Translations under genes and position numbers: made by a program
Part shown: piece by piece, positions 1-64,000 of the stretch
How the letters are laid out: every line of letters begins with the position of its first letter
Numbering within the stretch: position 1 is the stretch's first letter
The notes under the pieces: model-generated
What the model was told of the DNA's origin: nothing
Seen by the model: only the letters and a program-made list of their open reading frames with translations
Database searches by the model: none
Source: Caenibius tardaugens NBRC 16725
GTDB taxonomy: Bacteria > Pseudomonadota > Alphaproteobacteria > Sphingomonadales > Sphingomonadaceae
NCBI RefSeq assembly: GCF_003860345.1
Contig: NZ_CP034179.1
Coordinates: 2,402,001 to 2,466,000, forward strand
Direction: 5' to 3'
DNA: 64,000 nt

Positions 1-585
1 CACGCCATGCGGAAAACGGGTGGAACCGCTGGAATACTGGAGATAGCAGATATCGTCCGTCTGCTGTTCGGGCAGTGCGCTGTCCGCCGCCGGGCTGGCG
101 CGGAAATCTTCGTAGGTCACCCCGTCGCAGCCCTGCCGCGCCGCCGCCGCGCCCGCCATTTCAGTGATTTCGGCCGGGAACAGCAGCATTTGCGGATCGG
201 AACTGGCAAGCTGGACCGCAAGCTGGTCGATATAATTGTCCTTGCCCCCGAAGCTGGTGGGCAGCGGCAACGGCACCGGCCACGCGCCAGCGTAAACCGC
301 GCCGCAGAACAGGGCGGCAAAATCCACGCCTGTTTCCGCGATCAGGGCAATACGCTCACCGGGGCGAATGCCGCGCGCGACAAGGCGGCGCGCCATGGCC
401 CGCGCATCGTCACGCAGTTCGGAATAGGGATAAACCCGGGCAAGATTACCGCGGGGATCGTGAAAATTGAGCCCTCGACTGCCTTGCGCGGCATAATCCA
501 GCGCTTCGCCAAATGTGGCAAAGTCGGAAAATCGGCGCTCTAACGCGCAGCGGTTCGGCGTCGGTTGAAGGGCGTCGTCGGTCAT
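1..585 (-). CDS. fatty-acyl-AMP ligase / acyl-CoA synthetase, N-terminal part (cut by window edge)
   Basis: The reading frame starts at the ATG at 585 and runs leftward without a stop off the window edge, so only the first 195 codons are present. The visible part is the start of an adenylate-forming enzyme. It ends in the phosphate-binding A3 loop, read as YSSGSTRFPHGV at about residues 184-195, which is the form typical of fatty-acyl-AMP ligases (FadD32-like) rather than ordinary acyl-CoA synthetases. Such enzymes activate fatty acids as acyl-adenylates and usually pass them to an acyl carrier protein. The gene is divergent from recX. The family call is firm; the substrate and the C-terminal half cannot be judged. 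Confidence 0.85.
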   Translation of the reverse strand, partial: MTDDALQPTPNRCALERRFSDFATFGEALDYAAQGSRGLNFHDPRGNLARVYPYSELRDDARAMARRLVARGIRPGERIALIAETGVDFAALFCGAVYAGAWPVPLPLPTSFGGKDNYIDQLAVQLASSDPQMLLFPAEITEMAGAAAARQGCDGVTYEDFRASPAADSALPEQQTDDICYLQYSSGSTRFPHGV

Positions 586-660
586 ATTTCTGCTCAACCT
601 ACTGGTTTGGCGCGAGTATTTCGGCCGATGTTCGCATCTAAAACTATGCATCACTGCCAT

Positions 661-675
661 CACAATATGATTGTG
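661..675. promoter_or_regulatory. perfect inverted repeat between divergent genes
   Basis: CACAAT and ATTGTG face each other across 3 bases in the gap between the divergent acyl-AMP ligase and recX. The symmetry is perfect and suits a dimeric repressor site, but no regulator is identified and chance is possible for a 6-bp arm. Confidence 0.3.
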
Positions 676-727
676 GCGTGTTGCGAGGCCCTTCCATTCT
701 TACGGGACTGTGGCACGAATAAGGCCG

Positions 728-1291
728 ATGGTTAAGGAACCCCTTTCAGATAGTCGCAAGCACAGGGCGCCTCGTCCGCTCTACGACGCGCGTCTGGAGG
801 AACTGGCGCTGGCTTATGTGGCGCGTTTTGCCACCAGCGCGGCCCGGCTTGAAGCCTACCTCGCGCGCAAACTGCGCGAGCGCGGATGGCAGGGCGAGAC
901 GCCGGCTGACATCCCGGCCCTGATCGCCCGGTTCGTCGATCGTGGCTATTGTGACGATGAAGCCTATGCCCGGATGCGCGCGGGCGGTCTGCTGCGTCGT
1001 GGCTATGGCGCCCGGCGGGTGAATCAGGCGCTGGGCGTGGCCGGAATAGCGGACGATATCCGGGACAGCGTGCGTCCGGGGGTGGCGCAGCAGCGCCGCG
1101 CCGCGCTCGCCATGGCGCGCAAGCGCCGGTTCGGCCCGTTCGCCCCCGTCGCCCCCGATGCCAGCCGACGTGAAAAGCAGATTGCGGCAATGTTGCGGGC
1201 AGGCCATGAACTGGGCAGCGCGATGGCGCTGATCCATGCCGACAGCATCGATGCTGCCGAAAGCTGGGTATCCGAGGTCGAGGAGGAATAG
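728..1291 (+). CDS. recX: RecX family regulatory protein
   Basis: A 187-residue, strongly basic and helical protein with the three-helix repeat pattern of RecX, including the RGYCDDEAYARM segment typical of the family. RecX binds RecA filaments and limits recombinase activity. The frame is open upstream to a TTG at 671, but the ATG at 728 gives the usual family length and is preferred. The stop lies 3 bases before the next gene, whose ribosome binding site (GAGGAGG) is inside the recX end, so the two are probably co-transcribed. recA is not adjacent. Confidence 0.85.
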   Translation: MVKEPLSDSRKHRAPRPLYDARLEELALAYVARFATSAARLEAYLARKLRERGWQGETPADIPALIARFVDRGYCDDEAYARMRAGGLLRRGYGARRVNQALGVAGIADDIRDSVRPGVAQQRRAALAMARKRRFGPFAPVAPDASRREKQIAAMLRAGHELGSAMALIHADSIDAAESWVSEVEEE

Positions 1292-1294
1292 ACG

Positions 1295-1774
1295 ATGCGC
1301 ATTTGGCCGATAGCCATGCTGTTGCTGGCGGCCTGCACCCCGGGGGCGGGCGAAAATGCCGCTGCGGCGAAGCAGGTCTCGACCGTGTCGAAACATCCCG
1401 AATCAGGATTGCGGGTTATTCCCCTGACCGTCAGTCACGACGGGAAAGAGAATCATTTTCGCGTGGAAGTGGCCCGCACCATGGAAGAACAGGCCAAAGG
1501 GCTGATGTTCCGTACCGCCATGGGGCCGGATGAAGGGATGCTGTTCCCGTTCGATCCGCCCCGCGACGCCAGTTTCTGGATGAAAAACACCGTGATCCCG
1601 CTGGATATCGTGTTTATCGGCACCGATGGCCGTGTGTTGAATATCAGCGCCAATGCCGAACCCTATTCGCTGGAACCGCGATCGTCGACAGGGGTGGCCA
1701 AGGCCGTGCTCGAGCTTAACGGCGGGCGGGCTGCGGCACTGGGTATCGCACCTGGCGCACAGGTGAGGTGGTGA
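1295..1774 (+). CDS. DUF192 family lipoprotein
   Basis: A 159-residue protein with a short lipoprotein signal (lipobox LAAC near residue 14) followed by a DUF192 (COG1430) domain. The conserved core reads MLFPFDPPRDASFWMKNT and then IPLDIVFI, the usual DUF192 signature. The family is small, exported and mostly of unknown function. It begins 3 bases after recX with an SD inside recX, so translation is likely coupled. No catalytic role is claimed. Confidence 0.85.
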   Translation: MRIWPIAMLLLAACTPGAGENAAAAKQVSTVSKHPESGLRVIPLTVSHDGKENHFRVEVARTMEEQAKGLMFRTAMGPDEGMLFPFDPPRDASFWMKNTVIPLDIVFIGTDGRVLNISANAEPYSLEPRSSTGVAKAVLELNGGRAAALGIAPGAQVRW

Positions 1775-1815
1775 GGTGCTTGCCGTTCGCGTGAACACAA
1801 GCTAACGCGCGCTTC

Positions 1816-2214
1816 ATGGGAATCCTCTCGAAAATCTTCACCTGGTGGAACGGCGCGACAATTGGAACGCTGTTCAACAGTGCGCTGACGGGCGAGCAAG
1901 TCGGTACCGATGCGCAGGGCAATCGCTACTTCCGGTCGAAGAAGCCCGGTCCGCACGGGCGTGAACGCCGCTGGGTGCTGTATGACGGCGCCAACGATGC
2001 GAGCCGCGTGCCAGCCGAATGGCATGGCTGGCTGCACGGATCGTTCGACGATGTGCCGGAAAGCCATCTGCCCCCGGCGAAGATCTGGGAAGTCGAATAT
2101 ACACCGAACGCCACGGGCACGGTGAACGCCTACCGTCCCAGCGGGGCGCTGGAACGCGGTGGCCAACGGGCTGCGGCAACCGGCGATTACGAAGCCTGGG
2201 CGCCGGACTCCTGA
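1816..2214 (+). CDS. NADH:ubiquinone oxidoreductase accessory subunit, NDUFA12 family
   Basis: A 132-residue protein with the NDUFA12 / 17.2-kDa subunit pattern: GTDAQGNRYF, then RRWVLYDG, VPAEWHGWLH and a C-terminal tail rich in Pro, Gly and Ala. This accessory subunit is shared by mitochondrial and alphaproteobacterial complex I and sits on the peripheral arm. The nuo operon is not nearby, which is normal for this gene. It is followed 3 bases later by the DUF2155 gene. Confidence 0.9.
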   Translation: MGILSKIFTWWNGATIGTLFNSALTGEQVGTDAQGNRYFRSKKPGPHGRERRWVLYDGANDASRVPAEWHGWLHGSFDDVPESHLPPAKIWEVEYTPNATGTVNAYRPSGALERGGQRAAATGDYEAWAPDS

Positions 2215-2216
2215 CT

Positions 2217-2891
2217 ATGCGGCGGTTCCGGCCGTCCACGCGGATTGCGTTGCTGCCGCTCGTTTCGGCAGCCGTTCTGCTGTCCGCCTGCTCTGGCGAA
2301 CCGGAGGAGAGCAAGCCGAACGAAACCGCGCTCCCGAAAGAGCTGTCTGGCGAATTGGGCAAGACGGCCCGTCCCGTGGCCACCGACATCGGTTCGCCAA
2401 TGGAAGAACGGGTGGCGACGATCGGGGTGCTGAACAAGCGCAACAACCTTTCGCAGGATCTCCAGCTCAAGCCGGGCGAAGCGAAGCGGGTTGGCAATGT
2501 CGTGGTCAAACTGTCGGCCTGCGAACGGACCGCCCCCTGGGAAAAGCCGCCTGAAGTGGGGGCCTTCGTCCAGGTCATGGTGAATCAGCGGACAAGCGTG
2601 GATCAGCCTCTGCGCTGGCAGCGCATTTTTTCCGGCTGGCTGTTCAAGAATTCGCCTTCACTCAATGTCGTGGAACACCCGATCTATGACGTTTGGGTCA
2701 AGGACTGCGCGATGAATTTCCCCGGGGAGGAGTCCCCACCGGCCTCGGCTTCGGGCGAATCGTCCGGTGCGTCGGCCCCTGCGGTGAAACCGGCGCCCAA
2801 ACCTGCGACTGAAACACCGGCTGCTGCGCCAGCGGCTGCCAGTACTCCGGCAAAACCTTCCGGCAGCGAAGACCAGGGCCCTCCGCGCTGA
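2217..2891 (+). CDS. DUF2155 domain lipoprotein
   Basis: A 224-residue protein starting at the ATG 3 bases after the NDUFA12 stop. It has a lipoprotein signal with the modified Cys at about residue 25 (LLSAC). The central DUF2155 domain covers roughly residues 65-170 and ends in VYDVWVKDC-like sequence, and a tail of about 55 residues is rich in Pro, Ala, Ser and Thr. DUF2155 proteins are conserved in alphaproteobacteria, without an established role. The last 208 bases overlap the 3' end of aat on the opposite strand. Confidence 0.8.
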   Translation: MRRFRPSTRIALLPLVSAAVLLSACSGEPEESKPNETALPKELSGELGKTARPVATDIGSPMEERVATIGVLNKRNNLSQDLQLKPGEAKRVGNVVVKLSACERTAPWEKPPEVGAFVQVMVNQRTSVDQPLRWQRIFSGWLFKNSPSLNVVEHPIYDVWVKDCAMNFPGEESPPASASGESSGASAPAVKPAPKPATETPAAAPAAASTPAKPSGSEDQGPPR

Positions 2892-3478
2892 TCCTGCGCC
2901 TCTTGCAGTAATATCAGGTATTCCTGCTGCGAAATCTCGATCGCGCCGAGCGAGGCGAGGTGATCCGTCATGAACTGGCAGTCGAGCAAGGTCACACCGG
3001 CTTGGCGCAACGCGACAACCAGCCATGCCAGCGCGACCTTCGAGGCATCCGTCGCGCGGCTGAACATGCTTTCGCCGCAGAACACCCGATCGAAACCGAC
3101 GCCGTAAAGGCCGCCGACAAGCACGCCATCCTGCCAGCATTCGATTGCATGCGCATGTCCGGCGCTATGGAGCGCATGATAGCTGTCCGCGATGCGTTGG
3201 CTGATCCAGCTGTCGGGATGTTCGGGCCGGGGTGCGGCGCAGGCTTCAAGGACCGCATCGAAGGCCGCGTTGCAGGTTACGGTGAAGCGCCCGCTTTTCA
3301 AAACCTTTCGCAGAGAGTGCGAACAGTGGAACCCGTCCAGCGGCAGGATGGCGCGCCGTTTGGGTTCGACCCAGAATATTTCGGGATCATCGCGTGAATC
3401 GGCCATCGGGAAAATGCCGCTGCGATAGGCGGTCAACAACAGATCCGAGGGGATGATCGAAGTTACGGGCGCATGCAT
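2684..3478 (-). CDS. aat: leucyl/phenylalanyl-tRNA--protein transferase
   Basis: A 264-residue Aat enzyme, which adds Leu or Phe from aminoacyl-tRNA to N-terminal Arg/Lys of proteins, marking them for ClpS/ClpAP (N-degron pathway). Characteristic segments are GIFPMADSRDDPEIFWVEP, HSLRKVLKSGRF, WISQRI, GGLYGV and FMTDHLASLGA. The start is the ATG at 3478, where family homology begins, although the frame is open further upstream. The C-terminus runs about 70 residues past the usual core as an Ala/Gly-rich segment ending in SLTQTS. That segment is encoded antisense to the DUF2155 gene. Confidence 0.92.
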   Translation of the reverse strand: MHAPVTSIIPSDLLLTAYRSGIFPMADSRDDPEIFWVEPKRRAILPLDGFHCSHSLRKVLKSGRFTVTCNAAFDAVLEACAAPRPEHPDSWISQRIADSYHALHSAGHAHAIECWQDGVLVGGLYGVGFDRVFCGESMFSRATDASKVALAWLVVALRQAGVTLLDCQFMTDHLASLGAIEISQQEYLILLQEAQDQRGGPWSSLPEGFAGVLAAAGAAAGVSVAGLGAGFTAGADAPDDSPEAEAGGDSSPGKFIAQSLTQTS

Positions 3479-3601
3479 CGCCCGTGAATCTAGCAGATGC
3501 GGGGAATCCGGGGAATGCGCAGTTTTTATGCTCAATTTGCGTTTAGGTGGGAAGTTGCCTTGCCAAGCCCGTTGCTTCCCACTACAGGCCCAACCGCCTG
3601 C

Positions 3602-3677
3602 AGGAGTGTAGCTCAGTTGGTAGAGCATCGGTCTCCAAAACCGAGGGCCGCGGGTTCGAATCCTGCCACTCCTGCCA
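3602..3677 (+). tRNA. tRNA-Trp (anticodon CCA)
   Basis: A 76-nt cloverleaf. The acceptor stem AGGAGTG pairs with CACTCCT, the D arm is GCTC..GAGC, the anticodon loop CTCCAAA gives CCA, the T arm carries GGTTCGAATCC, and CCA is encoded at the end. It lies upstream of secE-nusG, a common bacterial arrangement. Here a serine hydrolase gene and other sequence separate it from secE by about 1.4 kb. Confidence 0.97.
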
Positions 3678-3716
3678 TTTCCCCCCGATCCTGATTGGCC
3701 GCAAACAACGCACGCG

Positions 3717-4619
3717 GTGTTTGCGAATATGCAGAGCACTTCACGGCATATGCGTATGATTCGGACATTGCTTGTGACGGCTATCGCCCTGGCAGCGGGG
3801 GTTGTGTTGGTTGTGCAGACCATGAATGCTCGCCACGATATTGGCGGCACCATGCGCCATCATAATCTGCGCAGTGGGGTTATCATTTATGGCATTCAGG
3901 GTGAGCATCCACGGATAAGGCGCTTCGCATCGGAAAAGGGTAAGGTTTACAATTTCTGGAGCCTGTCCAAACCGATCACGGCAGCGGCTGTTTTTGCCGC
4001 TGCGGATCGAGGGTTGGTCGATCTGAATGAAAAGTACGCGGGGGCTTCGGTTGCGGATCTCCTGCGTCATGCGGGCGGATGGGATCGGAAGTTAGCCGGA
4101 GATCCCATTCACGATCTGCAGGAGCAAGAGCGTTGTATCGACATGCCGATACCACCCCGCCAGTTTGAACCCGGCACCAAAGCAGAATATTCGAATGTCG
4201 GTTACTGTGCGCTCGGGCGATTGATTGAGGGGCGCTTCGATCAATCCTATCACGACGCTGTAACCGCGATGATCCCTGAAGCGATCGGGATGACATATGA
4301 CGATCGGCTCGGACCTGCTGGTGGCTGGGGTGGCACGGCAGAACAGTATTTTGCATTCGCGCAACGCGATGTTCCTGCTCGGGCGCTTGTCCGGCCATCT
4401 TTCGCGTCGACCGGACCATATTATGCTTTGGGCTGGCGTGTCCTGGGCGACGGTACCCTGTCGCATTTTGGCATGCTGACCGGTACGGCAAACGATCAGT
4501 TCACGGTAGTTTACAAACGTGGTCGGTGGACTGCGGTCGGGTTGTTTTCCGGGATGCCGACAAATGGGGAAATTGCACGCAACGATCTGCTTTCGGCGAT
4601 CCGCGCGCTTCCTCGATAA
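3717..4619 (+). CDS. serine hydrolase, beta-lactamase / penicillin-binding-protein-like
   Basis: About 300 residues with an N-terminal hydrophobic segment (signal or anchor, residues 14-36). The class C beta-lactamase fold motifs are present: SxxK as SLSK (Ser82-Lys85) and YxN as YSN (Tyr158-Asn160). Many such proteins are esterases or D-peptidases, so beta-lactamase activity should not be assumed. The start is uncertain: GTG 3717, ATG 3729, 3750 and 3756 are all possible and none has a good SD. Base composition is visibly lower in GC than the neighbours. The gene splits the tRNA-Trp/secE neighbourhood, suggesting later insertion. Confidence 0.75.
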   Translation: MFANMQSTSRHMRMIRTLLVTAIALAAGVVLVVQTMNARHDIGGTMRHHNLRSGVIIYGIQGEHPRIRRFASEKGKVYNFWSLSKPITAAAVFAAADRGLVDLNEKYAGASVADLLRHAGGWDRKLAGDPIHDLQEQERCIDMPIPPRQFEPGTKAEYSNVGYCALGRLIEGRFDQSYHDAVTAMIPEAIGMTYDDRLGPAGGWGGTAEQYFAFAQRDVPARALVRPSFASTGPYYALGWRVLGDGTLSHFGMLTGTANDQFTVVYKRGRWTAVGLFSGMPTNGEIARNDLLSAIRALPR

Positions 4620-4706
4620 GCCGCGATTCACGCCCGCGAATCGGGAACCAGGCGATGAATCGTGCGTTTTGTGAGGCAGGATGCAGCTTCATCGAGGAGC
4701 ACGATC

Positions 4707-4856
4707 ATGAGCAGCATGACGTTTCGCAGCAGTCGTCCCGATACCTGGACATTGCCCCGCTCGCATACCGATCCCAGTCTCCGCTATCAGAAGCATGGAC
4801 CGGTGCAGCCGATGTATCGTCCGACGTTCTGGGAGCGTTTGTGCGGCGTGCGCTAG
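4707..4856 (+). CDS. small hypothetical protein (49 aa)
   Basis: A short frame beginning at the ATG at 4707 with a strong SD (GAGGAG, 7 bases upstream). The product is basic, has no membrane segment, and ends in MYRPTFWERLCGVR, an arrangement (RP-hydrophobic-ERL-G) resembling tails of small sphingomonad proteins; that resemblance is from memory and was not searched. It lies between the serine hydrolase and the secE leader. Function unknown. Confidence 0.5.
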   Translation: MSSMTFRSSRPDTWTLPRSHTDPSLRYQKHGPVQPMYRPTFWERLCGVR

Positions 4857-4966
4857 TTTGCGCGCTAACCAGTGGCGGGCAGGTCTGATACCGTAGGGGT
4901 GTGGCAGGCGCGCGCGGGCGCAACGATGCGCCTGCAAGCCGCCCTGTGCGGCTAAAGTGTGCCGCA

Positions 4967-5078
4967 TCACCTTGCATAATCCACCAGCCGGGGCTAAATG
5001 CCTGCTGCCTTCCGACATTCGGAGCCTCACTGCCCCTCCCGGACATGGTCCGGGGCGGCGATGCCCCCTAGGCGGAAG
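4967..5078 (-). ncRNA. structured intergenic element, possible SRP-like RNA
   Basis: Read on the minus strand, the 259-nt gap before secE can fold into a long hairpin. An 8-bp base helix (GCAUCGCC with GGUGAUGC) closes an inner helix that can form as CCGGG/CCCGG or as GGGGC/GCCCC. The tip has a UCCGA/UCGGA stem followed by GGAAGGCAGCAG. The tip recalls helix 8 of 4.5S RNA (GGAAGG-n-AGCAG), but the stem is longer and the GGAA tetraloop is not in its normal place, so it may instead be a leader or terminator complex. Two more hairpins lie at 4903-4936 and 4937-4953. Confidence 0.35.
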
Positions 5079-5115
5079 GCGCATGTTTTTTGAACGGTAA
5101 GAGTCGTCACGTCAT

Positions 5116-5310
5116 ATGGCCAAGACCAGCCCTACTGAGTTTCTTCGTCAGGTTCGCACAGAGGCCTCCAAGGTTGTGTGGCCGACGCGTGAGGAAACGA
5201 TCAGGACCGCGATTTTCGTCGGTATCCTGATGCTCATCCTGTCGCTGTTTTTCCTTGGCGTCGATTCCCTGTTCAGCGCCGTGGTGCGCGGGCTGCTTTC
5301 GCTGGCCTGA
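5116..5310 (+). CDS. secE: preprotein translocase subunit SecE
   Basis: A 64-residue short-form SecE. The amphipathic N-terminal helix (FLRQVRTEASKVVWPTREE) contains the conserved VxWPxRxE motif and is followed by one transmembrane helix (about residues 31-56). It is the essential clamp of the SecYEG channel. It is followed by nusG after 36 bases, the near-universal secE-nusG pair. Confidence 0.96.
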   Translation: MAKTSPTEFLRQVRTEASKVVWPTREETIRTAIFVGILMLILSLFFLGVDSLFSAVVRGLLSLA

Positions 5311-5346
5311 CGGCACGGCATAACACTGGATACGGATTACAGCACT

Positions 5347-5889
5347 ATGGTCGCTGCGCGTTGGTACATCATCCATGCCTATTCCGGCTTTGAGAACAAG
5401 GTTCGCGATTCGATCCTCACTGAGGCCGAACGTCTGGGCCTGTCCGAAGGCGTCGAACAGGTCGAGGTTCCGACCGAAACCGTCACCGAAGTGAAGCGTG
5501 GCAAGAAGGTTCAGGTCGAACGCAAGTTCATGCCGGGCTACGTTCTTGCCAAGCTGAAGCTCAACGATGACGTGTATCACCTCGTCAAGAACACCCCGAA
5601 GGTTACCGGTTTCCTCGGTTCCAGCGGCAAGCCGCAGGCCATTTCCGAGAAGGAAGCCGCCCGTTATTTCGGCGCTGCCGAAGAAGCGGCGGCCCAGCCC
5701 AAGCGCCAGGTCAACGTCGATTACGAAATCGGCGATTCGGTCAAGGTGCTCGACGGGCCGTTCGCCAGCTTCAACGGCGTTGTCGAAGAACTCGATTTCG
5801 ACAAATCGAAAGTCAAGGTGTCCGTGTCGATCTTCGGCCGCGGAACCCCGGTGGAACTGGACTTCGAACAGGTCGAACTGGTCAAGTAA
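5347..5889 (+). CDS. nusG: transcription termination/antitermination protein NusG
   Basis: A 180-residue protein with the NGN domain (about 1-115: RWYIIHAYSGFE, then FMPGYVLAKL) and a C-terminal KOW domain (about 125-178: GDSVKVLDGPFASFNGVVEE). NusG binds RNA polymerase, suppresses pausing and links transcription to Rho or the ribosome. The start ATG fits the family N-terminus. It lies between secE and the ribosomal protein pair rplK-rplA. Confidence 0.97.
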   Translation: MVAARWYIIHAYSGFENKVRDSILTEAERLGLSEGVEQVEVPTETVTEVKRGKKVQVERKFMPGYVLAKLKLNDDVYHLVKNTPKVTGFLGSSGKPQAISEKEAARYFGAAEEAAAQPKRQVNVDYEIGDSVKVLDGPFASFNGVVEELDFDKSKVKVSVSIFGRGTPVELDFEQVELVK

Positions 5890-5949
5890 CTTCTGGTCGT
5901 CGCTCCCTCCGCATCGCGGTGGGCGGCACGCATCAAAAAGTTGCTTTTG

Positions 5950-5973
5950 GGCGCCCCTTCGATTAGGGGCGCC
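5950..5973 (+). promoter_or_regulatory. perfect hairpin in the nusG-rplK leader
   Basis: An 8-bp perfect stem (GGCGCCCC / GGGGCGCC) with an 8-base loop in the 214-nt gap between nusG and rplK. No T tract follows, so it is not a standard terminator. A role in processing, partial termination or L1-type autogenous control of rplK-rplA is possible, but unproved. Confidence 0.45.
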
Positions 5974-6103
5974 GCTTCCCGCAAGGGATCTGTGCGGAAG
6001 GATGGCCCACCGGCAACGGGATCGCCATCTGCCTGACCGCTAAACATGAGGATGGGATACCCGGTTTCCCGGGCCTGTCCGACAGTGTGAAAGGAGTGGC
6101 CAC

Positions 6104-6535
6104 ATGGCCAAGAAGATTGAAGCCTATATCAAGTTGCAGGTGCCTGCCGGCTCCGCAACGCCGTCGCCGCCGATCGGCCCTGCACTGGGTCAGCGCGGTG
6201 TGAACATCATGGAATTCTGCAAGGCGTTCAACGCCGCGACGCAGGAACTTGAAAAGGCGATGCCGATCCCGACCATTATCACGGTCTATGCGGATCGCAG
6301 CTTCACGTTCATCACCAAGACGCCGCCCGCATCCTTCCTTATCAAGAAGGCTGCCAACCTGAAGTCGGGTTCCAAGGAACCGGGCAAGGTTTCGGCCGGG
6401 ACGATCGCACGCTCCAAGCTTGCCGAAATCGCTGAAGTGAAGATGAAAGATCTGAACGCCAACGATATCGAACAGGCGACCAAGATCATCGAAGGCTCGG
6501 CCCGCTCGATGGGTCTCGAAGTGGTGGAGGGCTGA
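6104..6535 (+). CDS. rplK: 50S ribosomal protein L11
   Basis: A 143-residue L11 of standard length. The N-terminal domain carries [34 protein letters not shown], with the proline pair used in factor and thiostrepton interaction, and the C-terminal RNA-binding domain ends in ARSMGLEVV. It lies at the base of the L7/L12 stalk and is needed for RelA activation. It precedes rplA by 4 bases, and SD AAGGAG lies before the ATG. Confidence 0.97.
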
Positions 6536-6539
6536 TAGC

Positions 6540-7241
6540 ATGGCCAAGCAGACCAAGAAGCAGAAGATGCTCGCTGAAAAGCTGGGCGACAATCAGGCAC
6601 TGCACACTTTCGACAACGCGCTGCAGACGCTGCGTGACCTCGCCACCGTGAAGTTCGATGAAACCATCGAAGTCGCGATGAACCTGGGCGTCGACCCGCG
6701 TCATGCCGACCAGATGGTCCGTGGTATGGTCTCGCTGCCTTCGGGCACGGGCAAGGACGTTCGCGTTGCTGTGTTCGCTCGTGGCGACAACGCTGACAAG
6801 GCTCTCGCCGCCGGTGCGGACAAGGTTGGCGCCGAAGACCTCATGGAAGACATGCAGGCTGGCAACCTCAACTATGACCGCGTGATCGCAACCCCGGACA
6901 TGATGGGTGTTGTCGGTCGTCTCGGTAAGGTTCTGGGCCCCAAGGGCCTGATGCCGAACCCGAAGCTCGGCACTGTGACGCCGAACGTGGAACAGGCCGT
7001 GAAGGACGCCAAGAGCGGCCAGATCGAATTCCGCGTGGAAAAGCTGGGCATCATTCACGCCGGTATCGGCAAGATGTCGTTCAGCGACGATGCGATCAAG
7101 GCGAACTTCAACGCTCTGGTTGACGCTGTGGTCAAGGCCAAGCCGTCGGGTGCCAAGGGCAAGTATGTCCGCAAGGTTTCGCTCAGCTCGTCGATGGGGC
7201 CTGGCCTCAAGATCGATACGGCAGACCTCGCCGGCGCATAA
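6540..7241 (+). CDS. rplA: 50S ribosomal protein L1
   Basis: A 233-residue L1 of normal length with the signature segments [24 protein letters not shown] and the C-terminal MGPGLKID. It binds 23S rRNA at the L1 stalk, and in other bacteria it also represses its own operon through the leader mRNA. A strong terminator follows, so rplJ-rplL-rpoB-rpoC are not part of this transcript. Confidence 0.97.
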
Positions 7242-7296
7242 TTTTCATGGCGTTGCGGCCCCGATGGGCCGCGATGCCGCGAAAACTGCCAGAAAC

Positions 7297-7330
7297 AAAA
7301 GGCCGGGGGTATCCTCCGGCCTTTTTGTTT
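7297..7330. terminator. bidirectional intrinsic terminator after rplA
   Basis: The stem GGCCGGGGG / CTCCGGCC is flanked by AAAA on the left and TTTTTG on the right, so it can end rplA on the plus strand and also serve the convergent lipoprotein gene on the minus strand. Confidence 0.85.
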
Positions 7331-7339
7331 GTCCCGCGC

Positions 7340-7912
7340 TTACCAGTCTGGGGTGAGGTTGGCGCGGGTATAGCATTCCTGCACCAGACTGATCGGGGTT
7401 CCATCGGGCAGAGACAGGACCGCGCGTTGCATCAGGATGGTATCCGCAGGACACCCTGCACCGCCACCCCGCACGGATGCGAGTTTGCGACGCGTGAAAT
7501 CGAGCGCGGCGACCGCTTTGCCGAAAGGCGTGTCGGTGCTTTCCAGTATCCCGTTCATTTCGGGCGAAAGACGCGCGGGAACATACCAGTTGTGCGCTTC
7601 GGACAGGACGGTTTCCCCGCAGACAAGGCGCACATGGCGATAGCCGATCGTGTCCCCTTCGTTGAGCCTGAGCAGATCGCGAAGATCTGACGGTTGATCC
7701 CCGGCGTCACTTGCCATTTGCACCGCGCGGATCACCGGCGGATTGCCCATATTATGCGTCCGGCACCACTGGGTCAGCGCTTCGGTCGCGCTGACGTTTG
7801 CGTCCAGCGTGCTTTCAAACGCATCAAGCGGGAGCGGATTGGGCGTCGTGCAGGCCGCAAGCGACAAACCGGCAGCGTAAACTCCGATTCTGGCGGTGCG
7901 GGGGGAATCCAT
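7340..7912 (-). CDS. lipoprotein with chorismate-lyase (UbiC/UTRA)-like fold
   Basis: A 190-residue protein with a lipoprotein signal (SLAAC at about residues 17-21). The rest follows the UbiC/UTRA layout: RHVRLVCGETVLSEAHNWY, then PFGKAV, and finally a strand pair with ISLVQECYTRANL, in which the Glu matches the catalytic or ligand-binding Glu of chorismate lyase. UbiC itself is cytoplasmic, so an exported lipoprotein form is odd and a binding role is as likely as catalysis. The fold assignment is by pattern only. Confidence 0.55.
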   Translation of the reverse strand: MDSPRTARIGVYAAGLSLAACTTPNPLPLDAFESTLDANVSATEALTQWCRTHNMGNPPVIRAVQMASDAGDQPSDLRDLLRLNEGDTIGYRHVRLVCGETVLSEAHNWYVPARLSPEMNGILESTDTPFGKAVAALDFTRRKLASVRGGGAGCPADTILMQRAVLSLPDGTPISLVQECYTRANLTPDW

Positions 7913-8171
7913 AAGCGCTGGTTACCGGAAAGGCTGCTCCGAGGCAAAGCCGCTGTGCAGCTTTTTACGGGCGCGCCAACACGCCACTGTTGCCGAAGAT
8001 AAACAGCAGATGAACAGCTATGTTGCTGAAAGGCAACGGTTAAAGTCTATGTCCTGAGGGAGGGGGCATTTGGCTTTGACTGGGTATCCCCGCTCCCCTA
8101 GCCGGACGCCGTGGTTGCCGCAAAACATAAAACCACAATTGTTCGCAAGTATAGTTCCTATTGGGGATATT

Positions 8172-8729
8172 ATGAAGAAGATCACTATTGCAGCTCTTGC
8201 TGCCGCTGCCGCCGTTCTGCCCGCCGCTGCTCATGCGCAGGCATACGTTCAGGTTGAAACCGGCATCGACGCCGTCGACACCAACCCGGGCAGCGATGAA
8301 GGCATTCTCTACGGCGTTTCGGCCGGTTACGAATTCCCGCTGAGCAACAGCGTGTTCGCAGCAGTCGAAGCTGGCCTGTCGGACAGCAACGTCAAGGAAT
8401 GCGCACGCGACGTGGACGTGCTGGGTGACAAGCTCTGCGCCCGCACCGGTCGTGACATTTCGGCAACGCTGCGTCTCGGCACCAACCTGAGCGAAAACAG
8501 CAAGCTGTACGTTCTGGGTGGCTACACCAACGGCCGCGTGCGCGTCACCTATGACGACGGCGTGAACGATTACTCGGACGGCACGAACCTCGACGGTTTC
8601 CGTCTGGGCGCTGGCTATCAGCACAACTTCGGCCAGAACCTGTTCGGCAAGCTCGAGTATCGTTACTCGAACTACGAACAGGGCTTCGAACGCCACCAGG
8701 GCGTTGTTGCCGTCGGCATGAAGTTCTAA
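8172..8729 (+). CDS. outer membrane beta-barrel protein (OmpA/opacity-type barrel)
   Basis: A 185-residue protein starting at the ATG at 8172. It has a clear Sec signal peptide cleaved after AHA (about residue 22) and alternating amphipathic strands. It ends in VVAVGMKF with the terminal Phe used by the BAM machinery. The strands YVQVETGIDAVD, YGVSAGYEF and LEYRYSNYEQG fit an 8-stranded porin-family barrel. Two Cys residues near the middle could form a disulfide. Substrate or partner unknown. A terminator follows. Confidence 0.8.
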   Translation: MKKITIAALAAAAAVLPAAAHAQAYVQVETGIDAVDTNPGSDEGILYGVSAGYEFPLSNSVFAAVEAGLSDSNVKECARDVDVLGDKLCARTGRDISATLRLGTNLSENSKLYVLGGYTNGRVRVTYDDGVNDYSDGTNLDGFRLGAGYQHNFGQNLFGKLEYRYSNYEQGFERHQGVVAVGMKF

Positions 8730-8751
8730 GACTTCATCGACTGAATACGAA

Positions 8752-8785
8752 GCGGGGGTGGACCAGTGGTTCGCCCCCGTTTTCT
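8752..8785 (+). terminator. intrinsic terminator
   Basis: The stem CGGGGG/CCCCCG, extended by GGACCA/TGGTTC, is followed by TTTT just after the outer membrane protein gene. Confidence 0.7.
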
Positions 8786-8829
8786 ATGGGCTGGCCAATG
8801 CGGGTCATCGTCCTGGGATTTTGACGGGA

Positions 8830-9591
8830 TCAGATGCCGCCGGGGGTAAAATCCCAGCCCAGTTCGCCAAGCCCTTCGCAAAGCGTGTCGACACAGCTCT
8901 GCAATACGTCCGGATCGGTGGATCGGATGACGAAATTCGCACCGGAACGCCCTTCGCGGAAGAAGGGGTAGCTGCCGATCTGGCACCCTTCGTGCGCCTG
9001 TTCCACGTCGCGCAGCAGGATCGCCACTTCGCTTTCGGGCACCCATGATCCGATCACTTCGGACAGCAGCGGCGCCCCACCTTCCAGTTCGCCGGTCAGC
9101 CCGTCGAGCATACCCGCAGTGATATGCGGGACACCCGCCATCAGGAACAGGTTGCCAAGCCGGATACCCGGTGCCCCGGTATAGCGATTGGGGATCAGAT
9201 CGGAGCCCGCCGGAACGCGCGCCATGCGCAGGCGTCCTTCGTTCAGGCCGCCACGGGTTTCGTAGTAGTCTTCCAGCATGGCCCGGGCCTCGGGATGGAT
9301 GATCACCTCGATACCCAGCGCAGCAGCCACGGCATCCACGGTGATATCGTCATGCGTCGGGCCGATCCCGCCCGTGGTGAAGAGATAGTCATGCTTCGCC
9401 CGCAGCGTGTTCACGGCTTCTGCAATCGCGTCCATGTCGTCCGCAATCACGCGGACTTCCGTCAGGCGGATGCCCTGAACCTGCAACCACGTGGCAATCT
9501 GCGCAATGTTCTTGTCGTGCGTGCGGCCGGAAAGGATTTCATCGCCGATGATGACGGCCGCCGCCGTCCAGATGCGCTGGGGGTCTGTCAT
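8830..9591 (-). CDS. molybdopterin-binding domain protein (CinA N-terminal / MoaB-like)
   Basis: A 253-residue protein. Residues 9-175 form the MoCF-binding/CinA N-terminal fold, with AAVIIGDEILSGRTHDKN at the start and the binding loop FTTGGIGPTHDDITVDAVA. About 75 further residues carry no CinA deamidase domain. Relatives are often annotated as competence/damage-inducible protein A or molybdopterin-binding protein, but the true reaction is unclear for this stand-alone form. It lies 11 bases downstream of the monooxygenase gene on the same strand and is probably co-transcribed. Confidence 0.8.
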   Translation of the reverse strand: MTDPQRIWTAAAVIIGDEILSGRTHDKNIAQIATWLQVQGIRLTEVRVIADDMDAIAEAVNTLRAKHDYLFTTGGIGPTHDDITVDAVAAALGIEVIIHPEARAMLEDYYETRGGLNEGRLRMARVPAGSDLIPNRYTGAPGIRLGNLFLMAGVPHITAGMLDGLTGELEGGAPLLSEVIGSWVPESEVAILLRDVEQAHEGCQIGSYPFFREGRSGANFVIRSTDPDVLQSCVDTLCEGLGELGWDFTPGGI

Positions 9592-9602
9592 GGGACCAAG
9601 CG

Positions 9603-11114
9603 TTAGGCGATTTCCCGCGCTTTCGCCACCACGCTTTCGAAATGGAGCACGCCATCGTCAATCGGGCGGGTGCGGTAATCGCGGAGGTCTTCCCGGTAAT
9701 CCTGATTGAGCCGCCATGGCAGGGCTGTGGCGCTTTTCGGCATGAGCGGCAGGGCGCGCTGGATATAGCCGGATGAAAATTCGTACACGTTGTCTTCGGT
9801 GAGGTCGTGATCGTCGGGCAGGATCGGGCGGACTAGCGCGGCCTTTTTTGCCTGCATCGTGTTCAGCACATCGCAGATATAGCTGGCGGTCAAATCGGCG
9901 CGCAATGTCCAGGCGGCGTTGAGATAGCCGAACGCCACAGCCAGATTCGGCACGTTGGAAAACATGCAGGCGCGATAATAGAAGTGCTTGCGCCAGTTGA
10001 CCTTGATGCCATCCAGCGTGACTTTGACCTGACCGCCCATGGCCAGCCGCAATCCCGTGGCGGTGACGATGATATCGGCATCCAGATGCCTGCCCGATTC
10101 CAGCACGATACCGGTCCTGTCGAACCGTTCGATCCGGTCGGTCACGACATCGGCCTGCCCCTTGCGGATCGCCGCGAACAAATCGCCGTCGGGGATCAGG
10201 CACAGGCGCTGTTCCCATGGGCCATAAGGCGGCAACCAGTCTTTCTCCGTATAATGGGTGCCCAGCGCCTTGCGTGTGGCACGCGTCAGGAAAGACGCGA
10301 TCCGCGATGGGGTTCGGCGCGCGGTCTTGAACACGTATTCCTGAAACCGGATGTTCTTCCTGCGGTTCAGCCGATAGGCGATCCGGGCAGGGAACAGGGC
10401 CTGCAACAGGCGTGCAACACGATCACGGCGGGGCTGGGCGGCCATCCATGTGGGGGTGCGCTGGAGCATGGTCACATGCGCCGCGCTTTGCGCCATGGCC
10501 GGGATCATGGTCACTGCGGTCGCGCCCGAGCCGATGATGACGACGCGCTTGCCCGCATAATCGAGATCCTGCGGCCAGAATTGCGGATGAACGATTGTTC
10601 CGGTGAACGTGTCACGCCCGGCAAATGCGGGATCATGCGGGGCGTCATAGTCATAGTAGCCGGAGGCGAAGTAGACAAAGCGTGCGGTTGTTTCACGCGA
10701 TCCGTCCGGGCCTTCGAGGACGACACGCCATTGCCCCTCGTCCGCCCGGAAATCAGCAGATACCACCCGTGTCGCCAGCCTGATGTTGGGGCGGATGTTA
10801 TATTGGTCGACCACGCGATCGAGGTAGGCGAGTATCCGGTCTCCATCGGCGATGGCATCGCGGTCGGTCCACGGTTCGAAGCCAAAGCCGAGCGTGTACA
10901 TATCGCTGTCCGAACGGATACCCGGATAGCGGAACAGGTCCCATGTGCCGCCCAGCTGTTCGCGCCGTTCCATGATGGCATAACGCATGCCGGGGCATTT
11001 CATGCCCAGATGGGCCGCCATCGATATGCCCGAAATCCCGGCACCCACGATCAGGACATCAAGATCGGGGCGGATGCCGGGATCGGATGAGGCAGGGTGG
11101 GCCGTGGACATCAT
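9603..11114 (-). CDS. flavin-containing monooxygenase, Baeyer-Villiger type (EthA-like)
   Basis: A 503-residue FAD/NADPH enzyme. The FAD-binding Rossmann motif GAGISG is at about residues 24-29, the EthA-like FRYPGIRSDSDMYTLGF at 61-77, the Baeyer-Villiger fingerprint FTGTIVHPQFWP (Phe170, Gly172, His176, Trp180, Pro181), and the NADPH Rossmann GSGATA at 195-200. Such enzymes insert oxygen into ketones or oxidise S/N compounds. Substrate unknown. The next gene follows 11 bases downstream. Confidence 0.9.
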   Translation of the reverse strand: MMSTAHPASSDPGIRPDLDVLIVGAGISGISMAAHLGMKCPGMRYAIMERREQLGGTWDLFRYPGIRSDSDMYTLGFGFEPWTDRDAIADGDRILAYLDRVVDQYNIRPNIRLATRVVSADFRADEGQWRVVLEGPDGSRETTARFVYFASGYYDYDAPHDPAFAGRDTFTGTIVHPQFWPQDLDYAGKRVVIIGSGATAVTMIPAMAQSAAHVTMLQRTPTWMAAQPRRDRVARLLQALFPARIAYRLNRRKNIRFQEYVFKTARRTPSRIASFLTRATRKALGTHYTEKDWLPPYGPWEQRLCLIPDGDLFAAIRKGQADVVTDRIERFDRTGIVLESGRHLDADIIVTATGLRLAMGGQVKVTLDGIKVNWRKHFYYRACMFSNVPNLAVAFGYLNAAWTLRADLTASYICDVLNTMQAKKAALVRPILPDDHDLTEDNVYEFSSGYIQRALPLMPKSATALPWRLNQDYREDLRDYRTRPIDDGVLHFESVVAKAREIA

Positions 11115-11158
11115 GTCGCGCTAGGCCCGTTTCGCGGTTTGGCCAAGGGTGCAGGCAT

Positions 11159-11455
11159 TCACTCTGGCTTGTGGAACTGCGCCGCCAGATGTTCGAGCAC
11201 CGAAGGGTGCAGCGGGGTCACGAACTCCACACCCATTTCATCACGGTTCTTCCAGCGCACCACGGAATCGATCGGGCCGATTGTCTCGACCCGCAGGGAA
11301 ATATGCGCGCCGATCGCCAGCCAGCTATGGTTCTGCCACATCCGGCAACCATAGCGCGACAGGTTGGATATTTTCACATCATGAACGCGACCGTTGCCGG
11401 AGCGATAACGCCCTTGCATCACTACCTGCAGACGGGGGTCGTATCTTTGATCCAT
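11159..11455 (-). CDS. PilZ domain protein
   Basis: A 98-residue single-domain PilZ protein. Candidate c-di-GMP contacts are the N-terminal Arg-rich start (DQRYDPR) and NLSRYGCRM, which takes the place of the DxSxxG motif. The substitution of the first Asp by Asn weakens the prediction of c-di-GMP binding. It ends in DEMGVEFVTPL, the usual last strand. A second PilZ gene occurs at 51408. Confidence 0.75.
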   Translation of the reverse strand: MDQRYDPRLQVVMQGRYRSGNGRVHDVKISNLSRYGCRMWQNHSWLAIGAHISLRVETIGPIDSVVRWKNRDEMGVEFVTPLHPSVLEHLAAQFHKPE

Positions 11456-11534
11456 CTGATGCCTTCGTTTGAAGGGTTATCATAGATATTCACGCGGAAT
11501 TGTCACGACAGTGTCCATCGGTGGCTGAAAAATT

Positions 11535-12388
11535 TCAAGTTTTGAAAACGATGGTCTTGTGCCCGTCCATCAGAACGCGATCTTCAAGGTGATAGAGAAC
11601 TGCTGCGGCCAGCACCCGCCGTTCGATGTCGCGCCCTTTACGGACCAGATCTTCGGGGTGTCGGCGTGGCTGATCGCTTCCACGTCCTGATGAATGATCG
11701 GGCCTTCATCGAGATCCGCGGTGACATAGTGCGCCGTGGCTCCGATCATCTTCACGCCGCGGGCATGGGCCTGATGATAAGGTTTGGCTCCCTTGAAGCC
11801 GGGCAGGAAGCTGTGATGAATATTGATGCAACGCCCGGAAAGGAATGCCGCCATATCGTCCGAGAGTATCTGCATATAGCGGGCCAAAACAACCAATTCA
11901 GCCCCGGTTTGCGCCACGATGGCCTTGATCTGCGCTTCCTGGTCCGCCTTGGTATCTTTGGTGATGGGAAGATAGTGGAACGGAATATCGCGCACTAACG
12001 GGGCGTTCAGCGCTTCGCGCGGGTGATTGCTGACAATGCCGACGATATCCATCGGCAGTTCACCGATACGATTGCGATAGAGCAGATCGACAAGGCAATG
12101 GTCGAACTTGCTGACCATCAGCAGCACCTTGCGCGGTTCACCGGTGTTGCGCAGCGTCCATTCCATCGCGAAGCGTTCGGGCACGCTGGCGAATTCCGCG
12201 CGGACCTCGGCAGCGGTTCTGTTCGGACAATCGAACACGATGCGCATGAAAAACATGCCGGTGTCGAGCGCGTTGAACTGCTGTGCCTCGCGAATGTTCG
12301 CCCCGATTTCAGCCAGCCGCGTGGTCACTGCGGCGACCAGCCCCACCCGGTCCTGGCACGACAGTGTCAACACATAGGCCTGCTGCAT
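11535..12388 (-). CDS. purU: formyltetrahydrofolate deformylase, with 3' frameshift
   Basis: PurU hydrolyses 10-formyl-THF to THF and formate. The ACT domain covers about residues 1-85, and the formyltransferase-fold domain carries the catalytic triad Asn189, His191 and Asp225. The start ATG at 12388 has SD GGGAG. After Pro245 (HADTP) the frame slips. As sequenced it reads about 27 unrelated residues to a stop at 11570, while the next frame continues [19 protein letters not shown] and on to GHKTIVF, ending at 11535. One base appears missing in the run GGGG near 11655. The active site lies upstream of the slip. Confidence 0.85.
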
Positions 12389-12575
12389 TGCTGAATTCTC
12401 CCTCATTGCACCACGAATGCGCCAGCGCTCTAGCGCGTGAATCCCGGGAAGTCGCCCCGCATTTGGGAAAACTGCCGGTAAACCTTGCCGCAGCGATGCA
12501 TTGTGCTGTTGCAGGCCGACGCTGCACTGATATGCATCGGGTTGAAAAGGAACTTGGAAAAATGGTGGGAAGAGA

Positions 12576-13565
12576 ATGAAGACGCGCAATCTCGCGAACA
12601 GACAGGTCAATCCGATGGGGCTGGGCTGCATGAGCCTGAGCTGGGCCTATGGTGAACCGCCGTCGCGTGATGAAGCGATCGCCTTGCTGCACCGTGCCAT
12701 CGAATTGGGATACGATCATCTCGATACCGCGAATATCTATGGCGCGGGGGAAAGCGAGAAACTGATCGCCGAAGGGCTGAAAGACCGGCGGCGCGATTAC
12801 TTCCTCGCATCCAAGACTGGTATTGTCGCCAACGGCATGGCGCGTTCCGTCGATTGCCACCCGGATTCGATCACGGCATCGATCGATGCCAGCCTGGCGC
12901 GTTTGCAGACCGATCATATCGATCTGCTCTATCTCCACCGTTTCGATCCGAAGGTGCCGATTGCGGATTCGGTCGGCGCACTGGTCCGCGCGATCGAGGC
13001 TGGCAAGATCGGGTCTTATGGCGTTTCGGAATGGAGCGCCGCCCAGATCCGCGAAGCGCACGCCGCGCACCCGATGGCGGCCGTGCAGACGGAATATTCG
13101 CTGTGGACGCGCAATGTCGAACGGGCAGTTCTGGAGGCCACGCGCGAACTGGGCATTGCATTTGTTGCATTCTCACCCGTGGGGCGGGGCGGCCTGTGCG
13201 GGGAAATGGGTGAGCCGGCGGATCTTCCCGAACGGGATTTTCGCCGTAACATGCCGCGTTTCATGGGCGAAAACTGGTTGGCCAACAGGCAGCTTGTGCA
13301 CGAATTCGTGGCGCTGGCGGAAGGGGCGGGCGTAACCGCAGCACAACTCGCACTGGCGTGGGTTCTGTCGCGCGGTGATCATGTGCATGTCATTCCCGGC
13401 ACGACCAGCCTGCGCCATCTCGAGGATAACATCCGGACCGGCGACTGCGATATCGGCGCCGATCTGCTGGCCCGCGCCGATGCGCTGATCAACGAGAAAA
13501 CCATTATCGGCCATCGCTATCCCGATAGCATGAACGCGCTGGTCTATACCGAAGAGGCCGCCTGA
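12576..13565 (+). CDS. aldo/keto reductase
   Basis: A 329-residue (beta/alpha)8 NADPH-dependent reductase with the full catalytic tetrad: Asp50, Tyr55 (in TANIYG), Lys80 and His121 (LLYLHRFDP). The C-terminal NADP site reads HVIPGTTSLRHLEDNIR. The length and sequence resemble AKR13-type (YakC/Tas-like) members. Substrate unknown. It diverges from purU and runs toward the dienelactone hydrolase gene, with only 23 bases between the stops. Confidence 0.9.
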   Translation: MKTRNLANRQVNPMGLGCMSLSWAYGEPPSRDEAIALLHRAIELGYDHLDTANIYGAGESEKLIAEGLKDRRRDYFLASKTGIVANGMARSVDCHPDSITASIDASLARLQTDHIDLLYLHRFDPKVPIADSVGALVRAIEAGKIGSYGVSEWSAAQIREAHAAHPMAAVQTEYSLWTRNVERAVLEATRELGIAFVAFSPVGRGGLCGEMGEPADLPERDFRRNMPRFMGENWLANRQLVHEFVALAEGAGVTAAQLALAWVLSRGDHVHVIPGTTSLRHLEDNIRTGDCDIGADLLARADALINEKTIIGHRYPDSMNALVYTEEAA

Positions 13566-13588
13566 TCGCGCCTGGCTGATTTCGGCCG

Positions 13589-14479
13589 CTACAGCGCGGT
13601 TGCATAAGTCGCCAGCATTCTGGCCCAGGCCTTCTCTGCGGCGGCCTTGTCATAGCTGGGCGCATCGATCGTGCACCATCCGTGGTCGGCGGGATAGACC
13701 TCGATTTCCGCCGGCCGCCCTGCATCGTCGGTCACTTGCTTGAGGATGGTTTTTTCCTCGGGGGCCTTGGCATCGTCGTCCTTGCCGATGGCGAACAGAT
13801 AGCGGGCCTGTGTCGCGGCGATCAGGGTGTGCGGGCTGTCGGCATCTTGGGTGACTAAGCGCGAACCGTGGAACGAACAGACCGCGCCGATACGCGTTGA
13901 TGCCGCTGCCGCCGTACGCACCGCATAGGCCCCGCCCATGCAATATCCGCTGGTTCCGATGCGCCGTTCGATATCGACTGAATCCTGCCCGTCCAGCCAA
14001 TCGGCATAAGTGCGCGCGTCCTGCGCGATCATCTTGCCGTCGATCTTGGCCAGCATGGGTTTGATCCGTGCCTGATGCTCGGGTTCGAACCACTGGGACA
14101 GGCTGGTCAGAACGGGCGCCTTGCTGTCGCGGTAATAGGCATTGGGCACCAGAACGGCGTATCCCGCCGTTGCCAGTCGGCGCGCCATCACCTTGTAGGC
14201 ATCGCGCAGCCCGGCCACATCGGGCCACATGATGACAGCAGGATGTTTGCCGGTTGCCGGATGCACGAAAAATGCGTCAGCCTCGCCATCGGGGGTGGCA
14301 ATGCTGACCATGCTTTCGGCCAGCCCCTCGTTTGCGGTTGCCCTTTCGTGCGGCGCGCAGGCCGCGATTGCAATGGCGGCGCCCACTGCGCTGAATTGCC
14401 GCCGGGTTATCCCGCGTTTGGCGAGAATGGCATCGAGCTGGGCCGCTGCATCCCGATCTGTTGCGTGATTGTCACACAT
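13589..14479 (-). CDS. dienelactone hydrolase family protein, Tat-exported lipoprotein
   Basis: A 296-residue alpha/beta hydrolase. Its N-terminus has a twin-arginine signal (RRQFSAVG, Arg26-Arg27) leading to a lipobox with Cys41. The nucleophile is Cys180 in GYCMGG, as in dienelactone hydrolases, and the late ADHGW supplies the His. This makes it a periplasmic, membrane-attached esterase/hydrolase. A Tat route is unusual for this family, but it is clear in the sequence. Substrate unknown. Confidence 0.85.
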   Translation of the reverse strand: MCDNHATDRDAAAQLDAILAKRGITRRQFSAVGAAIAIAACAPHERATANEGLAESMVSIATPDGEADAFFVHPATGKHPAVIMWPDVAGLRDAYKVMARRLATAGYAVLVPNAYYRDSKAPVLTSLSQWFEPEHQARIKPMLAKIDGKMIAQDARTYADWLDGQDSVDIERRIGTSGYCMGGAYAVRTAAAASTRIGAVCSFHGSRLVTQDADSPHTLIAATQARYLFAIGKDDDAKAPEEKTILKQVTDDAGRPAEIEVYPADHGWCTIDAPSYDKAAAEKAWARMLATYATAL

Positions 14480-14869
14480 CCTGACCTCCAGTCATCTCCT
14501 GTGCTGTGGAGAATACCCCCGGATACGCGTGCGTCCAGCCCCTGCAATGCGGCGCGCACCCATCGCGGTCGCAGGTGATTGCCGCATCGCGGTTCTCTGG
14601 ATGCCCGAAAATTACGAGGGAATATCAATAACAAACAAGTTACTATCTGGTTGTTGTCCGGGTAATGGGTCGTTTTTGACCGATAATCATCATGATTATG
14701 GATGTAGAACGGACGCACAACATTTTGCATTGATTTGATCGTTCGTTGTTGACGAAATATTTATATAAAGCGAAAATAGTGAAGATAGAACATTTCTGTT
14801 TTTGGGATTTTTGGATATTTTTGGCCTAAAACAATGATTTGGGCCTAAAGTAATTAGGGGGCTATTCCA
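14480..14869. other. AT-rich intergenic region upstream of the large autotransporter
   Basis: The 390-bp gap has no supported gene. From about 14620 the DNA becomes sharply AT-rich, with runs such as TATTTATATAAAG near 14757-14770, unlike the rest of the window. This suits a strong or silencer-controlled promoter for the adhesin-like gene that follows. Confidence 0.55.
14683..14699. promoter_or_regulatory. palindromic operator-like site
   Basis: ATAATCAT and ATGATTAT are perfect 8-bp inverted arms around one central C, about 170 bp upstream of the autotransporter start. It is a good candidate site for a dimeric regulator; the protein is unknown. Confidence 0.45.
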
Positions 14870-17800
14870 ATGAATCGTAACATGCGTCGGTTTTTGACGG
14901 TCGGTGTTTCAGGTATTGCGCTGGGGGCCGTGCCTTTTGCGCCTGCCATCGCAACGACAGTGGGCGGGGATGTCATCACCGATGGCGATGTGGACTACGA
15001 TAGCAACGCGGCCGCCGGCCAGTTGACCATCGAACTGTCCGCAATCGAAGATGTGGATGCGCTTGGCATTTATGCGCCGCCTGCCACTGGCACCGTTACG
15101 GTCGGTGACATTGCCTCGGGTCAGGTTGACATCAATGTCGCCGGGGCGGGGGATATCGCCCTGGTGGTGACCAATGCCGCAGACGGCATTTACTCGGTTC
15201 TGGCAGAAGCCACGACCGTGGCCACGATCGATGGCGCCTGGAACGAATTCGCGCTGGAACAGCGGGCGGATAGCAGTGGCAACGGCGATGCCACGGTTGA
15301 TTTCACGAACGCAGGCGGAGTCTCGATTGCCGCTGATGCCGCCTATGCGGGGCCGGGAACGGTTCAGGCAGTGGTTGACGATGCACTGCTTCAGTCCGCC
15401 TATGCGGCAGGCGAAGGGAATGCATCGGTCATCCTTGGGAACACGGGCACGCTTGCCATCTCCTCGATCAGTACGATCACAGGTCCAGGTAGCAGCTTGT
15501 CGTATGCGCAGCTGAATGATGCCATCCATCAGGTCGTTGACGCCGATGAAGGCAGCGCAACGGCCCTCTTGTCGAATGGCGCAGCGGGCAGCACGGTTGA
15601 TGCGGAAGCGACGATCAATCTCACCGCCCGGGCCAGTGCCACCGGCACGAGTTCGGCAGAAGTGCACGCATTTCTAAATAATAACGAAGGTTCCGATCTG
15701 GTTGGCGGCATTCGCCAAAACGTCGAAGCCAGCGATCCGGAAAATGAGGCCAAGGCCGAAATCGCGAACAACGGGGCACTTAACCTGCTGGTTGACGCTT
15801 CCGCCACGGCCAGCGCAGGCCCGGCTATCGCTTCAGCCGATCTTGGCGAAGGGATCAGCCAGGAAGCCGATGGCTTCAATGGGGCTGCTGCGGTTGCCAA
15901 ATTGAACAATACCGGTTCGGTCACGCTGGGATCGACCGCCTTGGCGGATGCGAAGTCTGTCGATACTGACTATGCGGTTGCGAATGCCACGCTTGATGAT
16001 GGTGTTTTCCAGGATGTGTCCGCTTTTGGTGGCGGCGATGCCACGGCTTCGTTCTCCAATGGTGGGTCGTTCAAGTTACTGTCGTCCGGCACGGCTACGG
16101 CTGCCGGGGCGGATACAGACGCTGAAGCCAGTGCGACACTCGCCGATGGCATTGAGCAGGAAGCTTTTGCCAATGAAGGTAACGCAACGGCCGAATTGGC
16201 CAATGCCGCAACGGGCGTTCTGACTTTCGAAGCCTTTGCCAAGGCCACCGGCCCGGTGGCGGCGGTCGACGCCTATCTCACGTCTGCGGTGTATCAGGAT
16301 GCCGCGGCTTCCGACGGCGGAAACGTCGCGAAAGTGGTTCTGACGAATGATGGCGTGTTCAGCATTACGGGCAAAGTGGAAGCCGTGGGTGCAGATGCCC
16401 GGGCCGAAATTAATTCCGAAGATGCGATGCTGTTCCAGCATGCGCAGGGTAATGATGGCGCATCCGCCGATGTTCTTTTGGACAACAACAAGGACTTCAC
16501 CATTCTTGCCTCGGCTGTTGCGGGAAGTGCCGCCGCTTTCCTCGCCTCTGCGGTGGTGGAGACTGAAGGCATTGCACAGAGTGGCAATGCGACTGGTGGC
16601 GGTGATACTTTGCTCACGATTGACAACAGTGGTGTGTTGTCCATTTCCGCTGTCGCGTCGAGCCAGGCGGTCGATGCCAAAGGGAATGCCAATATTGAAG
16701 GGACGTATCAATCAGCATACGCTGATGAAGGCTCGGGCACTGTAGTCTTTGCCAACGCCGGTAAGGTTTCCGTTCTGGCGGATACCGACGTCGTTGGAGG
16801 CAATACTGCCGAGGCTGCTGCTGCTGTACGAGGTGCCCAGCAGTATGTCGACGCTGCGGACGGGGCGTTCCTGACTTTCACGAACGCTTCCGGCAAGACA
16901 TTTGACGTTTCGGCCGACGCTGTTGCGACGGCGAAAGATGCCAACGCCGACGCTGATGCATTGGGGGTGAGGCAGTCCACCTACAGCACGGGCGCAGTGT
17001 TCAAGGTCGGCAACGCCGGTACATTGAACGTGAAGGCCATTGCCGATGCAAACGGTACTGTGGCAGGCACGGCTCAGGCCAATGCTACAGGGGTGATTAT
17101 TGAAGCACTTGATCAAGCGAATGTGCTGGATATCGTCAATTCCGGCACGCTGAACGTTCAGGCTTCCGCACAGGGTCTGGATGGTGCGCGGGCTTATGCA
17201 ACGGGCCTTTTCATCGACGCGACCGCTGAGGGTTTTGTCGATATCAGCGGAACGATCAGCAATACTGGCACGATCAAGGTATTGGCGACAGGCGATGCCA
17301 CCGGTGCCGGAACGGCCCAGGTCGGCAGCGCAGAAGCGATCGGGGTGCTGATTAGTGCCGATGTGAACAATCTGGCGCTGACCAATTCGGGTGTGATCCA
17401 GGCCGATGCTGTAACTGACGCGGGTGGTTACCAGAATGCAGTGGGTGTCTTGCTCGACGATGGCGCTGGCGATGATCAGTTTACGCTGACCAATGCTGCG
17501 GGTTCCATTATCGCGCGGCAGAGCACGGATCTCGGGGCGACCTATGTTTGGGGCACGGCAATCGATACCGATAACGCAAGCACGCCGGCGCTGATCAACC
17601 TCATGGGCGATGGTTCGACCTATTCGGGCGTCTATCCCAATGTCGCGCTGAAGGATCCGCAGTTCGGGTACGTTTACGGCAATATCGAAATCAAGGATGG
17701 CGATGCGATTGTCGTTTCGAAGGGGGAAACCTGGTTCGATGGCGCGATCAATACCGTTACGAACCGGGGCGACAACGAAGAACCACTTCCCGGAGAACTC

Positions 17801-19852
17801 GAACCCGCCGTTATCGATCTTGGCACGCCGGACGGTTCGTTCACGATCAAGTCCGATGGCCTGTTCTTCATGCTGGATGACCGGTACAACTTCGTAACCG
17901 CGAAGGATTATGCCGGGCCGTCGAAGGTCAATGTCGATAGCTTCACGATCGAGGGCAAGGGCGTCTTGGCCTTGCATCTGCCGGGAACTTCACCGGCTGC
18001 GGTTGTCCTGGGTGACTATCCGCAGGTCTTCGCCAACACGGTCAACCTTGATCCCGATGGCAAAGGCAATGAAGCAATCCTCGAAGTGCGTCAGGCTTCG
18101 GCCAATGGCCTCTATTCGAACGCCTACCATTACGAAGATGTCGTCGTATCCCTGACGGGTGAGGAAGGTCTGACCGGCAAGTTCGCCCAGGTCCGTACCC
18201 AATCCGTGCTGCTGGGCGCGAAGGACGATTATTCCGACAATGACGGGACGATCGATCTGGATGTCACGCGCATTGGCTTTGGCGATGTGGCGGGCCTGAA
18301 TATCAACCAGACTGCGGTTGGTGATGGCATCGAAGGCACGTATGCCCCGACACTGACCGGGCCTTATGCCGGGATGCTGTCCTCGCTGTTCACGATTGCG
18401 GACCCTGCCGAATACGCGCTCGCGCTCGATCAGCTTTCCGCCGATCTCTACGCCGGTTACCTGCGGTCTTCCACCATGGCGGGCGCCCGCTTCAACGGGC
18501 TGATCTATGACATGGCGGAATGCGGCAAGGGCTCGATCACCAACGAGCTGTGCCGTACGGAGAATGGTGGCCCCCGCATCTGGCTGACGGGCAACTATGG
18601 CCGGGTGGATACCGATGGCGATGTGGAAGCGAGCGGTTTCACCGCGGAACAATACTACATCGCAGCCGGTGTCGACTTCGCGGTGAGCCCGAACTTCGTG
18701 CTCGGCGTGGCTGGTGCCTACCTCGAAAACAACATGGATTTCGATCTGTACGATGGACGGATCGATTCCAGCGGTTGGCAGGGTGGCATTTACGCCAACT
18801 ACGATGCGGGCAAGTTCTATGTGAAGGGTGCGATCAGCTACTCTGATCTGGACGGCGACTCCAGCCGTACCGTTGGTTTCGGGCAAACCCCGGGCTTCAA
18901 CGGTGGCAAGCCGTTTGGTGGGGCGATTACGGGTGATCCGGACGTGAATGTCTGGGCTGCCGGTGCCGAAGCCGGTGTGCGTTTCGCACTGAGCGAGAAC
19001 GCTACTCTCACACCCTATGCCTCGCTTGACTATGCCCATGCCAAGCTCAAGCGCTTCACCGAAGCGGGCCTGCCGGGTGCGAACCTGACAATTGCTGGCA
19101 GCGACGAATTCTTCGCTGGCGAACTGGGGATCGAACTGCAGGCGCAAATGGGCAATATCGCGCCTTATATCCGCGGTGGATGGCAGCATAACTTCGGCAA
19201 TGACACGGCGCATTTCCATGCCGCGTTTGCCGATGCACCGGCGGGCACGGATTTCCGCGTCATCTCGGAAGACTTCTCATCTGATGCAGGGGTTGTGGAA
19301 GTGGGTCTGGCTGCACAGTTCAGCCCGAACTTTAATGCGCACCTCGGCTATCAGGGCCGCTTCTCGAGCGATGTGGAAGAGCATAGCGGCGGTCTGACGC
19401 TGAGCTACCTCTTCGGTGGTGCAGAACCGGCAGCCCCGCCGCCGCCTCCCCCGCCGCCGCCGCCGCCGCCGCCGCCGCCTCCCCCGCCGCCGCAGGTGGT
19501 GTGCAACAAGGGCCCGTACATCGTGTTCTTCGACTGGGATAAGTCGGATATCACGGCGGAAGCGTCGACCATCCTCGACAGTGCGGTAACGGCTTATGGC
19601 AACTGCGATGTGGTGCCGATCATGCTGGCCGGTTACACCGACCGTTCGGGTTCAACGCAGTATAACGATGGCCTCTCGGCCCGCCGCAACACCTCGGTGC
19701 GCGGTTACCTGACGTCGAAGGGTATTCCGGACGAGCGGATCACCAGCCAGGCGTTCGGTGAAGCCAACCCGCGTGTTCCCACTGCCGACGGCGTGCGCGA
19801 ACTGCAGAACCGCCGGGTGGAAATCACTTACGGTCCGGGTTCGGGCAACTAA
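14870..19852 (+). CDS. giant autotransporter with C-terminal OmpA domain
   Basis: A 1660-residue surface protein. The order is: signal peptide (about 1-28, ending in PAIA); a long Ala/Asp/Gly/Thr-rich passenger (about 30-1200) of degenerate repeats (NNG/NAG.L.. strands alternating with a GI.Q or GV.Q segment), fitting a beta-helix; an autotransporter beta-barrel (about 1235-1517, from RIWLTGNYGRVD to LTLSYLFGG); a run of about 20 Pro (1522-1543); and an OmpA-like peptidoglycan-binding domain (about 1550-1655) with FFDWDKS, GYTDRSGS and NRRVEITYG. The OmpA Asp and Arg ligands are present. Classical autotransporters end at the barrel, so a periplasmic wall anchor after it is unusual. It is probably an adhesin; cargo unknown. 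Confidence 0.85.
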   Translation: MNRNMRRFLTVGVSGIALGAVPFAPAIATTVGGDVITDGDVDYDSNAAAGQLTIELSAIEDVDALGIYAPPATGTVTVGDIASGQVDINVAGAGDIALVVTNAADGIYSVLAEATTVATIDGAWNEFALEQRADSSGNGDATVDFTNAGGVSIAADAAYAGPGTVQAVVDDALLQSAYAAGEGNASVILGNTGTLAISSISTITGPGSSLSYAQLNDAIHQVVDADEGSATALLSNGAAGSTVDAEATINLTARASATGTSSAEVHAFLNNNEGSDLVGGIRQNVEASDPENEAKAEIANNGALNLLVDASATASAGPAIASADLGEGISQEADGFNGAAAVAKLNNTGSVTLGSTALADAKSVDTDYAVANATLDDGVFQDVSAFGGGDATASFSNGGSFKLLSSGTATAAGADTDAEASATLADGIEQEAFANEGNATAELANAATGVLTFEAFAKATGPVAAVDAYLTSAVYQDAAASDGGNVAKVVLTNDGVFSITGKVEAVGADARAEINSEDAMLFQHAQGNDGASADVLLDNNKDFTILASAVAGSAAAFLASAVVETEGIAQSGNATGGGDTLLTIDNSGVLSISAVASSQAVDAKGNANIEGTYQSAYADEGSGTVVFANAGKVSVLADTDVVGGNTAEAAAAVRGAQQYVDAADGAFLTFTNASGKTFDVSADAVATAKDANADADALGVRQSTYSTGAVFKVGNAGTLNVKAIADANGTVAGTAQANATGVIIEALDQANVLDIVNSGTLNVQASAQGLDGARAYATGLFIDATAEGFVDISGTISNTGTIKVLATGDATGAGTAQVGSAEAIGVLISADVNNLALTNSGVIQADAVTDAGGYQNAVGVLLDDGAGDDQFTLTNAAGSIIARQSTDLGATYVWGTAIDTDNASTPALINLMGDGSTYSGVYPNVALKDPQFGYVYGNIEIKDGDAIVVSKGETWFDGAINTVTNRGDNEEPLPGELEPAVIDLGTPDGSFTIKSDGLFFMLDDRYNFVTAKDYAGPSKVNVDSFTIEGKGVLALHLPGTSPAAVVLGDYPQVFANTVNLDPDGKGNEAILEVRQASANGLYSNAYHYEDVVVSLTGEEGLTGKFAQVRTQSVLLGAKDDYSDNDGTIDLDVTRIGFGDVAGLNINQTAVGDGIEGTYAPTLTGPYAGMLSSLFTIADPAEYALALDQLSADLYAGYLRSSTMAGARFNGLIYDMAECGKGSITNELCRTENGGPRIWLTGNYGRVDTDGDVEASGFTAEQYYIAAGVDFAVSPNFVLGVAGAYLENNMDFDLYDGRIDSSGWQGGIYANYDAGKFYVKGAISYSDLDGDSSRTVGFGQTPGFNGGKPFGGAITGDPDVNVWAAGAEAGVRFALSENATLTPYASLDYAHAKLKRFTEAGLPGANLTIAGSDEFFAGELGIELQAQMGNIAPYIRGGWQHNFGNDTAHFHAAFADAPAGTDFRVISEDFSSDAGVVEVGLAAQFSPNFNAHLGYQGRFSSDVEEHSGGLTLSYLFGGAEPAAPPPPPPPPPPPPPPPPPPPQVVCNKGPYIVFFDWDKSDITAEASTILDSAVTAYGNCDVVPIMLAGYTDRSGSTQYNDGLSARRNTSVRGYLTSKGIPDERITSQAFGEANPRVPTADGVRELQNRRVEITYGPGSGN
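19436..19494 (+). repeat. CCG/CCT/CCC triplet tract coding polyproline
   Basis: About 20 consecutive Pro codons, mostly CCG, form a near-perfect trinucleotide tract joining the autotransporter barrel to the OmpA domain. Slippage here would change linker length in whole residues without breaking the frame. Confidence 0.85.
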
Positions 19853-19882
19853 GCCAGATCTCGACGTAAGGCACAGACAGAG

Positions 19883-19910
19883 GGCCGGGAGAGAAATCTC
19901 CCGGCCTTTT
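19883..19910 (+). terminator. strong intrinsic terminator
   Basis: A perfect 10-bp stem (GGCCGGGAGA / TCTCCCGGCC) with a GAAA loop, followed by TTTTGGTTTT, 30 bases after the autotransporter stop. Confidence 0.92.
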
Positions 19911-20021
19911 GGTTTTGGTGGCAGAAATGCGAGATGCACACCGCAAATGTGTGGTGGACGCTTGACCTCTGTTGCGAATTATTGTCCGCCATGGTCACCC
20001 TACGAAGGTTGGAATTTGGTG

Positions 20022-22160
20022 ATGCAGCAGACTGTTGACGACGCTCTCGATGAAATCATTGCAGCCATCCAGAATGGCAGCAGGCGGGTAACCGAAAAGG
20101 AAGCCCTTGCAATTGCCGGTAAACTCTACAGCCGCCATCGTTACGGACAGGCGGTGAATGTTTGCGCGCAAATGCTCAAGCAGAAACCAAATCTGGCGGA
20201 TGCGCAGAGCATTCTCGGTGTTTCGCTTGCCGCACTGGGCAAGCGCAAGGAAGGTATCGACGCGCTGAGGCAGGCGGTCAAATTGAGTGAAGGGACCGCC
20301 GCATTTCATTCCAACCTCGGCGAGATATATCGCCAGGACGGCAATCATGCCGATGCGGTCCTCGCGTTGAACCGTGCGTTGCAACTCGATCCGAATAATC
20401 CGCAGGCGCATAACAATCTGGGCATTATCCGTTTCGAAAGCGGCGCATACGATCAGGCTGTCGAAGCCTATCGCAAGGCAATTGCGTTGCAGCCCACCTT
20501 CCCGGAAGCATACAACAACCTCGGTAATGCTCTGCGCAAGCTCGGTGAACTGGACGAGGCTAGTGCTGCCTATCATCAGGCGCTTGGCTTTCGCGAAGTG
20601 TACCCTGAGGCCTATAATAATCTCGGCACCTTGCTGCGCGAACAGCACAAACCCGAACAGGCGGAACATGCCATTCGCAAGGCGATCGCGCAGAACCCGC
20701 GCTATGTTGAAGCGCATAACAATCTGGCCGCGATCTATTTTGCGGAAGATCGGGATGTTGACGCTTTGCGCCAGTTGTCTGAAGCGCTCAAAGTGGACGC
20801 ACGCAATGCGCGCAGCCTGCTGCTGACCGCACGGATACAGAGCCGCCGCCAGACCTATGCGCTGGCGGAACAGGCCTGCCGCAGCGTTCTGGCAGCCGAA
20901 CCCAACAATGCGGAGGCTTTGACGGTTCTGGGCAGCATCAAGCATGAGCTTGATCAGTTCGATGAGGCTCTCGATCTCCTGAGTCAGGCGGTCGCGATTG
21001 AGCCGCCATCACCTGAAGCCTTTTATTTTTCCGGCGTGTGTCTGAAATCGGTCGGCCGTCTGGATGAGGCGAAGGCGCATCTTCTCAAGAGCCTGGAACT
21101 CAATGGTTCGATGTACGGGGCCTATGCCAATCTGAACGATCTTGTGGACTTTTCGAAAGAGAAGGCGCTGTTCAAGAAGATCGGGCAGATTATCGATGAG
21201 GTTGACGACCCGCGCACGCCCAGTCTGCTGCCGCTGCACTTTGCCTATGGCAAGGCGCTCGAGGATAACAAGCAGTATGAAAAGGCGCTGAGCCACTACA
21301 TCATTGGCGGGCAGATGAAGCGCACGCAGCTGAACTATGCGGAGGACGAGATCTTCAAGTTCTTCGCGGATATCAAGGCTGCGTTTCCCGCCGAAATTTT
21401 CAAGGATCGCCCGTTTCAGGGCATTTCCGATGCACGGCCGCTGTTCATTGTCGGAATGCCGCGATCCGGTTCGACGCTCGTCGAACAGATCGTCTCGAGC
21501 CACAAGGATGTCTATGGCGCGGGCGAAGTAAAATATTTCGCGCAGGCGCTGCATCGCTTGCGTGATCGTTTCCCGGCCCTGTCGCGTTTCCCTGCCATGG
21601 TTGAGGAAATGGGCCAGAAGCAGTTCGAAATCATTGCAAATGGCTATCTGGAAGCGCTCACCCGCCCGGCTGGCGATGCCAAACGCGTAACGGACAAGTT
21701 GCTGACCAACTACTTCTTCGTGGGGATTCTGCATCTGCTGTTCCCCAATGCGAAGTTTATCAATACCCGCCGCAACCCGGTGGACACATGCCTTTCGGGC
21801 TTCACCAAACTGTTCAAGGACGACATGCCGCACAGCTACGATCTGGGTGAACTGGGCCGTTACTACCGCCAGTATGACGCCCTGATGCAGCATTGGGAAA
21901 ATGTCCTGCCTGCAGGTACGCTCAAGGTCGTCGAGTATGAGCAGGTCGTGGCCGATACCGAAACCAGCGCGCGCGAACTGATCGACTTCATCGGGCTGGA
22001 TTGGGATGATGCCTGTCTGGCATTCCACAAATCCAAGCGTCCGGTGAAGACGGCCAGCGTGGCACAGGTACGCAAGCCGATTTACAAGTCGTCGGTCGAA
22101 CGCTGGAAGAAATATGGATCGGCACTGCAGCCGCTGATCGACGCTATCGAGGGTAAGTGA
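20022..22160 (+). CDS. TPR-repeat protein with C-terminal sulfotransferase domain
   Basis: A 712-residue protein. Residues about 20-420 are around ten tetratricopeptide repeats (AHNNLGIIRFESGAYDQAVEAY-type units). Residues about 470-700 are a sulfotransferase domain whose PAPS 5'-phosphosulfate loop reads GMPRSGSTLVEQ, with a second PAPS segment around INTRRNPVDTCLS. The ATG at 20022 is chosen because repeat homology starts there, although the frame is open further upstream. It has no signal peptide, so it is presumably cytoplasmic and may act on a protein or glycan presented to the TPRs. It follows the autotransporter, but after a terminator. Confidence 0.85.
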   Translation: MQQTVDDALDEIIAAIQNGSRRVTEKEALAIAGKLYSRHRYGQAVNVCAQMLKQKPNLADAQSILGVSLAALGKRKEGIDALRQAVKLSEGTAAFHSNLGEIYRQDGNHADAVLALNRALQLDPNNPQAHNNLGIIRFESGAYDQAVEAYRKAIALQPTFPEAYNNLGNALRKLGELDEASAAYHQALGFREVYPEAYNNLGTLLREQHKPEQAEHAIRKAIAQNPRYVEAHNNLAAIYFAEDRDVDALRQLSEALKVDARNARSLLLTARIQSRRQTYALAEQACRSVLAAEPNNAEALTVLGSIKHELDQFDEALDLLSQAVAIEPPSPEAFYFSGVCLKSVGRLDEAKAHLLKSLELNGSMYGAYANLNDLVDFSKEKALFKKIGQIIDEVDDPRTPSLLPLHFAYGKALEDNKQYEKALSHYIIGGQMKRTQLNYAEDEIFKFFADIKAAFPAEIFKDRPFQGISDARPLFIVGMPRSGSTLVEQIVSSHKDVYGAGEVKYFAQALHRLRDRFPALSRFPAMVEEMGQKQFEIIANGYLEALTRPAGDAKRVTDKLLTNYFFVGILHLLFPNAKFINTRRNPVDTCLSGFTKLFKDDMPHSYDLGELGRYYRQYDALMQHWENVLPAGTLKVVEYEQVVADTETSARELIDFIGLDWDDACLAFHKSKRPVKTASVAQVRKPIYKSSVERWKKYGSALQPLIDAIEGK

Positions 22161-22185
22161 CGGTTCGCAGCATCGCAAAATAGAT

Positions 22186-22211
22186 GGGGCCGGAGCAATC
22201 CAGCCCCTTTT
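22186..22211 (+). terminator. probable terminator
   Basis: GGGGC and GCCCC arms 12 bases apart are followed by TTTT, shortly after the TPR-sulfotransferase stop. The short stem makes it weaker than the terminator at 19883. Confidence 0.5.
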
Positions 22212-22247
22212 GCGTTATCACGAGATGGCAGTGAAGGAGTTTAAGGA

Positions 22248-22775
22248 ATGATGCGCAAGGCGTTCGTTGTGGCCGCACCCCTGGCCTTGATGGCATGCAC
22301 CACCGTTGCCGAGGCACCGAAGGATGCGGAGCTTGGTTCGGCGGCGATCTCGCTTGCGGATGGTTCCGCAGCGGGTACGGCCAGCCTGATTGAAAGCGGT
22401 AATCACCTGTCGCTGGTGATCAAGGTGGCCGGTATTTCGGCCGGGCCGCATGGTGTGCACCTGCATACGGCCGGCCTGTGCGATGCCCCGCAATTCACCA
22501 CTGCGGGCGGGCACCTCAACCCCGGGGCAAAACAGCACGGCGCAGATAATCCGATGGGCAGCCATCTTGGCGACTTGCCCAATATCGCAGTCGGCGCGGA
22601 TGGCACGGGCAGCCTGACCTATTCGTTGCATGGAGACCGTGCCGCAATTCTGGCCGACATCTTCGATAGCGATGGCACGGCAATTGTCGTGCATGCCGGG
22701 CCGGACGACTACAAGACGGACCCTGCTGGCAACAGCGGCGGCCGCATTGCCTGCGGGGTATTTAAACGCGGCTAG
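22248..22775 (+). CDS. sodC: superoxide dismutase [Cu-Zn], lipoprotein
   Basis: A 175-residue periplasmic Cu,Zn-SOD with lipobox LMAC (Cys17). Metal ligands are visible as GVHLHTAGLC, GGHLNPGAKQHG, GSHLGDLPN and VVHAGPDDY, and the two disulfide Cys are in GLCD and RIACG. It removes superoxide from the periplasm. SD AAGGAG-like sequence precedes the start. It converges on queC across an inverted repeat. Confidence 0.92.
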   Translation: MMRKAFVVAAPLALMACTTVAEAPKDAELGSAAISLADGSAAGTASLIESGNHLSLVIKVAGISAGPHGVHLHTAGLCDAPQFTTAGGHLNPGAKQHGADNPMGSHLGDLPNIAVGADGTGSLTYSLHGDRAAILADIFDSDGTAIVVHAGPDDYKTDPAGNSGGRIACGVFKRG

Positions 22776-22845
22776 TGCGGTGGATTTGATATGCGCATCA
22801 TTAATCCGCTAGGTGCGGCGCGAATTTCAAATCCATCAACCGCAC
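22775..22845. repeat. imperfect inverted repeat between sodC and queC
   Basis: The left arm GTGCGG-TGGATTTGA (22775-22789) matches the right arm TCAAATCCA-TCAA-CCGCAC (22827-22845) in reverse complement, with a 4-base insertion in the right arm. The 37-base centre also has partial symmetry. It may be a convergent terminator-like structure or a remnant of a small palindromic element. Confidence 0.6.
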
Positions 22846-22866
22846 GAGGGATCGTTCGATCGGGGA

Positions 22867-23562
22867 TCATGCAGCGTAGGGCGTAGGATCCTCGATACCC
22901 GCATCGTGAAAACCGGCACGGCGCAGGCGACAACTGTCGCACGTACCGCAGGCAAGGCCATCGGGCTGTGGGTCGTAACATGACCAGCTCCGCCCGGGGT
23001 CCAGCCCCAGTCGCGCCGCTTCCCGTGCGATGTCGGCCTTGCCTAGGAATTGCAGGGGGGCGTGGATAGTGAATGGCGCGCCTTCCGCCCCGGTTTTTGT
23101 CGCAAGACGCGCAGTTTCAGCAAAGCTCGCGATGAATTCAGGGCGGCAATCGGGATAGCCCGAATAATCGAGCGCGTTGACCCCGATGAAAATATCGTGC
23201 GCGCCCAAAGCTTCCGCCCAGGCCAGCGTCAACGAAAGAAAAACGAGGTTGCGTGCGGGAACATAAGTGATCGGGATATCCGGGCCGACGCCATCCTTTG
23301 GCACCGCGATGGACAGATCGGTCAGCGCGGAGCCACCGAACAGGCTGAGATCGAGCGGCAGGGTGACATGTCGTTCGACCCCCAGCATCGCGGCAACATC
23401 GCGCGCCGCGTCCAGTTCGCGCCGGTGGCGCTGGTTGTAATCGATCGTCAGGGCGTTGACACTATACCCCTGTTCCTGTGCAAGCGCGGCAGAAACCATG
23501 GAGTCCAGTCCACCGGACAGCAGGACAACGGCCCGCTTCTGCGGGGTATCGGGCGTGATCAT
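22867..23562 (-). CDS. queC: 7-cyano-7-deazaguanine synthase
   Basis: A 231-residue QueC, which uses ATP and ammonia to make preQ0 from 7-carboxy-7-deazaguanine in queuosine synthesis. The PP-loop [10 protein letters not shown] lies at about residues 16-25. The four zinc Cys are at the C-terminus (SCYDP, then [11 protein letters not shown]). No other queuosine genes are in the window. Confidence 0.95.
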
Positions 23563-23610
23563 GTGTTACCCGCTACCGGGCGGGATGCAGCCTTTCAAGC
23601 ACGATCGTGG

Positions 23611-24024
23611 TCAGCATTTGCCAAGCCGCCGCGCTTCTGCCGAAAACTGGAAAGGGCTTCCGTCCAGTATGCCCTGACTTTCGATCTGGGCAATCTGCGG
23701 CGTTTCCAGCCGAATCTGGGTTCGGCCCGAGCCATGGCCACGGCAGGTGTAATGCACAGTCGCACGATTGGCTGTGTCTTCCACGATGTAACGGCTGCAA
23801 CCTCCCTGGGGATGCCGCAACTGGATAAGGTCCCGTCCATCGCGAATGCAGACCCGCTGACGCGAACCGTCAGGGCGATACCGGATTTCCCAGCTGCCCG
23901 GGGTCATCTTGTTGAGGGCTTCGAGGCTGTTATCCTGTGCTTGCGAGGCGGCATAGGGGGCGCCAACAGCCGCCATCGCCAGCAGCGAGATCAGTCCAGT
24001 GCGGAACGTCACAGTGTTCTGCAT
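23611..24024 (-). CDS. DUF3617-like secreted protein
   Basis: A 137-residue protein with a signal peptide (cleavage about residue 29, ASQAQ). The body contains MTPGSWEIRY, a Cys pair around VCI...GGC, VHYTCRG and a C-terminal Cys, in the order seen in DUF3617 proteins of sphingomonads. The ATG at 24024 is chosen because GGAG lies 9 bases upstream; the frame is open further. Function unknown, probably periplasmic. Confidence 0.7.
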   Translation of the reverse strand: MQNTVTFRTGLISLLAMAAVGAPYAASQAQDNSLEALNKMTPGSWEIRYRPDGSRQRVCIRDGRDLIQLRHPQGGCSRYIVEDTANRATVHYTCRGHGSGRTQIRLETPQIAQIESQGILDGSPFQFSAEARRLGKC

Positions 24025-24100
24025 GCGGAAATTCTCCGGCATCAATGCACAAGCACGCCTTTTGGCGCGACGAAGCGACTTGTACAAGCGGCGAGCTGAC

Positions 24101-24994
24101 TTAATCCTGAATAGGGAACACGCGTGAACAGAACGCGCAGTCCACCAGGATGATCCCGTCATCATTACGCATTGTGGCGCGTTCCTCCGATGGAAAACGG
24201 GCAAGCACTGTCTCGAAATGTTGCATGGTGCACCGGCAACCGCGGCTGAGCGTATCACCCGGGGTTATGAGAATCCTGTTTTCCTCGTGGAACAGCCGCC
24301 AAAGGAGCGCCTCCAGAGACAGGTCGCGATTCAGCAGTTCATCGGTGCGGATCGTATCGGTGATGATGGCCACATGTTCCCATTCGGGATGGTCCATCCT
24401 CACGTGCAGGCGTTCGCGGCCTTCCTCGCCTTCGGGGACATGCTGTACCAGAATGCCCGATGCCACAGGCTTTGCACCCGACCCATCCACACTGATCCGG
24501 ATGAGCGTGGGGACCTGTTCCGATTGCCCGAAGTAGTTTTCGAATGCGGCAGTGATCGAATTGCCTTCGAGGGGGACGATACCCTGATACCGTTGATCGG
24601 TGGTGGCCAGATCGAACGTCACCGCAAGAAAGCCGGTGCCGAACAGCGTCTTCAGGGAAATTTCGTCTTCCAGTGCCGCCAGCCGTGCTTCGTCGAACTG
24701 GACGTATCCTCGCAGTTCACCGCCGCGATAGTCGCAGGCAAGCAGTTCCACGATGCCATCGCTGGACTGGGCCTGAATGGTGAGCTGGCTGCCGTCATCC
24801 TTGAGCAAACTGCCGCTGAGCGCGGTCAAAGTGAGCGTTTCAGCCAGTAGGTCGCGGATGGGAGGGGGATAGTCGTGCGCGGAAAGAATCGTTTCCAGCA
24901 CGGCATCAAGCCGCACAAGGCGACCGCGCGCATGGCGTTCGGGCAGGGTGAAAGCGAGCAGTTTGTCGCTGAACGTTTCGTCTTGGTCGATCAT
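24101..24994 (-). CDS. hslO: redox-regulated chaperone Hsp33
   Basis: A 297-residue Hsp33 holdase that is activated by oxidation. The C-terminal zinc centre is CRC in RGCRCTMQ and CAFC in VDCAFCSRVF, matching the CxC...CxxC rule. The core domain has the usual LAETLTLTALSGSLLKDDG start. It is the last gene of the argD-argF-hslO set, 48 bases after argF. Confidence 0.93.
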   Translation of the reverse strand: MIDQDETFSDKLLAFTLPERHARGRLVRLDAVLETILSAHDYPPPIRDLLAETLTLTALSGSLLKDDGSQLTIQAQSSDGIVELLACDYRGGELRGYVQFDEARLAALEDEISLKTLFGTGFLAVTFDLATTDQRYQGIVPLEGNSITAAFENYFGQSEQVPTLIRISVDGSGAKPVASGILVQHVPEGEEGRERLHVRMDHPEWEHVAIITDTIRTDELLNRDLSLEALLWRLFHEENRILITPGDTLSRGCRCTMQHFETVLARFPSEERATMRNDDGIILVDCAFCSRVFPIQD

Positions 24995-25042
24995 CAGGCG
25001 ATCATATGGTGGTATTGGCGCGGAAAGGAAGGTCGCCCTCGC

Positions 25043-25972
25043 TCAGATCGCGCCAAAACACCACAGAAGCACGGATTTCTGCCCGTGAATGCGGTTCTCC
25101 GCTTCATCGAACACGACTGAGGCAGGGCTTTCAAACACACTTTCGGAAACTTCTTCGCCGATGTGGGCGGGCAAACAGTGCAGGAAGATGGCGCCGGGCT
25201 TGGCCTGGGCCATCAGGGCATCGTTCACCTGAAACGGCATCATTGCGGCAATTTTCTGGTCGGCATGGGCTTGGCCCATGGATACCCAGGTATCGGTGAC
25301 GACAACGTCCGCACCTGCCGCCGCAACGGCGGGGTCGTTGGTCAGCGTCACTGTGGCCCCGTTATCGCGTGCGAAAGCGACAAATGCCGGGTCCGGCTCG
25401 TACCCGGTGGGGGTGCCAACGCGGACATTGAATTTCATCAGGCCCGCAGCTTCGAGAATCGAGTGGAGCACGTTGTTACCATCGCCCAGCCACGCCACTT
25501 CGAGCCCGGGCAGGGGCTTGCCGTTCTCGACGATCGTCAGAAGGTCGGCAACGATCTGGCAGGGATGGGAACGATCGGTCAGGCCGTTGATGACGGGGAC
25601 TGTGGCGTGCCGCGCCATTTCCTCGATCTTGGCGTGATCGTCGGTGCGGATCATGATTGCATCGGCCATGCGCGACAGCACGCGCGCGGTATCCGCGATC
25701 GATTCCCCGCGGCCCAGTTGCATCGAGCCCGATTCCATCACGATCGCGCTGCCGCCCAACTGCCGCATCGCCATGTCGAAGCTGACGCGGGTGCGCGTGG
25801 AATTCTTTTCGAAGATCATCGCCAGAACCCGTCCGGCCAAGGGGGCATCGCTGTCCGCCGCGCCTTTGGGTTTGCCGGCACGGCCTTCCTTGCGGTCGAT
25901 CGCGTCGTTGATCATCGCGGCCAGCGCATCGCCGCCCGCGTCATTGAGATCGAGAAAATGCCGGGTCATCAT
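25043..25972 (-). CDS. argF: ornithine carbamoyltransferase
   Basis: A 309-residue OTCase that makes citrulline from ornithine and carbamoyl phosphate. The carbamoyl-phosphate loop STRTR is in [11 protein letters not shown], the ornithine/CP site is HPCQ, and the catalytic HCLP is near the C-terminus. The start overlaps the argD stop by 4 bases (ATGA), indicating translational coupling. A second Met directly follows the first. Confidence 0.96.
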
Positions 25973-27159
25973 GCATTCTCCGGGGGGGTAAAGCTGGCGG
26001 CGCCTGCCGACAGACGTTCGAAGAATTCGTCGATTTCCGCATCGCCGATCACCAGCGGCGGGACGAGGCGCAGCGTATTGTCGCCAGCGGAAACGGTCAG
26101 CAGTCCGTGATTGTCACGCAGGTGCGTGACGAACGGGCGGCTTTCGATCTTCATTTTCAGACCGAGCATCAGACCATGGCCGCGAACCTGTTCGAACAGG
26201 TCGGGATAGTTGCCGATGAACTGGGCAAGGCCAGCCTTGATCCGTTCCCCTTTTTCCACCACGCTGGCGAGGAACACATCGTTGGCGACAGCGTCCAGCA
26301 CGGCATTACCGGCGGCCATGGCGAGCGGGTTGCCGCCATAGGTCGATCCGTGGGTGCCAAAGACCATGCCACGTGCGGCCTTTTCCGTCGCAAGGCAGGC
26401 GCCAAGCGGGAAACCGCCGCCGAGGCCCTTGGCGGTGGCGAGGATATCGGGTTCGATGCCATAGAGTTCGTAGGCATAGAACCGGCCAGTGCGCGCGACA
26501 CCGGTCTGGACTTCATCCAGCACCAGCATCAGATCGTGTTCGTCCGCCAGCGCGCGCAGACCCTGCATGAAGGCATCCGAAGCGACGCGGATGCCGCCTT
26601 CGCCCTGGATCGGCTCCACCAGAAAACCGGCGGTATGCGGACCGATCGCCGCCTTGACCGCATCCAGATCATCGAAATCGACGTATTTGAAGCCGGGGAG
26701 CAGGGGCATGAAGCCCTTGTGCATCTTTTCCTGGTTGGACGCGGAGATCGTGCCCATCGTCCGCCCGTGGAAGGCGTTGTTGAACGTGATCAGTTCGTAC
26801 CGTTCTTCATTGCCGGCGTGCTGGTGATAGGCGCGTGCGGTCTTGATCGCGCATTCCACCGCTTCCGCACCCGAATTGGTGAAGAAGGCTGTGTCGGCAA
26901 AGGTCAGATCGACCAGCCGTTGCGCCAGTTTTTCCCCCTGCGGGCTGCCGTACAGGTTGGATACGTGCATCAGCGTGGCGGCCTGATCCTGAATCGCGGA
27001 AATCAGACCGGCATGGGAATGACCAAGGATGTTCACGGCAATACCCGCCGCGAAATCGAGGAATCGGCGGCCATCTTCGCTGATCAGATGACAGTGTTCA
27101 CCACGCACCGGACGGACATCGCACCGGGGGTATACAGGCATCAGCGGGTCGATCGCCAT
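25969..27159 (-). CDS. argD: acetylornithine aminotransferase
   Basis: A 396-residue class III PLP aminotransferase. [14 protein letters not shown] binds PLP phosphate, FHGRT stacks on the cofactor, VLDEVQTG carries the Asp, and the Schiff-base Lys is in [13 protein letters not shown]. It makes N-acetylornithine in arginine synthesis and leads the argD-argF-hslO transcript. The start ATG at 27159 has SD GGGAG upstream. The open frame extends further upstream, but without homology. Confidence 0.95.
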
Positions 27160-27303
27160 CGATCGGTAACTCCCAAGAAAATTGCGGCGAAGAAGGATGC
27201 GCCGCGCCAGAAAGAGAAAGGCGGCCCCGTGAAGGGCCGCCACATAGTTTCATGTATGACTCTATGGGCCGCCGGTCAAATATTCCGACCGTGGCCCCGG
27301 AGT

Positions 27304-28059
27304 TCAGCTGTTCAGCGGTACCAGGTTCACGGCCGAATGTTTGCCGCGTCGATCGACTTCGAGATCGAACTCGAGTCGGTCGCCTTCGTTGATTTCACGA
27401 AGACCCGAACGTTCCACCGCGCTGATATGGACGAATGCATCAGGCTGGCCATCATCACGTGTGATAAAGCCGAAGCCCTTCATTGCGTTGAAGAACTTGA
27501 CCGTACCGGTGGCCTTCTCGCCCGTCAGTTCGCGCTGCGGCGTTGCCGCTTTCTGTTCGACGGGGATGATATCGCCCACGACCTGAAGATCGGCTGCCGA
27601 AATCTTCCCGCCGCGATCGACGAGATTGAATTCGAGCGTCTGCCCTTCGGCAAGGCCTTCCAGCCCGGCGCGTTCGACCGCGCTGATGTGAACGAACACA
27701 TCTTCGCCACCGTCTTCACGCTGGATGAAGCCGAAGCCCTTGTTCGAATTGAAGAACTTGACCGCACCACGGCCCGTTCCCACGACTTGCGCAGGCATTC
27801 CGCGGGGGGCACCGCCACCGCCGCCACCGCCGCGCGGGCCGCCACCGCCGAAACGGTCACCGCCGCCGCCGCCGAAACGGTCGCCGCCGCCACCGAAACG
27901 GTCACCGCCGCCACCGCCGAAACGATCACGACCGCCACCGCCGAAACGATCACCGCCACCAAAATTGTCGCCGCCTCCCATGAAGGGGTCGAAGCCCTCT
28001 TCACCAAAACCGTCACGCTTGTCACGTCCCCGGCCGCGACGTCCTCTATCAAAACCCAT
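27304..28059 (-). CDS. double cold-shock-domain protein with glycine/arginine-rich N-terminus
   Basis: A 251-residue protein. The first about 95 residues are Gly/Arg-rich and contain repeated DRFGGGG units (about 37-72). Two cold-shock domains follow (about 96-162 and 184-249), each with RNP1 (KGFGFI) and RNP2 (VFVHIS / AFVHIS). Such proteins bind single-stranded RNA or DNA. Double CSDs are common in alphaproteobacteria, but an RGG-like repetitive tail is less usual. The ATG at 28059 is chosen since upstream codons look non-coding. Confidence 0.88.
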
Positions 28060-28330
28060 AAAGCTCAACGTACCTTCGTTTCGCCCATAATCACCATCCG
28101 GCCACGCGGACGAATCGCGCCGGAACGTGAAAGAAGGCCGCCAAAACGCGGCCAACCCCACAACGTATGGGGGAACACATAACGCAGAATCTCCATATGC
28201 GCGAATGAATTCCAAGGTCGATCTGTTGCATCTTCACAACATCAAGCCCCAATTCTGAAAAAAAATGCGGAATCGGTGGGTAAATGCCGGGTCCCTTGCC
28301 TGTACGTTCAGCGTCCGGCAAAGAGAAAGT

Positions 28331-29134
28331 ATGGAGATACTGGCCCTTTTATCGGATCCCGCTGCCTGGTTGGCGCTTGTCACCCTCGTGATACTCGAGG
28401 TCGTGCTCGGCATCGACAATCTCGTTTTTATCGCGATTCTCTCAAACAAGTTGCCCGTGCATCAGCAGGCCAAAGCCCGCCGGATCGGGCTGACGCTCGC
28501 GCTGGTGATGCGAATCGGTCTGCTGTTGCTGATCGGCTGGATCGTGACCTTGCAAACGCCCTTGTTTGATCTGGGTATTCAGGGCGGAACCGATGCGCAT
28601 GGCAATGTGGCATTCGAAACCGCGTTTTCCGGCCGCGATCTGATCCTGCTGGCAGGCGGATTGTTCCTGTTGTGGAAAGCGACCAAGGAAATTCACCACA
28701 ATATCGATCCCGAACCTGCCAGTGGCGTGTTGCTGGACAAGAAGGGCGCTGTGCAGATGAGTTTCGCGGCGGCGATCGCCCAGATCATTGCGCTCGATCT
28801 TGTCTTCTCGATCGATTCCATTCTCACAGCGGTGGGTATGACCGATCACGTGCCGATCATGGTCACCGCCGTGGTTATCACTGTGGGCATCATGCTGGTC
28901 GCGGCTGATCCCCTGTCGCGCTTTATCGAGAAGAACCCGACATTGGTGATGCTGGCATTGGCATTCCTCGTCATGATCGGGCTTGTCCTGATTGCCGACG
29001 GTTTCGGCTTCCACGTGCCCAAGGGCTATGTGTATGCGGCGATGGGCTTCTCGGTATTGGTCGAAGTGCTCAACATGATTGGACGCAACCGGCGCGCGCG
29101 TTTGGCCGCCCGGCAGGAGGCAACATCGGAATGA
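28331..29134 (+). CDS. TerC family integral membrane protein
   Basis: A 267-residue membrane protein with about seven transmembrane helices. TerC hallmarks are [11 protein letters not shown] near residue 28 and the repeated DLVFSIDSI in the second half, whose acidic residues are thought to bind metal. Family members export manganese or support tellurite resistance. The start ATG follows AGAGAAAGT. It overlaps the next gene by 4 bases (ATGA). Confidence 0.9.
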
Positions 29135-29565
29135 ACGACTTTCGCAAGCTCGAGGACGGTATCTTTGCAAGCCCGCAAATCGATCTCGACGATATCGCGC
29201 AAGCGCAAAATCTCGGGGTTACGCTGGTGATCAACAACCGGCCCGAAGGGGAATCGCCCGATCAGATACCGGGTACCGATATCGAGGCGGCGGCCCGCGC
29301 GGCCGGGATGGATTACGTCTATATCCCCGTCACCCATGCCGGTTTCAGCGAAGGGCAGGTCAAGGCCATGGTCGATGCGCTTGCCGGTGCGGCGGGGCCG
29401 GTACTGGCCTATTGCCGGTCGGGCACCCGCTCCACTTTGCTCTGGTCGCTGGCAGAAGCGAGCCAGGGCCGCAATGTGGACGAGATCGCGGCTGCGGCGG
29501 CTTGCGGCGGTTACGATGTCGCGCCGATACGGCAATTGATGGAAATGCTCGCCAGCCGCGGTTAA
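29131..29565 (+). CDS. DUF442 / TIGR01244 phosphatase-sulfurtransferase-like protein
   Basis: A 144-residue protein with a dual-specificity phosphatase-like fold. The active-site loop YCRSGTRST (Cys95, Arg100) follows the CX5R pattern, and [13 protein letters not shown] is the family's N-terminal signature. Relatives occur fused to Blh beta-lactamase-like hydrolases. The role may be sulfur transfer or phosphatase; it is not determined here. It is coupled to the TerC gene, and its stop overlaps the convergent DUF2793 stop by 3-4 bases. Confidence 0.85.
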
Positions 29566-30020
29566 ACGGGCGGCAGGATTCCGGCCTGAGTCAATGCCAG
29601 CAGGATAGCGTCAATCGCGGTGCGGGCCTCGCTGTCTATCGTGGTGCCGCCCGCAGGCGATGCAATCGCGGCGGCGATCTGCCAGCCATCGGCATAACGC
29701 CAGTCCTGCCCATCGGCGCGGTTGAAGGCGCGCATGCCATCCCGGGGGGTGACGAACAGCCATGCCCCGGCTTGCCGGCAGGCTATCATGCCGTCTTGTC
29801 CGGCCCAGTCCCCGGTCGCCGGGGCAAGCACCAGCCAGCAATCGCCGTCATCCGGGGCCAGCGGCGCGGCACTCGCCTGCCCTTCGATCGCAAGATGCAG
29901 CAAGGCATCGGTCAGGGCGTGGGCTTCGTTCACGAAGAATTCTTTCTGCGCCTGCCCGGTGAACAGCAGGGGCAGGTGAAAGCGTGGGCTGGCGGAGGTG
30001 AAGCTGATCGGTTCGGGCAT
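29562..30020 (-). CDS. DUF2793 protein, end of the GTA cluster
   Basis: A 152-residue protein with the DUF2793 signature: PLLFTGQAQKEFFVNEA near the start, then the GDCWLVL, AGAWLFVTP and G.RAFN strands. The family is found next to phage tail or GTA genes in alphaproteobacteria and may be a fibre or surface part. It lies 10 bases downstream of the large baseplate gene and is probably the last gene of the transcript. Confidence 0.8.
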   Translation of the reverse strand: MPEPISFTSASPRFHLPLLFTGQAQKEFFVNEAHALTDALLHLAIEGQASAAPLAPDDGDCWLVLAPATGDWAGQDGMIACRQAGAWLFVTPRDGMRAFNRADGQDWRYADGWQIAAAIASPAGGTTIDSEARTAIDAILLALTQAGILPPV

Positions 30021-30030
30021 GGGGTGGTCC

Positions 30031-32181
30031 TCAGGCAAGTGTGATGAGAAGCAGCGGGTCGGATTGGGCGAAGCGACCAAGCTGGCGAACCCAGATCGGC
30101 TGGCCGGCGTGGTCGGTTGCCAGTGCGGCGGCGATGGGGGCATCCAGGGTCAATGCGGGCGTGCCGGTTTCCCAGCGCAGGATCGGCGTGTCGACCGGAC
30201 CCAGCCCGACGATATAGGTTTCGCTTTCTTCGTTGAGCGGCACGTCGACGTGATCGGCCCATGCCACTGCGCCGCGCGCGCGGCGGGTCCAGCGCAGCAG
30301 CATCGTTCCGTCCGCTGCGATGCTGATATGGGGATGCACCGGTGTGAGCGGTTTTTGCGTCAGGCCCCGGTTGGCGACGGGGGCAAGGATCGGTGCGCTG
30401 TCGGCAAGGCCGAGGGCGGCGATCTGGGATACGTCGGACAATCCGGCGGAGGCCGGATCAAGCGGGGTCAGGCGATGGTCGATCAGCATGACGCGGCTGC
30501 CGCTGGTTTGGCCGTGTCGGGCCGCCGCTTCCGTGCCGCCGCGCCCGCGCAGCAGGCCATCCAGCCGCCATTCGCGATTGCCCAATGCACTGGCCCGGAC
30601 GAATTGCAGCAGTTCCCCGCCAATCAACAGGGTATTCGCCCCGGCAGCAAGGCTTTCCGCTGTGGCAGAGGAAAGCGCGAAATCGCTGGCCAGCAGGCGC
30701 ACAGTCACACTGGCGGTGCGATCCAGCACATGCGCCGTCGATGATGGCAGCGCGGTCAGGTTTTCCCCCAGCACCGCCCGGCGGTTGCCAGTGCCGAGCG
30801 GGATCAGCGCGCTGTCCTGCACGGCGAACAGTTGTGCGCCGCGCCAGCCAGTCGAGGCGGAGGAGGGCGCGGCATAAAGACGCGGGGCATGGCTGGTGCC
30901 GCTGCCATCCCAGGGCAATTCGCAGGCGGCGAGATCGGTGGTGCCCAGAGGCAAATCCGGCGGCACCAGTGCGCGTCCGGGATCGGCGGCCTGCGCGCGC
31001 GCCGGGCCATAGGGCAGGCGCGCCAGTTCCAGTTCGACCCCGTGATCGCGCCATTCCCATCCCGTGATCCGCCACAACCCGGCATGGCCGGGCGCGTGGA
31101 CCACAGTGCCGGGTCCAAGCATGGGATCGAGTTCGACCGCGCGCCATGACATGGTTTCGCGTATCCAGCCCGCGCGGGTGGCGGCATGGTTGATGCGCAG
31201 CCGCGCCTCTGCGGCGTCCAGCGCGCCGGGGAATTCCAGCGTGTGTTCCCGCCCCGGTCGGGCACGCCCATCGGCGCGTTGCATCCCGGTCAGGTAATCG
31301 CGCTCCCGATCGAAATAGCGCAAGGCGATGGGGAGACCCTGTTCGCCCGTGCGCCTTTGGCGCATCACGCCATCGCACTGGCCATACCCGCCTTCTTCCG
31401 CTGTGATCGCTGCAGGGGGCAATTCCGGCGCGGTATCGGGCTGTGCATCGGCATCCATGATGCGCAAGGATTGGCCGGCGGTATCGCAGGCCAGCGGGTA
31501 AAGGCTGTCGATCGTTGCCGCCAGATCGCCCAGCGCGCCGCCTTCGTGGCTGAACCCGGCCAGCCCGGGCAGAGGGCGGGTAATGTGATCGGTGGCGATG
31601 GCCCCTTGGAGCAGGGTGGCAAGGGTCAGCGGCCCCGTGTCCGCGAAGACTTCGAAGTTCAGCGTGGGGATGCGGTTGCCATAGGGGGACAGGTCGAGAT
31701 CCTCGAACACCACATGGGCCGTGCCGCGAAACGCGGGGCAATAGCTGCCTTCCGCGCTGGCGATCAGCGGGTCCGGTGCGTGATCGCCATGGCCGGAATA
31801 GAACCGCATCTGTCCGCCGGTCTTGAGATCGCCCTCCGCCCCGCGCAACAGGGTGCCATCGGCCCAGATGCGCCCGATGCCGACAAGCGGGCGGCTGGAC
31901 AGGGCGATCGCCATGGAAATGCTGTAACTGTAGGTCGTGACCGTGGGGCTGCCTTTGCCGCCGCCTTGCGTATTGCTGTGTTCGACCATGTCCGTCGCCC
32001 AGATCAGCGTGCCGGGCACACGCATCGCGCCGAAATGACGGGGGATCGCGGTGCCATAACTGGAGGTGGTGAGTTTCAGATCGGTCAGGCGCGGGCCTTG
32101 CCTGCCGGGGCCGCCGAACAGACCGGCATCGATTTCCCGGCCGACAAGCCCGCCGATCGCGGTGAAAACAAGAGTAGCCAT
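30031..32181 (-). CDS. GTA baseplate/tail protein, g15-like (megatron C-terminal type)
   Basis: A 716-residue tail protein. The N-terminus GREIDAGLFGG...RLTDLKLTTSSYGTAIPRHFG is the start typical of phage/GTA tail-tip (gp15-like) proteins, where pre-existing sequence is followed by IRVPGTLIW-type strands. A middle hub-like region and Ig-like C-terminal strands follow. It is shorter than the about 1300-residue Rhodobacter g15, so the N-terminal TIM-barrel part may be represented elsewhere (see 33429). It starts 22 bases after the peptidase gene. Confidence 0.82.
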   Translation of the reverse strand: MATLVFTAIGGLVGREIDAGLFGGPGRQGPRLTDLKLTTSSYGTAIPRHFGAMRVPGTLIWATDMVEHSNTQGGGKGSPTVTTYSYSISMAIALSSRPLVGIGRIWADGTLLRGAEGDLKTGGQMRFYSGHGDHAPDPLIASAEGSYCPAFRGTAHVVFEDLDLSPYGNRIPTLNFEVFADTGPLTLATLLQGAIATDHITRPLPGLAGFSHEGGALGDLAATIDSLYPLACDTAGQSLRIMDADAQPDTAPELPPAAITAEEGGYGQCDGVMRQRRTGEQGLPIALRYFDRERDYLTGMQRADGRARPGREHTLEFPGALDAAEARLRINHAATRAGWIRETMSWRAVELDPMLGPGTVVHAPGHAGLWRITGWEWRDHGVELELARLPYGPARAQAADPGRALVPPDLPLGTTDLAACELPWDGSGTSHAPRLYAAPSSASTGWRGAQLFAVQDSALIPLGTGNRRAVLGENLTALPSSTAHVLDRTASVTVRLLASDFALSSATAESLAAGANTLLIGGELLQFVRASALGNREWRLDGLLRGRGGTEAAARHGQTSGSRVMLIDHRLTPLDPASAGLSDVSQIAALGLADSAPILAPVANRGLTQKPLTPVHPHISIAADGTMLLRWTRRARGAVAWADHVDVPLNEESETYIVGLGPVDTPILRWETGTPALTLDAPIAAALATDHAGQPIWVRQLGRFAQSDPLLLITLA

Positions 32182-32203
32182 GATGTGTCCTCAGATTGGG
32201 GCC

Positions 32204-32614
32204 TCAGATCGTGGGCAGCCGCCAGTGGCGCTTGACCGGCCAGGGTAGCGGGGCGGGTGTGCGGACCACGCGGCGCAGCCCGGCATGGGCATGGATGCAA
32301 TCCCCGCCCGGCCCCACGATCAGCAGATGGGCCTGCGTCCATCCGGGCCGGACCAGCAGGACATCACCCGGCCGAATGCCGCCATGCGCATTGCCCAGTC
32401 CCGCCTGTGCGATGGCGCGCAGACCGTCTGAAATATCGGTATTGCGCAAGGCATAGGCGAAGTGCCGCAGCCCCGGATGGCCGCAGGCGATCAGCGCGAC
32501 ATGCAACAGGCCCACACAATCCACCCCACTGGCCGGATCGCGGCCATGCAGGCGGAACGGCGCCCCGATGCACCGCGCCGCCGCCTGTGCCAGCGCCTGT
32601 CCGGCCGCGTTCAT
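32204..32614 (-). CDS. GTA NlpC/P60 cell-wall peptidase, g14-like
   Basis: A 136-residue NlpC/P60 protein. The catalytic Cys is in GVDCVGLLH, and the His is in QAHLLIVG. In GTAs the g14 peptidase sits at the tail tip and opens the recipient's wall. The start overlaps the DUF2163 gene by 4 bases, and the order g13-g14-g15 matches Rhodobacter GTA. Confidence 0.87.
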   Translation of the reverse strand: MNAAGQALAQAAARCIGAPFRLHGRDPASGVDCVGLLHVALIACGHPGLRHFAYALRNTDISDGLRAIAQAGLGNAHGGIRPGDVLLVRPGWTQAHLLIVGPGGDCIHAHAGLRRVVRTPAPLPWPVKRHWRLPTI

Positions 32615-33432
32615 GTGGCGGGCACCGGATAGCGGACCAGCAGATCGTTCCCCGGCAGGAACGGTTCACCCTGAAAATTGGCGGCATTGCCATAGCGGTC
32701 GGCGCAACTGGCGATCGTGTGATCGCACCCTTCGCGCAGCAGCGCCCGCGTGCCGATGGTGAGCGCGGGATCGAGCGGTACGTCCAGCCTGACGTCAACA
32801 TCCGTGACGCTGACAACCTGCATGGTCAGGCCCGCCTGTGGCCCATCCAGCCAGCGCAGCCAGCCATCGCGCATGATGTCAGCCGCAGGGGCACCGGTGA
32901 AGCGCAGGCTGTTGTTGGCCCAATCGATAGATGACGTCATGACTTCATGGGTGAAACGCGTGGCGGGCAAGGTGCAGCCGGGGCCGCAGAACGCCGCGCG
33001 GCACGTGGGGCTGGTGCGGGGCAGCGGATCGGCGTCCAGTGCGCTTTTGGCGGAACGCAAGGCGGCGGTGAACCCGGCCCCGTCTTCGCTGACCATGCCG
33101 ATCGTGCCCCGGTAGAGCACGGCATGATCGCCGTTTTCCCAATCGAGCACGCCGATTTCCACGCTGGCCCCGTCAAACCGGCCGTCGGCCAGATCATCCG
33201 TGGCGATCGCATCGTGGGCCAGAACCCCTTCCACATCGACGCCATCGTCATCCAGCCCGGCGGTGCGCCGGATGGTGGAAGGGACCATGCCCGGCGCGGC
33301 GCGATGGCATACACCGTCCAGCCACAGATCGCGGTCATGCGTGGTGAACCCCAGGGTGACGCCATCACGCCGGTGGATACGCCAGAAGCTCGCCAGCGCT
33401 TCCAGTTCCTGTGCCTGAAATATGCGCGTCAT
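32611..33432 (-). CDS. GTA tail hub protein, DUF2163 (g13-like)
   Basis: A 273-residue DUF2163 protein. Typical features are FTTHDRDL near the start, the Cys-rich CRAAFCGPGC segment and the C-terminal EGCDHTIASCADRYGNAANFQGEPFLPG, with paired Cys that bind an iron-sulfur cluster in the Rhodobacter hub structure. The ATG overlaps the upstream gene by 4 bases. The open frame extends upstream within that gene, without homology. Confidence 0.88.
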   Translation of the reverse strand: MTRIFQAQELEALASFWRIHRRDGVTLGFTTHDRDLWLDGVCHRAAPGMVPSTIRRTAGLDDDGVDVEGVLAHDAIATDDLADGRFDGASVEIGVLDWENGDHAVLYRGTIGMVSEDGAGFTAALRSAKSALDADPLPRTSPTCRAAFCGPGCTLPATRFTHEVMTSSIDWANNSLRFTGAPAADIMRDGWLRWLDGPQAGLTMQVVSVTDVDVRLDVPLDPALTIGTRALLREGCDHTIASCADRYGNAANFQGEPFLPGNDLLVRYPVPAT

Positions 33433-35771
33433 ACGGCCTCCCGGATTTCGACCAGCGGCACGCTGGGGGCCTCGCCCGCACGGAAGTTCGCGCCGGACAC
33501 GTCCAGCCGGTCTTCGGCAAAGCGGACCGGCACGTCGAACAGGAAACCGGCGCGAACGATCGCCCCGTCGGTAGGCGGCACAGTGAAGATCACGCGCCCC
33601 CTGTCTTCCAGCGTCCAGCCGCCGGCCGCCGCCCCGTCCACACTGATCACGACCGTGCCGGGGCGCGGGCGGGTGATCGGGCGGCATTGCGGTTCGGGTG
33701 CTTCGCCATCATCAAGGCCATAGAGCTTGACCAGTTGATAGGTTGTGCGTTGCCCGTCGCCCACACCGATCACCTGATCGAGCGGCGTGGGCGACCCGGT
33801 CATCCCGTGGGAACTGTCATCGAACGGATCGGCCAGCCGGAACCCGCGCGCGGCCCCGCGCCGCGCCCGGAAAAAGGCGATCAGCGTGCCCAGTTCCTCG
33901 TCCGAACGGATGCCCGGCCCGACATCGAACCGCAGCCGGGCATCGGCCCACAGGCTGGCCCGGCGTTCGTGCCCCGATGCGGTCACCGCGACCATGGTCG
34001 AAAACTCGGGCGCCACGGCGGCATCGCGGCCCAGCGCCAGCGGATAGGAGATATCGTCGAATGCTTGCATGGTATCGTCCCTTGGTGGGGCCAGTCGGGT
34101 GTAGCCATCGCGCGTGACCTGCGGCAGCGCCCAGACATAACGTTGCGCCACACCGCGCGTGCTGGCTTCGTCGAGCGCGGCATCGATAAACCGCCAGTAG
34201 GCCTCGGCATTGGCGGGGTTGCGCACGAACCCGGCCAGATAATCCTGCCGGTCGAGCGGGTAACCCAGCCGCTGTTGCACCGTGTCATAAGCGGTGCGGC
34301 GCAGGCCTTCGGCCTCTGACGTCAGCCAGTCGTAATCTTCCAGTTGCAGCCGGTCGAACGCGGGCCAGGCCCAGCCCGGCGGCATGTTCGCGCGGCGCAG
34401 TTCGGGCATCGCCGGGTTCAGAATGGTGGGGGTGAAGGCCAGCAGCAGCACTTCGGCCGGGCCACTGGCGGCATCGCGGATCGCGTGGGTGAGAGCAGCG
34501 GTTGATCCGGCCAGCAGCGCACCCGCCTGATCGAGCAGGGCCAGCGCCCCGGCATCCAATGGCGCGCGCATATCGGCAATCACCGGCGGATCGCCGCCCC
34601 ATGCCGCGCGCGCGGCGGGGTCATACAGGCAGATCTGGCCCTGGCCCGTGGTCCACCACCACGGTTCACCGATCTGGAACAGCACGGGCAGGCCCGCCTC
34701 CTCCATCAGGGTGACGATCTGCGTGGCGGCGGCCTGCAGCCACGCCATTGCGCCGTCGTGTGCGGGGGACAGCAGGGCCGATGGTGGGGCCCAGCCGGTG
34801 CGTGCCGGTGTGCCATCGGCGGCGCGCTGTTGCCATGGCGCGGGGCAATGCTCCGCCAGCAATTCATAGGACAGCGATGCCACGACCGCATGGCCCATGG
34901 CGGCGGCCATGCTGAAGAAGGCGGCATGCCAGCGCCGCGCCGGTTCGCACAGCGTGCCGGCCGGATCGGCCAGCATCGCGCCATCATCGGGCACCAGCCG
35001 GAAGAAATGGCTCATCCCGCAATAGAGGATAATCCGCGCGCGATAGCCCAGCCCGCGGATATTGCGCAGCAGCCGCGCCGGGGTCAGATTGTAGCTGTCG
35101 TCATAGGCGGCGGCGATCTGCACCCCGTGCGGGGGCAGCAGGACATCACCCAGTTCCAGCATCGGGCGATAGCCTTCGCAGGCGATGCCGGTCAGTTCCA
35201 CCCAGCCATCGACCCGCGCGGGCAGCAGGATTTCATCGTCGGGGACGAAGCCCGGGGGCGTGAGCGATAGGAACATCCGGTCGATATCGCCGGGATAGAC
35301 GTGGGTGGATGCGGGATCGCTGGACGACCAGCCTGATGTGATGGCGGAAAAGGGGATGGCGATATCCGCATCGTCGGGCGTGCCGCTGGCATAGTTCCAC
35401 AGCCGCACATACCAGCTCGTTGGCGCGCCACTGGCATCGCGGCCCTCGATCGTCAGGGCTGGGCCATTGGGCGCGTCCAGCGGCAGCAGGCCCTCCGATT
35501 TCCAGTGAAACCGCAAGGTGGTGCGGGCGTAATCGCGATCGGTGGCATAGGCCAGCAGCGGGTGATCGTAGCGGTCCTCGCTTTCCCAGATCAGCCCGGC
35601 CAGATCGCACTTGCGATGAAATTCGGCATCGACACGCAGCGAATCCGGCCCGGTCGAAATGACCGAGGCCATCATCGGCCTCGGGAAATTGACAGTCCAG
35701 AAACGCGGGTCGAAGCGCTGGACCCAGTCTGAATCCTGCCCGTTGCGCGTTCGGGCGAGCCAGAATGCCAT
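33429..35771 (-). CDS. non-contractile tail sheath-like protein with C-terminal DUF2460 (g12) domain
   Basis: A 780-residue protein. The last about 205 residues are DUF2460, the GTA distal tail protein g12 (AFDDISYPLALGRDAAVAPEFST, then DEELGTLIAFFRARRGAARGFRLADPFD). The first about 560 residues are unrelated to Rhodobacter g12. They include beta-rich N-terminal strands (from FDPRFWTVNFPRPMMAS) and a middle part with a TIM-barrel-like series (LPPHGVQIAAAYDDSYN, RIILYCG, VLFQIGEPWWW). The layout resembles the non-contractile tail sheath proteins seen in sphingomonad elements. It follows the tape measure gene after 36 bases. Confidence 0.75.
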   Translation of the reverse strand: MAFWLARTRNGQDSDWVQRFDPRFWTVNFPRPMMASVISTGPDSLRVDAEFHRKCDLAGLIWESEDRYDHPLLAYATDRDYARTTLRFHWKSEGLLPLDAPNGPALTIEGRDASGAPTSWYVRLWNYASGTPDDADIAIPFSAITSGWSSSDPASTHVYPGDIDRMFLSLTPPGFVPDDEILLPARVDGWVELTGIACEGYRPMLELGDVLLPPHGVQIAAAYDDSYNLTPARLLRNIRGLGYRARIILYCGMSHFFRLVPDDGAMLADPAGTLCEPARRWHAAFFSMAAAMGHAVVASLSYELLAEHCPAPWQQRAADGTPARTGWAPPSALLSPAHDGAMAWLQAAATQIVTLMEEAGLPVLFQIGEPWWWTTGQGQICLYDPAARAAWGGDPPVIADMRAPLDAGALALLDQAGALLAGSTAALTHAIRDAASGPAEVLLLAFTPTILNPAMPELRRANMPPGWAWPAFDRLQLEDYDWLTSEAEGLRRTAYDTVQQRLGYPLDRQDYLAGFVRNPANAEAYWRFIDAALDEASTRGVAQRYVWALPQVTRDGYTRLAPPRDDTMQAFDDISYPLALGRDAAVAPEFSTMVAVTASGHERRASLWADARLRFDVGPGIRSDEELGTLIAFFRARRGAARGFRLADPFDDSSHGMTGSPTPLDQVIGVGDGQRTTYQLVKLYGLDDGEAPEPQCRPITRPRPGTVVISVDGAAAGGWTLEDRGRVIFTVPPTDGAIVRAGFLFDVPVRFAEDRLDVSGANFRAGEAPSVPLVEIREAV

Positions 35772-35807
35772 GGCAATTCTCCTTGTTGGGAAGACGGACG
35801 GGCGCGA

Positions 35808-36413
35808 TCAGGCGCCCATGGCCCGGCGTATGGCGCTGGCCATCTGCCGGGAGGAGCGTTGCAGCGCTTGCGGGGCGGAACTGCCGCGCGGCGTGTTGAG
35901 CTGGATCGCCACCCGGATATCGCGTGGCCCACTGCCAGCGGTGGCTGGACCCGGCTCCACCCGGCCCGCCGTGGTGGGGACAAACAGTTCTGGCCCCCGT
36001 TCGCCGACCAGATAACCGCGCCCGGGTGCAACAGGCCCGCCGGTCGCCCGACCGGGCAGGCCGAGCACGGCGCCGATGGCCCCGCTGAACAGCGAGGCGA
36101 GCGGGCTGGCAGCGGCTGATCCCGGTGTCTGGCCGGATGCCTGTGGGCCGAACAATGCGCCCAGTCCGCCCTGTACCGCCTGCGTCGCGATATCGTCCAT
36201 CGCGCGCAGGGCCACACGGCGCAGATCGTCGAAGCCGAGGCTGCCGCGCCGCAAGGCCGTGAGCAGGCCGCGTTCCAGCACAGTGCCCGCCGCCGCGAAC
36301 CCGTCGACCAGTGCGGAATCGACGCTGCGGCGCATCGTCATGATGTCGGCGGCAAAGCCCTGCGTGCTGGCGCGGACATCGACCAGCAGGGTATCAATCG
36401 GATTGTCGGTCAT
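35808..36413 (-). CDS. GTA tail tape measure protein, g11-like
   Basis: A 201-residue protein of the short GTA tape-measure type. An N-terminal helical part (MRRSVDSALVDGFAAAGTVLERGLLTALR) is followed by a Gly/Pro-rich centre with GGPVAPGRGYLVGERGPELFVP, the classic tape-measure C-terminal motif. The small size implies a short tail. It overlaps the preceding chaperone gene by 20 bases. Confidence 0.85.
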   Translation of the reverse strand: MTDNPIDTLLVDVRASTQGFAADIMTMRRSVDSALVDGFAAAGTVLERGLLTALRRGSLGFDDLRRVALRAMDDIATQAVQGGLGALFGPQASGQTPGSAAASPLASLFSGAIGAVLGLPGRATGGPVAPGRGYLVGERGPELFVPTTAGRVEPGPATAGSGPRDIRVAIQLNTPRGSSAPQALQRSSRQMASAIRRAMGA

Positions 36414-36600
36414 GGTCGCTCTCCATCAAACGGGTCAGATCGGTGCGGGTTAGCGGGGTGGGCGGGGCATCGGCGGCGGGCGCGAACAGCGCGGCCAGTT
36501 CGGCGGGGGTGGCCTGCCAGAAGGCCTCGGGGGACCAGCCCTGCATGCGCATCACCAGCCCCGACAGGCGCAGCGCCCCCTCGGCAAAGCGGGCGTTCAT
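36394..36600 (-). CDS. GTA tail assembly chaperone, g10.1-like
   Basis: A 68-residue protein with the GTA g10.1 pattern LVMRMQGWSPEAFWQATPAELAALF. It is thought to assist tape-measure folding and tail assembly. Its ATG overlaps the g10 stop by 4 bases, and its end overlaps the tape measure start. Confidence 0.78.
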   Translation of the reverse strand: MNARFAEGALRLSGLVMRMQGWSPEAFWQATPAELAALFAPAADAPPTPLTRTDLTRLMESDHDRQSD

Positions 36601-36926
36601 CCCTGCCCTTGCAGGATCTGGCCCAGCAGCACGCGCAGCGGCGCGGCGCATCCGGCAAGCCCGATGGCGACCACGGCTTCGCCCACCTGTTCGCGGGTTG
36701 GGGCATGGGATTGGACATGGGACGGGGCAAGGCAGTGCCAGAACAGCGCGGTCATTTCGGACAGGCGCAACTGGCCCTGCCCCGCGCGTTCGACCAGCGC
36801 GAACAGGGGGCCGAGTTCCTCTTCCGCCGCGACCAGTGCGGCAAAGCTGGGGCGCAGGCGGCAGGGTTGCCCGGCGATCACCAGCGGCGCTTCGCCGCGC
36901 AGCGGATTGGCGGGGGCGGCATTCAT
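36597..36926 (-). CDS. GTA family protein g10-like (tail assembly)
   Basis: A 109-residue protein beginning NAAPANPLRGEAPLVIAGQPCRLRPSF and containing AALVAAEEELGPLFALVERAG, the signature of the GTA gp10 family. Its ATG overlaps the TGA of the tail protein remnant by 4 bases, so ribosomes reading that remnant's frame would once have fed into this gene. It is intact, although the gene upstream is destroyed. Confidence 0.8.
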   Translation of the reverse strand: MNAAPANPLRGEAPLVIAGQPCRLRPSFAALVAAEEELGPLFALVERAGQGQLRLSEMTALFWHCLAPSHVQSHAPTREQVGEAVVAIGLAGCAAPLRVLLGQILQGQG

Positions 36927-37084
36927 GCCGACACCACCGGGCCGGAACTTTCCAGCACCACCGCATAAGTCCGTTCGCCGTTGAAATCCCCGGCATAGTC
37001 GAGCCGCTGGATCAGGAACCGGCCATGCAGGGTTTCCCCGCCTTCGAAGGCCAGTTCGTAATCCGCCAGCGTGCCAGCCAGCGC
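36923..37084 (-). pseudogene. 3' remnant of GTA major tail protein (g9)
   Basis: The last about 53 codons of a tail tube gene, reading ELAFEGGETLHGRF, then IQRLDYAGDFNGERTY and VLESSGPV. This is the conserved C-terminal pattern (LxYAGxxxGExxY...LxSAG) of GTA g9. There is no start codon or N-terminal two thirds, and the frame is entered directly from the portal gene sequence in another phase. It ends in a normal ATGA overlap with g10, showing it was the native upstream neighbour before the deletion. Confidence 0.8.
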
Positions 37085-38007
37085 ATGGCTTCGCGGTAAT
37101 TGGCATATGTCGCATCGCCCGGCAGGCCGAGGAGCATCGGCGGCACCCCGAACGCCAGGGCGATATCGCGGGCGGCGGCGGCTTTCAGCGTGGCGAAATC
37201 CATGTCCGCCGGGCTCATCGACAGCGATTGCCACGATAGCCCGCCTTCCAGCAGCATCGGCCGCCCGGCATTGGATCGCCCGGAATAGGCCTCGGTCAGT
37301 TCCTGCCGCAACCGGGCGAACTGATCGGCGGACAGGCCGCCGCCATCGCCGGTATCGTAAATTAGCGCGCCGGAAGGCCGGGCCGCATTTTCCAGCAGTG
37401 CGCGGTTCCACTGGCTGGCGGCGTTGTGGATCGCCACGGCCTGTTCGGCAGCGGCAAGGCAACCTGCGCCATAATGGTCATCGGCAGGGTGGAAGCTCTT
37501 GAGCTGGATCAGCGTGGGCCAGCCATCCTCATCCTCCACCGGCATGGTGATGGTGCGGTCGCCCACGCGATAGAGCCAGGCGGCGGGCCAGCCATCGGGA
37601 CCGGGGTGGACCGTCACGCGTTCGGGGCGCAGGGCGAACAGTTCGACCGGCTGGCCCGCGCCATCGCGCACGATCTGCACAAACCCGTTGCCGTGCAGCA
37701 GCAGATGGGCGGCCAGCGTTTCCAGCAGCGATTGCCCCGCACTGGTCGCGCCGACCAGTTTCAGAAGGGCCTCGTCCGTGGGCATCAGCGGGGCGCTGCC
37801 CACCCCTTCCGCCGTCAGCCGCACGGCGCGTTGGGCCACCGGATTGTCGAGAAAGGCCCGCGTGACAGAACGGCGATAGTCATAAGGCGGGAAGGCCGGG
37901 CCGGGGTCGCCGGCATGGACCCATGGCGAGGTGAAGCCGCGCGCCAAAGGCACACGTTCGCCCCCGCCGCCCTTGAAGGCAGCGGTCAGGCTGGAGAGGA
38001 AAGACAT
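37012..38007 (-). pseudogene. GTA portal protein (g3), truncated by internal deletion
   Basis: A 331-codon frame. Residues 1-307 are an HK97-type portal (FTSPWVHAG, NPVAQRAVRLTAEGV, HGNGFVQIVRDG, then FGVPPMLLGLPGDATYANYREA). Intact GTA portals are near 390-400 residues. After about residue 307 the next 24 codons read through tail-gene sequence in the wrong frame to a stop. The missing end normally contains the last clip and crown helices, so a working dodecameric portal is unlikely. SD and ATG are normal. Confidence 0.85.
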
Positions 38008-38070
38008 CGCAGGTTCCCTTTCGGTGGATCGTGGTTGGTTCGCGCGCGGCAGGTGCCGGGCAGGGTGCGG

Positions 38071-39429
38071 TCAGACTGTGCGCACGCGTGGTTCGGCACG
38101 CGGATTCAGCAGCAATTCGTGCATGGCCCAGACCAGCGCATCGGCGCGGTCGGGCGAACGGGCAGGGCCGTGCCAGCCGCCGCCTGCCATCAGCCCGCAC
38201 AATTCATCTTCCAGCCGGGCGAATTGGCCGCAATGGCGCACCCGCCCCGCTTCGTAGAGCGCGGCCACCGGTTCGGCCCGGGCGGCCTTGCCCCGGCTGG
38301 CGTGGACCAGCCGCACCGGCATGGCGCAATCGGCGGCGCGCAGCACGGATTCGACCATGGCCCCGCCCTGATTGGCTTCGGCCACCACGCGGTCTGCCTG
38401 CCACGCGCTGGCGGCCTGCGCGACGGCGCGGGCCCAGCGTTCGGGGCTGGCTTTTTCGGCGGAACAATCGGCCAGCACGCGCCCGATCCCGTCTTCGCCC
38501 AGTGCGGCGACGATGATCCCGCAGGCATCGCCCGTGGCCGAAGCGGGTGGATCGACCGCCACCACCACACGCCGCAAGGGGGGCGTTGTGGCGGTTTCGC
38601 GGCAGCGTTCGAGCAGGGCGCGGCTCCACAGCGCACCTTCGACATCGGTCAAGAGATCGCCGTCCAGTTCCTGCCGCCCCAGCGCGGTATCGCCAAATTC
38701 GTCCAGAACCGTTTCGATGAACCGTTCCGGCAAGTGCGCGGCATTGGCGAACGTCGATCCCCGGGTCACCACGGTGGCCCCGGCGTCTTCTCCCTCCAGC
38801 AGGCGGCGCAGCAATGGCACCGCGCGCGGGGTTGTGGTGGCGATCAGGCAGGGCACTTGCCCCAGCCGCAGCCCCAGCTGCAGGTTGTTCCATGCCCGCG
38901 TGGCGCGATCGCCCGCCAGATCCCACTTGGCGATCTCATCGCACCAGCCATGGCTGTGCTGGGGGCCGCGCAGGCTTTCCGGTTCGGCGGCAGAATAGAG
39001 GAACGCCTGCGCCCCATTGGCCCATGTCAGACGGCGCAGCGACGGTTCGAACTGCGGCATGCTGGCGGGCGGTGAACAGGCGAGGATACCGCTTTCCCCT
39101 TCGACCATCACCGCGCGCGCTTCCCCCAAAGAGGCGGCGACGAGGGCAATCCGCGCATCAGGATGGGCGGTTGCGATCTGGCGCACCCATTCGGCCCCGG
39201 CGCGGGTCTTGCCAAAGCCGCGCCCGGCACAGATCAGCCAGTTGCGCCACGGGCCTGCCGGGGCGAGCTGTTCTGCACGCGCCCACAAGCGCCAGTGCCA
39301 GCGCAGTTCCGCACGCTCTCGCGGGTCCAGCGTGGCGAGAAACGCGGCGCGCTGCGGCCCGGACAAGCGGGGGAGCCAGCCGATATGGGCCCTGCTGTCA
39401 TTCGCTGCATCATGCTTGCGCTTCGCCAT
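38071..39429 (-). CDS. GTA terminase large subunit, g2-like
   Basis: A 452-residue packaging motor. The Walker A motif is GRGFGKT (Gly69-Thr75), the Walker B/acidic region follows at WCDEIAKWD, and the C-terminal RNase H-like nuclease domain has the acidic residues VVVAVDPP, VVAEANQGG and DRADALVWA. In GTAs it packs random host DNA by headful. The ATG at 39429 is inside the end of the small subunit gene (20-base overlap). The gene is intact. Confidence 0.92.
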   Translation of the reverse strand: MAKRKHDAANDSRAHIGWLPRLSGPQRAAFLATLDPRERAELRWHWRLWARAEQLAPAGPWRNWLICAGRGFGKTRAGAEWVRQIATAHPDARIALVAASLGEARAVMVEGESGILACSPPASMPQFEPSLRRLTWANGAQAFLYSAAEPESLRGPQHSHGWCDEIAKWDLAGDRATRAWNNLQLGLRLGQVPCLIATTTPRAVPLLRRLLEGEDAGATVVTRGSTFANAAHLPERFIETVLDEFGDTALGRQELDGDLLTDVEGALWSRALLERCRETATTPPLRRVVVAVDPPASATGDACGIIVAALGEDGIGRVLADCSAEKASPERWARAVAQAASAWQADRVVAEANQGGAMVESVLRAADCAMPVRLVHASRGKAARAEPVAALYEAGRVRHCGQFARLEDELCGLMAGGGWHGPARSPDRADALVWAMHELLLNPRAEPRVRTV

Positions 39430-40006
39430 CGCGCCCTCCGGTCTTGCGTTTGGCGGCATCCCCGGCCTTGCGGCGTGTTTTCAGCAGGTGGGCCGTGGCC
39501 CGTTCCCGGCTGCGCATCGCCGCGATCTTGGCATTGATCGCTGCGATTACGCTGGCTTCGTCTTCCATCGTCTGCCGCCCGCGTTCGCGCGCCACGGATT
39601 CGCGATGCGCGGTCAGGACGCGCAGGGCCGTGGCGGCATCGAACTTGCGTTCGGCGGGAGGTGCTCTGTTCGTGGTTTGTTCGACATCTTTTTCCTTTTG
39701 TTTGTCGGTGCTTTGTTCATCGGGCGTCTGTCCGGGCATGTCCTGCACTTTGCCGGTGCGCAGCCAGCACAGCAGGTCCATTTCCAGATTGTCGTATCCT
39801 TCGCACAGGGCGGCGAACCACTGGCGCCGGAATTCGGGGTCGTTGCGGCGTACCTTGTAGGCCTGGCTCGGGCTGATGCCCGCCGTGCGCGCGGCGGCGG
39901 CCACGTTGGAAGTTTCGCCCAGCGCATGGATGAAGGTTTCGCGCCATTTGCGGGGCAGGCCATGGCGGCGATGCGCGGCGGGCGCACCGGCAGGATGCTT
40001 GGTCAT
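39410..40006 (-). CDS. GTA small terminase-like protein, g1-like
   Basis: A 198-residue protein. An N-terminal helix-turn-helix (FIHALGETSNVAAAARTAGISPSQAYKVRRNDPEFRRQW) matches small terminase DNA-binding domains. A charged, Lys/Glu/Arg-rich middle and C-terminal coiled coil follow. In GTAs the small subunit does not pick a specific pac site. SD AAGGAT lies 5 bases before the ATG. First gene of the cluster. Confidence 0.78.
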   Translation of the reverse strand: MTKHPAGAPAAHRRHGLPRKWRETFIHALGETSNVAAAARTAGISPSQAYKVRRNDPEFRRQWFAALCEGYDNLEMDLLCWLRTGKVQDMPGQTPDEQSTDKQKEKDVEQTTNRAPPAERKFDAATALRVLTAHRESVARERGRQTMEDEASVIAAINAKIAAMRSRERATAHLLKTRRKAGDAAKRKTGGRDGEAQA

Positions 40007-40090
40007 GGGGTATCCTTGTTGGGTGTGCTGCCGCGCCGGTGGGCCGTTTCGCCGGTTGCGGGGCGACTCGCAGTATCGCGATGTTCCCTA

Positions 40091-40119
40091 TGTCTAACCA
40101 AATAGCGTTACGATGTCAA
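40091..40119 (-). promoter_or_regulatory. predicted sigma-70 promoter of the GTA cluster
   Basis: On the minus strand a perfect -35 TTGACA (40114-40119) lies 17 bases from TAGACA (40091-40096), a fair -10 box. Transcription would start near 40084, about 80 bases before the terminase start. The surrounding 60 bases are AT-rich in contrast to the flanks. Confidence 0.6.
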
Positions 40120-40142
40120 GTTAAAATAACCAAATAGGTTAT
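40095..40142. promoter_or_regulatory. paired operator-like boxes over the GTA promoter
   Basis: TAACCAAATAG occurs twice in direct orientation (40095-40105 and 40127-40137), 32 bp or three helical turns apart. Each copy is also half of an inverted repeat (TAAC...GTTA and ATAACC...GGTTAT). One copy fills the promoter spacer and the other sits just upstream of -35, fitting cooperative control by a dimeric regulator. Confidence 0.6.
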
Positions 40143-40265
40143 ATGCTTTCGGTTGCGGGCGCGGCAGGGCTGATTTAGACGACGGATCAGTGCCTTTCCC
40201 GGCGGGAGCGCGGCACCCCCCGGGCTGTTCTGCCCGCGACGACAACGGCGTTGGAGACCCCCTGC

Positions 40266-40907
40266 ATGCTGCGGCGATTGTACAACTGGACCATGACCAA
40301 GGCCGCGCATCCCCATGCCGAATGGTGGCTGGCGATGTTCTGCTTCATCGAAGCCAGCTTTTTCCCGATTCCGCCGCATCCCCTGCTCGGCCTGATGTGT
40401 CTGGCCGAACCGAAGAAGGCGGTGCGCTTTGCCGTGATCGCCACGCTGGCATCGGTTGCCGGTGGTTTCCTGGGCTACGGCATCGGCTGGGGACTGTACG
40501 ATACGGTGGGCGAACAACTGCTCGCCTGGCTGGGCCTGACCGACAGTTTCCCGGTGGCCGCCTGTTATCTGCGCGAAACCGGCTTCTGGATTTTCGTGGC
40601 CAAGGGCGCGACGCCGATCCCGTTCAAGCTGCTGACGATCACCGCTGGCTTTATCGGGATGAACCTGGCGATGTTCGCCGTGGCGAGCCTGGTGTCCCGT
40701 TCGATCAGTTTCATGATCGTGGGGGTGCTGTTCCGTCTGTTCGGTGCGCCGATCAAGAATTTCATCGACCGCTATCTCGGCCTTGTCACCGTCGGGTTCA
40801 TTGCCGCGGTTATCGCCGGCTTCCTCGCGCTGACGCTGCTGTCGGGCGAAGGCGCGCAAACCAAGGAAAAATGCGCGCAGGCAACCATGGCGGATGTCGC
40901 GCATTGA
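40266..40907 (+). CDS. DedA/YqaA-type (VTT domain) membrane protein
   Basis: A 213-residue protein with about five hydrophobic segments. The YqaA/SNARE-associated (VTT) pattern is visible: FIEASFFPIPPHPLLGLM near the start and the GATPIPFKLLTITAGFIGMNL core. Family members are linked to lipid scrambling and envelope stability. The ATG at 40266 has GGAG 9 bases upstream. It diverges from the GTA promoter. Confidence 0.85.
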   Translation: MLRRLYNWTMTKAAHPHAEWWLAMFCFIEASFFPIPPHPLLGLMCLAEPKKAVRFAVIATLASVAGGFLGYGIGWGLYDTVGEQLLAWLGLTDSFPVAACYLRETGFWIFVAKGATPIPFKLLTITAGFIGMNLAMFAVASLVSRSISFMIVGVLFRLFGAPIKNFIDRYLGLVTVGFIAAVIAGFLALTLLSGEGAQTKEKCAQATMADVAH

Positions 40908-40966
40908 TGCACGGGGGGCTGGGCGCGGCAGGGCTGCCTGACAGCCTGTAGCCTGCCGCCCTGCGG

Positions 40967-41680
40967 TCAGGCGCGGTATGCGTCGCCCAGCACCGCTGAG
41001 AGGTCCATGACATAGCGATTGGGCCGGGTGGGATCGACCATCACCCGCACCGTGCGGTCTTGCAACTGTTCGGTCGGATCGACCCAGATGGGCTGGCTTT
41101 CATAGCGGCGCGGCGTGCCGGTTTGCGGATCGTTGCCCTGCGCCACCACGCGAAACGGATAGTCCCCCTTGATCTTCACCCGCGTATCGCGAAAGACATG
41201 GAGGAACCGGGCATCGATCGGCAGCCCGCTGCGCAACAGGCGCCGGTCCTGCCCGGCGCCGCGCCGTTCGAGAATCACGAACAGCAGCCCGAAAACGGTG
41301 AACAAGGCGCCCAGCGGCCCGATGATCAGCAGCGCGCCCCGGCGGCCCCACAGATCGTCCACCACCGCGCTTTCGGGCGATTGCGGATCGTAGAGCACGG
41401 GTACCCGTTCCCCTGTGGCGAAGCGCGGGGGATTGGTGCTGCCCTGTTCGGTCCACTGGTGGACCTGCCCGGTGCGATCGCTGAAGCGCACTTGCGCGGC
41501 ATAGGTCACCCCGTCGCCATCGCTGGAGCGGCGGGGAACGAGAGCGACCACTTCGCCCTCAGCCCGCACGGCAGACCGGGAAAAATCGCGCTGTTGCGCC
41601 CACATCCAGCCGCTTCCCACCAAAAAGGCCAGGCCGATCGCGGCGAAAATTCCGCCGATATAGAAAAAGATCCGCGGCAT
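40967..41680 (-). CDS. DUF3592 membrane protein
   Basis: A 237-residue protein with one transmembrane helix at about 5-25 and another at about 115-137. Between them is a beta-rich DUF3592-type domain (RAEGEVVALVPRRSSDG, then ERVPVLYDPQSPESAVVDD). Its second half repeats a similar pattern. DUF3592 has no settled function. The ATG at 41680 is chosen as the start of the first membrane helix. Confidence 0.72.
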   Translation of the reverse strand: MPRIFFYIGGIFAAIGLAFLVGSGWMWAQQRDFSRSAVRAEGEVVALVPRRSSDGDGVTYAAQVRFSDRTGQVHQWTEQGSTNPPRFATGERVPVLYDPQSPESAVVDDLWGRRGALLIIGPLGALFTVFGLLFVILERRGAGQDRRLLRSGLPIDARFLHVFRDTRVKIKGDYPFRVVAQGNDPQTGTPRRYESQPIWVDPTEQLQDRTVRVMVDPTRPNRYVMDLSAVLGDAYRA

Positions 41681-41718
41681 GGGCGCCCCCGTTTGCGTGT
41701 TGTGCCGGTCGTGGGGCT

Positions 41719-42153
41719 TCACCCCTTGAACGAGGCGATATCCAGCGAAATCTCCGCATTCAGCAATTTGGATATCGGGCAATTGGCCTTGGCCTCCGCC
41801 GCGATGTCATCGAACTGCGCGCGGTCGATCCCCGGGACATGCGCATCCAGCGTCAGGTCCGAACGGGTCACGCGAAACCCGCTGTCATCCTTGTCCAGCG
41901 TCACTTTCGCCCGTGTGTCCAGCGTGCCGTCGGTAAATCCCGCGCGGTTGAGCGCGAAGGACAGAGCCATGGTGAAGCAGCTGGCATGGGCGGCGGCGAC
42001 CAGTTCTTCGGGATTGGTGCCCACGCCATCTTCAAACCGCGTTTTGAAACCATAGGGCTGGTTGTTGAGCGCGCCCGACCCGGTGGAAACGTGGCCCACA
42101 CCGTCTTTGCCCAGGCCTTCGTATTTTGCGCTGCCGGTTTTGGTGATTGCCAT
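41719..42153 (-). CDS. osmC: OsmC family peroxiredoxin
   Basis: A 144-residue OsmC/Ohr protein. The reactive Cys59 (AAHASCFTMAL) and resolving Cys125 (KANCPISKLL) are both present, and the GTNPEELVAAAHASC motif is that of OsmC. It reduces organic hydroperoxides. The ATG at 42153 follows SD GGAGA. The name follows the OsmC subgroup, and Ohr-like specificity is not excluded. Confidence 0.9.
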   Translation of the reverse strand: MAITKTGSAKYEGLGKDGVGHVSTGSGALNNQPYGFKTRFEDGVGTNPEELVAAAHASCFTMALSFALNRAGFTDGTLDTRAKVTLDKDDSGFRVTRSDLTLDAHVPGIDRAQFDDIAAEAKANCPISKLLNAEISLDIASFKG

Positions 42154-42358
42154 CGGTCTATCTCCTTCGCTGCTGGTGCCGTGATCTATTCCTGCGATGT
42201 CCTCCCGCAAGGGCAGGTCATATCCCAAATGGCTCGCGGACAGAACCGTTCCTGCGGCATGCGTCTTGCCAAGATGCCCGGCAAGGAGGATATTTCACCG
42301 CCTGCCCAAGGGTTTGTTCCCCACGGTGTAATGTCGATAATTTCCGGGAGACTTTGCC

Positions 42359-42979
42359 ATGACCACGCTGTTCTATTCACCCGGCGCCTGTTCGCTGGCC
42401 CCCCATATCGTGCTGGAATGGATCGGGGCGCCTTATGAAGCGGTTCGGGTGAAGACCGGATCGGATGAACTGCGCGCGATCAACCCGAGCGGGGCCGTGC
42501 CTGCCCTGCGCGAAGACGATGGCTGGATTCTGACACAGGCCAGCGCGATTCTCGATTACCTTGCCCACAAACATCCCGAAGCGGGGCTGGGCGGCGGCGA
42601 TGGCCTGCGCGAACGGGCGGAAGTGGAACGCTGGCTGGCCTATTTCACCTCCGACATGCATGCCTCGTTCTGGCCGATTTTCAATCCGGCGCGCTATACG
42701 CTCGATCCTGCTGATGGTGCGAAGGAGGCGGTGGTCGGCGCGGCGGTGAACCGGGTCAGAACGGTGATGGGCATATTGGAGGCACACCTTGCGGGGCGCG
42801 AATGGATACTCGACACCGGACGCAGCGTGATCGACGCCTATGCCTTCCCCATGCTGCGGTGGGCCAAGGCCAAGCTGCCGGGTGGATTGACGGACTTCCC
42901 CAATATCCGTGCCCTGTCCGACCGGCTGGCCGCTGATCCGGCCGTGCAGCGCGTGCTGGAACGCGAACGCGCGGGCTGA
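42359..42979 (+). CDS. glutathione S-transferase family protein
   Basis: A 206-residue GST. The thioredoxin-fold N-terminal domain (TTLFYSPGACSLAPHIVLEW, with Ser/Cys near residues 10-11 as in beta-class enzymes; NPSGAVPAL cis-Pro loop) is followed by an all-helical domain with the DAYAFPML N-capping segment. The Cys-Ser pattern is that of beta/proteobacterial GSTs. Substrate unknown. SD GGGAGA precedes it. Confidence 0.9.
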   Translation: MTTLFYSPGACSLAPHIVLEWIGAPYEAVRVKTGSDELRAINPSGAVPALREDDGWILTQASAILDYLAHKHPEAGLGGGDGLRERAEVERWLAYFTSDMHASFWPIFNPARYTLDPADGAKEAVVGAAVNRVRTVMGILEAHLAGREWILDTGRSVIDAYAFPMLRWAKAKLPGGLTDFPNIRALSDRLAADPAVQRVLERERAG

Positions 42980-43071
42980 TTCCGCCCCACCCCCGGCCTT
43001 TCTCGATCGCCGTTGGCGAACATCGGAAGAAGGTGTTAGAGGCCGCCCGCAAAGCTTTGAGGGGTGCGTTT

Positions 43072-43416
43072 ATGCTGGCCGCGATTCAACCGGGTTCGAC
43101 ATTCAAGGACAATCTGCAGCAGCTGCCCCCGATTGACGGGGTGGCGCGTATCGATCTGGTCGATGCGCAGGGCGCCGTGGTTGCCAGCATCGAAAACCAG
43201 CCGGGCAAGCAGGGTTCGCTCGCCGTCTATCAGTACCTCGGTCAGGCCTTTGGCGGCCTGGATGCCCGGGCTGCCGAACATGGGCTCGATCTGTTTGCCG
43301 AACACACCGCCGATGCGCGGGGCCGGCCCGGTGCTCATCCGAATATCGACCGCCTGCTGGCGATCGTGGCAGGCGATGCCCCGTTGCGGATCGACGTGAT
43401 TGCCGCTGACGGCTGA
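43072..43416 (+). CDS. DUF2322 family protein
   Basis: A 114-residue protein. The sequence FKDNLQQLPPIDGVARIDLVDAQG, then NQPGKQGSLAVYQYL and AEHTADARGRPGAHPNIDRLL is the DUF2322 signature. No signal peptide or membrane segment is seen, and the function is unknown. The ATG at 43072 begins at the family N-terminus, and an earlier in-frame TTG at 43033 is less likely. Confidence 0.78.
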   Translation: MLAAIQPGSTFKDNLQQLPPIDGVARIDLVDAQGAVVASIENQPGKQGSLAVYQYLGQAFGGLDARAAEHGLDLFAEHTADARGRPGAHPNIDRLLAIVAGDAPLRIDVIAADG

Positions 43417-43906
43417 CGGTTGATCGCTGGCGTCCGCCTGCGCGGCGCGGTGCGCGATCACCGCGATGCAGGCTCGGCCGCCACCACGACACAAGTGCTG
43501 TTTTTACCGGTCGCAAATGCGGGTTCCGGCCCTTTACCCGCGCACGCGGTTCTGCCCGTTTTGCGAGAATCGATTGTCGCTGGGGGCATGGCTGTCGAGT
43601 CCGTCGCGCGGCGTCCGGTGTTGTGGGGAAGGGTGTGTTGCGCTGTGCGCGCGGCTTCGGTTCATCGCAGACGGGCTTCCAATTACCCGGACAACAGCCC
43701 GTCCTTGCAATTCTGTTCATCTGCCAGCAAGGTTTCTCCGAACACGCGGGAAATCCATGGTGACCGGGTGCGGAAACGTGCCCTGCATCTCGCTGAAGTT
43801 AATGGAGGGGGCAATGACCGCCGGATGCGCCAATTACAGGGGCGGCAGTCGGAAGAGTAGCTGCGATGACGCATGCCCGGCTGGTCGAGTTTGAAGGAGT
43901 AGCGCA
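43417..43906. other. 490-bp region without a confident gene
   Basis: Open frames here lack recognisable sequence and good start signals. The one plausible small frame is at 43814-43894. A promoter for the OmpA gene is expected, but no clear -35/-10 pair is seen. Confidence 0.5.
43814..43894 (+). CDS. possible 26-residue upstream reading frame
   Basis: ATG 43814 has an unusually strong SD (GGAGGGGG) and is followed by 26 codons ending 12 bases before the OmpA gene start. The peptide has four Cys and many Gly/Arg, unlike a membrane or export sequence. It could be a leader peptide or chance. Confidence 0.25.
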   Translation: MTAGCANYRGGSRKSSCDDACPAGRV

Positions 43907-44767
43907 ATGACTTTCATTTCAAAGAACCCACGATTTGTTTTCATGCTTGCCATGCTGGCCGGAACAGCACCCGCTAGCCTGGCTGCGCAGCAGCAGGACG
44001 CCGATCTTTCGGCAACCGTCTATGCCGCCCCGGCCGAACTGGCCAAGGGGCCCGATGTCGAAGGCATCATCTCCGCTCGTAACGGCGATCAGGTGCAGAT
44101 CACGACGGCGGATGGATCGGCCACGGTTGTGACTGTTACGGATACCACCAAGATCAAGTCCAGCGGCGGATTCCTCGGTCTCAATCGTACCAAGCTTGTG
44201 TCGCAGCAATTGCTGAACGGTCTGCCGGTGAAAGTCGAAACCCTGCAATCGGGCAGCGGCCTTCTGGCCAGCGAGATCGATCTGAAGAGCAAGGATCTGC
44301 GGACCGCATCGATGATCCACAACGGCACCGCGCAAGGCTTTGCCGAACAGACCGCCGCCACGGAAGCCCTGCGTGGCCGCATGGGCGATATCGACAAGTA
44401 TAACGTCAAGAGCACGACCAACGTGAACTTCGACACCGGCAAGGCGGTCCTGTCTGCGCAGGCCAAGGCCGATCTTTGCGCCACGGCCTCTGCGGCAGAA
44501 GGCATGGAAAATGCCCTGCTGCTCGTCGTTGGCTACACCGATTCTACCGGTAGCGAAGAACTCAACCAGGCGTTGAGCGACAAGCGCGCCGGTCGCGTCG
44601 TCAACTATCTGCAGCAGGCCTGCGGCTGGAAGCCCTATCGTATGCTGAGCCCCACCGGGATGTCGGAAGCCGACCCGATGGCGGATAACAGCACTGTGGA
44701 AGGCAAGGCCCAGAATCGCCGCGTTGCGGTGAACGTCCTGGTCAGCAAGGCTGTCGACGGATTCTGA
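43907..44767 (+). CDS. OmpA family protein with N-terminal beta domain
   Basis: A 286-residue exported protein. The signal peptide is about 1-26 (cleaved near SLAA-QQ). A beta-rich domain at about 47-135 (VEGIISARNGDQVQITTADG) resembles DUF5666/OB-like strands. The C-terminal OmpA domain (about 165-284) carries VNFDTGKAVLS, GYTDSTGS, LSDKRAGRVVNYL and QNRRVAVNV, with the peptidoglycan-binding Asp and Arg. There is no barrel, so it is probably periplasmic and wall-bound. SD AAGGAG precedes the ATG. Confidence 0.85.
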   Translation: MTFISKNPRFVFMLAMLAGTAPASLAAQQQDADLSATVYAAPAELAKGPDVEGIISARNGDQVQITTADGSATVVTVTDTTKIKSSGGFLGLNRTKLVSQQLLNGLPVKVETLQSGSGLLASEIDLKSKDLRTASMIHNGTAQGFAEQTAATEALRGRMGDIDKYNVKSTTNVNFDTGKAVLSAQAKADLCATASAAEGMENALLLVVGYTDSTGSEELNQALSDKRAGRVVNYLQQACGWKPYRMLSPTGMSEADPMADNSTVEGKAQNRRVAVNVLVSKAVDGF

Positions 44768-44773
44768 GAGGAG

Positions 44774-44803
44774 TGGGGTGGGCAATGACCCACCCCATGT
44801 TCT
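44774..44803 (+). terminator. probable terminator
   Basis: A 9-bp stem TGGGGTGGG / CCCACCCCA is followed by TGTTCTTTA, just after the OmpA gene. A second GC hairpin (GGCCCGC/GCGGGCC) lies at about 44851-44872. Confidence 0.65.
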
Positions 44804-44882
44804 TTACGATTAAAGAATGACAGGTAGGCTGTAACGCCGACCTATCACGCGCGGCCCGCCTTGCAGCGGGCCGTTTGCCGTT

Positions 44883-46100
44883 TCAGATAATACCGACGGT
44901 CTTGCCCGCGCGTTTGAACATGCCGAGGATGGTCTGCACCTGTTCTGCCGTGTGTTCCGCACAGAGCGAGCAGCGCAGCAGGGTCATCCCCGCAGGCGTT
45001 GCCGGTGGCCGCGCCAGATTGACGTAAAGTCCTTCGTGCAGCAGCGCTTCCCACATGGCCGCGCCGCGTTCCAGATCGGGCATCAACACCGCGATGATCG
45101 CACTTTGCGGTTCGCTGGTGCCGAGTTCGAAACCCAGCGCGGTCAGCCCGCCGTGCAGCGTACGCGAGTTTTCCCACAGATGCTGGCGCTTGTTCGCGCC
45201 ATGCATCAGCTTGCGGATCGAAGTGGCCGCCGTTGCCACCACGCTGGGCGGCAGGCTGGCGGTGAAGACATAGGGGCGGCAGACCAGCCGCATGATTTCG
45301 AACTTCGGGTGGTTCGACACGCAGAAACCGCCGACCGTGCCGACCGACTTGGAGAAGGTGCCGATGACGAAATCGACATCTTCAAGGCAGCCCTGTTCTT
45401 CGGCCACGCCGCGCCCGTTGGGGCCGATGAAGCCCATCGAATGCGCTTCGTCGACCAGCACCATCGCATCGTATTTCTTGGCGACGGCGATCATCTCCTT
45501 CAGCGGGGCAATATCGCCCAGCATCGAATAGACGCCTTCCAGGATGACCAGCTTGCCCGCCCCTTCAGGGATACGGCGCAGGCGCTTTTCCATCGCCTCG
45601 ATATCGTTGTGCTTGAACGGTACGATTTCGGCATCGCCCAGCTTGCAGCCGTCCCAGATGGACGCATGGCTGTCGATGTCGAGCACGATATAGTCGCCCT
45701 TGCCGGCGATCGTCGAAATGATCCCCAGATTGGCCTGATAGCCGGTGGAGAACACCATGGCATGATCCATGGCGTAGAATTCCTTCAGCGCCTCTTCCAC
45801 CGCGCGATGGCCCTGATAGGTGCCGTTGAGCACGCGGCTGCCGGTGGTGCCCGCGCCGAAATTGTCGAGCGCATCCTTGCCTGCCTGGATCACGTCCGGA
45901 TCGAAGGTCATGCCCATGTAATTGTAGGTACCGAGCAGGATCGTCTCGCGCCCGTTGCAGATGGCCTGCGTGGGCGAGAGCACTTTTTCCATCACCAGAT
46001 TGAACGGATCTTCCACACCGCTGGCCAGCAAGGCCTCGCGTTGCTGGATAAGCGGGTCGAACTTGCTGAACAGGTCCGGCTTGCTGCTGGCTGCGGTCAT
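44883..46100 (-). CDS. spt: serine palmitoyltransferase
   Basis: A 405-residue alpha-oxoamine synthase that condenses L-serine with palmitoyl thioester to 3-ketodihydrosphingosine, the first step of sphingolipid synthesis. The sequence closely follows the characterised Sphingomonas paucimobilis enzyme, including LLGTYNYMGMTFDPDV, His145 (DSHAS), Asp217 and His220 (VDEAH) and the PLP Lys251 (GTFSKSVGT). It is soluble, with no membrane anchor. The ATG at 46100 follows the ACP stop by 7 bases; an earlier in-frame ATG at 46142 lies inside the ACP gene. The two genes form an operon. Confidence 0.94.
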   Translation of the reverse strand: MTAASSKPDLFSKFDPLIQQREALLASGVEDPFNLVMEKVLSPTQAICNGRETILLGTYNYMGMTFDPDVIQAGKDALDNFGAGTTGSRVLNGTYQGHRAVEEALKEFYAMDHAMVFSTGYQANLGIISTIAGKGDYIVLDIDSHASIWDGCKLGDAEIVPFKHNDIEAMEKRLRRIPEGAGKLVILEGVYSMLGDIAPLKEMIAVAKKYDAMVLVDEAHSMGFIGPNGRGVAEEQGCLEDVDFVIGTFSKSVGTVGGFCVSNHPKFEIMRLVCRPYVFTASLPPSVVATAATSIRKLMHGANKRQHLWENSRTLHGGLTALGFELGTSEPQSAIIAVLMPDLERGAAMWEALLHEGLYVNLARPPATPAGMTLLRCSLCAEHTAEQVQTILGMFKRAGKTVGII

Positions 46101-46107
46101 ATCGGTG

Positions 46108-46350
46108 TCAGTCGCCCTGAAGCTTGCACACGGCATCGACAAGCTGGCCGTAATTTTCGATTTCGGCCTGCTGGTTCATGCTGATGATGATGTCGAATTC
46201 GTCCTCGATCGCGGCGACGAAATCCATCACCGTCAGGCTGTCGAATTCCAGATCGCCCGCGAACGTGGTTGCGTCCGTCACGGCCACGCCCTTCTTGTTG
46301 AAAGGGGCGATCAGGCCCCGAATGCGATCATCGATTTGCGCACGGTCCAT
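46108..46350 (-). CDS. acyl carrier protein of the sphingolipid locus
   Basis: An 80-residue acidic ACP with the phosphopantetheine Ser38 in LEFDSLTVMDF. Its position directly before spt suggests it presents the acyl chain to serine palmitoyltransferase, as inferred for sphingolipid-dedicated ACPs in other bacteria. It differs from the fatty-acid ACP (DSL motif kept, but helix 2 reads TVMDFVAAIEDEF). A specialised role is inferred from context. Confidence 0.88.
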   Translation of the reverse strand: MDRAQIDDRIRGLIAPFNKKGVAVTDATTFAGDLEFDSLTVMDFVAAIEDEFDIIISMNQQAEIENYGQLVDAVCKLQGD

Positions 46351-46496
46351 GCGGGAAGCTCCTAGTGCATCGCCCCGAAAAATGGGAGCCGGTATCGGGC
46401 TTTAACGATGCGTTGATCTGAATTTGGGCGTAGTTCTAGATATTCGGTGCAAGAAAGCAGGTGAATGCGGCGCAAAAGGGGCGCGGGCGCCGAATG

Positions 46497-46883
46497 TCAA
46501 GCGGCGGCGTCCTGCGTGCGCCCGTCCAGCAGCCCGCGAACCGCGTTCATGAAAGGCCCGATCGAGACCGGCTTGGCGAGATACCCTTCCGCGCCAGCCT
46601 CGCGAATACGTTCCTCATCGCCTTTCCCGGCATAGGCGGTGACAGCCAGAACCGGGATGTTGCGCAACATCGCATCCCGCTTGATTCGGGCAATCAGATC
46701 GAGCCCGGAGATATTGGGAAGCTGAATATCCATGATAATCAGGTTCGGTACGAAATCGGTGGCGCGGCCCAGTGCGGATTCGCCATCGGCCACGGGTTCC
46801 ACCGAAAAACCGTTGGCGACAAGCACATCGCAAAACAGCTTTCGATTAAGGTCGTTGTCTTCCACAACGAGAATCCGTTTCAT
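46497..46883 (-). CDS. divK: single-domain response regulator DivK
   Basis: A 128-residue receiver. It has the acidic pocket Glu8-Asp9, phospho-acceptor Asp52 (LIIMDIQLP), Thr82 and Lys104 (YLAKP), and no output domain. The start KRILVVEDNDLNRKLF and NISGLDLIARIKRD are typical of DivK, which passes cell-fate signals from PleC/DivJ to the CtrA pathway in alphaproteobacteria. DUF3572 lies divergently beside it, a common pairing. Confidence 0.88.
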   Translation of the reverse strand: MKRILVVEDNDLNRKLFCDVLVANGFSVEPVADGESALGRATDFVPNLIIMDIQLPNISGLDLIARIKRDAMLRNIPVLAVTAYAGKGDEERIREAGAEGYLAKPVSIGPFMNAVRGLLDGRTQDAAA

Positions 46884-47010
46884 CCGCTTGCTCCTGTTGC
46901 CCCAGGTCCCCACCTGTATATGCAGACGTTCTACGACCCACGAAAGGCGGTGACAAATCAAATACCGAACCGAACCCGTCCACGCCGACCCCGAAGCGCT
47001 GGCCCTGTCG

Positions 47011-47232
47011 GTGCTGGGCTGGATATTGTCCGACGAAGATCGCGCTGCCCGTTTGCTGGCGCTGACCGGCATGACGCCCGATGTCCTGCGCGCCGGGCTG
47101 ACCGATCCCGCCGTGCTGGGGGCGGTCATGGAATTCCTTGCCGCGCATGAACCTGACCTGATCGCCGCAGCGGCGGCACTGGATATCGCACCTGAAAAAC
47201 TGGCCGCTGCGGGAAGGGAACTGACACGATGA
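47011..47232 (+). CDS. DUF3572 family protein, 5' end uncertain
   Basis: At least 73 residues with DUF3572 character (LGWILSDEDRAARLLALTGMTPDVLRAGL, then EFLAAHEPDLIAAA). Homology-like sequence (EPVHADPEALALS) continues upstream in frame to about 46957, but no normal start codon is there and a stop lies at 46951. The only start-like signal is GTG 46950 with AAAGGCG, in another frame. Either the protein begins at GTG 47011 or a small indel near 46965 separates the start from the body. It overlaps the next gene by 4 bases. Confidence 0.6.
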   Translation: MLGWILSDEDRAARLLALTGMTPDVLRAGLTDPAVLGAVMEFLAAHEPDLIAAAAALDIAPEKLAAAGRELTR

Positions 47233-47855
47233 GCCGCCCTCTGCTGATTTCCGATTGCGATGAAGTGCTGCTGCACATGATGGTCCATTTCCGGGACTGG
47301 CTGGATGAAGCACACGACATCGCCTTCCATCTCGATGGCCGCGATTTCTACAACGCCATGCGCTATCGCGATGGTGGCCAGGTGGATATCAAGCGCATGT
47401 GGGAGCTGCTCGACGGCTTTTTCGATACGGAGATGACCCGGCAGACCCCGATCGCCGGTGCACTGGAGGCGCTCCACGCCTTGTCTGCCGATGCCGATGT
47501 GGTGGTGCTGACCAATCTTGCCCATCACCGGCGCGATGACCGGACCCGCCAGCTCGCCAGCCATGGTCTCGATATCCGGGTCTTTACCAATCAGGGGCCG
47601 AAAGGCCCGGCCTTGCGCGCCATTATCGAGGAATACCGGCCGAGCCGCACCGTGTTTATCGACGATCTGGCGCAACATATCGAATCGGCTGCGGAAATCG
47701 TGCCCGATGTGGCGCGCCTTCATCTGATCGGGGAACCGCTGGTGGCCCCCCATCTGCCCTGCGCCTTCCAGCAAGGTCATGCCCATGCCCGTATCGATAC
47801 GTGGGATCAGGCCTTGCCATGGTTGCGTGAAAAATTGCATGGAACCGGGTCATGA
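47229..47855 (+). CDS. HAD superfamily hydrolase
   Basis: A 208-residue HAD protein. The nucleophile motif I reads ISDCDEVLL (Asp9, Asp11), motif II is VVLTN, motif III Lys is in GPKGPAL, and motif IV is VFIDDLAQH. The substrate is unknown, and a small cap is inserted after motif I. It is the second gene in a run of ATGA-coupled genes (DUF3572, HAD, RidA). Confidence 0.85.
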   Translation: MSRPLLISDCDEVLLHMMVHFRDWLDEAHDIAFHLDGRDFYNAMRYRDGGQVDIKRMWELLDGFFDTEMTRQTPIAGALEALHALSADADVVVLTNLAHHRRDDRTRQLASHGLDIRVFTNQGPKGPALRAIIEEYRPSRTVFIDDLAQHIESAAEIVPDVARLHLIGEPLVAPHLPCAFQQGHAHARIDTWDQALPWLREKLHGTGS

Positions 47856-48313
47856 GCATCGAACACAAACTCGCCGAACTCGGCATCGTCCTGCCCGAAC
47901 CCGCTGCCCCGGTGGCGGCCTATGTCCCCGTGGTGATCCATGACGGGCTGGCGCATGTTTCGGGGCAGATCCCGTTCGAGAACGGGCAACTGATCACCGG
48001 CAAGCTGGGCGAGGATATCGGCTTGGAACGCGGGGTCACGGCCGCGCGCGCCTGCGGGTTGATGATTCTGGCGCAGCTCAAGGCGGCGCTGGGTTCGCTC
48101 GACCGGGTCGAACGGGTGGTCAAGCTGGGCGGCTTCGTGAACGGTGTGCCCGGGTTCACCGATCAGCCCCGCGTGGTGAACGGTGCGTCCGAACTGATGG
48201 TGGAAGTGTTCGGCGATGCCGGACGTCATGCCCGCAGCGCCGTGGGCGTTGCCAGCCTCCCTCTGGGCGTGGCGGTCGAGGTGGACGCGATCGTTGCTGT
48301 TCGCGGCGATTGA
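47852..48313 (+). CDS. RidA family protein (YjgF/YER057c/UK114)
   Basis: A 153-residue RidA-like protein of the longer YjgF subgroup. HVSGQIPFENGQLITGKLGED is followed by VKLGGFVNGVPGFTDQP and ASLPLGVAVEVDAIV. The Arg of the imine-binding motif is displaced compared with true RidA, so enamine deaminase activity is not assured. It overlaps both neighbours. Confidence 0.85.
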   Translation: MSIEHKLAELGIVLPEPAAPVAAYVPVVIHDGLAHVSGQIPFENGQLITGKLGEDIGLERGVTAARACGLMILAQLKAALGSLDRVERVVKLGGFVNGVPGFTDQPRVVNGASELMVEVFGDAGRHARSAVGVASLPLGVAVEVDAIVAVRGD

Positions 48314-49058
48314 CCAGTGGCGTGCGCCGGCCCCTCCGGCTGGCAAAGTCGCCTGGCTGAAAGGGCAGGTCTATGCCCATCGCGGCCTGCACGGCCATGG
48401 CGTGGCGGAAAATTCGCCAGCCGCCTTCGCCGGGGCGATCGCGCGCGGACTGGGTATCGAATGCGATGTCCAGCGCAGCGGGGATGGCCAGGCGGTGGTG
48501 TTTCACGACTGGGAACTCGATCGCCTGACGGGGGATACCGGCGCGGTGGGTGATCTGTCTGCCGCACAACTGGGCAAGATCGTGCTGACGGGCGGGGACG
48601 ACACGATCCCCACCCTTGGTGCAACGCTGGCGCAAGTGCGCGGGCAGGTGCCCATCCTGATTGAAGTGAAATCGCGGCGCGACCGGCGGATCCATGCGCT
48701 CTGCCTGGCGGTGCGCCGGGTGCTCGAAGGTTATCGCGGCCATCACGCGGTGATGAGCTTCGATCCCCGTGTCTCGCGCTGGTTCGCACGGCATTCACCG
48801 CAGACGGTGCGCGGGCTGGTGGTGACCGAAGAAGGTGCCCGCACGCTGAGCGGCAGCGCCCGGCGCCATCTGGCACTGTGGCACGCCCGGCCCGATTTTC
48901 TCGCTTACGATATCCGCGATCTGCCCAGCGCCTTTCCCGAGGCGCAGCGGCAAAGAGGGTTGCCGGTGCTGACCTGGACTGTGCGCAGCGCTGAACTGGC
49001 CGAACGGGCAGCCGTGTACGCCGATGCCGCGATCGCCGAAGGGGGCGGTATCGGGTGA
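48294..49058 (+). CDS. glycerophosphodiester phosphodiesterase family protein
   Basis: A 254-residue TIM-barrel GDPD. Catalytic His and metal ligands are seen in YAHRGLHG, ENSPAAFAGAIARGLGIECDVQRSGDG and VVFHDWELDRLTG, with LIEVKS further on. It would split glycerophosphodiesters to glycerol-3-phosphate. The start TTG at 48294 is preferred, since family sequence begins FAAIDQWRAPAPP. It overlaps the RidA end by 20 bases. There is no signal peptide. Confidence 0.87.
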   Translation: MLFAAIDQWRAPAPPAGKVAWLKGQVYAHRGLHGHGVAENSPAAFAGAIARGLGIECDVQRSGDGQAVVFHDWELDRLTGDTGAVGDLSAAQLGKIVLTGGDDTIPTLGATLAQVRGQVPILIEVKSRRDRRIHALCLAVRRVLEGYRGHHAVMSFDPRVSRWFARHSPQTVRGLVVTEEGARTLSGSARRHLALWHARPDFLAYDIRDLPSAFPEAQRQRGLPVLTWTVRSAELAERAAVYADAAIAEGGGIG

Positions 49059-50194
49059 GCGAAGGCGAGCCCCTGACCGCGCGTGTTTTCGGATCGGTCG
49101 GCGCGATCGATGCGGGGCAGTGGGATGCCCTTGCCGGTGCCGACAATCCCTTTGTCAGCCACGATTTCCTGACCGCTCTCGAAGATTCGGGCTCGGTCGG
49201 ACCGGGCACGGGCTGGTCGCCGGCCCCTATCGGGATCGAGGCAGACGATGGCAGCTTGCTGGCGGTCATGCCTGCCTATCTCAAGGGGCACAGTCAGGGC
49301 GAATATGTGTTCGATCACGCCTGGGCCGACGCGTGGCATCGTGCGGGGCGCGAATATTACCCGAAATTGCAGATCGCGGCCCCGTTTACCCCTGCAACCG
49401 GGCCACGCCTGCTGCTTTCCGACGAACGGCTGGCGCAACCTCTGTTGCAGGCGGCGGAAACGCTGTGCCGCAATCAGGGGTTTTCGTCCGCCCATGCGAC
49501 CTTCATCGAGCCCGGCCAGTTGCCGTTGTTTGCCGATGCGGGCTGGCTGCTGCGCAGCGATATCCAGTTCCATTGGGAGAATCGCGGCTATCGCGATTTT
49601 GACGATTTCCTCGCCGAACTGGCCTCGCGCAAACGCAAGGCCGTGCGCAAGGAACGCGCCGCCGCGCAGGACGGGGTGACGATCCGCAGCCTGACCGGCG
49701 CCGATATCCTGCCCGAACATTGGGATGCCTTCTGGATCTTCTATCAATCCACCGGCGCGCGAAAATGGGGGCAACCCTATCTGACGCGGGATGCGTTCAC
49801 GTTGTTTGGCCAGCGTATGGCCGACAGAATCCTGCTGGTGATGGCGTTTGAGGGGGAGCGGCCGATTGCGGGCGCGCTCAACTTCATCGGCGGCGAGGCG
49901 CTATACGGTCGTTACTGGGGGGCGACGCGCGACAAGCCGTTCCTGCATTTCGAGCTGTGCTATTATCAGGCCATCGATGCCGCGATCCGGCTCGGCCTGA
50001 AACGCGTGGAAGCGGGCGCGCAGGGCGGGCACAAACTGGCGCGGGGCTACGAACCGGTCAAAACCTGGTCGGCACACTGGATTGCCGATCCCGGATTCCG
50101 CGCCGCCGTTGCCGACTTTCTGGAGCGGGAACGCGATGGGATCGCGCAGGATCAGCTCTATCTTGGCCAACATACGCCTTTCCGCAAGGGATAG
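49055..50194 (+). CDS. GNAT-fold protein of the COG3146 (DUF482) family
   Basis: A 379-residue protein with two acetyltransferase-like folds. Typical DUF482 segments are NPFVSHDFLTALEDSGSV, YPKLQIAAPFTPATGPRLL, KRKAVRKERAAAQ and GAQGGHKLARGYEPVKTWSAHW. Often called peptidogalycan biosynthesis protein; the actual reaction is not established. It uses a GTG start overlapping the GDPD stop. Confidence 0.85.
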   Translation: MSEGEPLTARVFGSVGAIDAGQWDALAGADNPFVSHDFLTALEDSGSVGPGTGWSPAPIGIEADDGSLLAVMPAYLKGHSQGEYVFDHAWADAWHRAGREYYPKLQIAAPFTPATGPRLLLSDERLAQPLLQAAETLCRNQGFSSAHATFIEPGQLPLFADAGWLLRSDIQFHWENRGYRDFDDFLAELASRKRKAVRKERAAAQDGVTIRSLTGADILPEHWDAFWIFYQSTGARKWGQPYLTRDAFTLFGQRMADRILLVMAFEGERPIAGALNFIGGEALYGRYWGATRDKPFLHFELCYYQAIDAAIRLGLKRVEAGAQGGHKLARGYEPVKTWSAHWIADPGFRAAVADFLERERDGIAQDQLYLGQHTPFRKG

Positions 50195-50219
50195 GCGCCT
50201 GCGGCGGGTATAAGGCGGG

Positions 50220-50543
50220 CTATGCCGCCTTGCGTGAAGGAACGGCCAGCCATTGCCGCGCACGGCGCTGGGCTTCGGCGATTTCGCGCATGGACATTTC
50301 GTCGGACAGGTCGGCCCGGCAGTATGCGGCTTTCCCATGGCCCATGGCGGCAGCAATGTTGAACCACTTGTGCGCTTCGATCAGATCGATCGGCGTGCCG
50401 TGGCTGCCGGTGGAAAAGGCGACGCCCAGATCGAAGTAGGCCCCCACATCCCCGCGGGCAGCGGCTGCGAGATATTCGGTAATCAGCAAATCGGGTCGCC
50501 CGTCCGCAACGGAGGCGGCCTCTGTGTCGTGTTTGAAAGCCAT
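50220..50543 (-). CDS. small Sel1-repeat-like protein
   Basis: A 107-residue protein with one recognisable Sel1/TPR-like unit (DLGVAFSTGSHGTPIDLIEAHKWFNIAAAMGH), then a charged helix. The EAHKWFNIAAA core is typical of SLR proteins, which bind partners. It has no signal peptide. It converges on the COG3146 gene. Confidence 0.72.
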   Translation of the reverse strand: MAFKHDTEAASVADGRPDLLITEYLAAAARGDVGAYFDLGVAFSTGSHGTPIDLIEAHKWFNIAAAMGHGKAAYCRADLSDEMSMREIAEAQRRARQWLAVPSRKAA

Positions 50544-50822
50544 ATCATGATCCCCTGTTATGACGGCTTTTCATCCGTCAGGGGCGACCATCGCCATTTA
50601 TGGTCAACAAAATGTTAACAACGAGAACAATGGTTTGCATGGGGAGTCCGTTTGGCCCCGCACAATCAGCTTGGGATAAGAGTGGCTTACGAATGGTGCT
50701 TGTGCAGGAATGGGCGCATCCCTATAGGCGCGACCAACCGGACCGGCCGTGCCATCGGGAATGCCCGAGGCCCGTAGGAGGCGTGCCCGGTTCGAGGGTG
50801 TGTTGAATGCGGAGGCCTGTTT

Positions 50823-51284
50823 ATGGCGACGGTTCTGGGTGACGATATTGACATTCTTGCCAAGGCACGACGTGCCATTGGTGGTGACTATACTCCTGGC
50901 GATGACGAACCCTACATGTCCGAAGCGCAACTGGATTATTTCCGGCGGCTGCTTCTCGAATGGAAGAAGCTGATACTTTCGGCTTCGGCGGGCACGCTGC
51001 AATCGCTGCAGGACGGGCCGATCCGCGAACCGGATCTGAACGATCGCGCCTCGAGCGAGACCGATTGGGGGATCGAACTGCGCACACGGGACCGTCAGCG
51101 CAAGCTGATCGCCAAGATCGACTCTGCCCTGCGCCGGATCGATGATGGCGAAGAATACGGATACTGCGAAGTAACCGGTGATCCGATTGGAATCCGCCGC
51201 CTGATTGCCCGCCCGATTGCAACCATGACGGTGGAAGCGCAGGAAGCGCATGAACGCCGTGAAAAGGTTTCCCGAGACGATTGA
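50823..51284 (+). CDS. dksA: DksA-like transcription factor
   Basis: A 153-residue DksA/TraR protein. The long coiled coil with DRASSETDWGIELRTRDRQRKLIAKIDSALRRI carries the tip Asp residues that enter the RNA polymerase secondary channel. The zinc finger is degenerate: only the first Cys of GYCEVTGDPIG remains, and the later Cys are absent (LIARPIATM). Such zinc-independent forms can still work with ppGpp. A promoter is expected in the 279-bp gap before it. Confidence 0.88.
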   Translation: MATVLGDDIDILAKARRAIGGDYTPGDDEPYMSEAQLDYFRRLLLEWKKLILSASAGTLQSLQDGPIREPDLNDRASSETDWGIELRTRDRQRKLIAKIDSALRRIDDGEEYGYCEVTGDPIGIRRLIARPIATMTVEAQEAHERREKVSRDD

Positions 51285-51407
51285 AAGGCTTAATCTGTCC
51301 CTTGTGCCAGACTTGGACGATTGAAGGTTTGTTTACCTGTGACGGATATCTATCGTTGCCCGGACCTGCTATGGTTCGGCAACTAAACCCTGATCGTAAC
51401 TGGACCG

Positions 51408-51770
51408 ATGACCAGCGTTGATACCCGCCAAATCCCGCGCGATAGCCTCTTTCTCATGGCCAGTTTGCGTCTGGACGGGGATGAGCAGCAATATCGGGTC
51501 AAAGTGCGTAATCTCTCTGCAGGCGGCATGATGGCCGAAGGCCAGATCAGGATGGCCCGCGGATCGCTTATCTCTGTGGATTTGCGCAATATCGGCTGGG
51601 TCAAGGGTTCGGTTGCCTGGGTGCAGGACAATCGCTTTGGCATCGCCTTCGCGGATGAAATCGATCCCAAGCTGGTTCGTCTGGCGGTGAGCGCACCTGC
51701 GCCCGCCACCGGGCAACGTTTCGCCCCGACTCAGCCTTCTGCCCCCGAGGGCAAGCTTCGCAAAATTTGA
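51408..51770 (+). CDS. PilZ domain protein
   Basis: A 120-residue protein with a PilZ fold: DSLFLMASLRLDGDEQQYRVKVRNLSAGGMMAEG. RNLSAGG replaces the usual DxSxxG with NLSxGG, and an RxxxR-like pair precedes it (TRQIPR). The C-terminal strand is NRFGIAFADEID. It may sense c-di-GMP. It lies alone between dksA and the solute-binding lipoprotein. Confidence 0.78.
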   Translation: MTSVDTRQIPRDSLFLMASLRLDGDEQQYRVKVRNLSAGGMMAEGQIRMARGSLISVDLRNIGWVKGSVAWVQDNRFGIAFADEIDPKLVRLAVSAPAPATGQRFAPTQPSAPEGKLRKI

Positions 51771-51824
51771 TCGGGCCTTGCGATAGGCGCTGACCCGGCC
51801 CCGGCTTGCTGCTACGCAGGCATC

Positions 51825-53303
51825 ATGGCGCGTCGCTTCTTCAGGTTTCCCCTCGCTCTGGCCCTGGTCACGCTGGCATCGGCGTGCAACTGGGTCGGCG
51901 ACAAGGGGACGCTGGACATGATCGTGATCGGGTCCCCCGAAGAGATGTTCGACAAGGGGCCGATCCTTTCGCCTGCGGGGCAGCAACTGCGTTCCGCGAT
52001 TGTCGACGGGCTTGTCGGGTTTGATGGCACGGGGCAGGTGGCGCCGGGCCTGGCCGATCGCTGGATCGTGACGGATGACGGGACAAGCTACATTTTCCGC
52101 ATGCGCGATGGCGTCTGGCCGGATGGTTCCGAACTGACCGGAGAAAGCGTGCGCGATGCCTTGCGTCGCACTTTGCGCGAATTGCGCGGAACGCCGCTGG
52201 GCTTTGATCTTGCACGGATTTCGGACGTCCGCGCCATGGCCGGCAGAGTGGTGGAAATCCGCCTTTCCAGCCCGATGCCCGATTTGCTCCAATTGCTGGC
52301 CCAGCCCGAACTGGGGCTGGTACGCAATGGCAAGGGCAGCGGCCTTCTGCGGCTGGAGCGTGAAGGCGATATCGCACGGCTTATTCCCGTTCCGCCGGAG
52401 AAGCGGGGCTTGCCCGCGATCGAACACTGGGGCGATGATGTCCGCAGGCTGGAACTGCGGGCGTTCCCTGCGCGCAAGGCCATTGCCCTGTTCGATGAAG
52501 GTGAAGTCGATGTGGTGCTGGGCGGGCGTATCGAATTCCTGCCGCTGGCCGATACCGGCCCGCTGTCGCGCGGCACGGTGCGGCTCGATCGCGTGTCGGG
52601 CCTGTTTGGTCTGCTGATTCGTTCGGACGAAGGGTTTCTGTCCGTGCCATCGCTGCGGGAGGCGCTGGCCATGGCGATCGATCGGGAAAAGCTGATCGTG
52701 CCTTTCAATGTCAGTGGCTGGCAGGCCACCACAAGGGTCGTGGCGCCGGGCATGCCGGGCGATCTCGGCACGACTGGGGAGCGCTGGGCTAGTCTGTCGC
52801 AGGAACAACGGCGGGTGGAAGCGGCGATCCGCGTGGGGAGCTGGCGCTCTGCCCATGGCGGAACGCCGGTGGTGCTTACAGTCGCCATGCCGGAAGGGCC
52901 GGGGGCGGATATCCTGTTCACCGGGATGCAGGCCGATCTTGCCGCGATCGGCGTTTCGCTGGTGCGGACCAAGGCGACGGCACAGGCCGATATGGTCATG
53001 ATCGATCGGGAAGCGCGCTATGCCAACGCAAGCTGGTTTCTCAATCAGTTCAACTGCACCCTGCGGACGGGGCTGTGTTCGCCGGAAGCGGATGCCCGCG
53101 TGCGGGAATCGCTGACTGCCCCCGATACCGCCAGTGCCGCGGCGCTGCTTGCCGAAGCAGAGGCCGAATTGACCGCAGCCAATGTCTATATCCCGCTGGG
53201 TGCGCCGCTGCGCTGGTCGCTGGTGCGCGGTACCGTCAAGGGCTTCGAACCGAATATCTGGGGGGTCCATCCCTTGTCGGCGCTGGCGCTCGTACCCAGA
53301 TAA
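51825..53303 (+). CDS. extracellular solute-binding protein, family 5, lipoprotein
   Basis: A 492-residue periplasmic binding protein with lipobox SAC (Cys21). Family-5 (oligopeptide/dipeptide/nickel) features are VDGLVGFDGTGQVAPGLADRWIVTDDGTSYIFRMRDGVWPDGSELTGESV and AMAIDREKLI. No permease or ATPase gene is adjacent, so it is an orphan receptor. Ligand unknown. Confidence 0.83.
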   Translation: MARRFFRFPLALALVTLASACNWVGDKGTLDMIVIGSPEEMFDKGPILSPAGQQLRSAIVDGLVGFDGTGQVAPGLADRWIVTDDGTSYIFRMRDGVWPDGSELTGESVRDALRRTLRELRGTPLGFDLARISDVRAMAGRVVEIRLSSPMPDLLQLLAQPELGLVRNGKGSGLLRLEREGDIARLIPVPPEKRGLPAIEHWGDDVRRLELRAFPARKAIALFDEGEVDVVLGGRIEFLPLADTGPLSRGTVRLDRVSGLFGLLIRSDEGFLSVPSLREALAMAIDREKLIVPFNVSGWQATTRVVAPGMPGDLGTTGERWASLSQEQRRVEAAIRVGSWRSAHGGTPVVLTVAMPEGPGADILFTGMQADLAAIGVSLVRTKATAQADMVMIDREARYANASWFLNQFNCTLRTGLCSPEADARVRESLTAPDTASAAALLAEAEAELTAANVYIPLGAPLRWSLVRGTVKGFEPNIWGVHPLSALALVPR

Positions 53304-53322
53304 GTGGTCGAAGGAGACTGCG

Positions 53323-53766
53323 ATGACGCAACCTGATGCTGTGCGCCCTGTACGTCCCATGACACGTCCCATGCCCCTCGGGGCCAAATTCCCCACAGGA
53401 ACCGATCCGCATTCTGTCCGGCAACGGCTGGAGATGATGGAAAAGGTTCTGGAACGCAGCCTTGTCGTGCCCGTCATCAACCGGCCTGTCGGGCTGGATG
53501 CGATTGTCGGCCTTGTGCCCATGATGGGCGATATCGTCGGCGCGGTTCTGGGGGCCTACATGGTCTGGGAAGCGCGCAATCTCAACATGCCCAAGTGGCA
53601 GTTGTGGCGGATGGCCGGGAATGTGGCGATGGATACGGCAATCGGTGCAGTGCCACTGGCAGGCGATGTGTTCGACTTCATGTTCCGGTCGAATTCCCGC
53701 AATCTGCGGATCATCAAGCGCCATCTGGACAAGCATCACCCGGCCAGCCGCACGATAGACGGCTAG
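53323..53766 (+). CDS. DUF4112 protein
   Basis: A 147-residue protein with the DUF4112 core: RLVVPVINRPVGLDAIVGLVPMMGDIVGAVLGAYMVWEA, then NVAMDTAIGAVPLAGDVFDFMFRSN. Two hydrophobic segments suggest membrane association. SD AAGGAG lies 7 bases before the ATG at 53323; the upstream frame is a shadow of the previous gene. Function unknown. Confidence 0.82.
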   Translation: MTQPDAVRPVRPMTRPMPLGAKFPTGTDPHSVRQRLEMMEKVLERSLVVPVINRPVGLDAIVGLVPMMGDIVGAVLGAYMVWEARNLNMPKWQLWRMAGNVAMDTAIGAVPLAGDVFDFMFRSNSRNLRIIKRHLDKHHPASRTIDG

Positions 53767-53789
53767 GGCAGGCCAGTCTGGCTGGCTGC

Positions 53790-54398
53790 TCAGGCTTCCA
53801 GTTCGACGTCCCAGTACAGCCAGTCGCGCCAGGTTTCATGCAGGAAGTTGGGCGGGAATGCCCGGCCGCGTTCCTGCAGTTGCCAACTGGTGGGGCGGAT
53901 CGGCATGGTCAGCAGGGGCATGCGCGCCTGCCCCGGCGTGCGCCCGCCTTTCGCCAGATTGCAGGGCGCGCAGGCGGTGGCCACATTTTCCCATGTGGTG
54001 CGTCCGCCCAGACGGCGCGGCACGACATGATCGAATGTCAGGTGTTTGGGCGATCCGCAGTACTGGCACGAAAACCGATCGCGCAGGAACACGTTGAACC
54101 GGGTAAATGCCGGGAATTCGTTCGGTTTGACAAATTGCCGCAGCGCGATCACCGAAGGAATCTTCATGTCGAGGGAGGGGGAATGGACCTCGCGTTCGTA
54201 ATTGGCGAGAATGTCCACACGCTCAAGGAACACGGCCTTGACCGCGGTCTGCCATGGCCAAAGGCTCAGCGGATAGTAGGACAGCGGGGTGTAATCGGCG
54301 TTGAGCACCAGCGCCGGGCAACTGGATGGATCACGCAGGGGATCGTCATCCGCGCTGCGGAAGTGTGCAACCCGCTCAATCAGTTCGGCCTTGAACAT
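53790..54398 (-). CDS. HNH endonuclease
   Basis: A 202-residue HNH protein. Two zinc CxxC pairs (SCQYC and ACAPC) flank the HNH centre LTFDHVVPRRLGG...TWENVATACAPCNLAKGGRT. An N-terminal region of about 95 residues (VLNADYTPLSYYPLSLWPW) is typical of the bacterial 5-methylcytosine-like/HNH group often found as stand-alone housekeeping genes. DNA target unknown. Confidence 0.88.
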   Translation of the reverse strand: MFKAELIERVAHFRSADDDPLRDPSSCPALVLNADYTPLSYYPLSLWPWQTAVKAVFLERVDILANYEREVHSPSLDMKIPSVIALRQFVKPNEFPAFTRFNVFLRDRFSCQYCGSPKHLTFDHVVPRRLGGRTTWENVATACAPCNLAKGGRTPGQARMPLLTMPIRPTSWQLQERGRAFPPNFLHETWRDWLYWDVELEA

Positions 54399-54498
54399 CG
54401 AATGCCCTCCCTGATGTCATGGAAGGGAGCACTTGCAGCAAATGGCGTCAAGTCTGTGACACTGTGCCAATCCACAGACAATTTTACGTGATAATGTG

Positions 54499-55350
54499 AT
54501 GATCCGCACGCGTTTTGCACCCAGCCCCAATGGCCAGCTCCATCTGGGCCATGCCTGGGCCGCGCTTGTCGCCCACGATCTTGCCCGTGCTGGGGGTGGC
54601 GAGTTTCTTCTGCGAATTGAGGATATTGATGGAACGCGATCACGCCCGGAACTGGCGCAGACGTTTCGCGACGATCTCCATTGGCTGGGCCTGACCTGGG
54701 ATGCAGAGGTGATCCAGTCGCAGCGGCTGGGACATTATGCCGCTGCAGGGGCAAGGTTGAAAGCGATGGGATTGCTCTATCCCTGCCGCTGCACGCGTGC
54801 GCAGATTGCTGCGGCTGCACGCGAGATCGGCCCGGATGGACCGGTCTATCCGGGAACCTGCCGCCGGCATCCGATCGATCCCGATGGCCACGATATGGCC
54901 TGGCGGCTGGATGTGGCCGGGGCGATGGCGCGGACCGGCCCCTTGCACTGGGACGATGCCCTTGCCGGGCGGCAAGCCGCGCGTCCCGATCTGTTCGGGG
55001 ATGTGGTGATCCTGCGCAAGGAGGCGCCTGCCAGCTATCATCTGGCCGCGACGCTGGACGATGCGGCCGATGCGGTCACCCTTGTCACGCGCGGCATGGA
55101 TCTGTTCGCCGCCACCCACATACACCGCCTGTTGCAGGCCTTGCTCGATCTGCCGGTGCCGCGCTGGCATCATCATCCGCTTCTGCTGGATGACGATACC
55201 GGGCGCAAATTGGCCAAGCGGCGCGGGTCGCCCTCTCTGGCGGACAGACGCGATGCGGGACAGGACGGGATCGCTCTGGCGGAAGCCTTGCGTCGGCATG
55301 ACTTCCCTGCTGGCATTTCGCTCGGTGTGGGCGTAGGGTCATTGTCATGA
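54499..55350 (+). CDS. gluQ: glutamyl-Q tRNA(Asp) synthetase
   Basis: A 283-residue class I synthetase fragment that lacks the anticodon-binding domain. HLGHAW is the HIGH motif and KLAKRRG the KMSKS counterpart. A Cys-rich stretch YPCRCTRAQI marks the zinc finger. It glutamylates queuosine in tRNA-Asp. ATG 54499 is preferred over GTG 54496. It overlaps the next gene by 4 bases. Confidence 0.92.
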   Translation: MIRTRFAPSPNGQLHLGHAWAALVAHDLARAGGGEFLLRIEDIDGTRSRPELAQTFRDDLHWLGLTWDAEVIQSQRLGHYAAAGARLKAMGLLYPCRCTRAQIAAAAREIGPDGPVYPGTCRRHPIDPDGHDMAWRLDVAGAMARTGPLHWDDALAGRQAARPDLFGDVVILRKEAPASYHLAATLDDAADAVTLVTRGMDLFAATHIHRLLQALLDLPVPRWHHHPLLLDDDTGRKLAKRRGSPSLADRRDAGQDGIALAEALRRHDFPAGISLGVGVGSLS

Positions 55351-55586
55351 ACTACATTCTTATCCCCTTGCTGATCGTGTTCATGATCATGGTCGTGGTG
55401 TCGCTGGTTCGCGGGGTCGTGGCGTTTCTGCAAAGCTCGCGCGACGAACTGGATCGCGATCCCAACACCGGCCCGTCGCCCCTGCAATTGCGCCAGAACC
55501 AGATGATGTTCTCGCGTATCAAGTATCAGGCGCTGGCGATTGTCGTGGTCGCTGTCATCCTTATGGTTGCCGGCTCAAACCGCTAA
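55347..55586 (+). CDS. HIG1-like twin transmembrane protein
   Basis: A 79-residue protein with two transmembrane helices (about 3-28 and 61-76) joined by a loop containing PSPLQLRQNQMMFSRIKYQ. The QN.MM.RIK motif matches the HIG1 domain, associated with cytochrome oxidase or respiratory supercomplexes. It is coupled to gluQ by an ATGA overlap and is 4 bases ahead of the adenosyltransferase gene. Confidence 0.78.
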   Translation: MNYILIPLLIVFMIMVVVSLVRGVVAFLQSSRDELDRDPNTGPSPLQLRQNQMMFSRIKYQALAIVVVAVILMVAGSNR

Positions 55587-55590
55587 TTGC

Positions 55591-56160
55591 ATGGTCAAGC
55601 TGAACAAGATTTACACCCGTACCGGTGATGCCGGGACAACGGGCCTGGTCGATGGTTCGCGCTGCGCGAAGCATGACGCGCGGATGGAGGCTATCGGCAC
55701 GGTGGACGAGGCGAACAGCGCCGTCGGCCTTGCCGTGGTGGCGCTGGGTTCGGGCGGCCATGCCCGGGTGCTGACGCGGATACAGAACGATCTGTTCGAT
55801 CTCGGCGCCGATATCGCCACGCCTGGCGATGATTTCACGCCATCCGAAATGGTTCTGCGGATCGTGCCAGAGCAGGTCGCCTGGCTGGAAGCGCGGATCG
55901 ATGACGTGAACGAGGCTTTGCCTGCACTGACCAGTTTCATCCTGCCGGGCGGCAGCGAGGCGGCGGCACGAATTCATGTGGCGCGCGCGATCACCCGCCG
56001 TGCGGAACGGTGCATGACCGCACTGGCCGCGCAGGCCCCGGTCAATCCGGCGGCGCTGGCCTATATCAACCGGCTTTCGGACTATCTGTTCGTTCTGACG
56101 CGCGCGGTGAACGCGGCGGCTACGGGCGATGTGCTGTGGGTGCCCGGCGGCAACCGTTGA
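55591..56160 (+). CDS. cob(I)alamin adenosyltransferase, PduO type
   Basis: A 189-residue PduO-type enzyme making adenosylcobalamin. Signature motifs are KIYTRTGDAGTTGLVDG at the start (ATP binding), FILPGGSEAAARIHVARAITRRAERCM in the middle and RLSDYLFVLTRAVN near the end. ATG 55591 lies 4 bases after the twin-TM gene. Cobalamin synthesis genes are not nearby. Confidence 0.93.
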   Translation: MVKLNKIYTRTGDAGTTGLVDGSRCAKHDARMEAIGTVDEANSAVGLAVVALGSGGHARVLTRIQNDLFDLGADIATPGDDFTPSEMVLRIVPEQVAWLEARIDDVNEALPALTSFILPGGSEAAARIHVARAITRRAERCMTALAAQAPVNPAALAYINRLSDYLFVLTRAVNAAATGDVLWVPGGNR

Positions 56161-56286
56161 TCGGGCGTTGATCGGGCGCTGATCCGGCCCCGCGGGGTGC
56201 GGTTCCCTGTCCATAATACCCGCTGGCCAACCCCGCCCCGCCCCGCTAGGCAGCGTTGATTGCTGCATTTGCGAAGGGGGTTTGTC

Positions 56287-57156
56287 ATGAAAAAAGTCGG
56301 CGTAATCGGGGCCGGGCTTATGGGGACGGGGATCGCCCAGACCTGCGCGCAGGCCGGGCTGGACGTGATCCTGTGCGATCTGGATCTGGCAATTGCCGAC
56401 AAGGCGAAAGCCATGATCGCCAAACAGCTCGCCCGTATGGTCGACAAGGACAAGATCGCCGCCGCCGATGCCGATGCCGCACTGGCCCGCATCACCACCA
56501 GCGCCGATTATGCGCCTATGGGCGCGGCCGACCTGGTGATCGAAGCCGCGACCGAACGCGAAGAGATCAAGCGCAAGATATTCGCTGCCGTGGGTGACAT
56601 TCTCGGTGAAGGCGCAATTCTGGCCAGCAATACCAGCTCGATCCCGATCACCCGCATGGCTGCCGCCAGCCCCGATCCCGCGCGTTTTATCGGCATTCAT
56701 TTCTTCAACCCTGTGCCGGTCATGCAACTGGTGGAAATCATTCCGGGCCTTGCGACGAGCGCGGAAACGCTGGAACGGGTGCGCGCATTCGTGCGCCAGA
56801 TCGGCAAGACCGCGGTTGAGGCGGGGGATGAACCCGGCTTCGTGGTGAACCGTATTCTGGTGCCGATGCTGAACGAGGCGGTGTTCGTTCTGGGCGCGGG
56901 TACGGGCAACGTCGCCGATATCGACAAGGGTTGCAAATTGGGGCTCAGCCATCCGCTGGGGCCCTTGGAACTGGCGGATTTTATCGGTCTGGATACTTGC
57001 CTGGATATCATGCACGTGCTGCATGAAAGCACGGGCGATCCGAAATATCGCCCTGCGCCGCTCTTGCGCAAATATGTCGAAGCGGGCTGGCTCGGCCGGA
57101 AAAGCGGGCGTGGTTTCTACGATTATTCGGGGCCGGAACCCGTGCCTACGCGTTAG
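56287..57156 (+). CDS. 3-hydroxybutyryl-CoA dehydrogenase
   Basis: A 289-residue single-domain-pair enzyme (NAD-binding 1-~185, helical C-terminal domain after). The Rossmann motif GAGLMGTG is at residues 8-15, catalytic His is in [11 protein letters not shown], Glu in the paired VEIIPG, and Asn in [14 protein letters not shown]. It oxidises (S)-3-hydroxybutyryl-CoA to acetoacetyl-CoA or the reverse. The ATG at 56287 follows GAAGGGGG. Confidence 0.92.
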
Positions 57157-57186
57157 TTATCGCCTCATTATCGGCGCGTCTGCGCG

Positions 57187-57534
57187 TCAGTCGTCGGACA
57201 AATCGGTTCCATCGTCATCGCTGCTGTCGCGGGTGGTGGAACCGCCATCATCGGAGTTTTCGGTGGCGCTTTCGCCATCGCCTGTCGGTTCATCGACCAG
57301 TTCGTCGTCGGACAGGAATTCCACGGTTTCCTGCGTCTGGTTCCCGGCCTGATTTTCGGCAGGCTGATCGACCACATCGTTTTCCGAAGCAACCATGTCC
57401 TGTGTTTCGGTTGCATTCGCGGTGTCGAGCGCGCCATCATGATCCTGCGAACCGACAAACAGGAGCGCGGCAACGATTGTCGCGGCGGCAAAGCCCAAGG
57501 CAGCCCGATAATTGGTGAACAGTTTCTTGTACAT
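57187..57534 (-). CDS. hypothetical membrane-anchored acidic protein
   Basis: A 115-residue protein. A short basic start and one transmembrane helix (about 12-28) are followed by about 85 residues dominated by Asp, Glu, Ser, Thr and Asn, with no hydrophobic core. The tail is likely disordered. No family is recognised. It lies 24 bases downstream of mutS (same strand). Confidence 0.6.
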   Translation of the reverse strand: MYKKLFTNYRAALGFAAATIVAALLFVGSQDHDGALDTANATETQDMVASENDVVDQPAENQAGNQTQETVEFLSDDELVDEPTGDGESATENSDDGGSTTRDSSDDDGTDLSDD

Positions 57535-57558
57535 TCGGAGAGAGTTAGCAGGCGAAGG

Positions 57559-60165
57559 TTAAATTTCCGTCGCCCCCGCTTCGCGCTTCAAATCGTACAA
57601 CAGGTCGAGCGCTTCGCGCGGTGAAAGGGCATCGATATCCAGCCCGTCCAGCCGTTCGCGCAAGGTATCGCGCTGTTCCGCCTCGGCCTGGGCGGCAGCG
57701 GCAAAGAGTGGCAGTTCACCCAGTCCGGCCGCCAGCCCGCCCGTTTCCGCGCGGCCTTTCTCCAGCCGGTCCAGCACGGTTTTCGCGCGGGCGATCACCG
57801 GGGCCGGGACACCGGCCAGCCGCGCCACGGCCAGACCATAGGACCGGTCTGCCGGGCCTTCGGCCAGTTCATGCAGCAAGACGAGATCGCCTTTCCATTC
57901 GCGTGCGCGAACATGGTGAAGCGACAGCGCGTCGCAACTTTCCGCGAGCCGGGCGAGTTCATGGTAATGGGTGGCGAACAGGCACCGGCAACGGGTGGTT
58001 TCGTGCACGGCCTCAACCACGGCCCAGGCCAGTGCCAGCCCGTCATAAGTGGATGTGCCGCGCCCAACCTCGTCCAGAATGACAAAGCTGCGCTCGGTCG
58101 CCTGGGCGAGGATTGCGGCGGTTTCGACCATTTCCACCATGAAGGTGGAGCGCCCGCGTGCCAGATTGTCGGAGGCGCCGACACGGCTGAACAGCCGGTC
58201 GACCAGACCGATTGTCGCCCGCCGCGCGGGGACATAGCTGCCAGCCTGCGCCAGGAGCACGATCAGCGCGTTCTGGCGCAGGAAGGTCGATTTACCGCCC
58301 ATGTTGGGGCCGCCGATCAGCCACAGCCGGTCAGTCGGGGCCAGAGTGCAATCGTTGGCGACAAAGCGTTCGCCCGCACTGGCCAGCGCGTCTTCCACCA
58401 CCGGGTGCCGCCCGCCTTCGATCACGAGGCTGCGTTCCTCGACAATATCAGGGCGGCTCCACGCCCCTTCCGCCGCGCGTTCGGCCAGCCCAGCGGTGAC
58501 ATCGATCCGCGCCAGCGCCTCGGCTGTGGCGGCAATGGCGTGGCGATCGGCGATGGCGCGGGCGATCAGCTGTTCGAAATGGGCTTCTTCCAGCGCCAGC
58601 GCGCGGCCGCCCGCTTCGGCAATCCGGGTCGCCTCTTCGTGCAGGACCAGTGAATTGAAGCGCACCGCACCGGCCATGGTCTGGCGATGGGTGAACCCGC
58701 TGTCCGGCGCCATCAGGGCATCGGCGTGTTTGGCGGGCACTTCGATGAAATAGCCGAGCACGCCGTTGTGCCTGATTTTCAGGGCGGTGATGCCGGTGTC
58801 GTCGCGATACTTCGCTTCCAGTGCGGCGATGGCGCGGCGCGAATTGCCCGAGGCATGGCGCAGTTCGTCCAGCGCGGCATCATACCCTTCGGCGACAAAT
58901 CCGCCCTGGCTGCGCTCCGTCGGCGGCGAAGGGACCAGCGCCTGCGTGAACAGATCGACCAGCGCTCCATGGCCGCCGAGTGCGGGCAGCAGCCGGTCCA
59001 GCAAGGGCGGCAGATCGCGGCGGCCTTGCAGGTGATCGTGGATGCGGCGCGCTTCTGCCAGCCCGTCGCGCACTTGCCCCAGATCGCGGGGGCTGCCGCG
59101 CCCTGCGACAATGCGCCCCAGCGCCCGCCCGACATCGGGCAAGGCGCGCAGCACTGCGCGCAGATCGGCACGCAACAGGGGATCTTCGTGCAGCCATTGC
59201 ACAGCGGCGAGGCGTGCCTGGATCGCGTCGGCATCGGTCAGCGGGGAAGACAGATCGTCGGCCAGCATGCGTGCGCCCGCCCCGGTGACGCAGCGATCCA
59301 CCGCCGCGATCAGGCTGCCCTTGCGCCCGCCCTGCTGGGCTTCGAGAATTTCGAGGCTGCCGCGCGTCGCCTCGTCCATGGTGAGCCGGGCATCGCCGGC
59401 GCGTTCGACCGGGGGCAGCAGGAGGGGCAGTTTCCCGCAGCCGACATGGTCGAGATAGGCGATCAGCCCGCCTGCTGCCGCCAGCATGGCCCGCGAAAAC
59501 TGGCCGAAGCCATCTAGCGTGGCGACCCCATGGATCGTTTTCAGCCGGGCATCGCCTTCATCGCTGGCAAAATGGGTGCGGGGCCGGGCGATCGTGCGGT
59601 CGGGCGCCTCGTCCCAGCCATCCGGCGCGACCAGTTCGCTGGCCCCCAACCGGGCCAGCGCGGCGCCCATGCGATCGGGCGCGCATTCTTCCAGTTCCAT
59701 TCGCCCGGTCGAAATGTCGCAGGCGGCAATCCCGATCGTGCCGCGCACGTCGCACACGGCGGCAAGGATATTCGCGCGACGCGGTTCCAGCAGCGCCTCT
59801 TCTGTCAGTGTGCCAGCGGTCACGAACCGCACGATATCTCGGGCGACCAGTGCCTTGGAACCGCCGCGTTTTTTCGCTTCTTCGGGCGTTTCGATCTGTT
59901 CGGCGATGGCCACCCGGCAACCCGCCTTGATCAGGCGTGCAAGATAGTTTTCCGCTGCATGCACCGGCACCCCGCACATCGGGATGGGCTGGCCATCGTG
60001 TTCGCCCCGGCTGGTCAGCGCGATATCGAGGATTTGTGCCGCGTGTTTCGCATCATCGAAGAACAGTTCGAAGAAATCGCCCATGCGGTAGAACAGCATG
60101 GAATCGCCAGCGCGTTCTTTAAGAACAAGATATTGCGCCATCATGGGGGAAGCGGTGCCAGCCAT
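57559..60165 (-). CDS. mutS: DNA mismatch repair protein MutS
   Basis: An 868-residue MutS. The mismatch-recognition Phe-X-Glu area near the N-terminus reads LFYRMGDFFELFFDDA, and the ATPase domain has Walker A GGPNMGGKSTF and signature STYDGLALAWA. It recognises mismatches and recruits MutL. Length and order match the family. It diverges from maeB, with about 110 bases between starts. Confidence 0.97.
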   Translation of the reverse strand: MAGTASPMMAQYLVLKERAGDSMLFYRMGDFFELFFDDAKHAAQILDIALTSRGEHDGQPIPMCGVPVHAAENYLARLIKAGCRVAIAEQIETPEEAKKRGGSKALVARDIVRFVTAGTLTEEALLEPRRANILAAVCDVRGTIGIAACDISTGRMELEECAPDRMGAALARLGASELVAPDGWDEAPDRTIARPRTHFASDEGDARLKTIHGVATLDGFGQFSRAMLAAAGGLIAYLDHVGCGKLPLLLPPVERAGDARLTMDEATRGSLEILEAQQGGRKGSLIAAVDRCVTGAGARMLADDLSSPLTDADAIQARLAAVQWLHEDPLLRADLRAVLRALPDVGRALGRIVAGRGSPRDLGQVRDGLAEARRIHDHLQGRRDLPPLLDRLLPALGGHGALVDLFTQALVPSPPTERSQGGFVAEGYDAALDELRHASGNSRRAIAALEAKYRDDTGITALKIRHNGVLGYFIEVPAKHADALMAPDSGFTHRQTMAGAVRFNSLVLHEEATRIAEAGGRALALEEAHFEQLIARAIADRHAIAATAEALARIDVTAGLAERAAEGAWSRPDIVEERSLVIEGGRHPVVEDALASAGERFVANDCTLAPTDRLWLIGGPNMGGKSTFLRQNALIVLLAQAGSYVPARRATIGLVDRLFSRVGASDNLARGRSTFMVEMVETAAILAQATERSFVILDEVGRGTSTYDGLALAWAVVEAVHETTRCRCLFATHYHELARLAESCDALSLHHVRAREWKGDLVLLHELAEGPADRSYGLAVARLAGVPAPVIARAKTVLDRLEKGRAETGGLAAGLGELPLFAAAAQAEAEQRDTLRERLDGLDIDALSPREALDLLYDLKREAGATEI

Positions 60166-60276
60166 GTCGAACGCGGTAGCGGGGTGAGACCTGATTCGGG
60201 AAGCGCAAGGACGCAGCTTTCCCCTATCGCTTTTGATGAAGTGCGGTTATCGGCAAGGGACGAAAGGAGACTGCCC

Positions 60277-62541
60277 TTGTCCGGTGATGGTAACAAAGTG
60301 AGTTTTTCGGAGCGTGAGGCGCTTTTTTATCACGAGACCATCCGGCCAGGTAAGATCGAGATCGTGGCATCGAAACCGATGGCCACGCAGCGCGATCTCA
60401 GCCTCGCCTATTCGCCCGGCGTGGCCGCCCCTGTGGAAGCGATCGCCCGCGATCCGGCCAATGCGGCAAAGTACACCGCCCGTTCCAATCTGGTGGCGGT
60501 GATTTCCAACGGCACCGCTATTCTCGGCCTCGGCAATCTTGGCGCGCTGGCATCCAAGCCGGTGATGGAAGGCAAGGCCGTGCTGTTCAAACGGTTTGCC
60601 GATGTCGATTCCATCGATATCGAACTGGCCAGCGAAGATCCGCAGGCCCTGATCGAAGCGATTGCGATGATGGAACCCAGCTTCGGCGGGATCAATCTGG
60701 AAGACATCAAGGCGCCCGAATGCTTCATTATCGAGCAGGCGCTGCGTGAACGGATGAAAATCCCGGTCATGCATGACGACCAGCATGGCACGGCGATTAT
60801 CGCCGCCGCTGGCCTGATCAATGCCTGCCATCTGACCGGGCGCAAGCTGGACGAAGTGAAAGTCGTGGTGAACGGTGCAGGGGCTTCGGCGCTGGCCTGT
60901 ACCGCGCTGATCAAGTCGATGGGCGTGCGCCACGACAATGTCACTGTCTGCGATACCAAGGGCGTGATCTACAGGGGGCGTGAAAACGTCGATCAGTTCA
61001 AATCGGCCCATGCCATCGAAACCACGGACCGCACATTGGCCGAAGCGCTCAAGGGCGCAGACATTTTCCTGGGTCTTTCCGCCAAGGGCGCGGTGACGCA
61101 GGACATGGTCAAGAACATGGCCCCCAAGCCGATCATCTTCGCAATGGCCAACCCCGATCCGGAAATCAGCCCGCCCGACGTCAAGGCCGTCCGCCCGGAT
61201 GCGATTATCGCCACTGGCCGTTCGGACTATCCGAACCAGGTGAACAACGTACTGGGTTTCCCCTTCATTTTCCGCGGTGCGCTCGACGTGCAGGCCACAG
61301 CGATCAACGAGGAAATGAAGATCGCGGCGGCCGAAGCAATCGCCGCGCTGGCCCGCGAACGCGTGCCCGAAGAAGTGGCGGCGGCTTATGGCACCAATCA
61401 CCAGTTCGGCACCGAATACATCATTCCGGCGCCGTTCGATCCGCGTCTGATCGAACGCGTGTCCTCGGCCGTGGCCAAGGCGGCGATGGATTCGGGCGTG
61501 GCGCAGAAGCCGATCGAGGATTTCGACGCCTATCGCGCGCAGTTAAAAGCGCGCCTCAACCCGACCACCAGCGTGCTGACGCAGGTCTTCGAAGAGCTGA
61601 AGCGCAATCCCAAGCGGGTCGTCTTTGCCGAGGCGGAGGAAGAAATCGTCCTGCGCGCCGCGATCCAGTATCGCGATTTCGGCTATGGCACGCCCGTTCT
61701 GGTGGGCCGCACGCAGGCGGTGCTCGACAAACTGATCGAACTGGGTGTCGACGATCCGCATAGTTATGAGATCGAAAACTCGGCCAATTCGGTGCGCGTG
61801 CCGGAAATGGTCGACTATTTGTACAAGCGTCTGCAACGCCGGGGCTATCGCGAACGTGACGTACGCCGCACAGTCAACCAGGACCGCAATGTCTTTGGTG
61901 CGCTGTTGGTGGCGCTGGGCCATGCCGATGCGATGATTACCGGGCTGACGCGCCCGTTCGCGCAATCGATGCGTGAAGTGCAACTGGTGCTGGATCACAA
62001 GCCGGGTCAGGTGCCGTTCGGCATCCACCTGATGATCGGCAAGGATTACACCGTATTCCTCGCCGATACGACGATCAACGAACGCCCCACGGCGCAGGAA
62101 CTGGCGCATATCGCCAAGGAAACCGCTGCGGTTGCCCGTCGTCTCGGGCACGAACCGCGCGTCGCGTTTCTCAGCTTCTCCACCTTCGGCAATCCGTCGG
62201 GCAAGTGGCTGGAGCCGATCCGCGAAGCTGTGGCGATCCTCGATGCGGAAAATCCGGGCTTCGAATACGAAGGGGAAATGGCCCCCGACGCCGCGCTCAA
62301 TCCGCGCGTCATGGCCAATTATCCGTTCAATCGCCTGTCGCAGCCGGCCAACATCCTGATCATGCCGGGCCTGCAATCGGCCAATATCTCGGCAAAGCTG
62401 CTGCGCGAACTGGGCGGCAACGCCACGATCGGGCCGATGCTGATCGGGATGGAAAAGCCGGTGCAAATCGCGCCGATGACATCGATTGTGCCCGACGTTC
62501 TGCAACTGGCCGTACTGGCTGCTGCCGGGGTCGTGGGCTAA
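60277..62541 (+). CDS. maeB: NADP-dependent malic enzyme with phosphotransacetylase-like C-terminus
   Basis: A 754-residue MaeB-type enzyme. The malic enzyme part (about 1-430) carries YSPGVAAPVEAIARDP, the metal/catalytic HDDQHGTA and the NADP motif GAGASALA. The C-terminal half (about 430-754) is a phosphate acetyltransferase-like domain (GLTRPFAQSMREVQ) thought to bind acetyl-CoA for regulation. The start TTG 60277 with AAGGAG 7 bases before fits family N-termini better than a far upstream frame. GTG 60298 is possible. Confidence 0.93.
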   Translation: MSGDGNKVSFSEREALFYHETIRPGKIEIVASKPMATQRDLSLAYSPGVAAPVEAIARDPANAAKYTARSNLVAVISNGTAILGLGNLGALASKPVMEGKAVLFKRFADVDSIDIELASEDPQALIEAIAMMEPSFGGINLEDIKAPECFIIEQALRERMKIPVMHDDQHGTAIIAAAGLINACHLTGRKLDEVKVVVNGAGASALACTALIKSMGVRHDNVTVCDTKGVIYRGRENVDQFKSAHAIETTDRTLAEALKGADIFLGLSAKGAVTQDMVKNMAPKPIIFAMANPDPEISPPDVKAVRPDAIIATGRSDYPNQVNNVLGFPFIFRGALDVQATAINEEMKIAAAEAIAALARERVPEEVAAAYGTNHQFGTEYIIPAPFDPRLIERVSSAVAKAAMDSGVAQKPIEDFDAYRAQLKARLNPTTSVLTQVFEELKRNPKRVVFAEAEEEIVLRAAIQYRDFGYGTPVLVGRTQAVLDKLIELGVDDPHSYEIENSANSVRVPEMVDYLYKRLQRRGYRERDVRRTVNQDRNVFGALLVALGHADAMITGLTRPFAQSMREVQLVLDHKPGQVPFGIHLMIGKDYTVFLADTTINERPTAQELAHIAKETAAVARRLGHEPRVAFLSFSTFGNPSGKWLEPIREAVAILDAENPGFEYEGEMAPDAALNPRVMANYPFNRLSQPANILIMPGLQSANISAKLLRELGGNATIGPMLIGMEKPVQIAPMTSIVPDVLQLAVLAAAGVVG

Positions 62542-62547
62542 CCTCAA

Positions 62548-62580
62548 AAAAAGGGGGCGTTTCCCACCGGAAACGCCCCG
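62548..62580 (-). terminator. intrinsic terminator for the minus-strand SDR genes
   Basis: The stem GGGGCGTTTCC / GGAAACGCCCC is followed on the minus strand by seven T residues (AAAAAAA on the plus strand). It ends the SDR gene and lies just after maeB. Confidence 0.85.
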
Positions 62581-62613
62581 CAGGTAGGGTAACTGTTTTT
62601 ACGCGCCCGCGCG

Positions 62614-63363
62614 TCAGGATGCGCGGGTTTGTCCGCCGTCCACCATCAGCGTCTGCCCGGTGACATAGCTGGCGGCATCGCTGGCGAGGAATACGGCGGC
62701 AGCGCCGATATCTGCCTCGGGATCACCAATCCGCTTCAGCGGCACTTGCGCAAGGCTGGCGGCGTACTGGTCGGGGAAGGCTTGCGACCATGCCTCGACC
62801 CCCGGGGTCATGGCATAGGGGCAGATCACGTTCACGCGAATGCCGTCCTTGCCCCATTCATTGGTGGCCACTTTGGACAGGGCGCGGATCGCCTCCTTGG
62901 CGGCGGCATAGCTGGCCTGGGTGACCATTCCCGACAGGCCCGAACCGCTGCCGAAATTGATAATCGAACCTTTGCTGGCTTTCAGGTGCGGATAGGCGGC
63001 CTGCATCAGGTGATAGGTTGGCCAGAACCCGGTGTCGAAAGCGATATTGGCCTGTTCGCGCGTCTGTTTCGCGAACATTTCCTGCGCGGATGCCTGGGCC
63101 GCGTTGACCAGCGTGTCGAGCTTGCCGAATTCGGCCACGGCCTTGTCCACAATCAGGTGCAACTGATCATGCTGCGACAGATCCATCGGCATGAACACGA
63201 CTTTACCGAACTGGCTCAGTTCGGCGGCGGTGGCATTGCCCAGATCTTCTTCGCGATCGACAATCAGGACACTGGCCCCGGCTTTCACGAAGGCCGTTGC
63301 GATGCCTTTGGCGATACCGCGCGCGCCACCGGTAACGATGGTGGCTTTTCCGTTGAGATCCAT
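62614..63363 (-). CDS. short-chain dehydrogenase/reductase
   Basis: A 249-residue SDR. The cofactor loop TGGARGIAKG is at about residues 13-22, NAAQ replaces the usual NNAG, and the active site is Ser-Tyr-x-x-x-Lys (FGSGSGLS, then YAAAKEAI). The ATG at 63363 is preferred over an upstream ATG because the family starts DLNGKATIVTGG. Product unknown. It is paired with a second SDR gene upstream. Confidence 0.88.
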   Translation of the reverse strand: MDLNGKATIVTGGARGIAKGIATAFVKAGASVLIVDREEDLGNATAAELSQFGKVVFMPMDLSQHDQLHLIVDKAVAEFGKLDTLVNAAQASAQEMFAKQTREQANIAFDTGFWPTYHLMQAAYPHLKASKGSIINFGSGSGLSGMVTQASYAAAKEAIRALSKVATNEWGKDGIRVNVICPYAMTPGVEAWSQAFPDQYAASLAQVPLKRIGDPEADIGAAAVFLASDAASYVTGQTLMVDGGQTRAS

Positions 63364-63478
63364 TTTTGTTATCCTCTCCACAAGTGATTGGCTTTTGAAG
63401 CCCGATCACGCCTTATCTGAACGTACAGGGGGCAGCCCGTTGGTGGACTGCCCCCTGACAATTGGCTGGCGGGCCTGC

Positions 63479-64000
63479 TCAGGTGAGCGAGGCGCCGCCG
63501 TTGACCGTTACCGTGCTGCCTGTGGCGAAGCTGCCGTCCGACCCGGCGAGGAACGCAACCGCGCCCGCCACTTCTTCCGGCTGCGCGAGGCGGCGCAGAA
63601 GGCTGTCGTTGGCGACGGCCTGCTTCACTTCTTCGGGCAGGCCGATGTAGATCGGCGTTTCCGTGGCACCGGGATGCACCGCGTTGACGCGGATGCCGCG
63701 CGGGGCCAGTTCGCGCGCCATCGCGCGGGTCATGCCCAGAATGCCCGCCTTGGCGGTGCAATAGGGAACCGGACCATTGCCCTTTTCCGCCGCGGTGGAG
63801 GCGATGTTGACGATCGAACCGCCGTTGTTGCCTTCCGCCATCAGGCGCACCGCCGCACGGCTGCACCGGAAGGCGCCGTTGAGCGTGATGTCGAGCACGC
63901 GCAGCCAGCCCGCATCTTCGCAATAGATGGTCTGGTCGGCGAACACATCCTTGCCTTCGGCCTGCTCGGCCTGCGCGGCATAGTACTTGTCCATCCCATC
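63479..64000 (-). CDS. short-chain dehydrogenase/reductase, C-terminal part (cut by window edge)
   Basis: Only the last 173 codons are inside the window, and the NAD(P)-binding start lies beyond the right edge. The visible part has the catalytic Ser (VNIASTA), YCTAKAG with Tyr/Lys, GIRVNAVHPGATETP and the C-terminal GSTVTVNGGASLT. Together with the SDR at 62614 it suggests a catabolic or steroid/terpenoid operon, but no substrate is evident. Confidence 0.85.
   Translation of the reverse strand, partial: DGMDKYYAAQAEQAEGKDVFADQTIYCEDAGWLRVLDITLNGAFRCSRAAVRLMAEGNNGGSIVNIASTAAEKGNGPVPYCTAKAGILGMTRAMARELAPRGIRVNAVHPGATETPIYIGLPEEVKQAVANDSLLRRLAQPEEVAGAVAFLAGSDGSFATGSTVTVNGGASLT

Follow-up and report, generated by a model that had tools for sequence, protein, structure and literature searches.

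The main promoter of the gene transfer agent (GTA) cluster in Caenibius tardaugens NBRC 16725 belongs to a control region that, from sequence comparison, is held nearly unchanged across the whole sphingomonad family. Its upstream box recurs in the same genome between a divergent XRE gene and gafZ, which points to a two-part on/off switch composed of a repressor and a likely activator. Gene transfer agents are tame phages that ship host DNA between cells. The reading preferred here, with a probability of roughly 0.6, is that a strong promoter is held off by a RogA-like repressor and is then fired via GafZ, loaded in the manner of phage Q proteins. The conservation, the shared box, the gene arrangement and the predicted protein fold behind this reading come from comparison of genomes and from a structure model.

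The features concerned are listed in Table 1, with positions in the window, that is, the whole 64,000-nucleotide stretch of DNA that was analysed. A previous sequence-only reading had placed a perfect TTGACA, a 17-bp spacer and TAGACA upstream of the terminase gene and had named them a GTA promoter. These elements were confirmed. They occupy 40091-40119 of the minus strand and lie 85-113 bp ahead of the start codon of terS, and the GTA assignment is supported by the cluster downstream, which is of the RcGTA type and has this promoter as its main one; past the portal gene it encodes GTA-gp10, DUF2460, a phiJL001-Gp84-type hub and Rcc01698-type proteins. The repeat TAACCAAATAG also proved to be present as claimed, once in the spacer and once upstream of the -35 (exact copies at 40095 and 40127, 32 bp apart); the 4,358,096-bp genome has no other exact copy. 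A generic sigma-70 scan misses the promoter because it requires a T at position 6 of the -10, which TAGACA lacks. No Rfam match was obtained in 39800-40300 at E <= 1, and a terminator scan stayed at background level (4 found, 2.7 expected).

Table 1. Features of the GTA control region and of the first cluster genes (positions in the window).
Feature	Position	Strand	Remarks
-35 TTGACA	40114-40119	minus	exact in 88 of 90 footprint loci
-10 TAGACA	40091-40096	minus	sphingomonad family form TAnAnA
17-bp spacer	40097-40113	minus	between TTGACA and TAGACA
ATCGTAACGCT, palindrome-like, directly past the -35	40104-40114	minus	candidate GafZ loading element, presumed function
Initially transcribed block, conserved	40064-40086	minus	start site deduced from the -10
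-10-like GAACAT in the initially transcribed block	40081-40086	minus	
G-N8-YG pause-type bases	G 40079, C 40070, G 40069	minus	predicted pausing
Operator box, TAACC-AAATA-GGTTA palindrome	40127-40141		centre near -50; the RogA-like XRE repressor is proposed to bind here
Spacer copy of TAACCAAATAG	40095-40105		best read as -10 context
Whole sphingomonad-wide promoter footprint	40062-40143	minus	about 80 bp
terS, terminase small subunit, first cluster gene	39410-40006	minus	PHROG 4044, E 7.5e-8
terL, terminase large subunit	38071-39459	minus	Terminase_6C/6N
Portal gene, cut short, fused to the end of a tail-tube gene	37012-38007	minus	junction near 37085

The large terminase was matched in 136 of 199 genomes of the sphingomonad family, and the upstream DNA of 110 terL loci from these genomes was examined, those left out being mainly partial or weaker matches. 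An iterated weight matrix aligned a promoter block of about 80 bp common to 90 of the 110 loci, representing 59 genera; none of the 90 scores below 42, and the shuffled controls (60 shuffles) never rose above -25. When each genus is represented by a single locus, the information content between -24 and +56 around TTGACA is 1.04 bits per column, as against 0.12 and 0.14 in the flanks, or about eight times as much. The remaining 20 loci comprise eight with AACC-N5-GG upstream of TTGAC, four with a transposon end inside the promoter, two with TTGACAGCG and without the box, and six without any match to the patterns used.

Conservation extends past the -35 and into the transcribed region. The motif A[TG]CGTNACGCT (A[TG]CGTnACGCT) follows the -35 in 37 of the 59 genera, and at least four of its five arm pairs are kept in 45. 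At a fixed place within about the first 20 bases of the transcript, the -10-like ANNNT occurs in all 59 genera, compared with a mean of 5% and a maximum of 12% in the flanks, and it is followed by G-N8-YG in 52 of them, bases which we take to be the elemental-pause consensus.

A model of the footprint (R1; the model alignment, A3, was built from 52 of the 59 genus representatives) finds a single match in the C. tardaugens genome, with E 1.8e-21. Among 240 genomes of the class it gave three strong matches (E <= 3e-17), all in the sphingomonad family, and 24 other matching genomes at E 0.003-0.1, in one of which the match (L387) lies upstream of terL. The compound pattern of box, TTGACA and NCGTNACGCT, scanned over 84,980 species genomes, was present in at least 120 stretches. 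Among the 80 stretches listed, 71 bear sphingomonad names, going by our own placement of the genera, eight come from bins of Alphaproteobacteria or Proteobacteria and one has the title Arthrobacter; the large terminase lies downstream on the same strand in 52 of these 80. Eighteen of the 28 listed stretches without it have a small-terminase match or end within 1 kb, and the last ten, read singly, consist of four with an IS1595-type insertion, two with portal-like and one with terS-like sequence, in each case as judged by eye, and three ambiguous cases.

The upstream copy of TAACCAAATAG is half of TAACC-AAATA-GGTTA, a perfect 15-bp palindrome. Exact TAACC-N5-GGTTA occurs once in the window, and two sites were found with at most one mismatch, against 0.30 expected. 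In keeping with the sequence-only reading, the box recurs at the same position in related GTA loci (AACC-N5-GG in 80 of the 90 footprint loci and 55 of the 59 genera), at one fixed offset to the -35 in 73 of the 90. Most genera have GG[TC]A as the right half of the box, and 16 of the 90 loci have GGTTA; since the right half is thus usually not GGTT, the box may bind weakly. It might be supposed that the box serves not the GTA but the divergent VTT/DedA-like membrane gene (40266-40907, plus strand), which starts about 125 bp from it and is the divergent neighbour in 47 of 86 footprint loci. However, the box is kept in 34 of the 39 loci that have another divergent neighbour, and its fixed distance is to the GTA -35; an operator for the VTT gene was rejected on the former ground, and this explanation is highly improbable.

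The claims that each copy of TAACCAAATAG is half of a palindrome, and that there are two phased inverted-repeat boxes, are borne out by the letters of this genome, but in the family the upstream copy alone is kept as a box. Around the spacer copy the palindrome is loose (TAAC...GTTA), and its GTTA belongs to the adjoining CGTnACG motif, the middle base of which varies. Covariation was tested in those 73 loci (49 genera) whose box stands at offset -21: upstream and spacer 11-mers agreed at 6.02 of 11 positions within a genome and at 5.97 after shuffling of partners between genera (p = 0.35), and the exact 11-bp repeat was present in 2 of the 73. A twin operator of two phased copies was rejected on these figures as the conserved feature.

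A related proposal has two cooperating operators, of which the upstream one is strong and the other, 32 bp or three turns away, is a half-site that overlaps the -10. The exact repeat in C. tardaugens, the presence of GGTTA in the spacer of 48 of the 90 loci and a weak correlation of the inner five bases alone (p = 0.017) would agree with it, whereas the lack of covariation in the full 11-mers, the rarity of the exact repeat and the promoter L387 do not. L387, which belongs to another family, lacks the AACC box and keeps GGCTA at the place of the spacer copy; it also has a perfect GACACCG-CAA-CGGTGTC between its -35 and -10 and GGAATTGCG after the start. Cooperating operators are therefore considered quite unlikely. 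For the same three reasons the spacer copy, which does not track the upstream box, is best read as -10 context, although it may act as a weak second half-site. From these alignments, the conserved feature is the upstream box with the whole footprint, and not the exact repeat.

IS1595-type transposons of about 3 kb (DDE_Tnp_IS1595, E 1.7e-33) were found inserted exactly at the GTA promoter -10, with their transposase oriented in the GTA direction. The 8-bp target duplications copy the -10 and read TAGAGAAA, TAGAGGTA and ACATATAT where both ends were seen. Insertions occur in L376 (G194, ~4605-7470), L375 (G163, ~4664-7772) and L285 (~4305-7904), and further ones in L377 (G185), L378 (G084), L261 and L316, while L298 is the same place as L376; in all, six or seven genomes are affected (G084 and L261 could be one), with at least three different duplicated sequences. 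By their sequences, these are repeated insertions at one site that place the transposase under the GTA promoter. The cargo genes differ between elements (L376, L375, L285, L298) and include DUF3800 (L376, 5845-6705, E 6.2e-10).

The second locus of the proposed switch contains gafZ. The C. tardaugens genome has one gene with the GafZ domain DUF6456 (E 1.1e-37), a domain matched in 176 of the 199 family genomes, and this gene is divergent from one encoding a 190-aa XRE protein, with TAACCAAATTGGTTTT between them. The xre/gafZ regions compared number 69, namely 70 loci from the 176 matching genomes plus C. tardaugens itself, minus L200 (the same place as L162) and L203 (a GTA region). AACC-N5-GGTT is present in 46 and AACC-N5-GG in another 15, and in all of these 61 the box is followed by a T[GT]TCC[TA]A element; by this test the other eight have neither form of the box (G115, G033, G012, G102, G009, G163, G132 and G181). 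A second conserved element, T[GT]TCCTACA, stands past the xre/gafZ box with nearly constant spacing; it is followed by TTGGCAAG-like bases (e.g. L052 1337-1375) and is possibly the promoter of xre or gafZ. In nine genomes of the family (G115, G033, G020, G096, G109, G135, G055, G164 and G151) gafZ lies directly upstream of terL and not at a distant locus.

The search for the box elsewhere in the genome, suggested by the sequence-only reading, thus yielded the xre/gafZ intergenic site, and with it a site inside a coding frame. In the 4.36-Mb genome AACC-W5-GGTW / GGTT has three sites, in the GTA promoter, between xre and gafZ and inside a 907-aa open reading frame. The reversed control of this A/T-centred pattern also has three, and therefore the argument is one of location, not of number. 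A large regulon was rejected, as AACC-N5-GGTT shows no enrichment over its control across the genome (65 against 60) and the A/T-centred form equals its control, one of its sites falling in the long reading frame. Nor was covariation seen within genomes between the inner five bases of the GTA box and those of the gafZ box (36 pairs, p = 0.29).

The XRE protein contains HTH_3 and HTH_31 domains. Its predicted structure (pLDDT 88) has a LexA-like fold (3k2z, E 1.4e-5) and matches LexA and the lambda repressor, so that the model combines an N-terminal HTH with an S24/LexA-like C-terminal domain, as in a RogA-type repressor. In an alignment of 36 rows, compared by eye with the LexA motifs, the presumed counterpart of xKRL is [FL]xRL, where x is G or A, and GD is not preceded by an SM pair. 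The available part of the Caulobacter RogA study describes the S24 catalytic residues as missing in RogA (PMC9632790). Sphingomonadales are not among the orders listed there as rich in RogA, which counts against the RogA-like assignment.

Homologues of the XRE protein lie 0.5-1.0 kb from gafZ, divergently, in 11 genomes of other families, and six of these 11 gaps contain an inverted repeat whose 5-bp centre is A/T-rich; that of G201, TTAACG-AAATA-CGTTAA, has the same geometry and a different half-site. The box thus appears tied to the XRE protein and not to the promoter alone. It counts against this reading that, at E <= 1e-6, the XRE profile found nothing or matched weakly in 11 of 26 other gafZ genomes, and that some further gafZ genomes had matches of HTH length only. 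The gene between the repressor homologue and gafZ in other families is often GafY-like, with Bac_DnaA_C in six of the six tested. Control by a host repressor, which the sequence-only reading had proposed, is favoured by the recurrence of the box beside a repressor-type gene.

Other known regulators of GTAs were also looked for. In the C. tardaugens genome the GafY profile and PF08299, the Pfam model that picked up GafY-like proteins of other families in six of six cases, match DnaA only, and GafY thus appears absent, as far as these profiles can tell. In 99 genomes of the family the profile mostly matched frames of the size of DnaA; nine genomes had a match in a frame shorter than 350 aa, some of which are perhaps cut-off DnaA. 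The pattern WATCAANNNNTTR, taken here as the IHF site, has no match in the window. TTAA-N7-TTAA, assumed to represent the full CtrA site, has none near the promoter at up to one mismatch, which bears out the remark that no CtrA-type site is obvious there. That reading overlooked a GafA-type system, gafZ (DUF6456) being present and a palindrome-like element lying where the Caulobacter GafZ site does, and it also overlooked the loss of head genes from the cluster. GTTC-N7-GTTC, presumed to be the LexA/SOS pattern, does not occur in the promoter, its nearest match being at 39668-39682, inside terS, and the Caulobacter RogA operator GGAA-N4-TTCC has one match in the window, at 56733, outside the promoter.

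From the foregoing we infer binding, repression rather than activation, pausing and antitermination in the sphingomonads. The XRE protein, RogA-like, would bind the box at both loci and thereby keep its own/gafZ control region and the GTA promoter off. When the repressor is lost, GafZ would be made. RNA polymerase would start at the strong promoter and is predicted to pause near +15 at the -10-like sequence, where GafZ, docked on the element between -35 and -10, could load onto the paused enzyme, and the resulting complex would run through the long GTA cluster as with phage Q proteins. Such a promoter would need a lock rather than an activator because its -35 is at consensus and GafY is apparently absent. 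This fits Caulobacter, in which a near-consensus -35 removed the need for GafY, according to the available sections of PMC11150451.

The box could instead be an activator site, from which the XRE protein (in a cI-like role) or GafZ would help RNA polymerase. It is centred near -50 and does not overlap the -35, which counts against repression, and proteins of the cI type can both repress and activate. A position near -50 is, however, unusual for activators, help seems less needed with a -35 at consensus in 88 of 90 loci, and the same box lies close to the xre gene start, as is typical of autorepression. In Caulobacter, GafY binds upstream of its promoters, as reported in the available text of PMC11150451. 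An activator site is on balance judged unlikely, and repression by the RogA-like protein is preferred. More tentative, with chances somewhat short of even, is the wider proposal of a complete lambda-style switch split over two loci. A cI/LexA-like repressor with a regulon of two sites would bind directly at the late promoter of the GTA and at its own/gafZ region, and a Q-like antiterminator would be loaded at a sigma-dependent pause encoded shortly past the start; GafY, IHF and CtrA would be dispensed with, and the activation circuit of other families would be rewired to repression and antitermination with promoter geometry fixed across some 60 genera.

Relative to G001, a genome from the same genus, a piece of 3.68 kb is missing from the window between the portal and tail-tube genes, which in G001 encodes the prohead protease, the capsid and the completion protein, and G003, also of this genus, has a still larger deletion. 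With these head genes deleted, the GTA of the strain is probably dead, as judged from this cluster alone, though promoter and operator are intact, and the GTA seems to be decaying in the genus while its promoter persists. The chances are about equal that the promoter of C. tardaugens is a relic, the GTA being dead and the control region merely not yet decayed: both deletions would favour this, and the intact state of the promoter and of the xre/gafZ operator argues against it. A relic would concern present use only and is compatible with control by repressor and GafZ.

GTA control has so far been worked out mainly in Rhodobacter and Caulobacter. The sequences of the sphingomonads indicate another wiring throughout the family, with a consensus promoter, a repressor-type box and antitermination-type signals, and a candidate repressor and the exact bases to mutate can be named for switching on their GTAs. 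How a lytic, costly trait stays off and is yet inducible thereby becomes open to direct testing. Through the conserved -10-like and pause-type bases, GafZ loading can be tested as well, a point left open by the Caulobacter authors in the available part of their paper (PMC11150451). No description of the sphingomonad GTA promoter, box or wiring was found in the open-licence GTA literature searched, including the available portions of PMC9836097 and PMC13236601.

The closest known system is the RogA-GafYZ-IHF control of the Caulobacter crescentus GTA, CcGTA, as presented in the available parts of two studies (PMC9632790, PMC11150451). Both have a gene for GafZ (DUF6456), a repressor of XRE/S24-like type whose site lies in the control region of gafZ (here predicted) and a palindromic element between the -35 and -10 of the main promoter, where Caulobacter GafZ, an antiterminator, has its site (PMC11150451). 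They differ in that Caulobacter RogA is described at the gafYZ promoter, on GGAA-N4-TTCC, whereas the sphingomonad box is also on the main promoter. In Caulobacter the -35 of the main promoter is weak, and GafY and IHF are required; the sphingomonad promoter has a consensus -35, with GafY apparently absent and no IHF-type site in the window.

The Rhodobacter capsulatus RcGTA has a homologous cluster, and the C-terminal part of its activator GafA corresponds to GafZ and binds around the -10/-35 (PMC9638019). There, however, GafA is fused with a DnaA-like N-terminus and CtrA provides an input (PMC9638019), whereas the sphingomonad promoter has no CtrA-type full site and the genome no GafY part. 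As to the lambdoid Q proteins, lambda Q and 21Q, 21Q uses direct repeats while the sphingomonad element is palindrome-like, and GafZ is described as without similarity to Q proteins in the available text of PMC11150451. The likeness lies in the layout: the accessible parts of PMC6606751 and PMC7171158 describe for Q an element to be bound between -35 and -10, together with a sigma-dependent pause brought about by a -10-like sequence early in the transcribed region, and the sphingomonad promoter has a candidate element and a -10-like sequence at these places, with pausing predicted.
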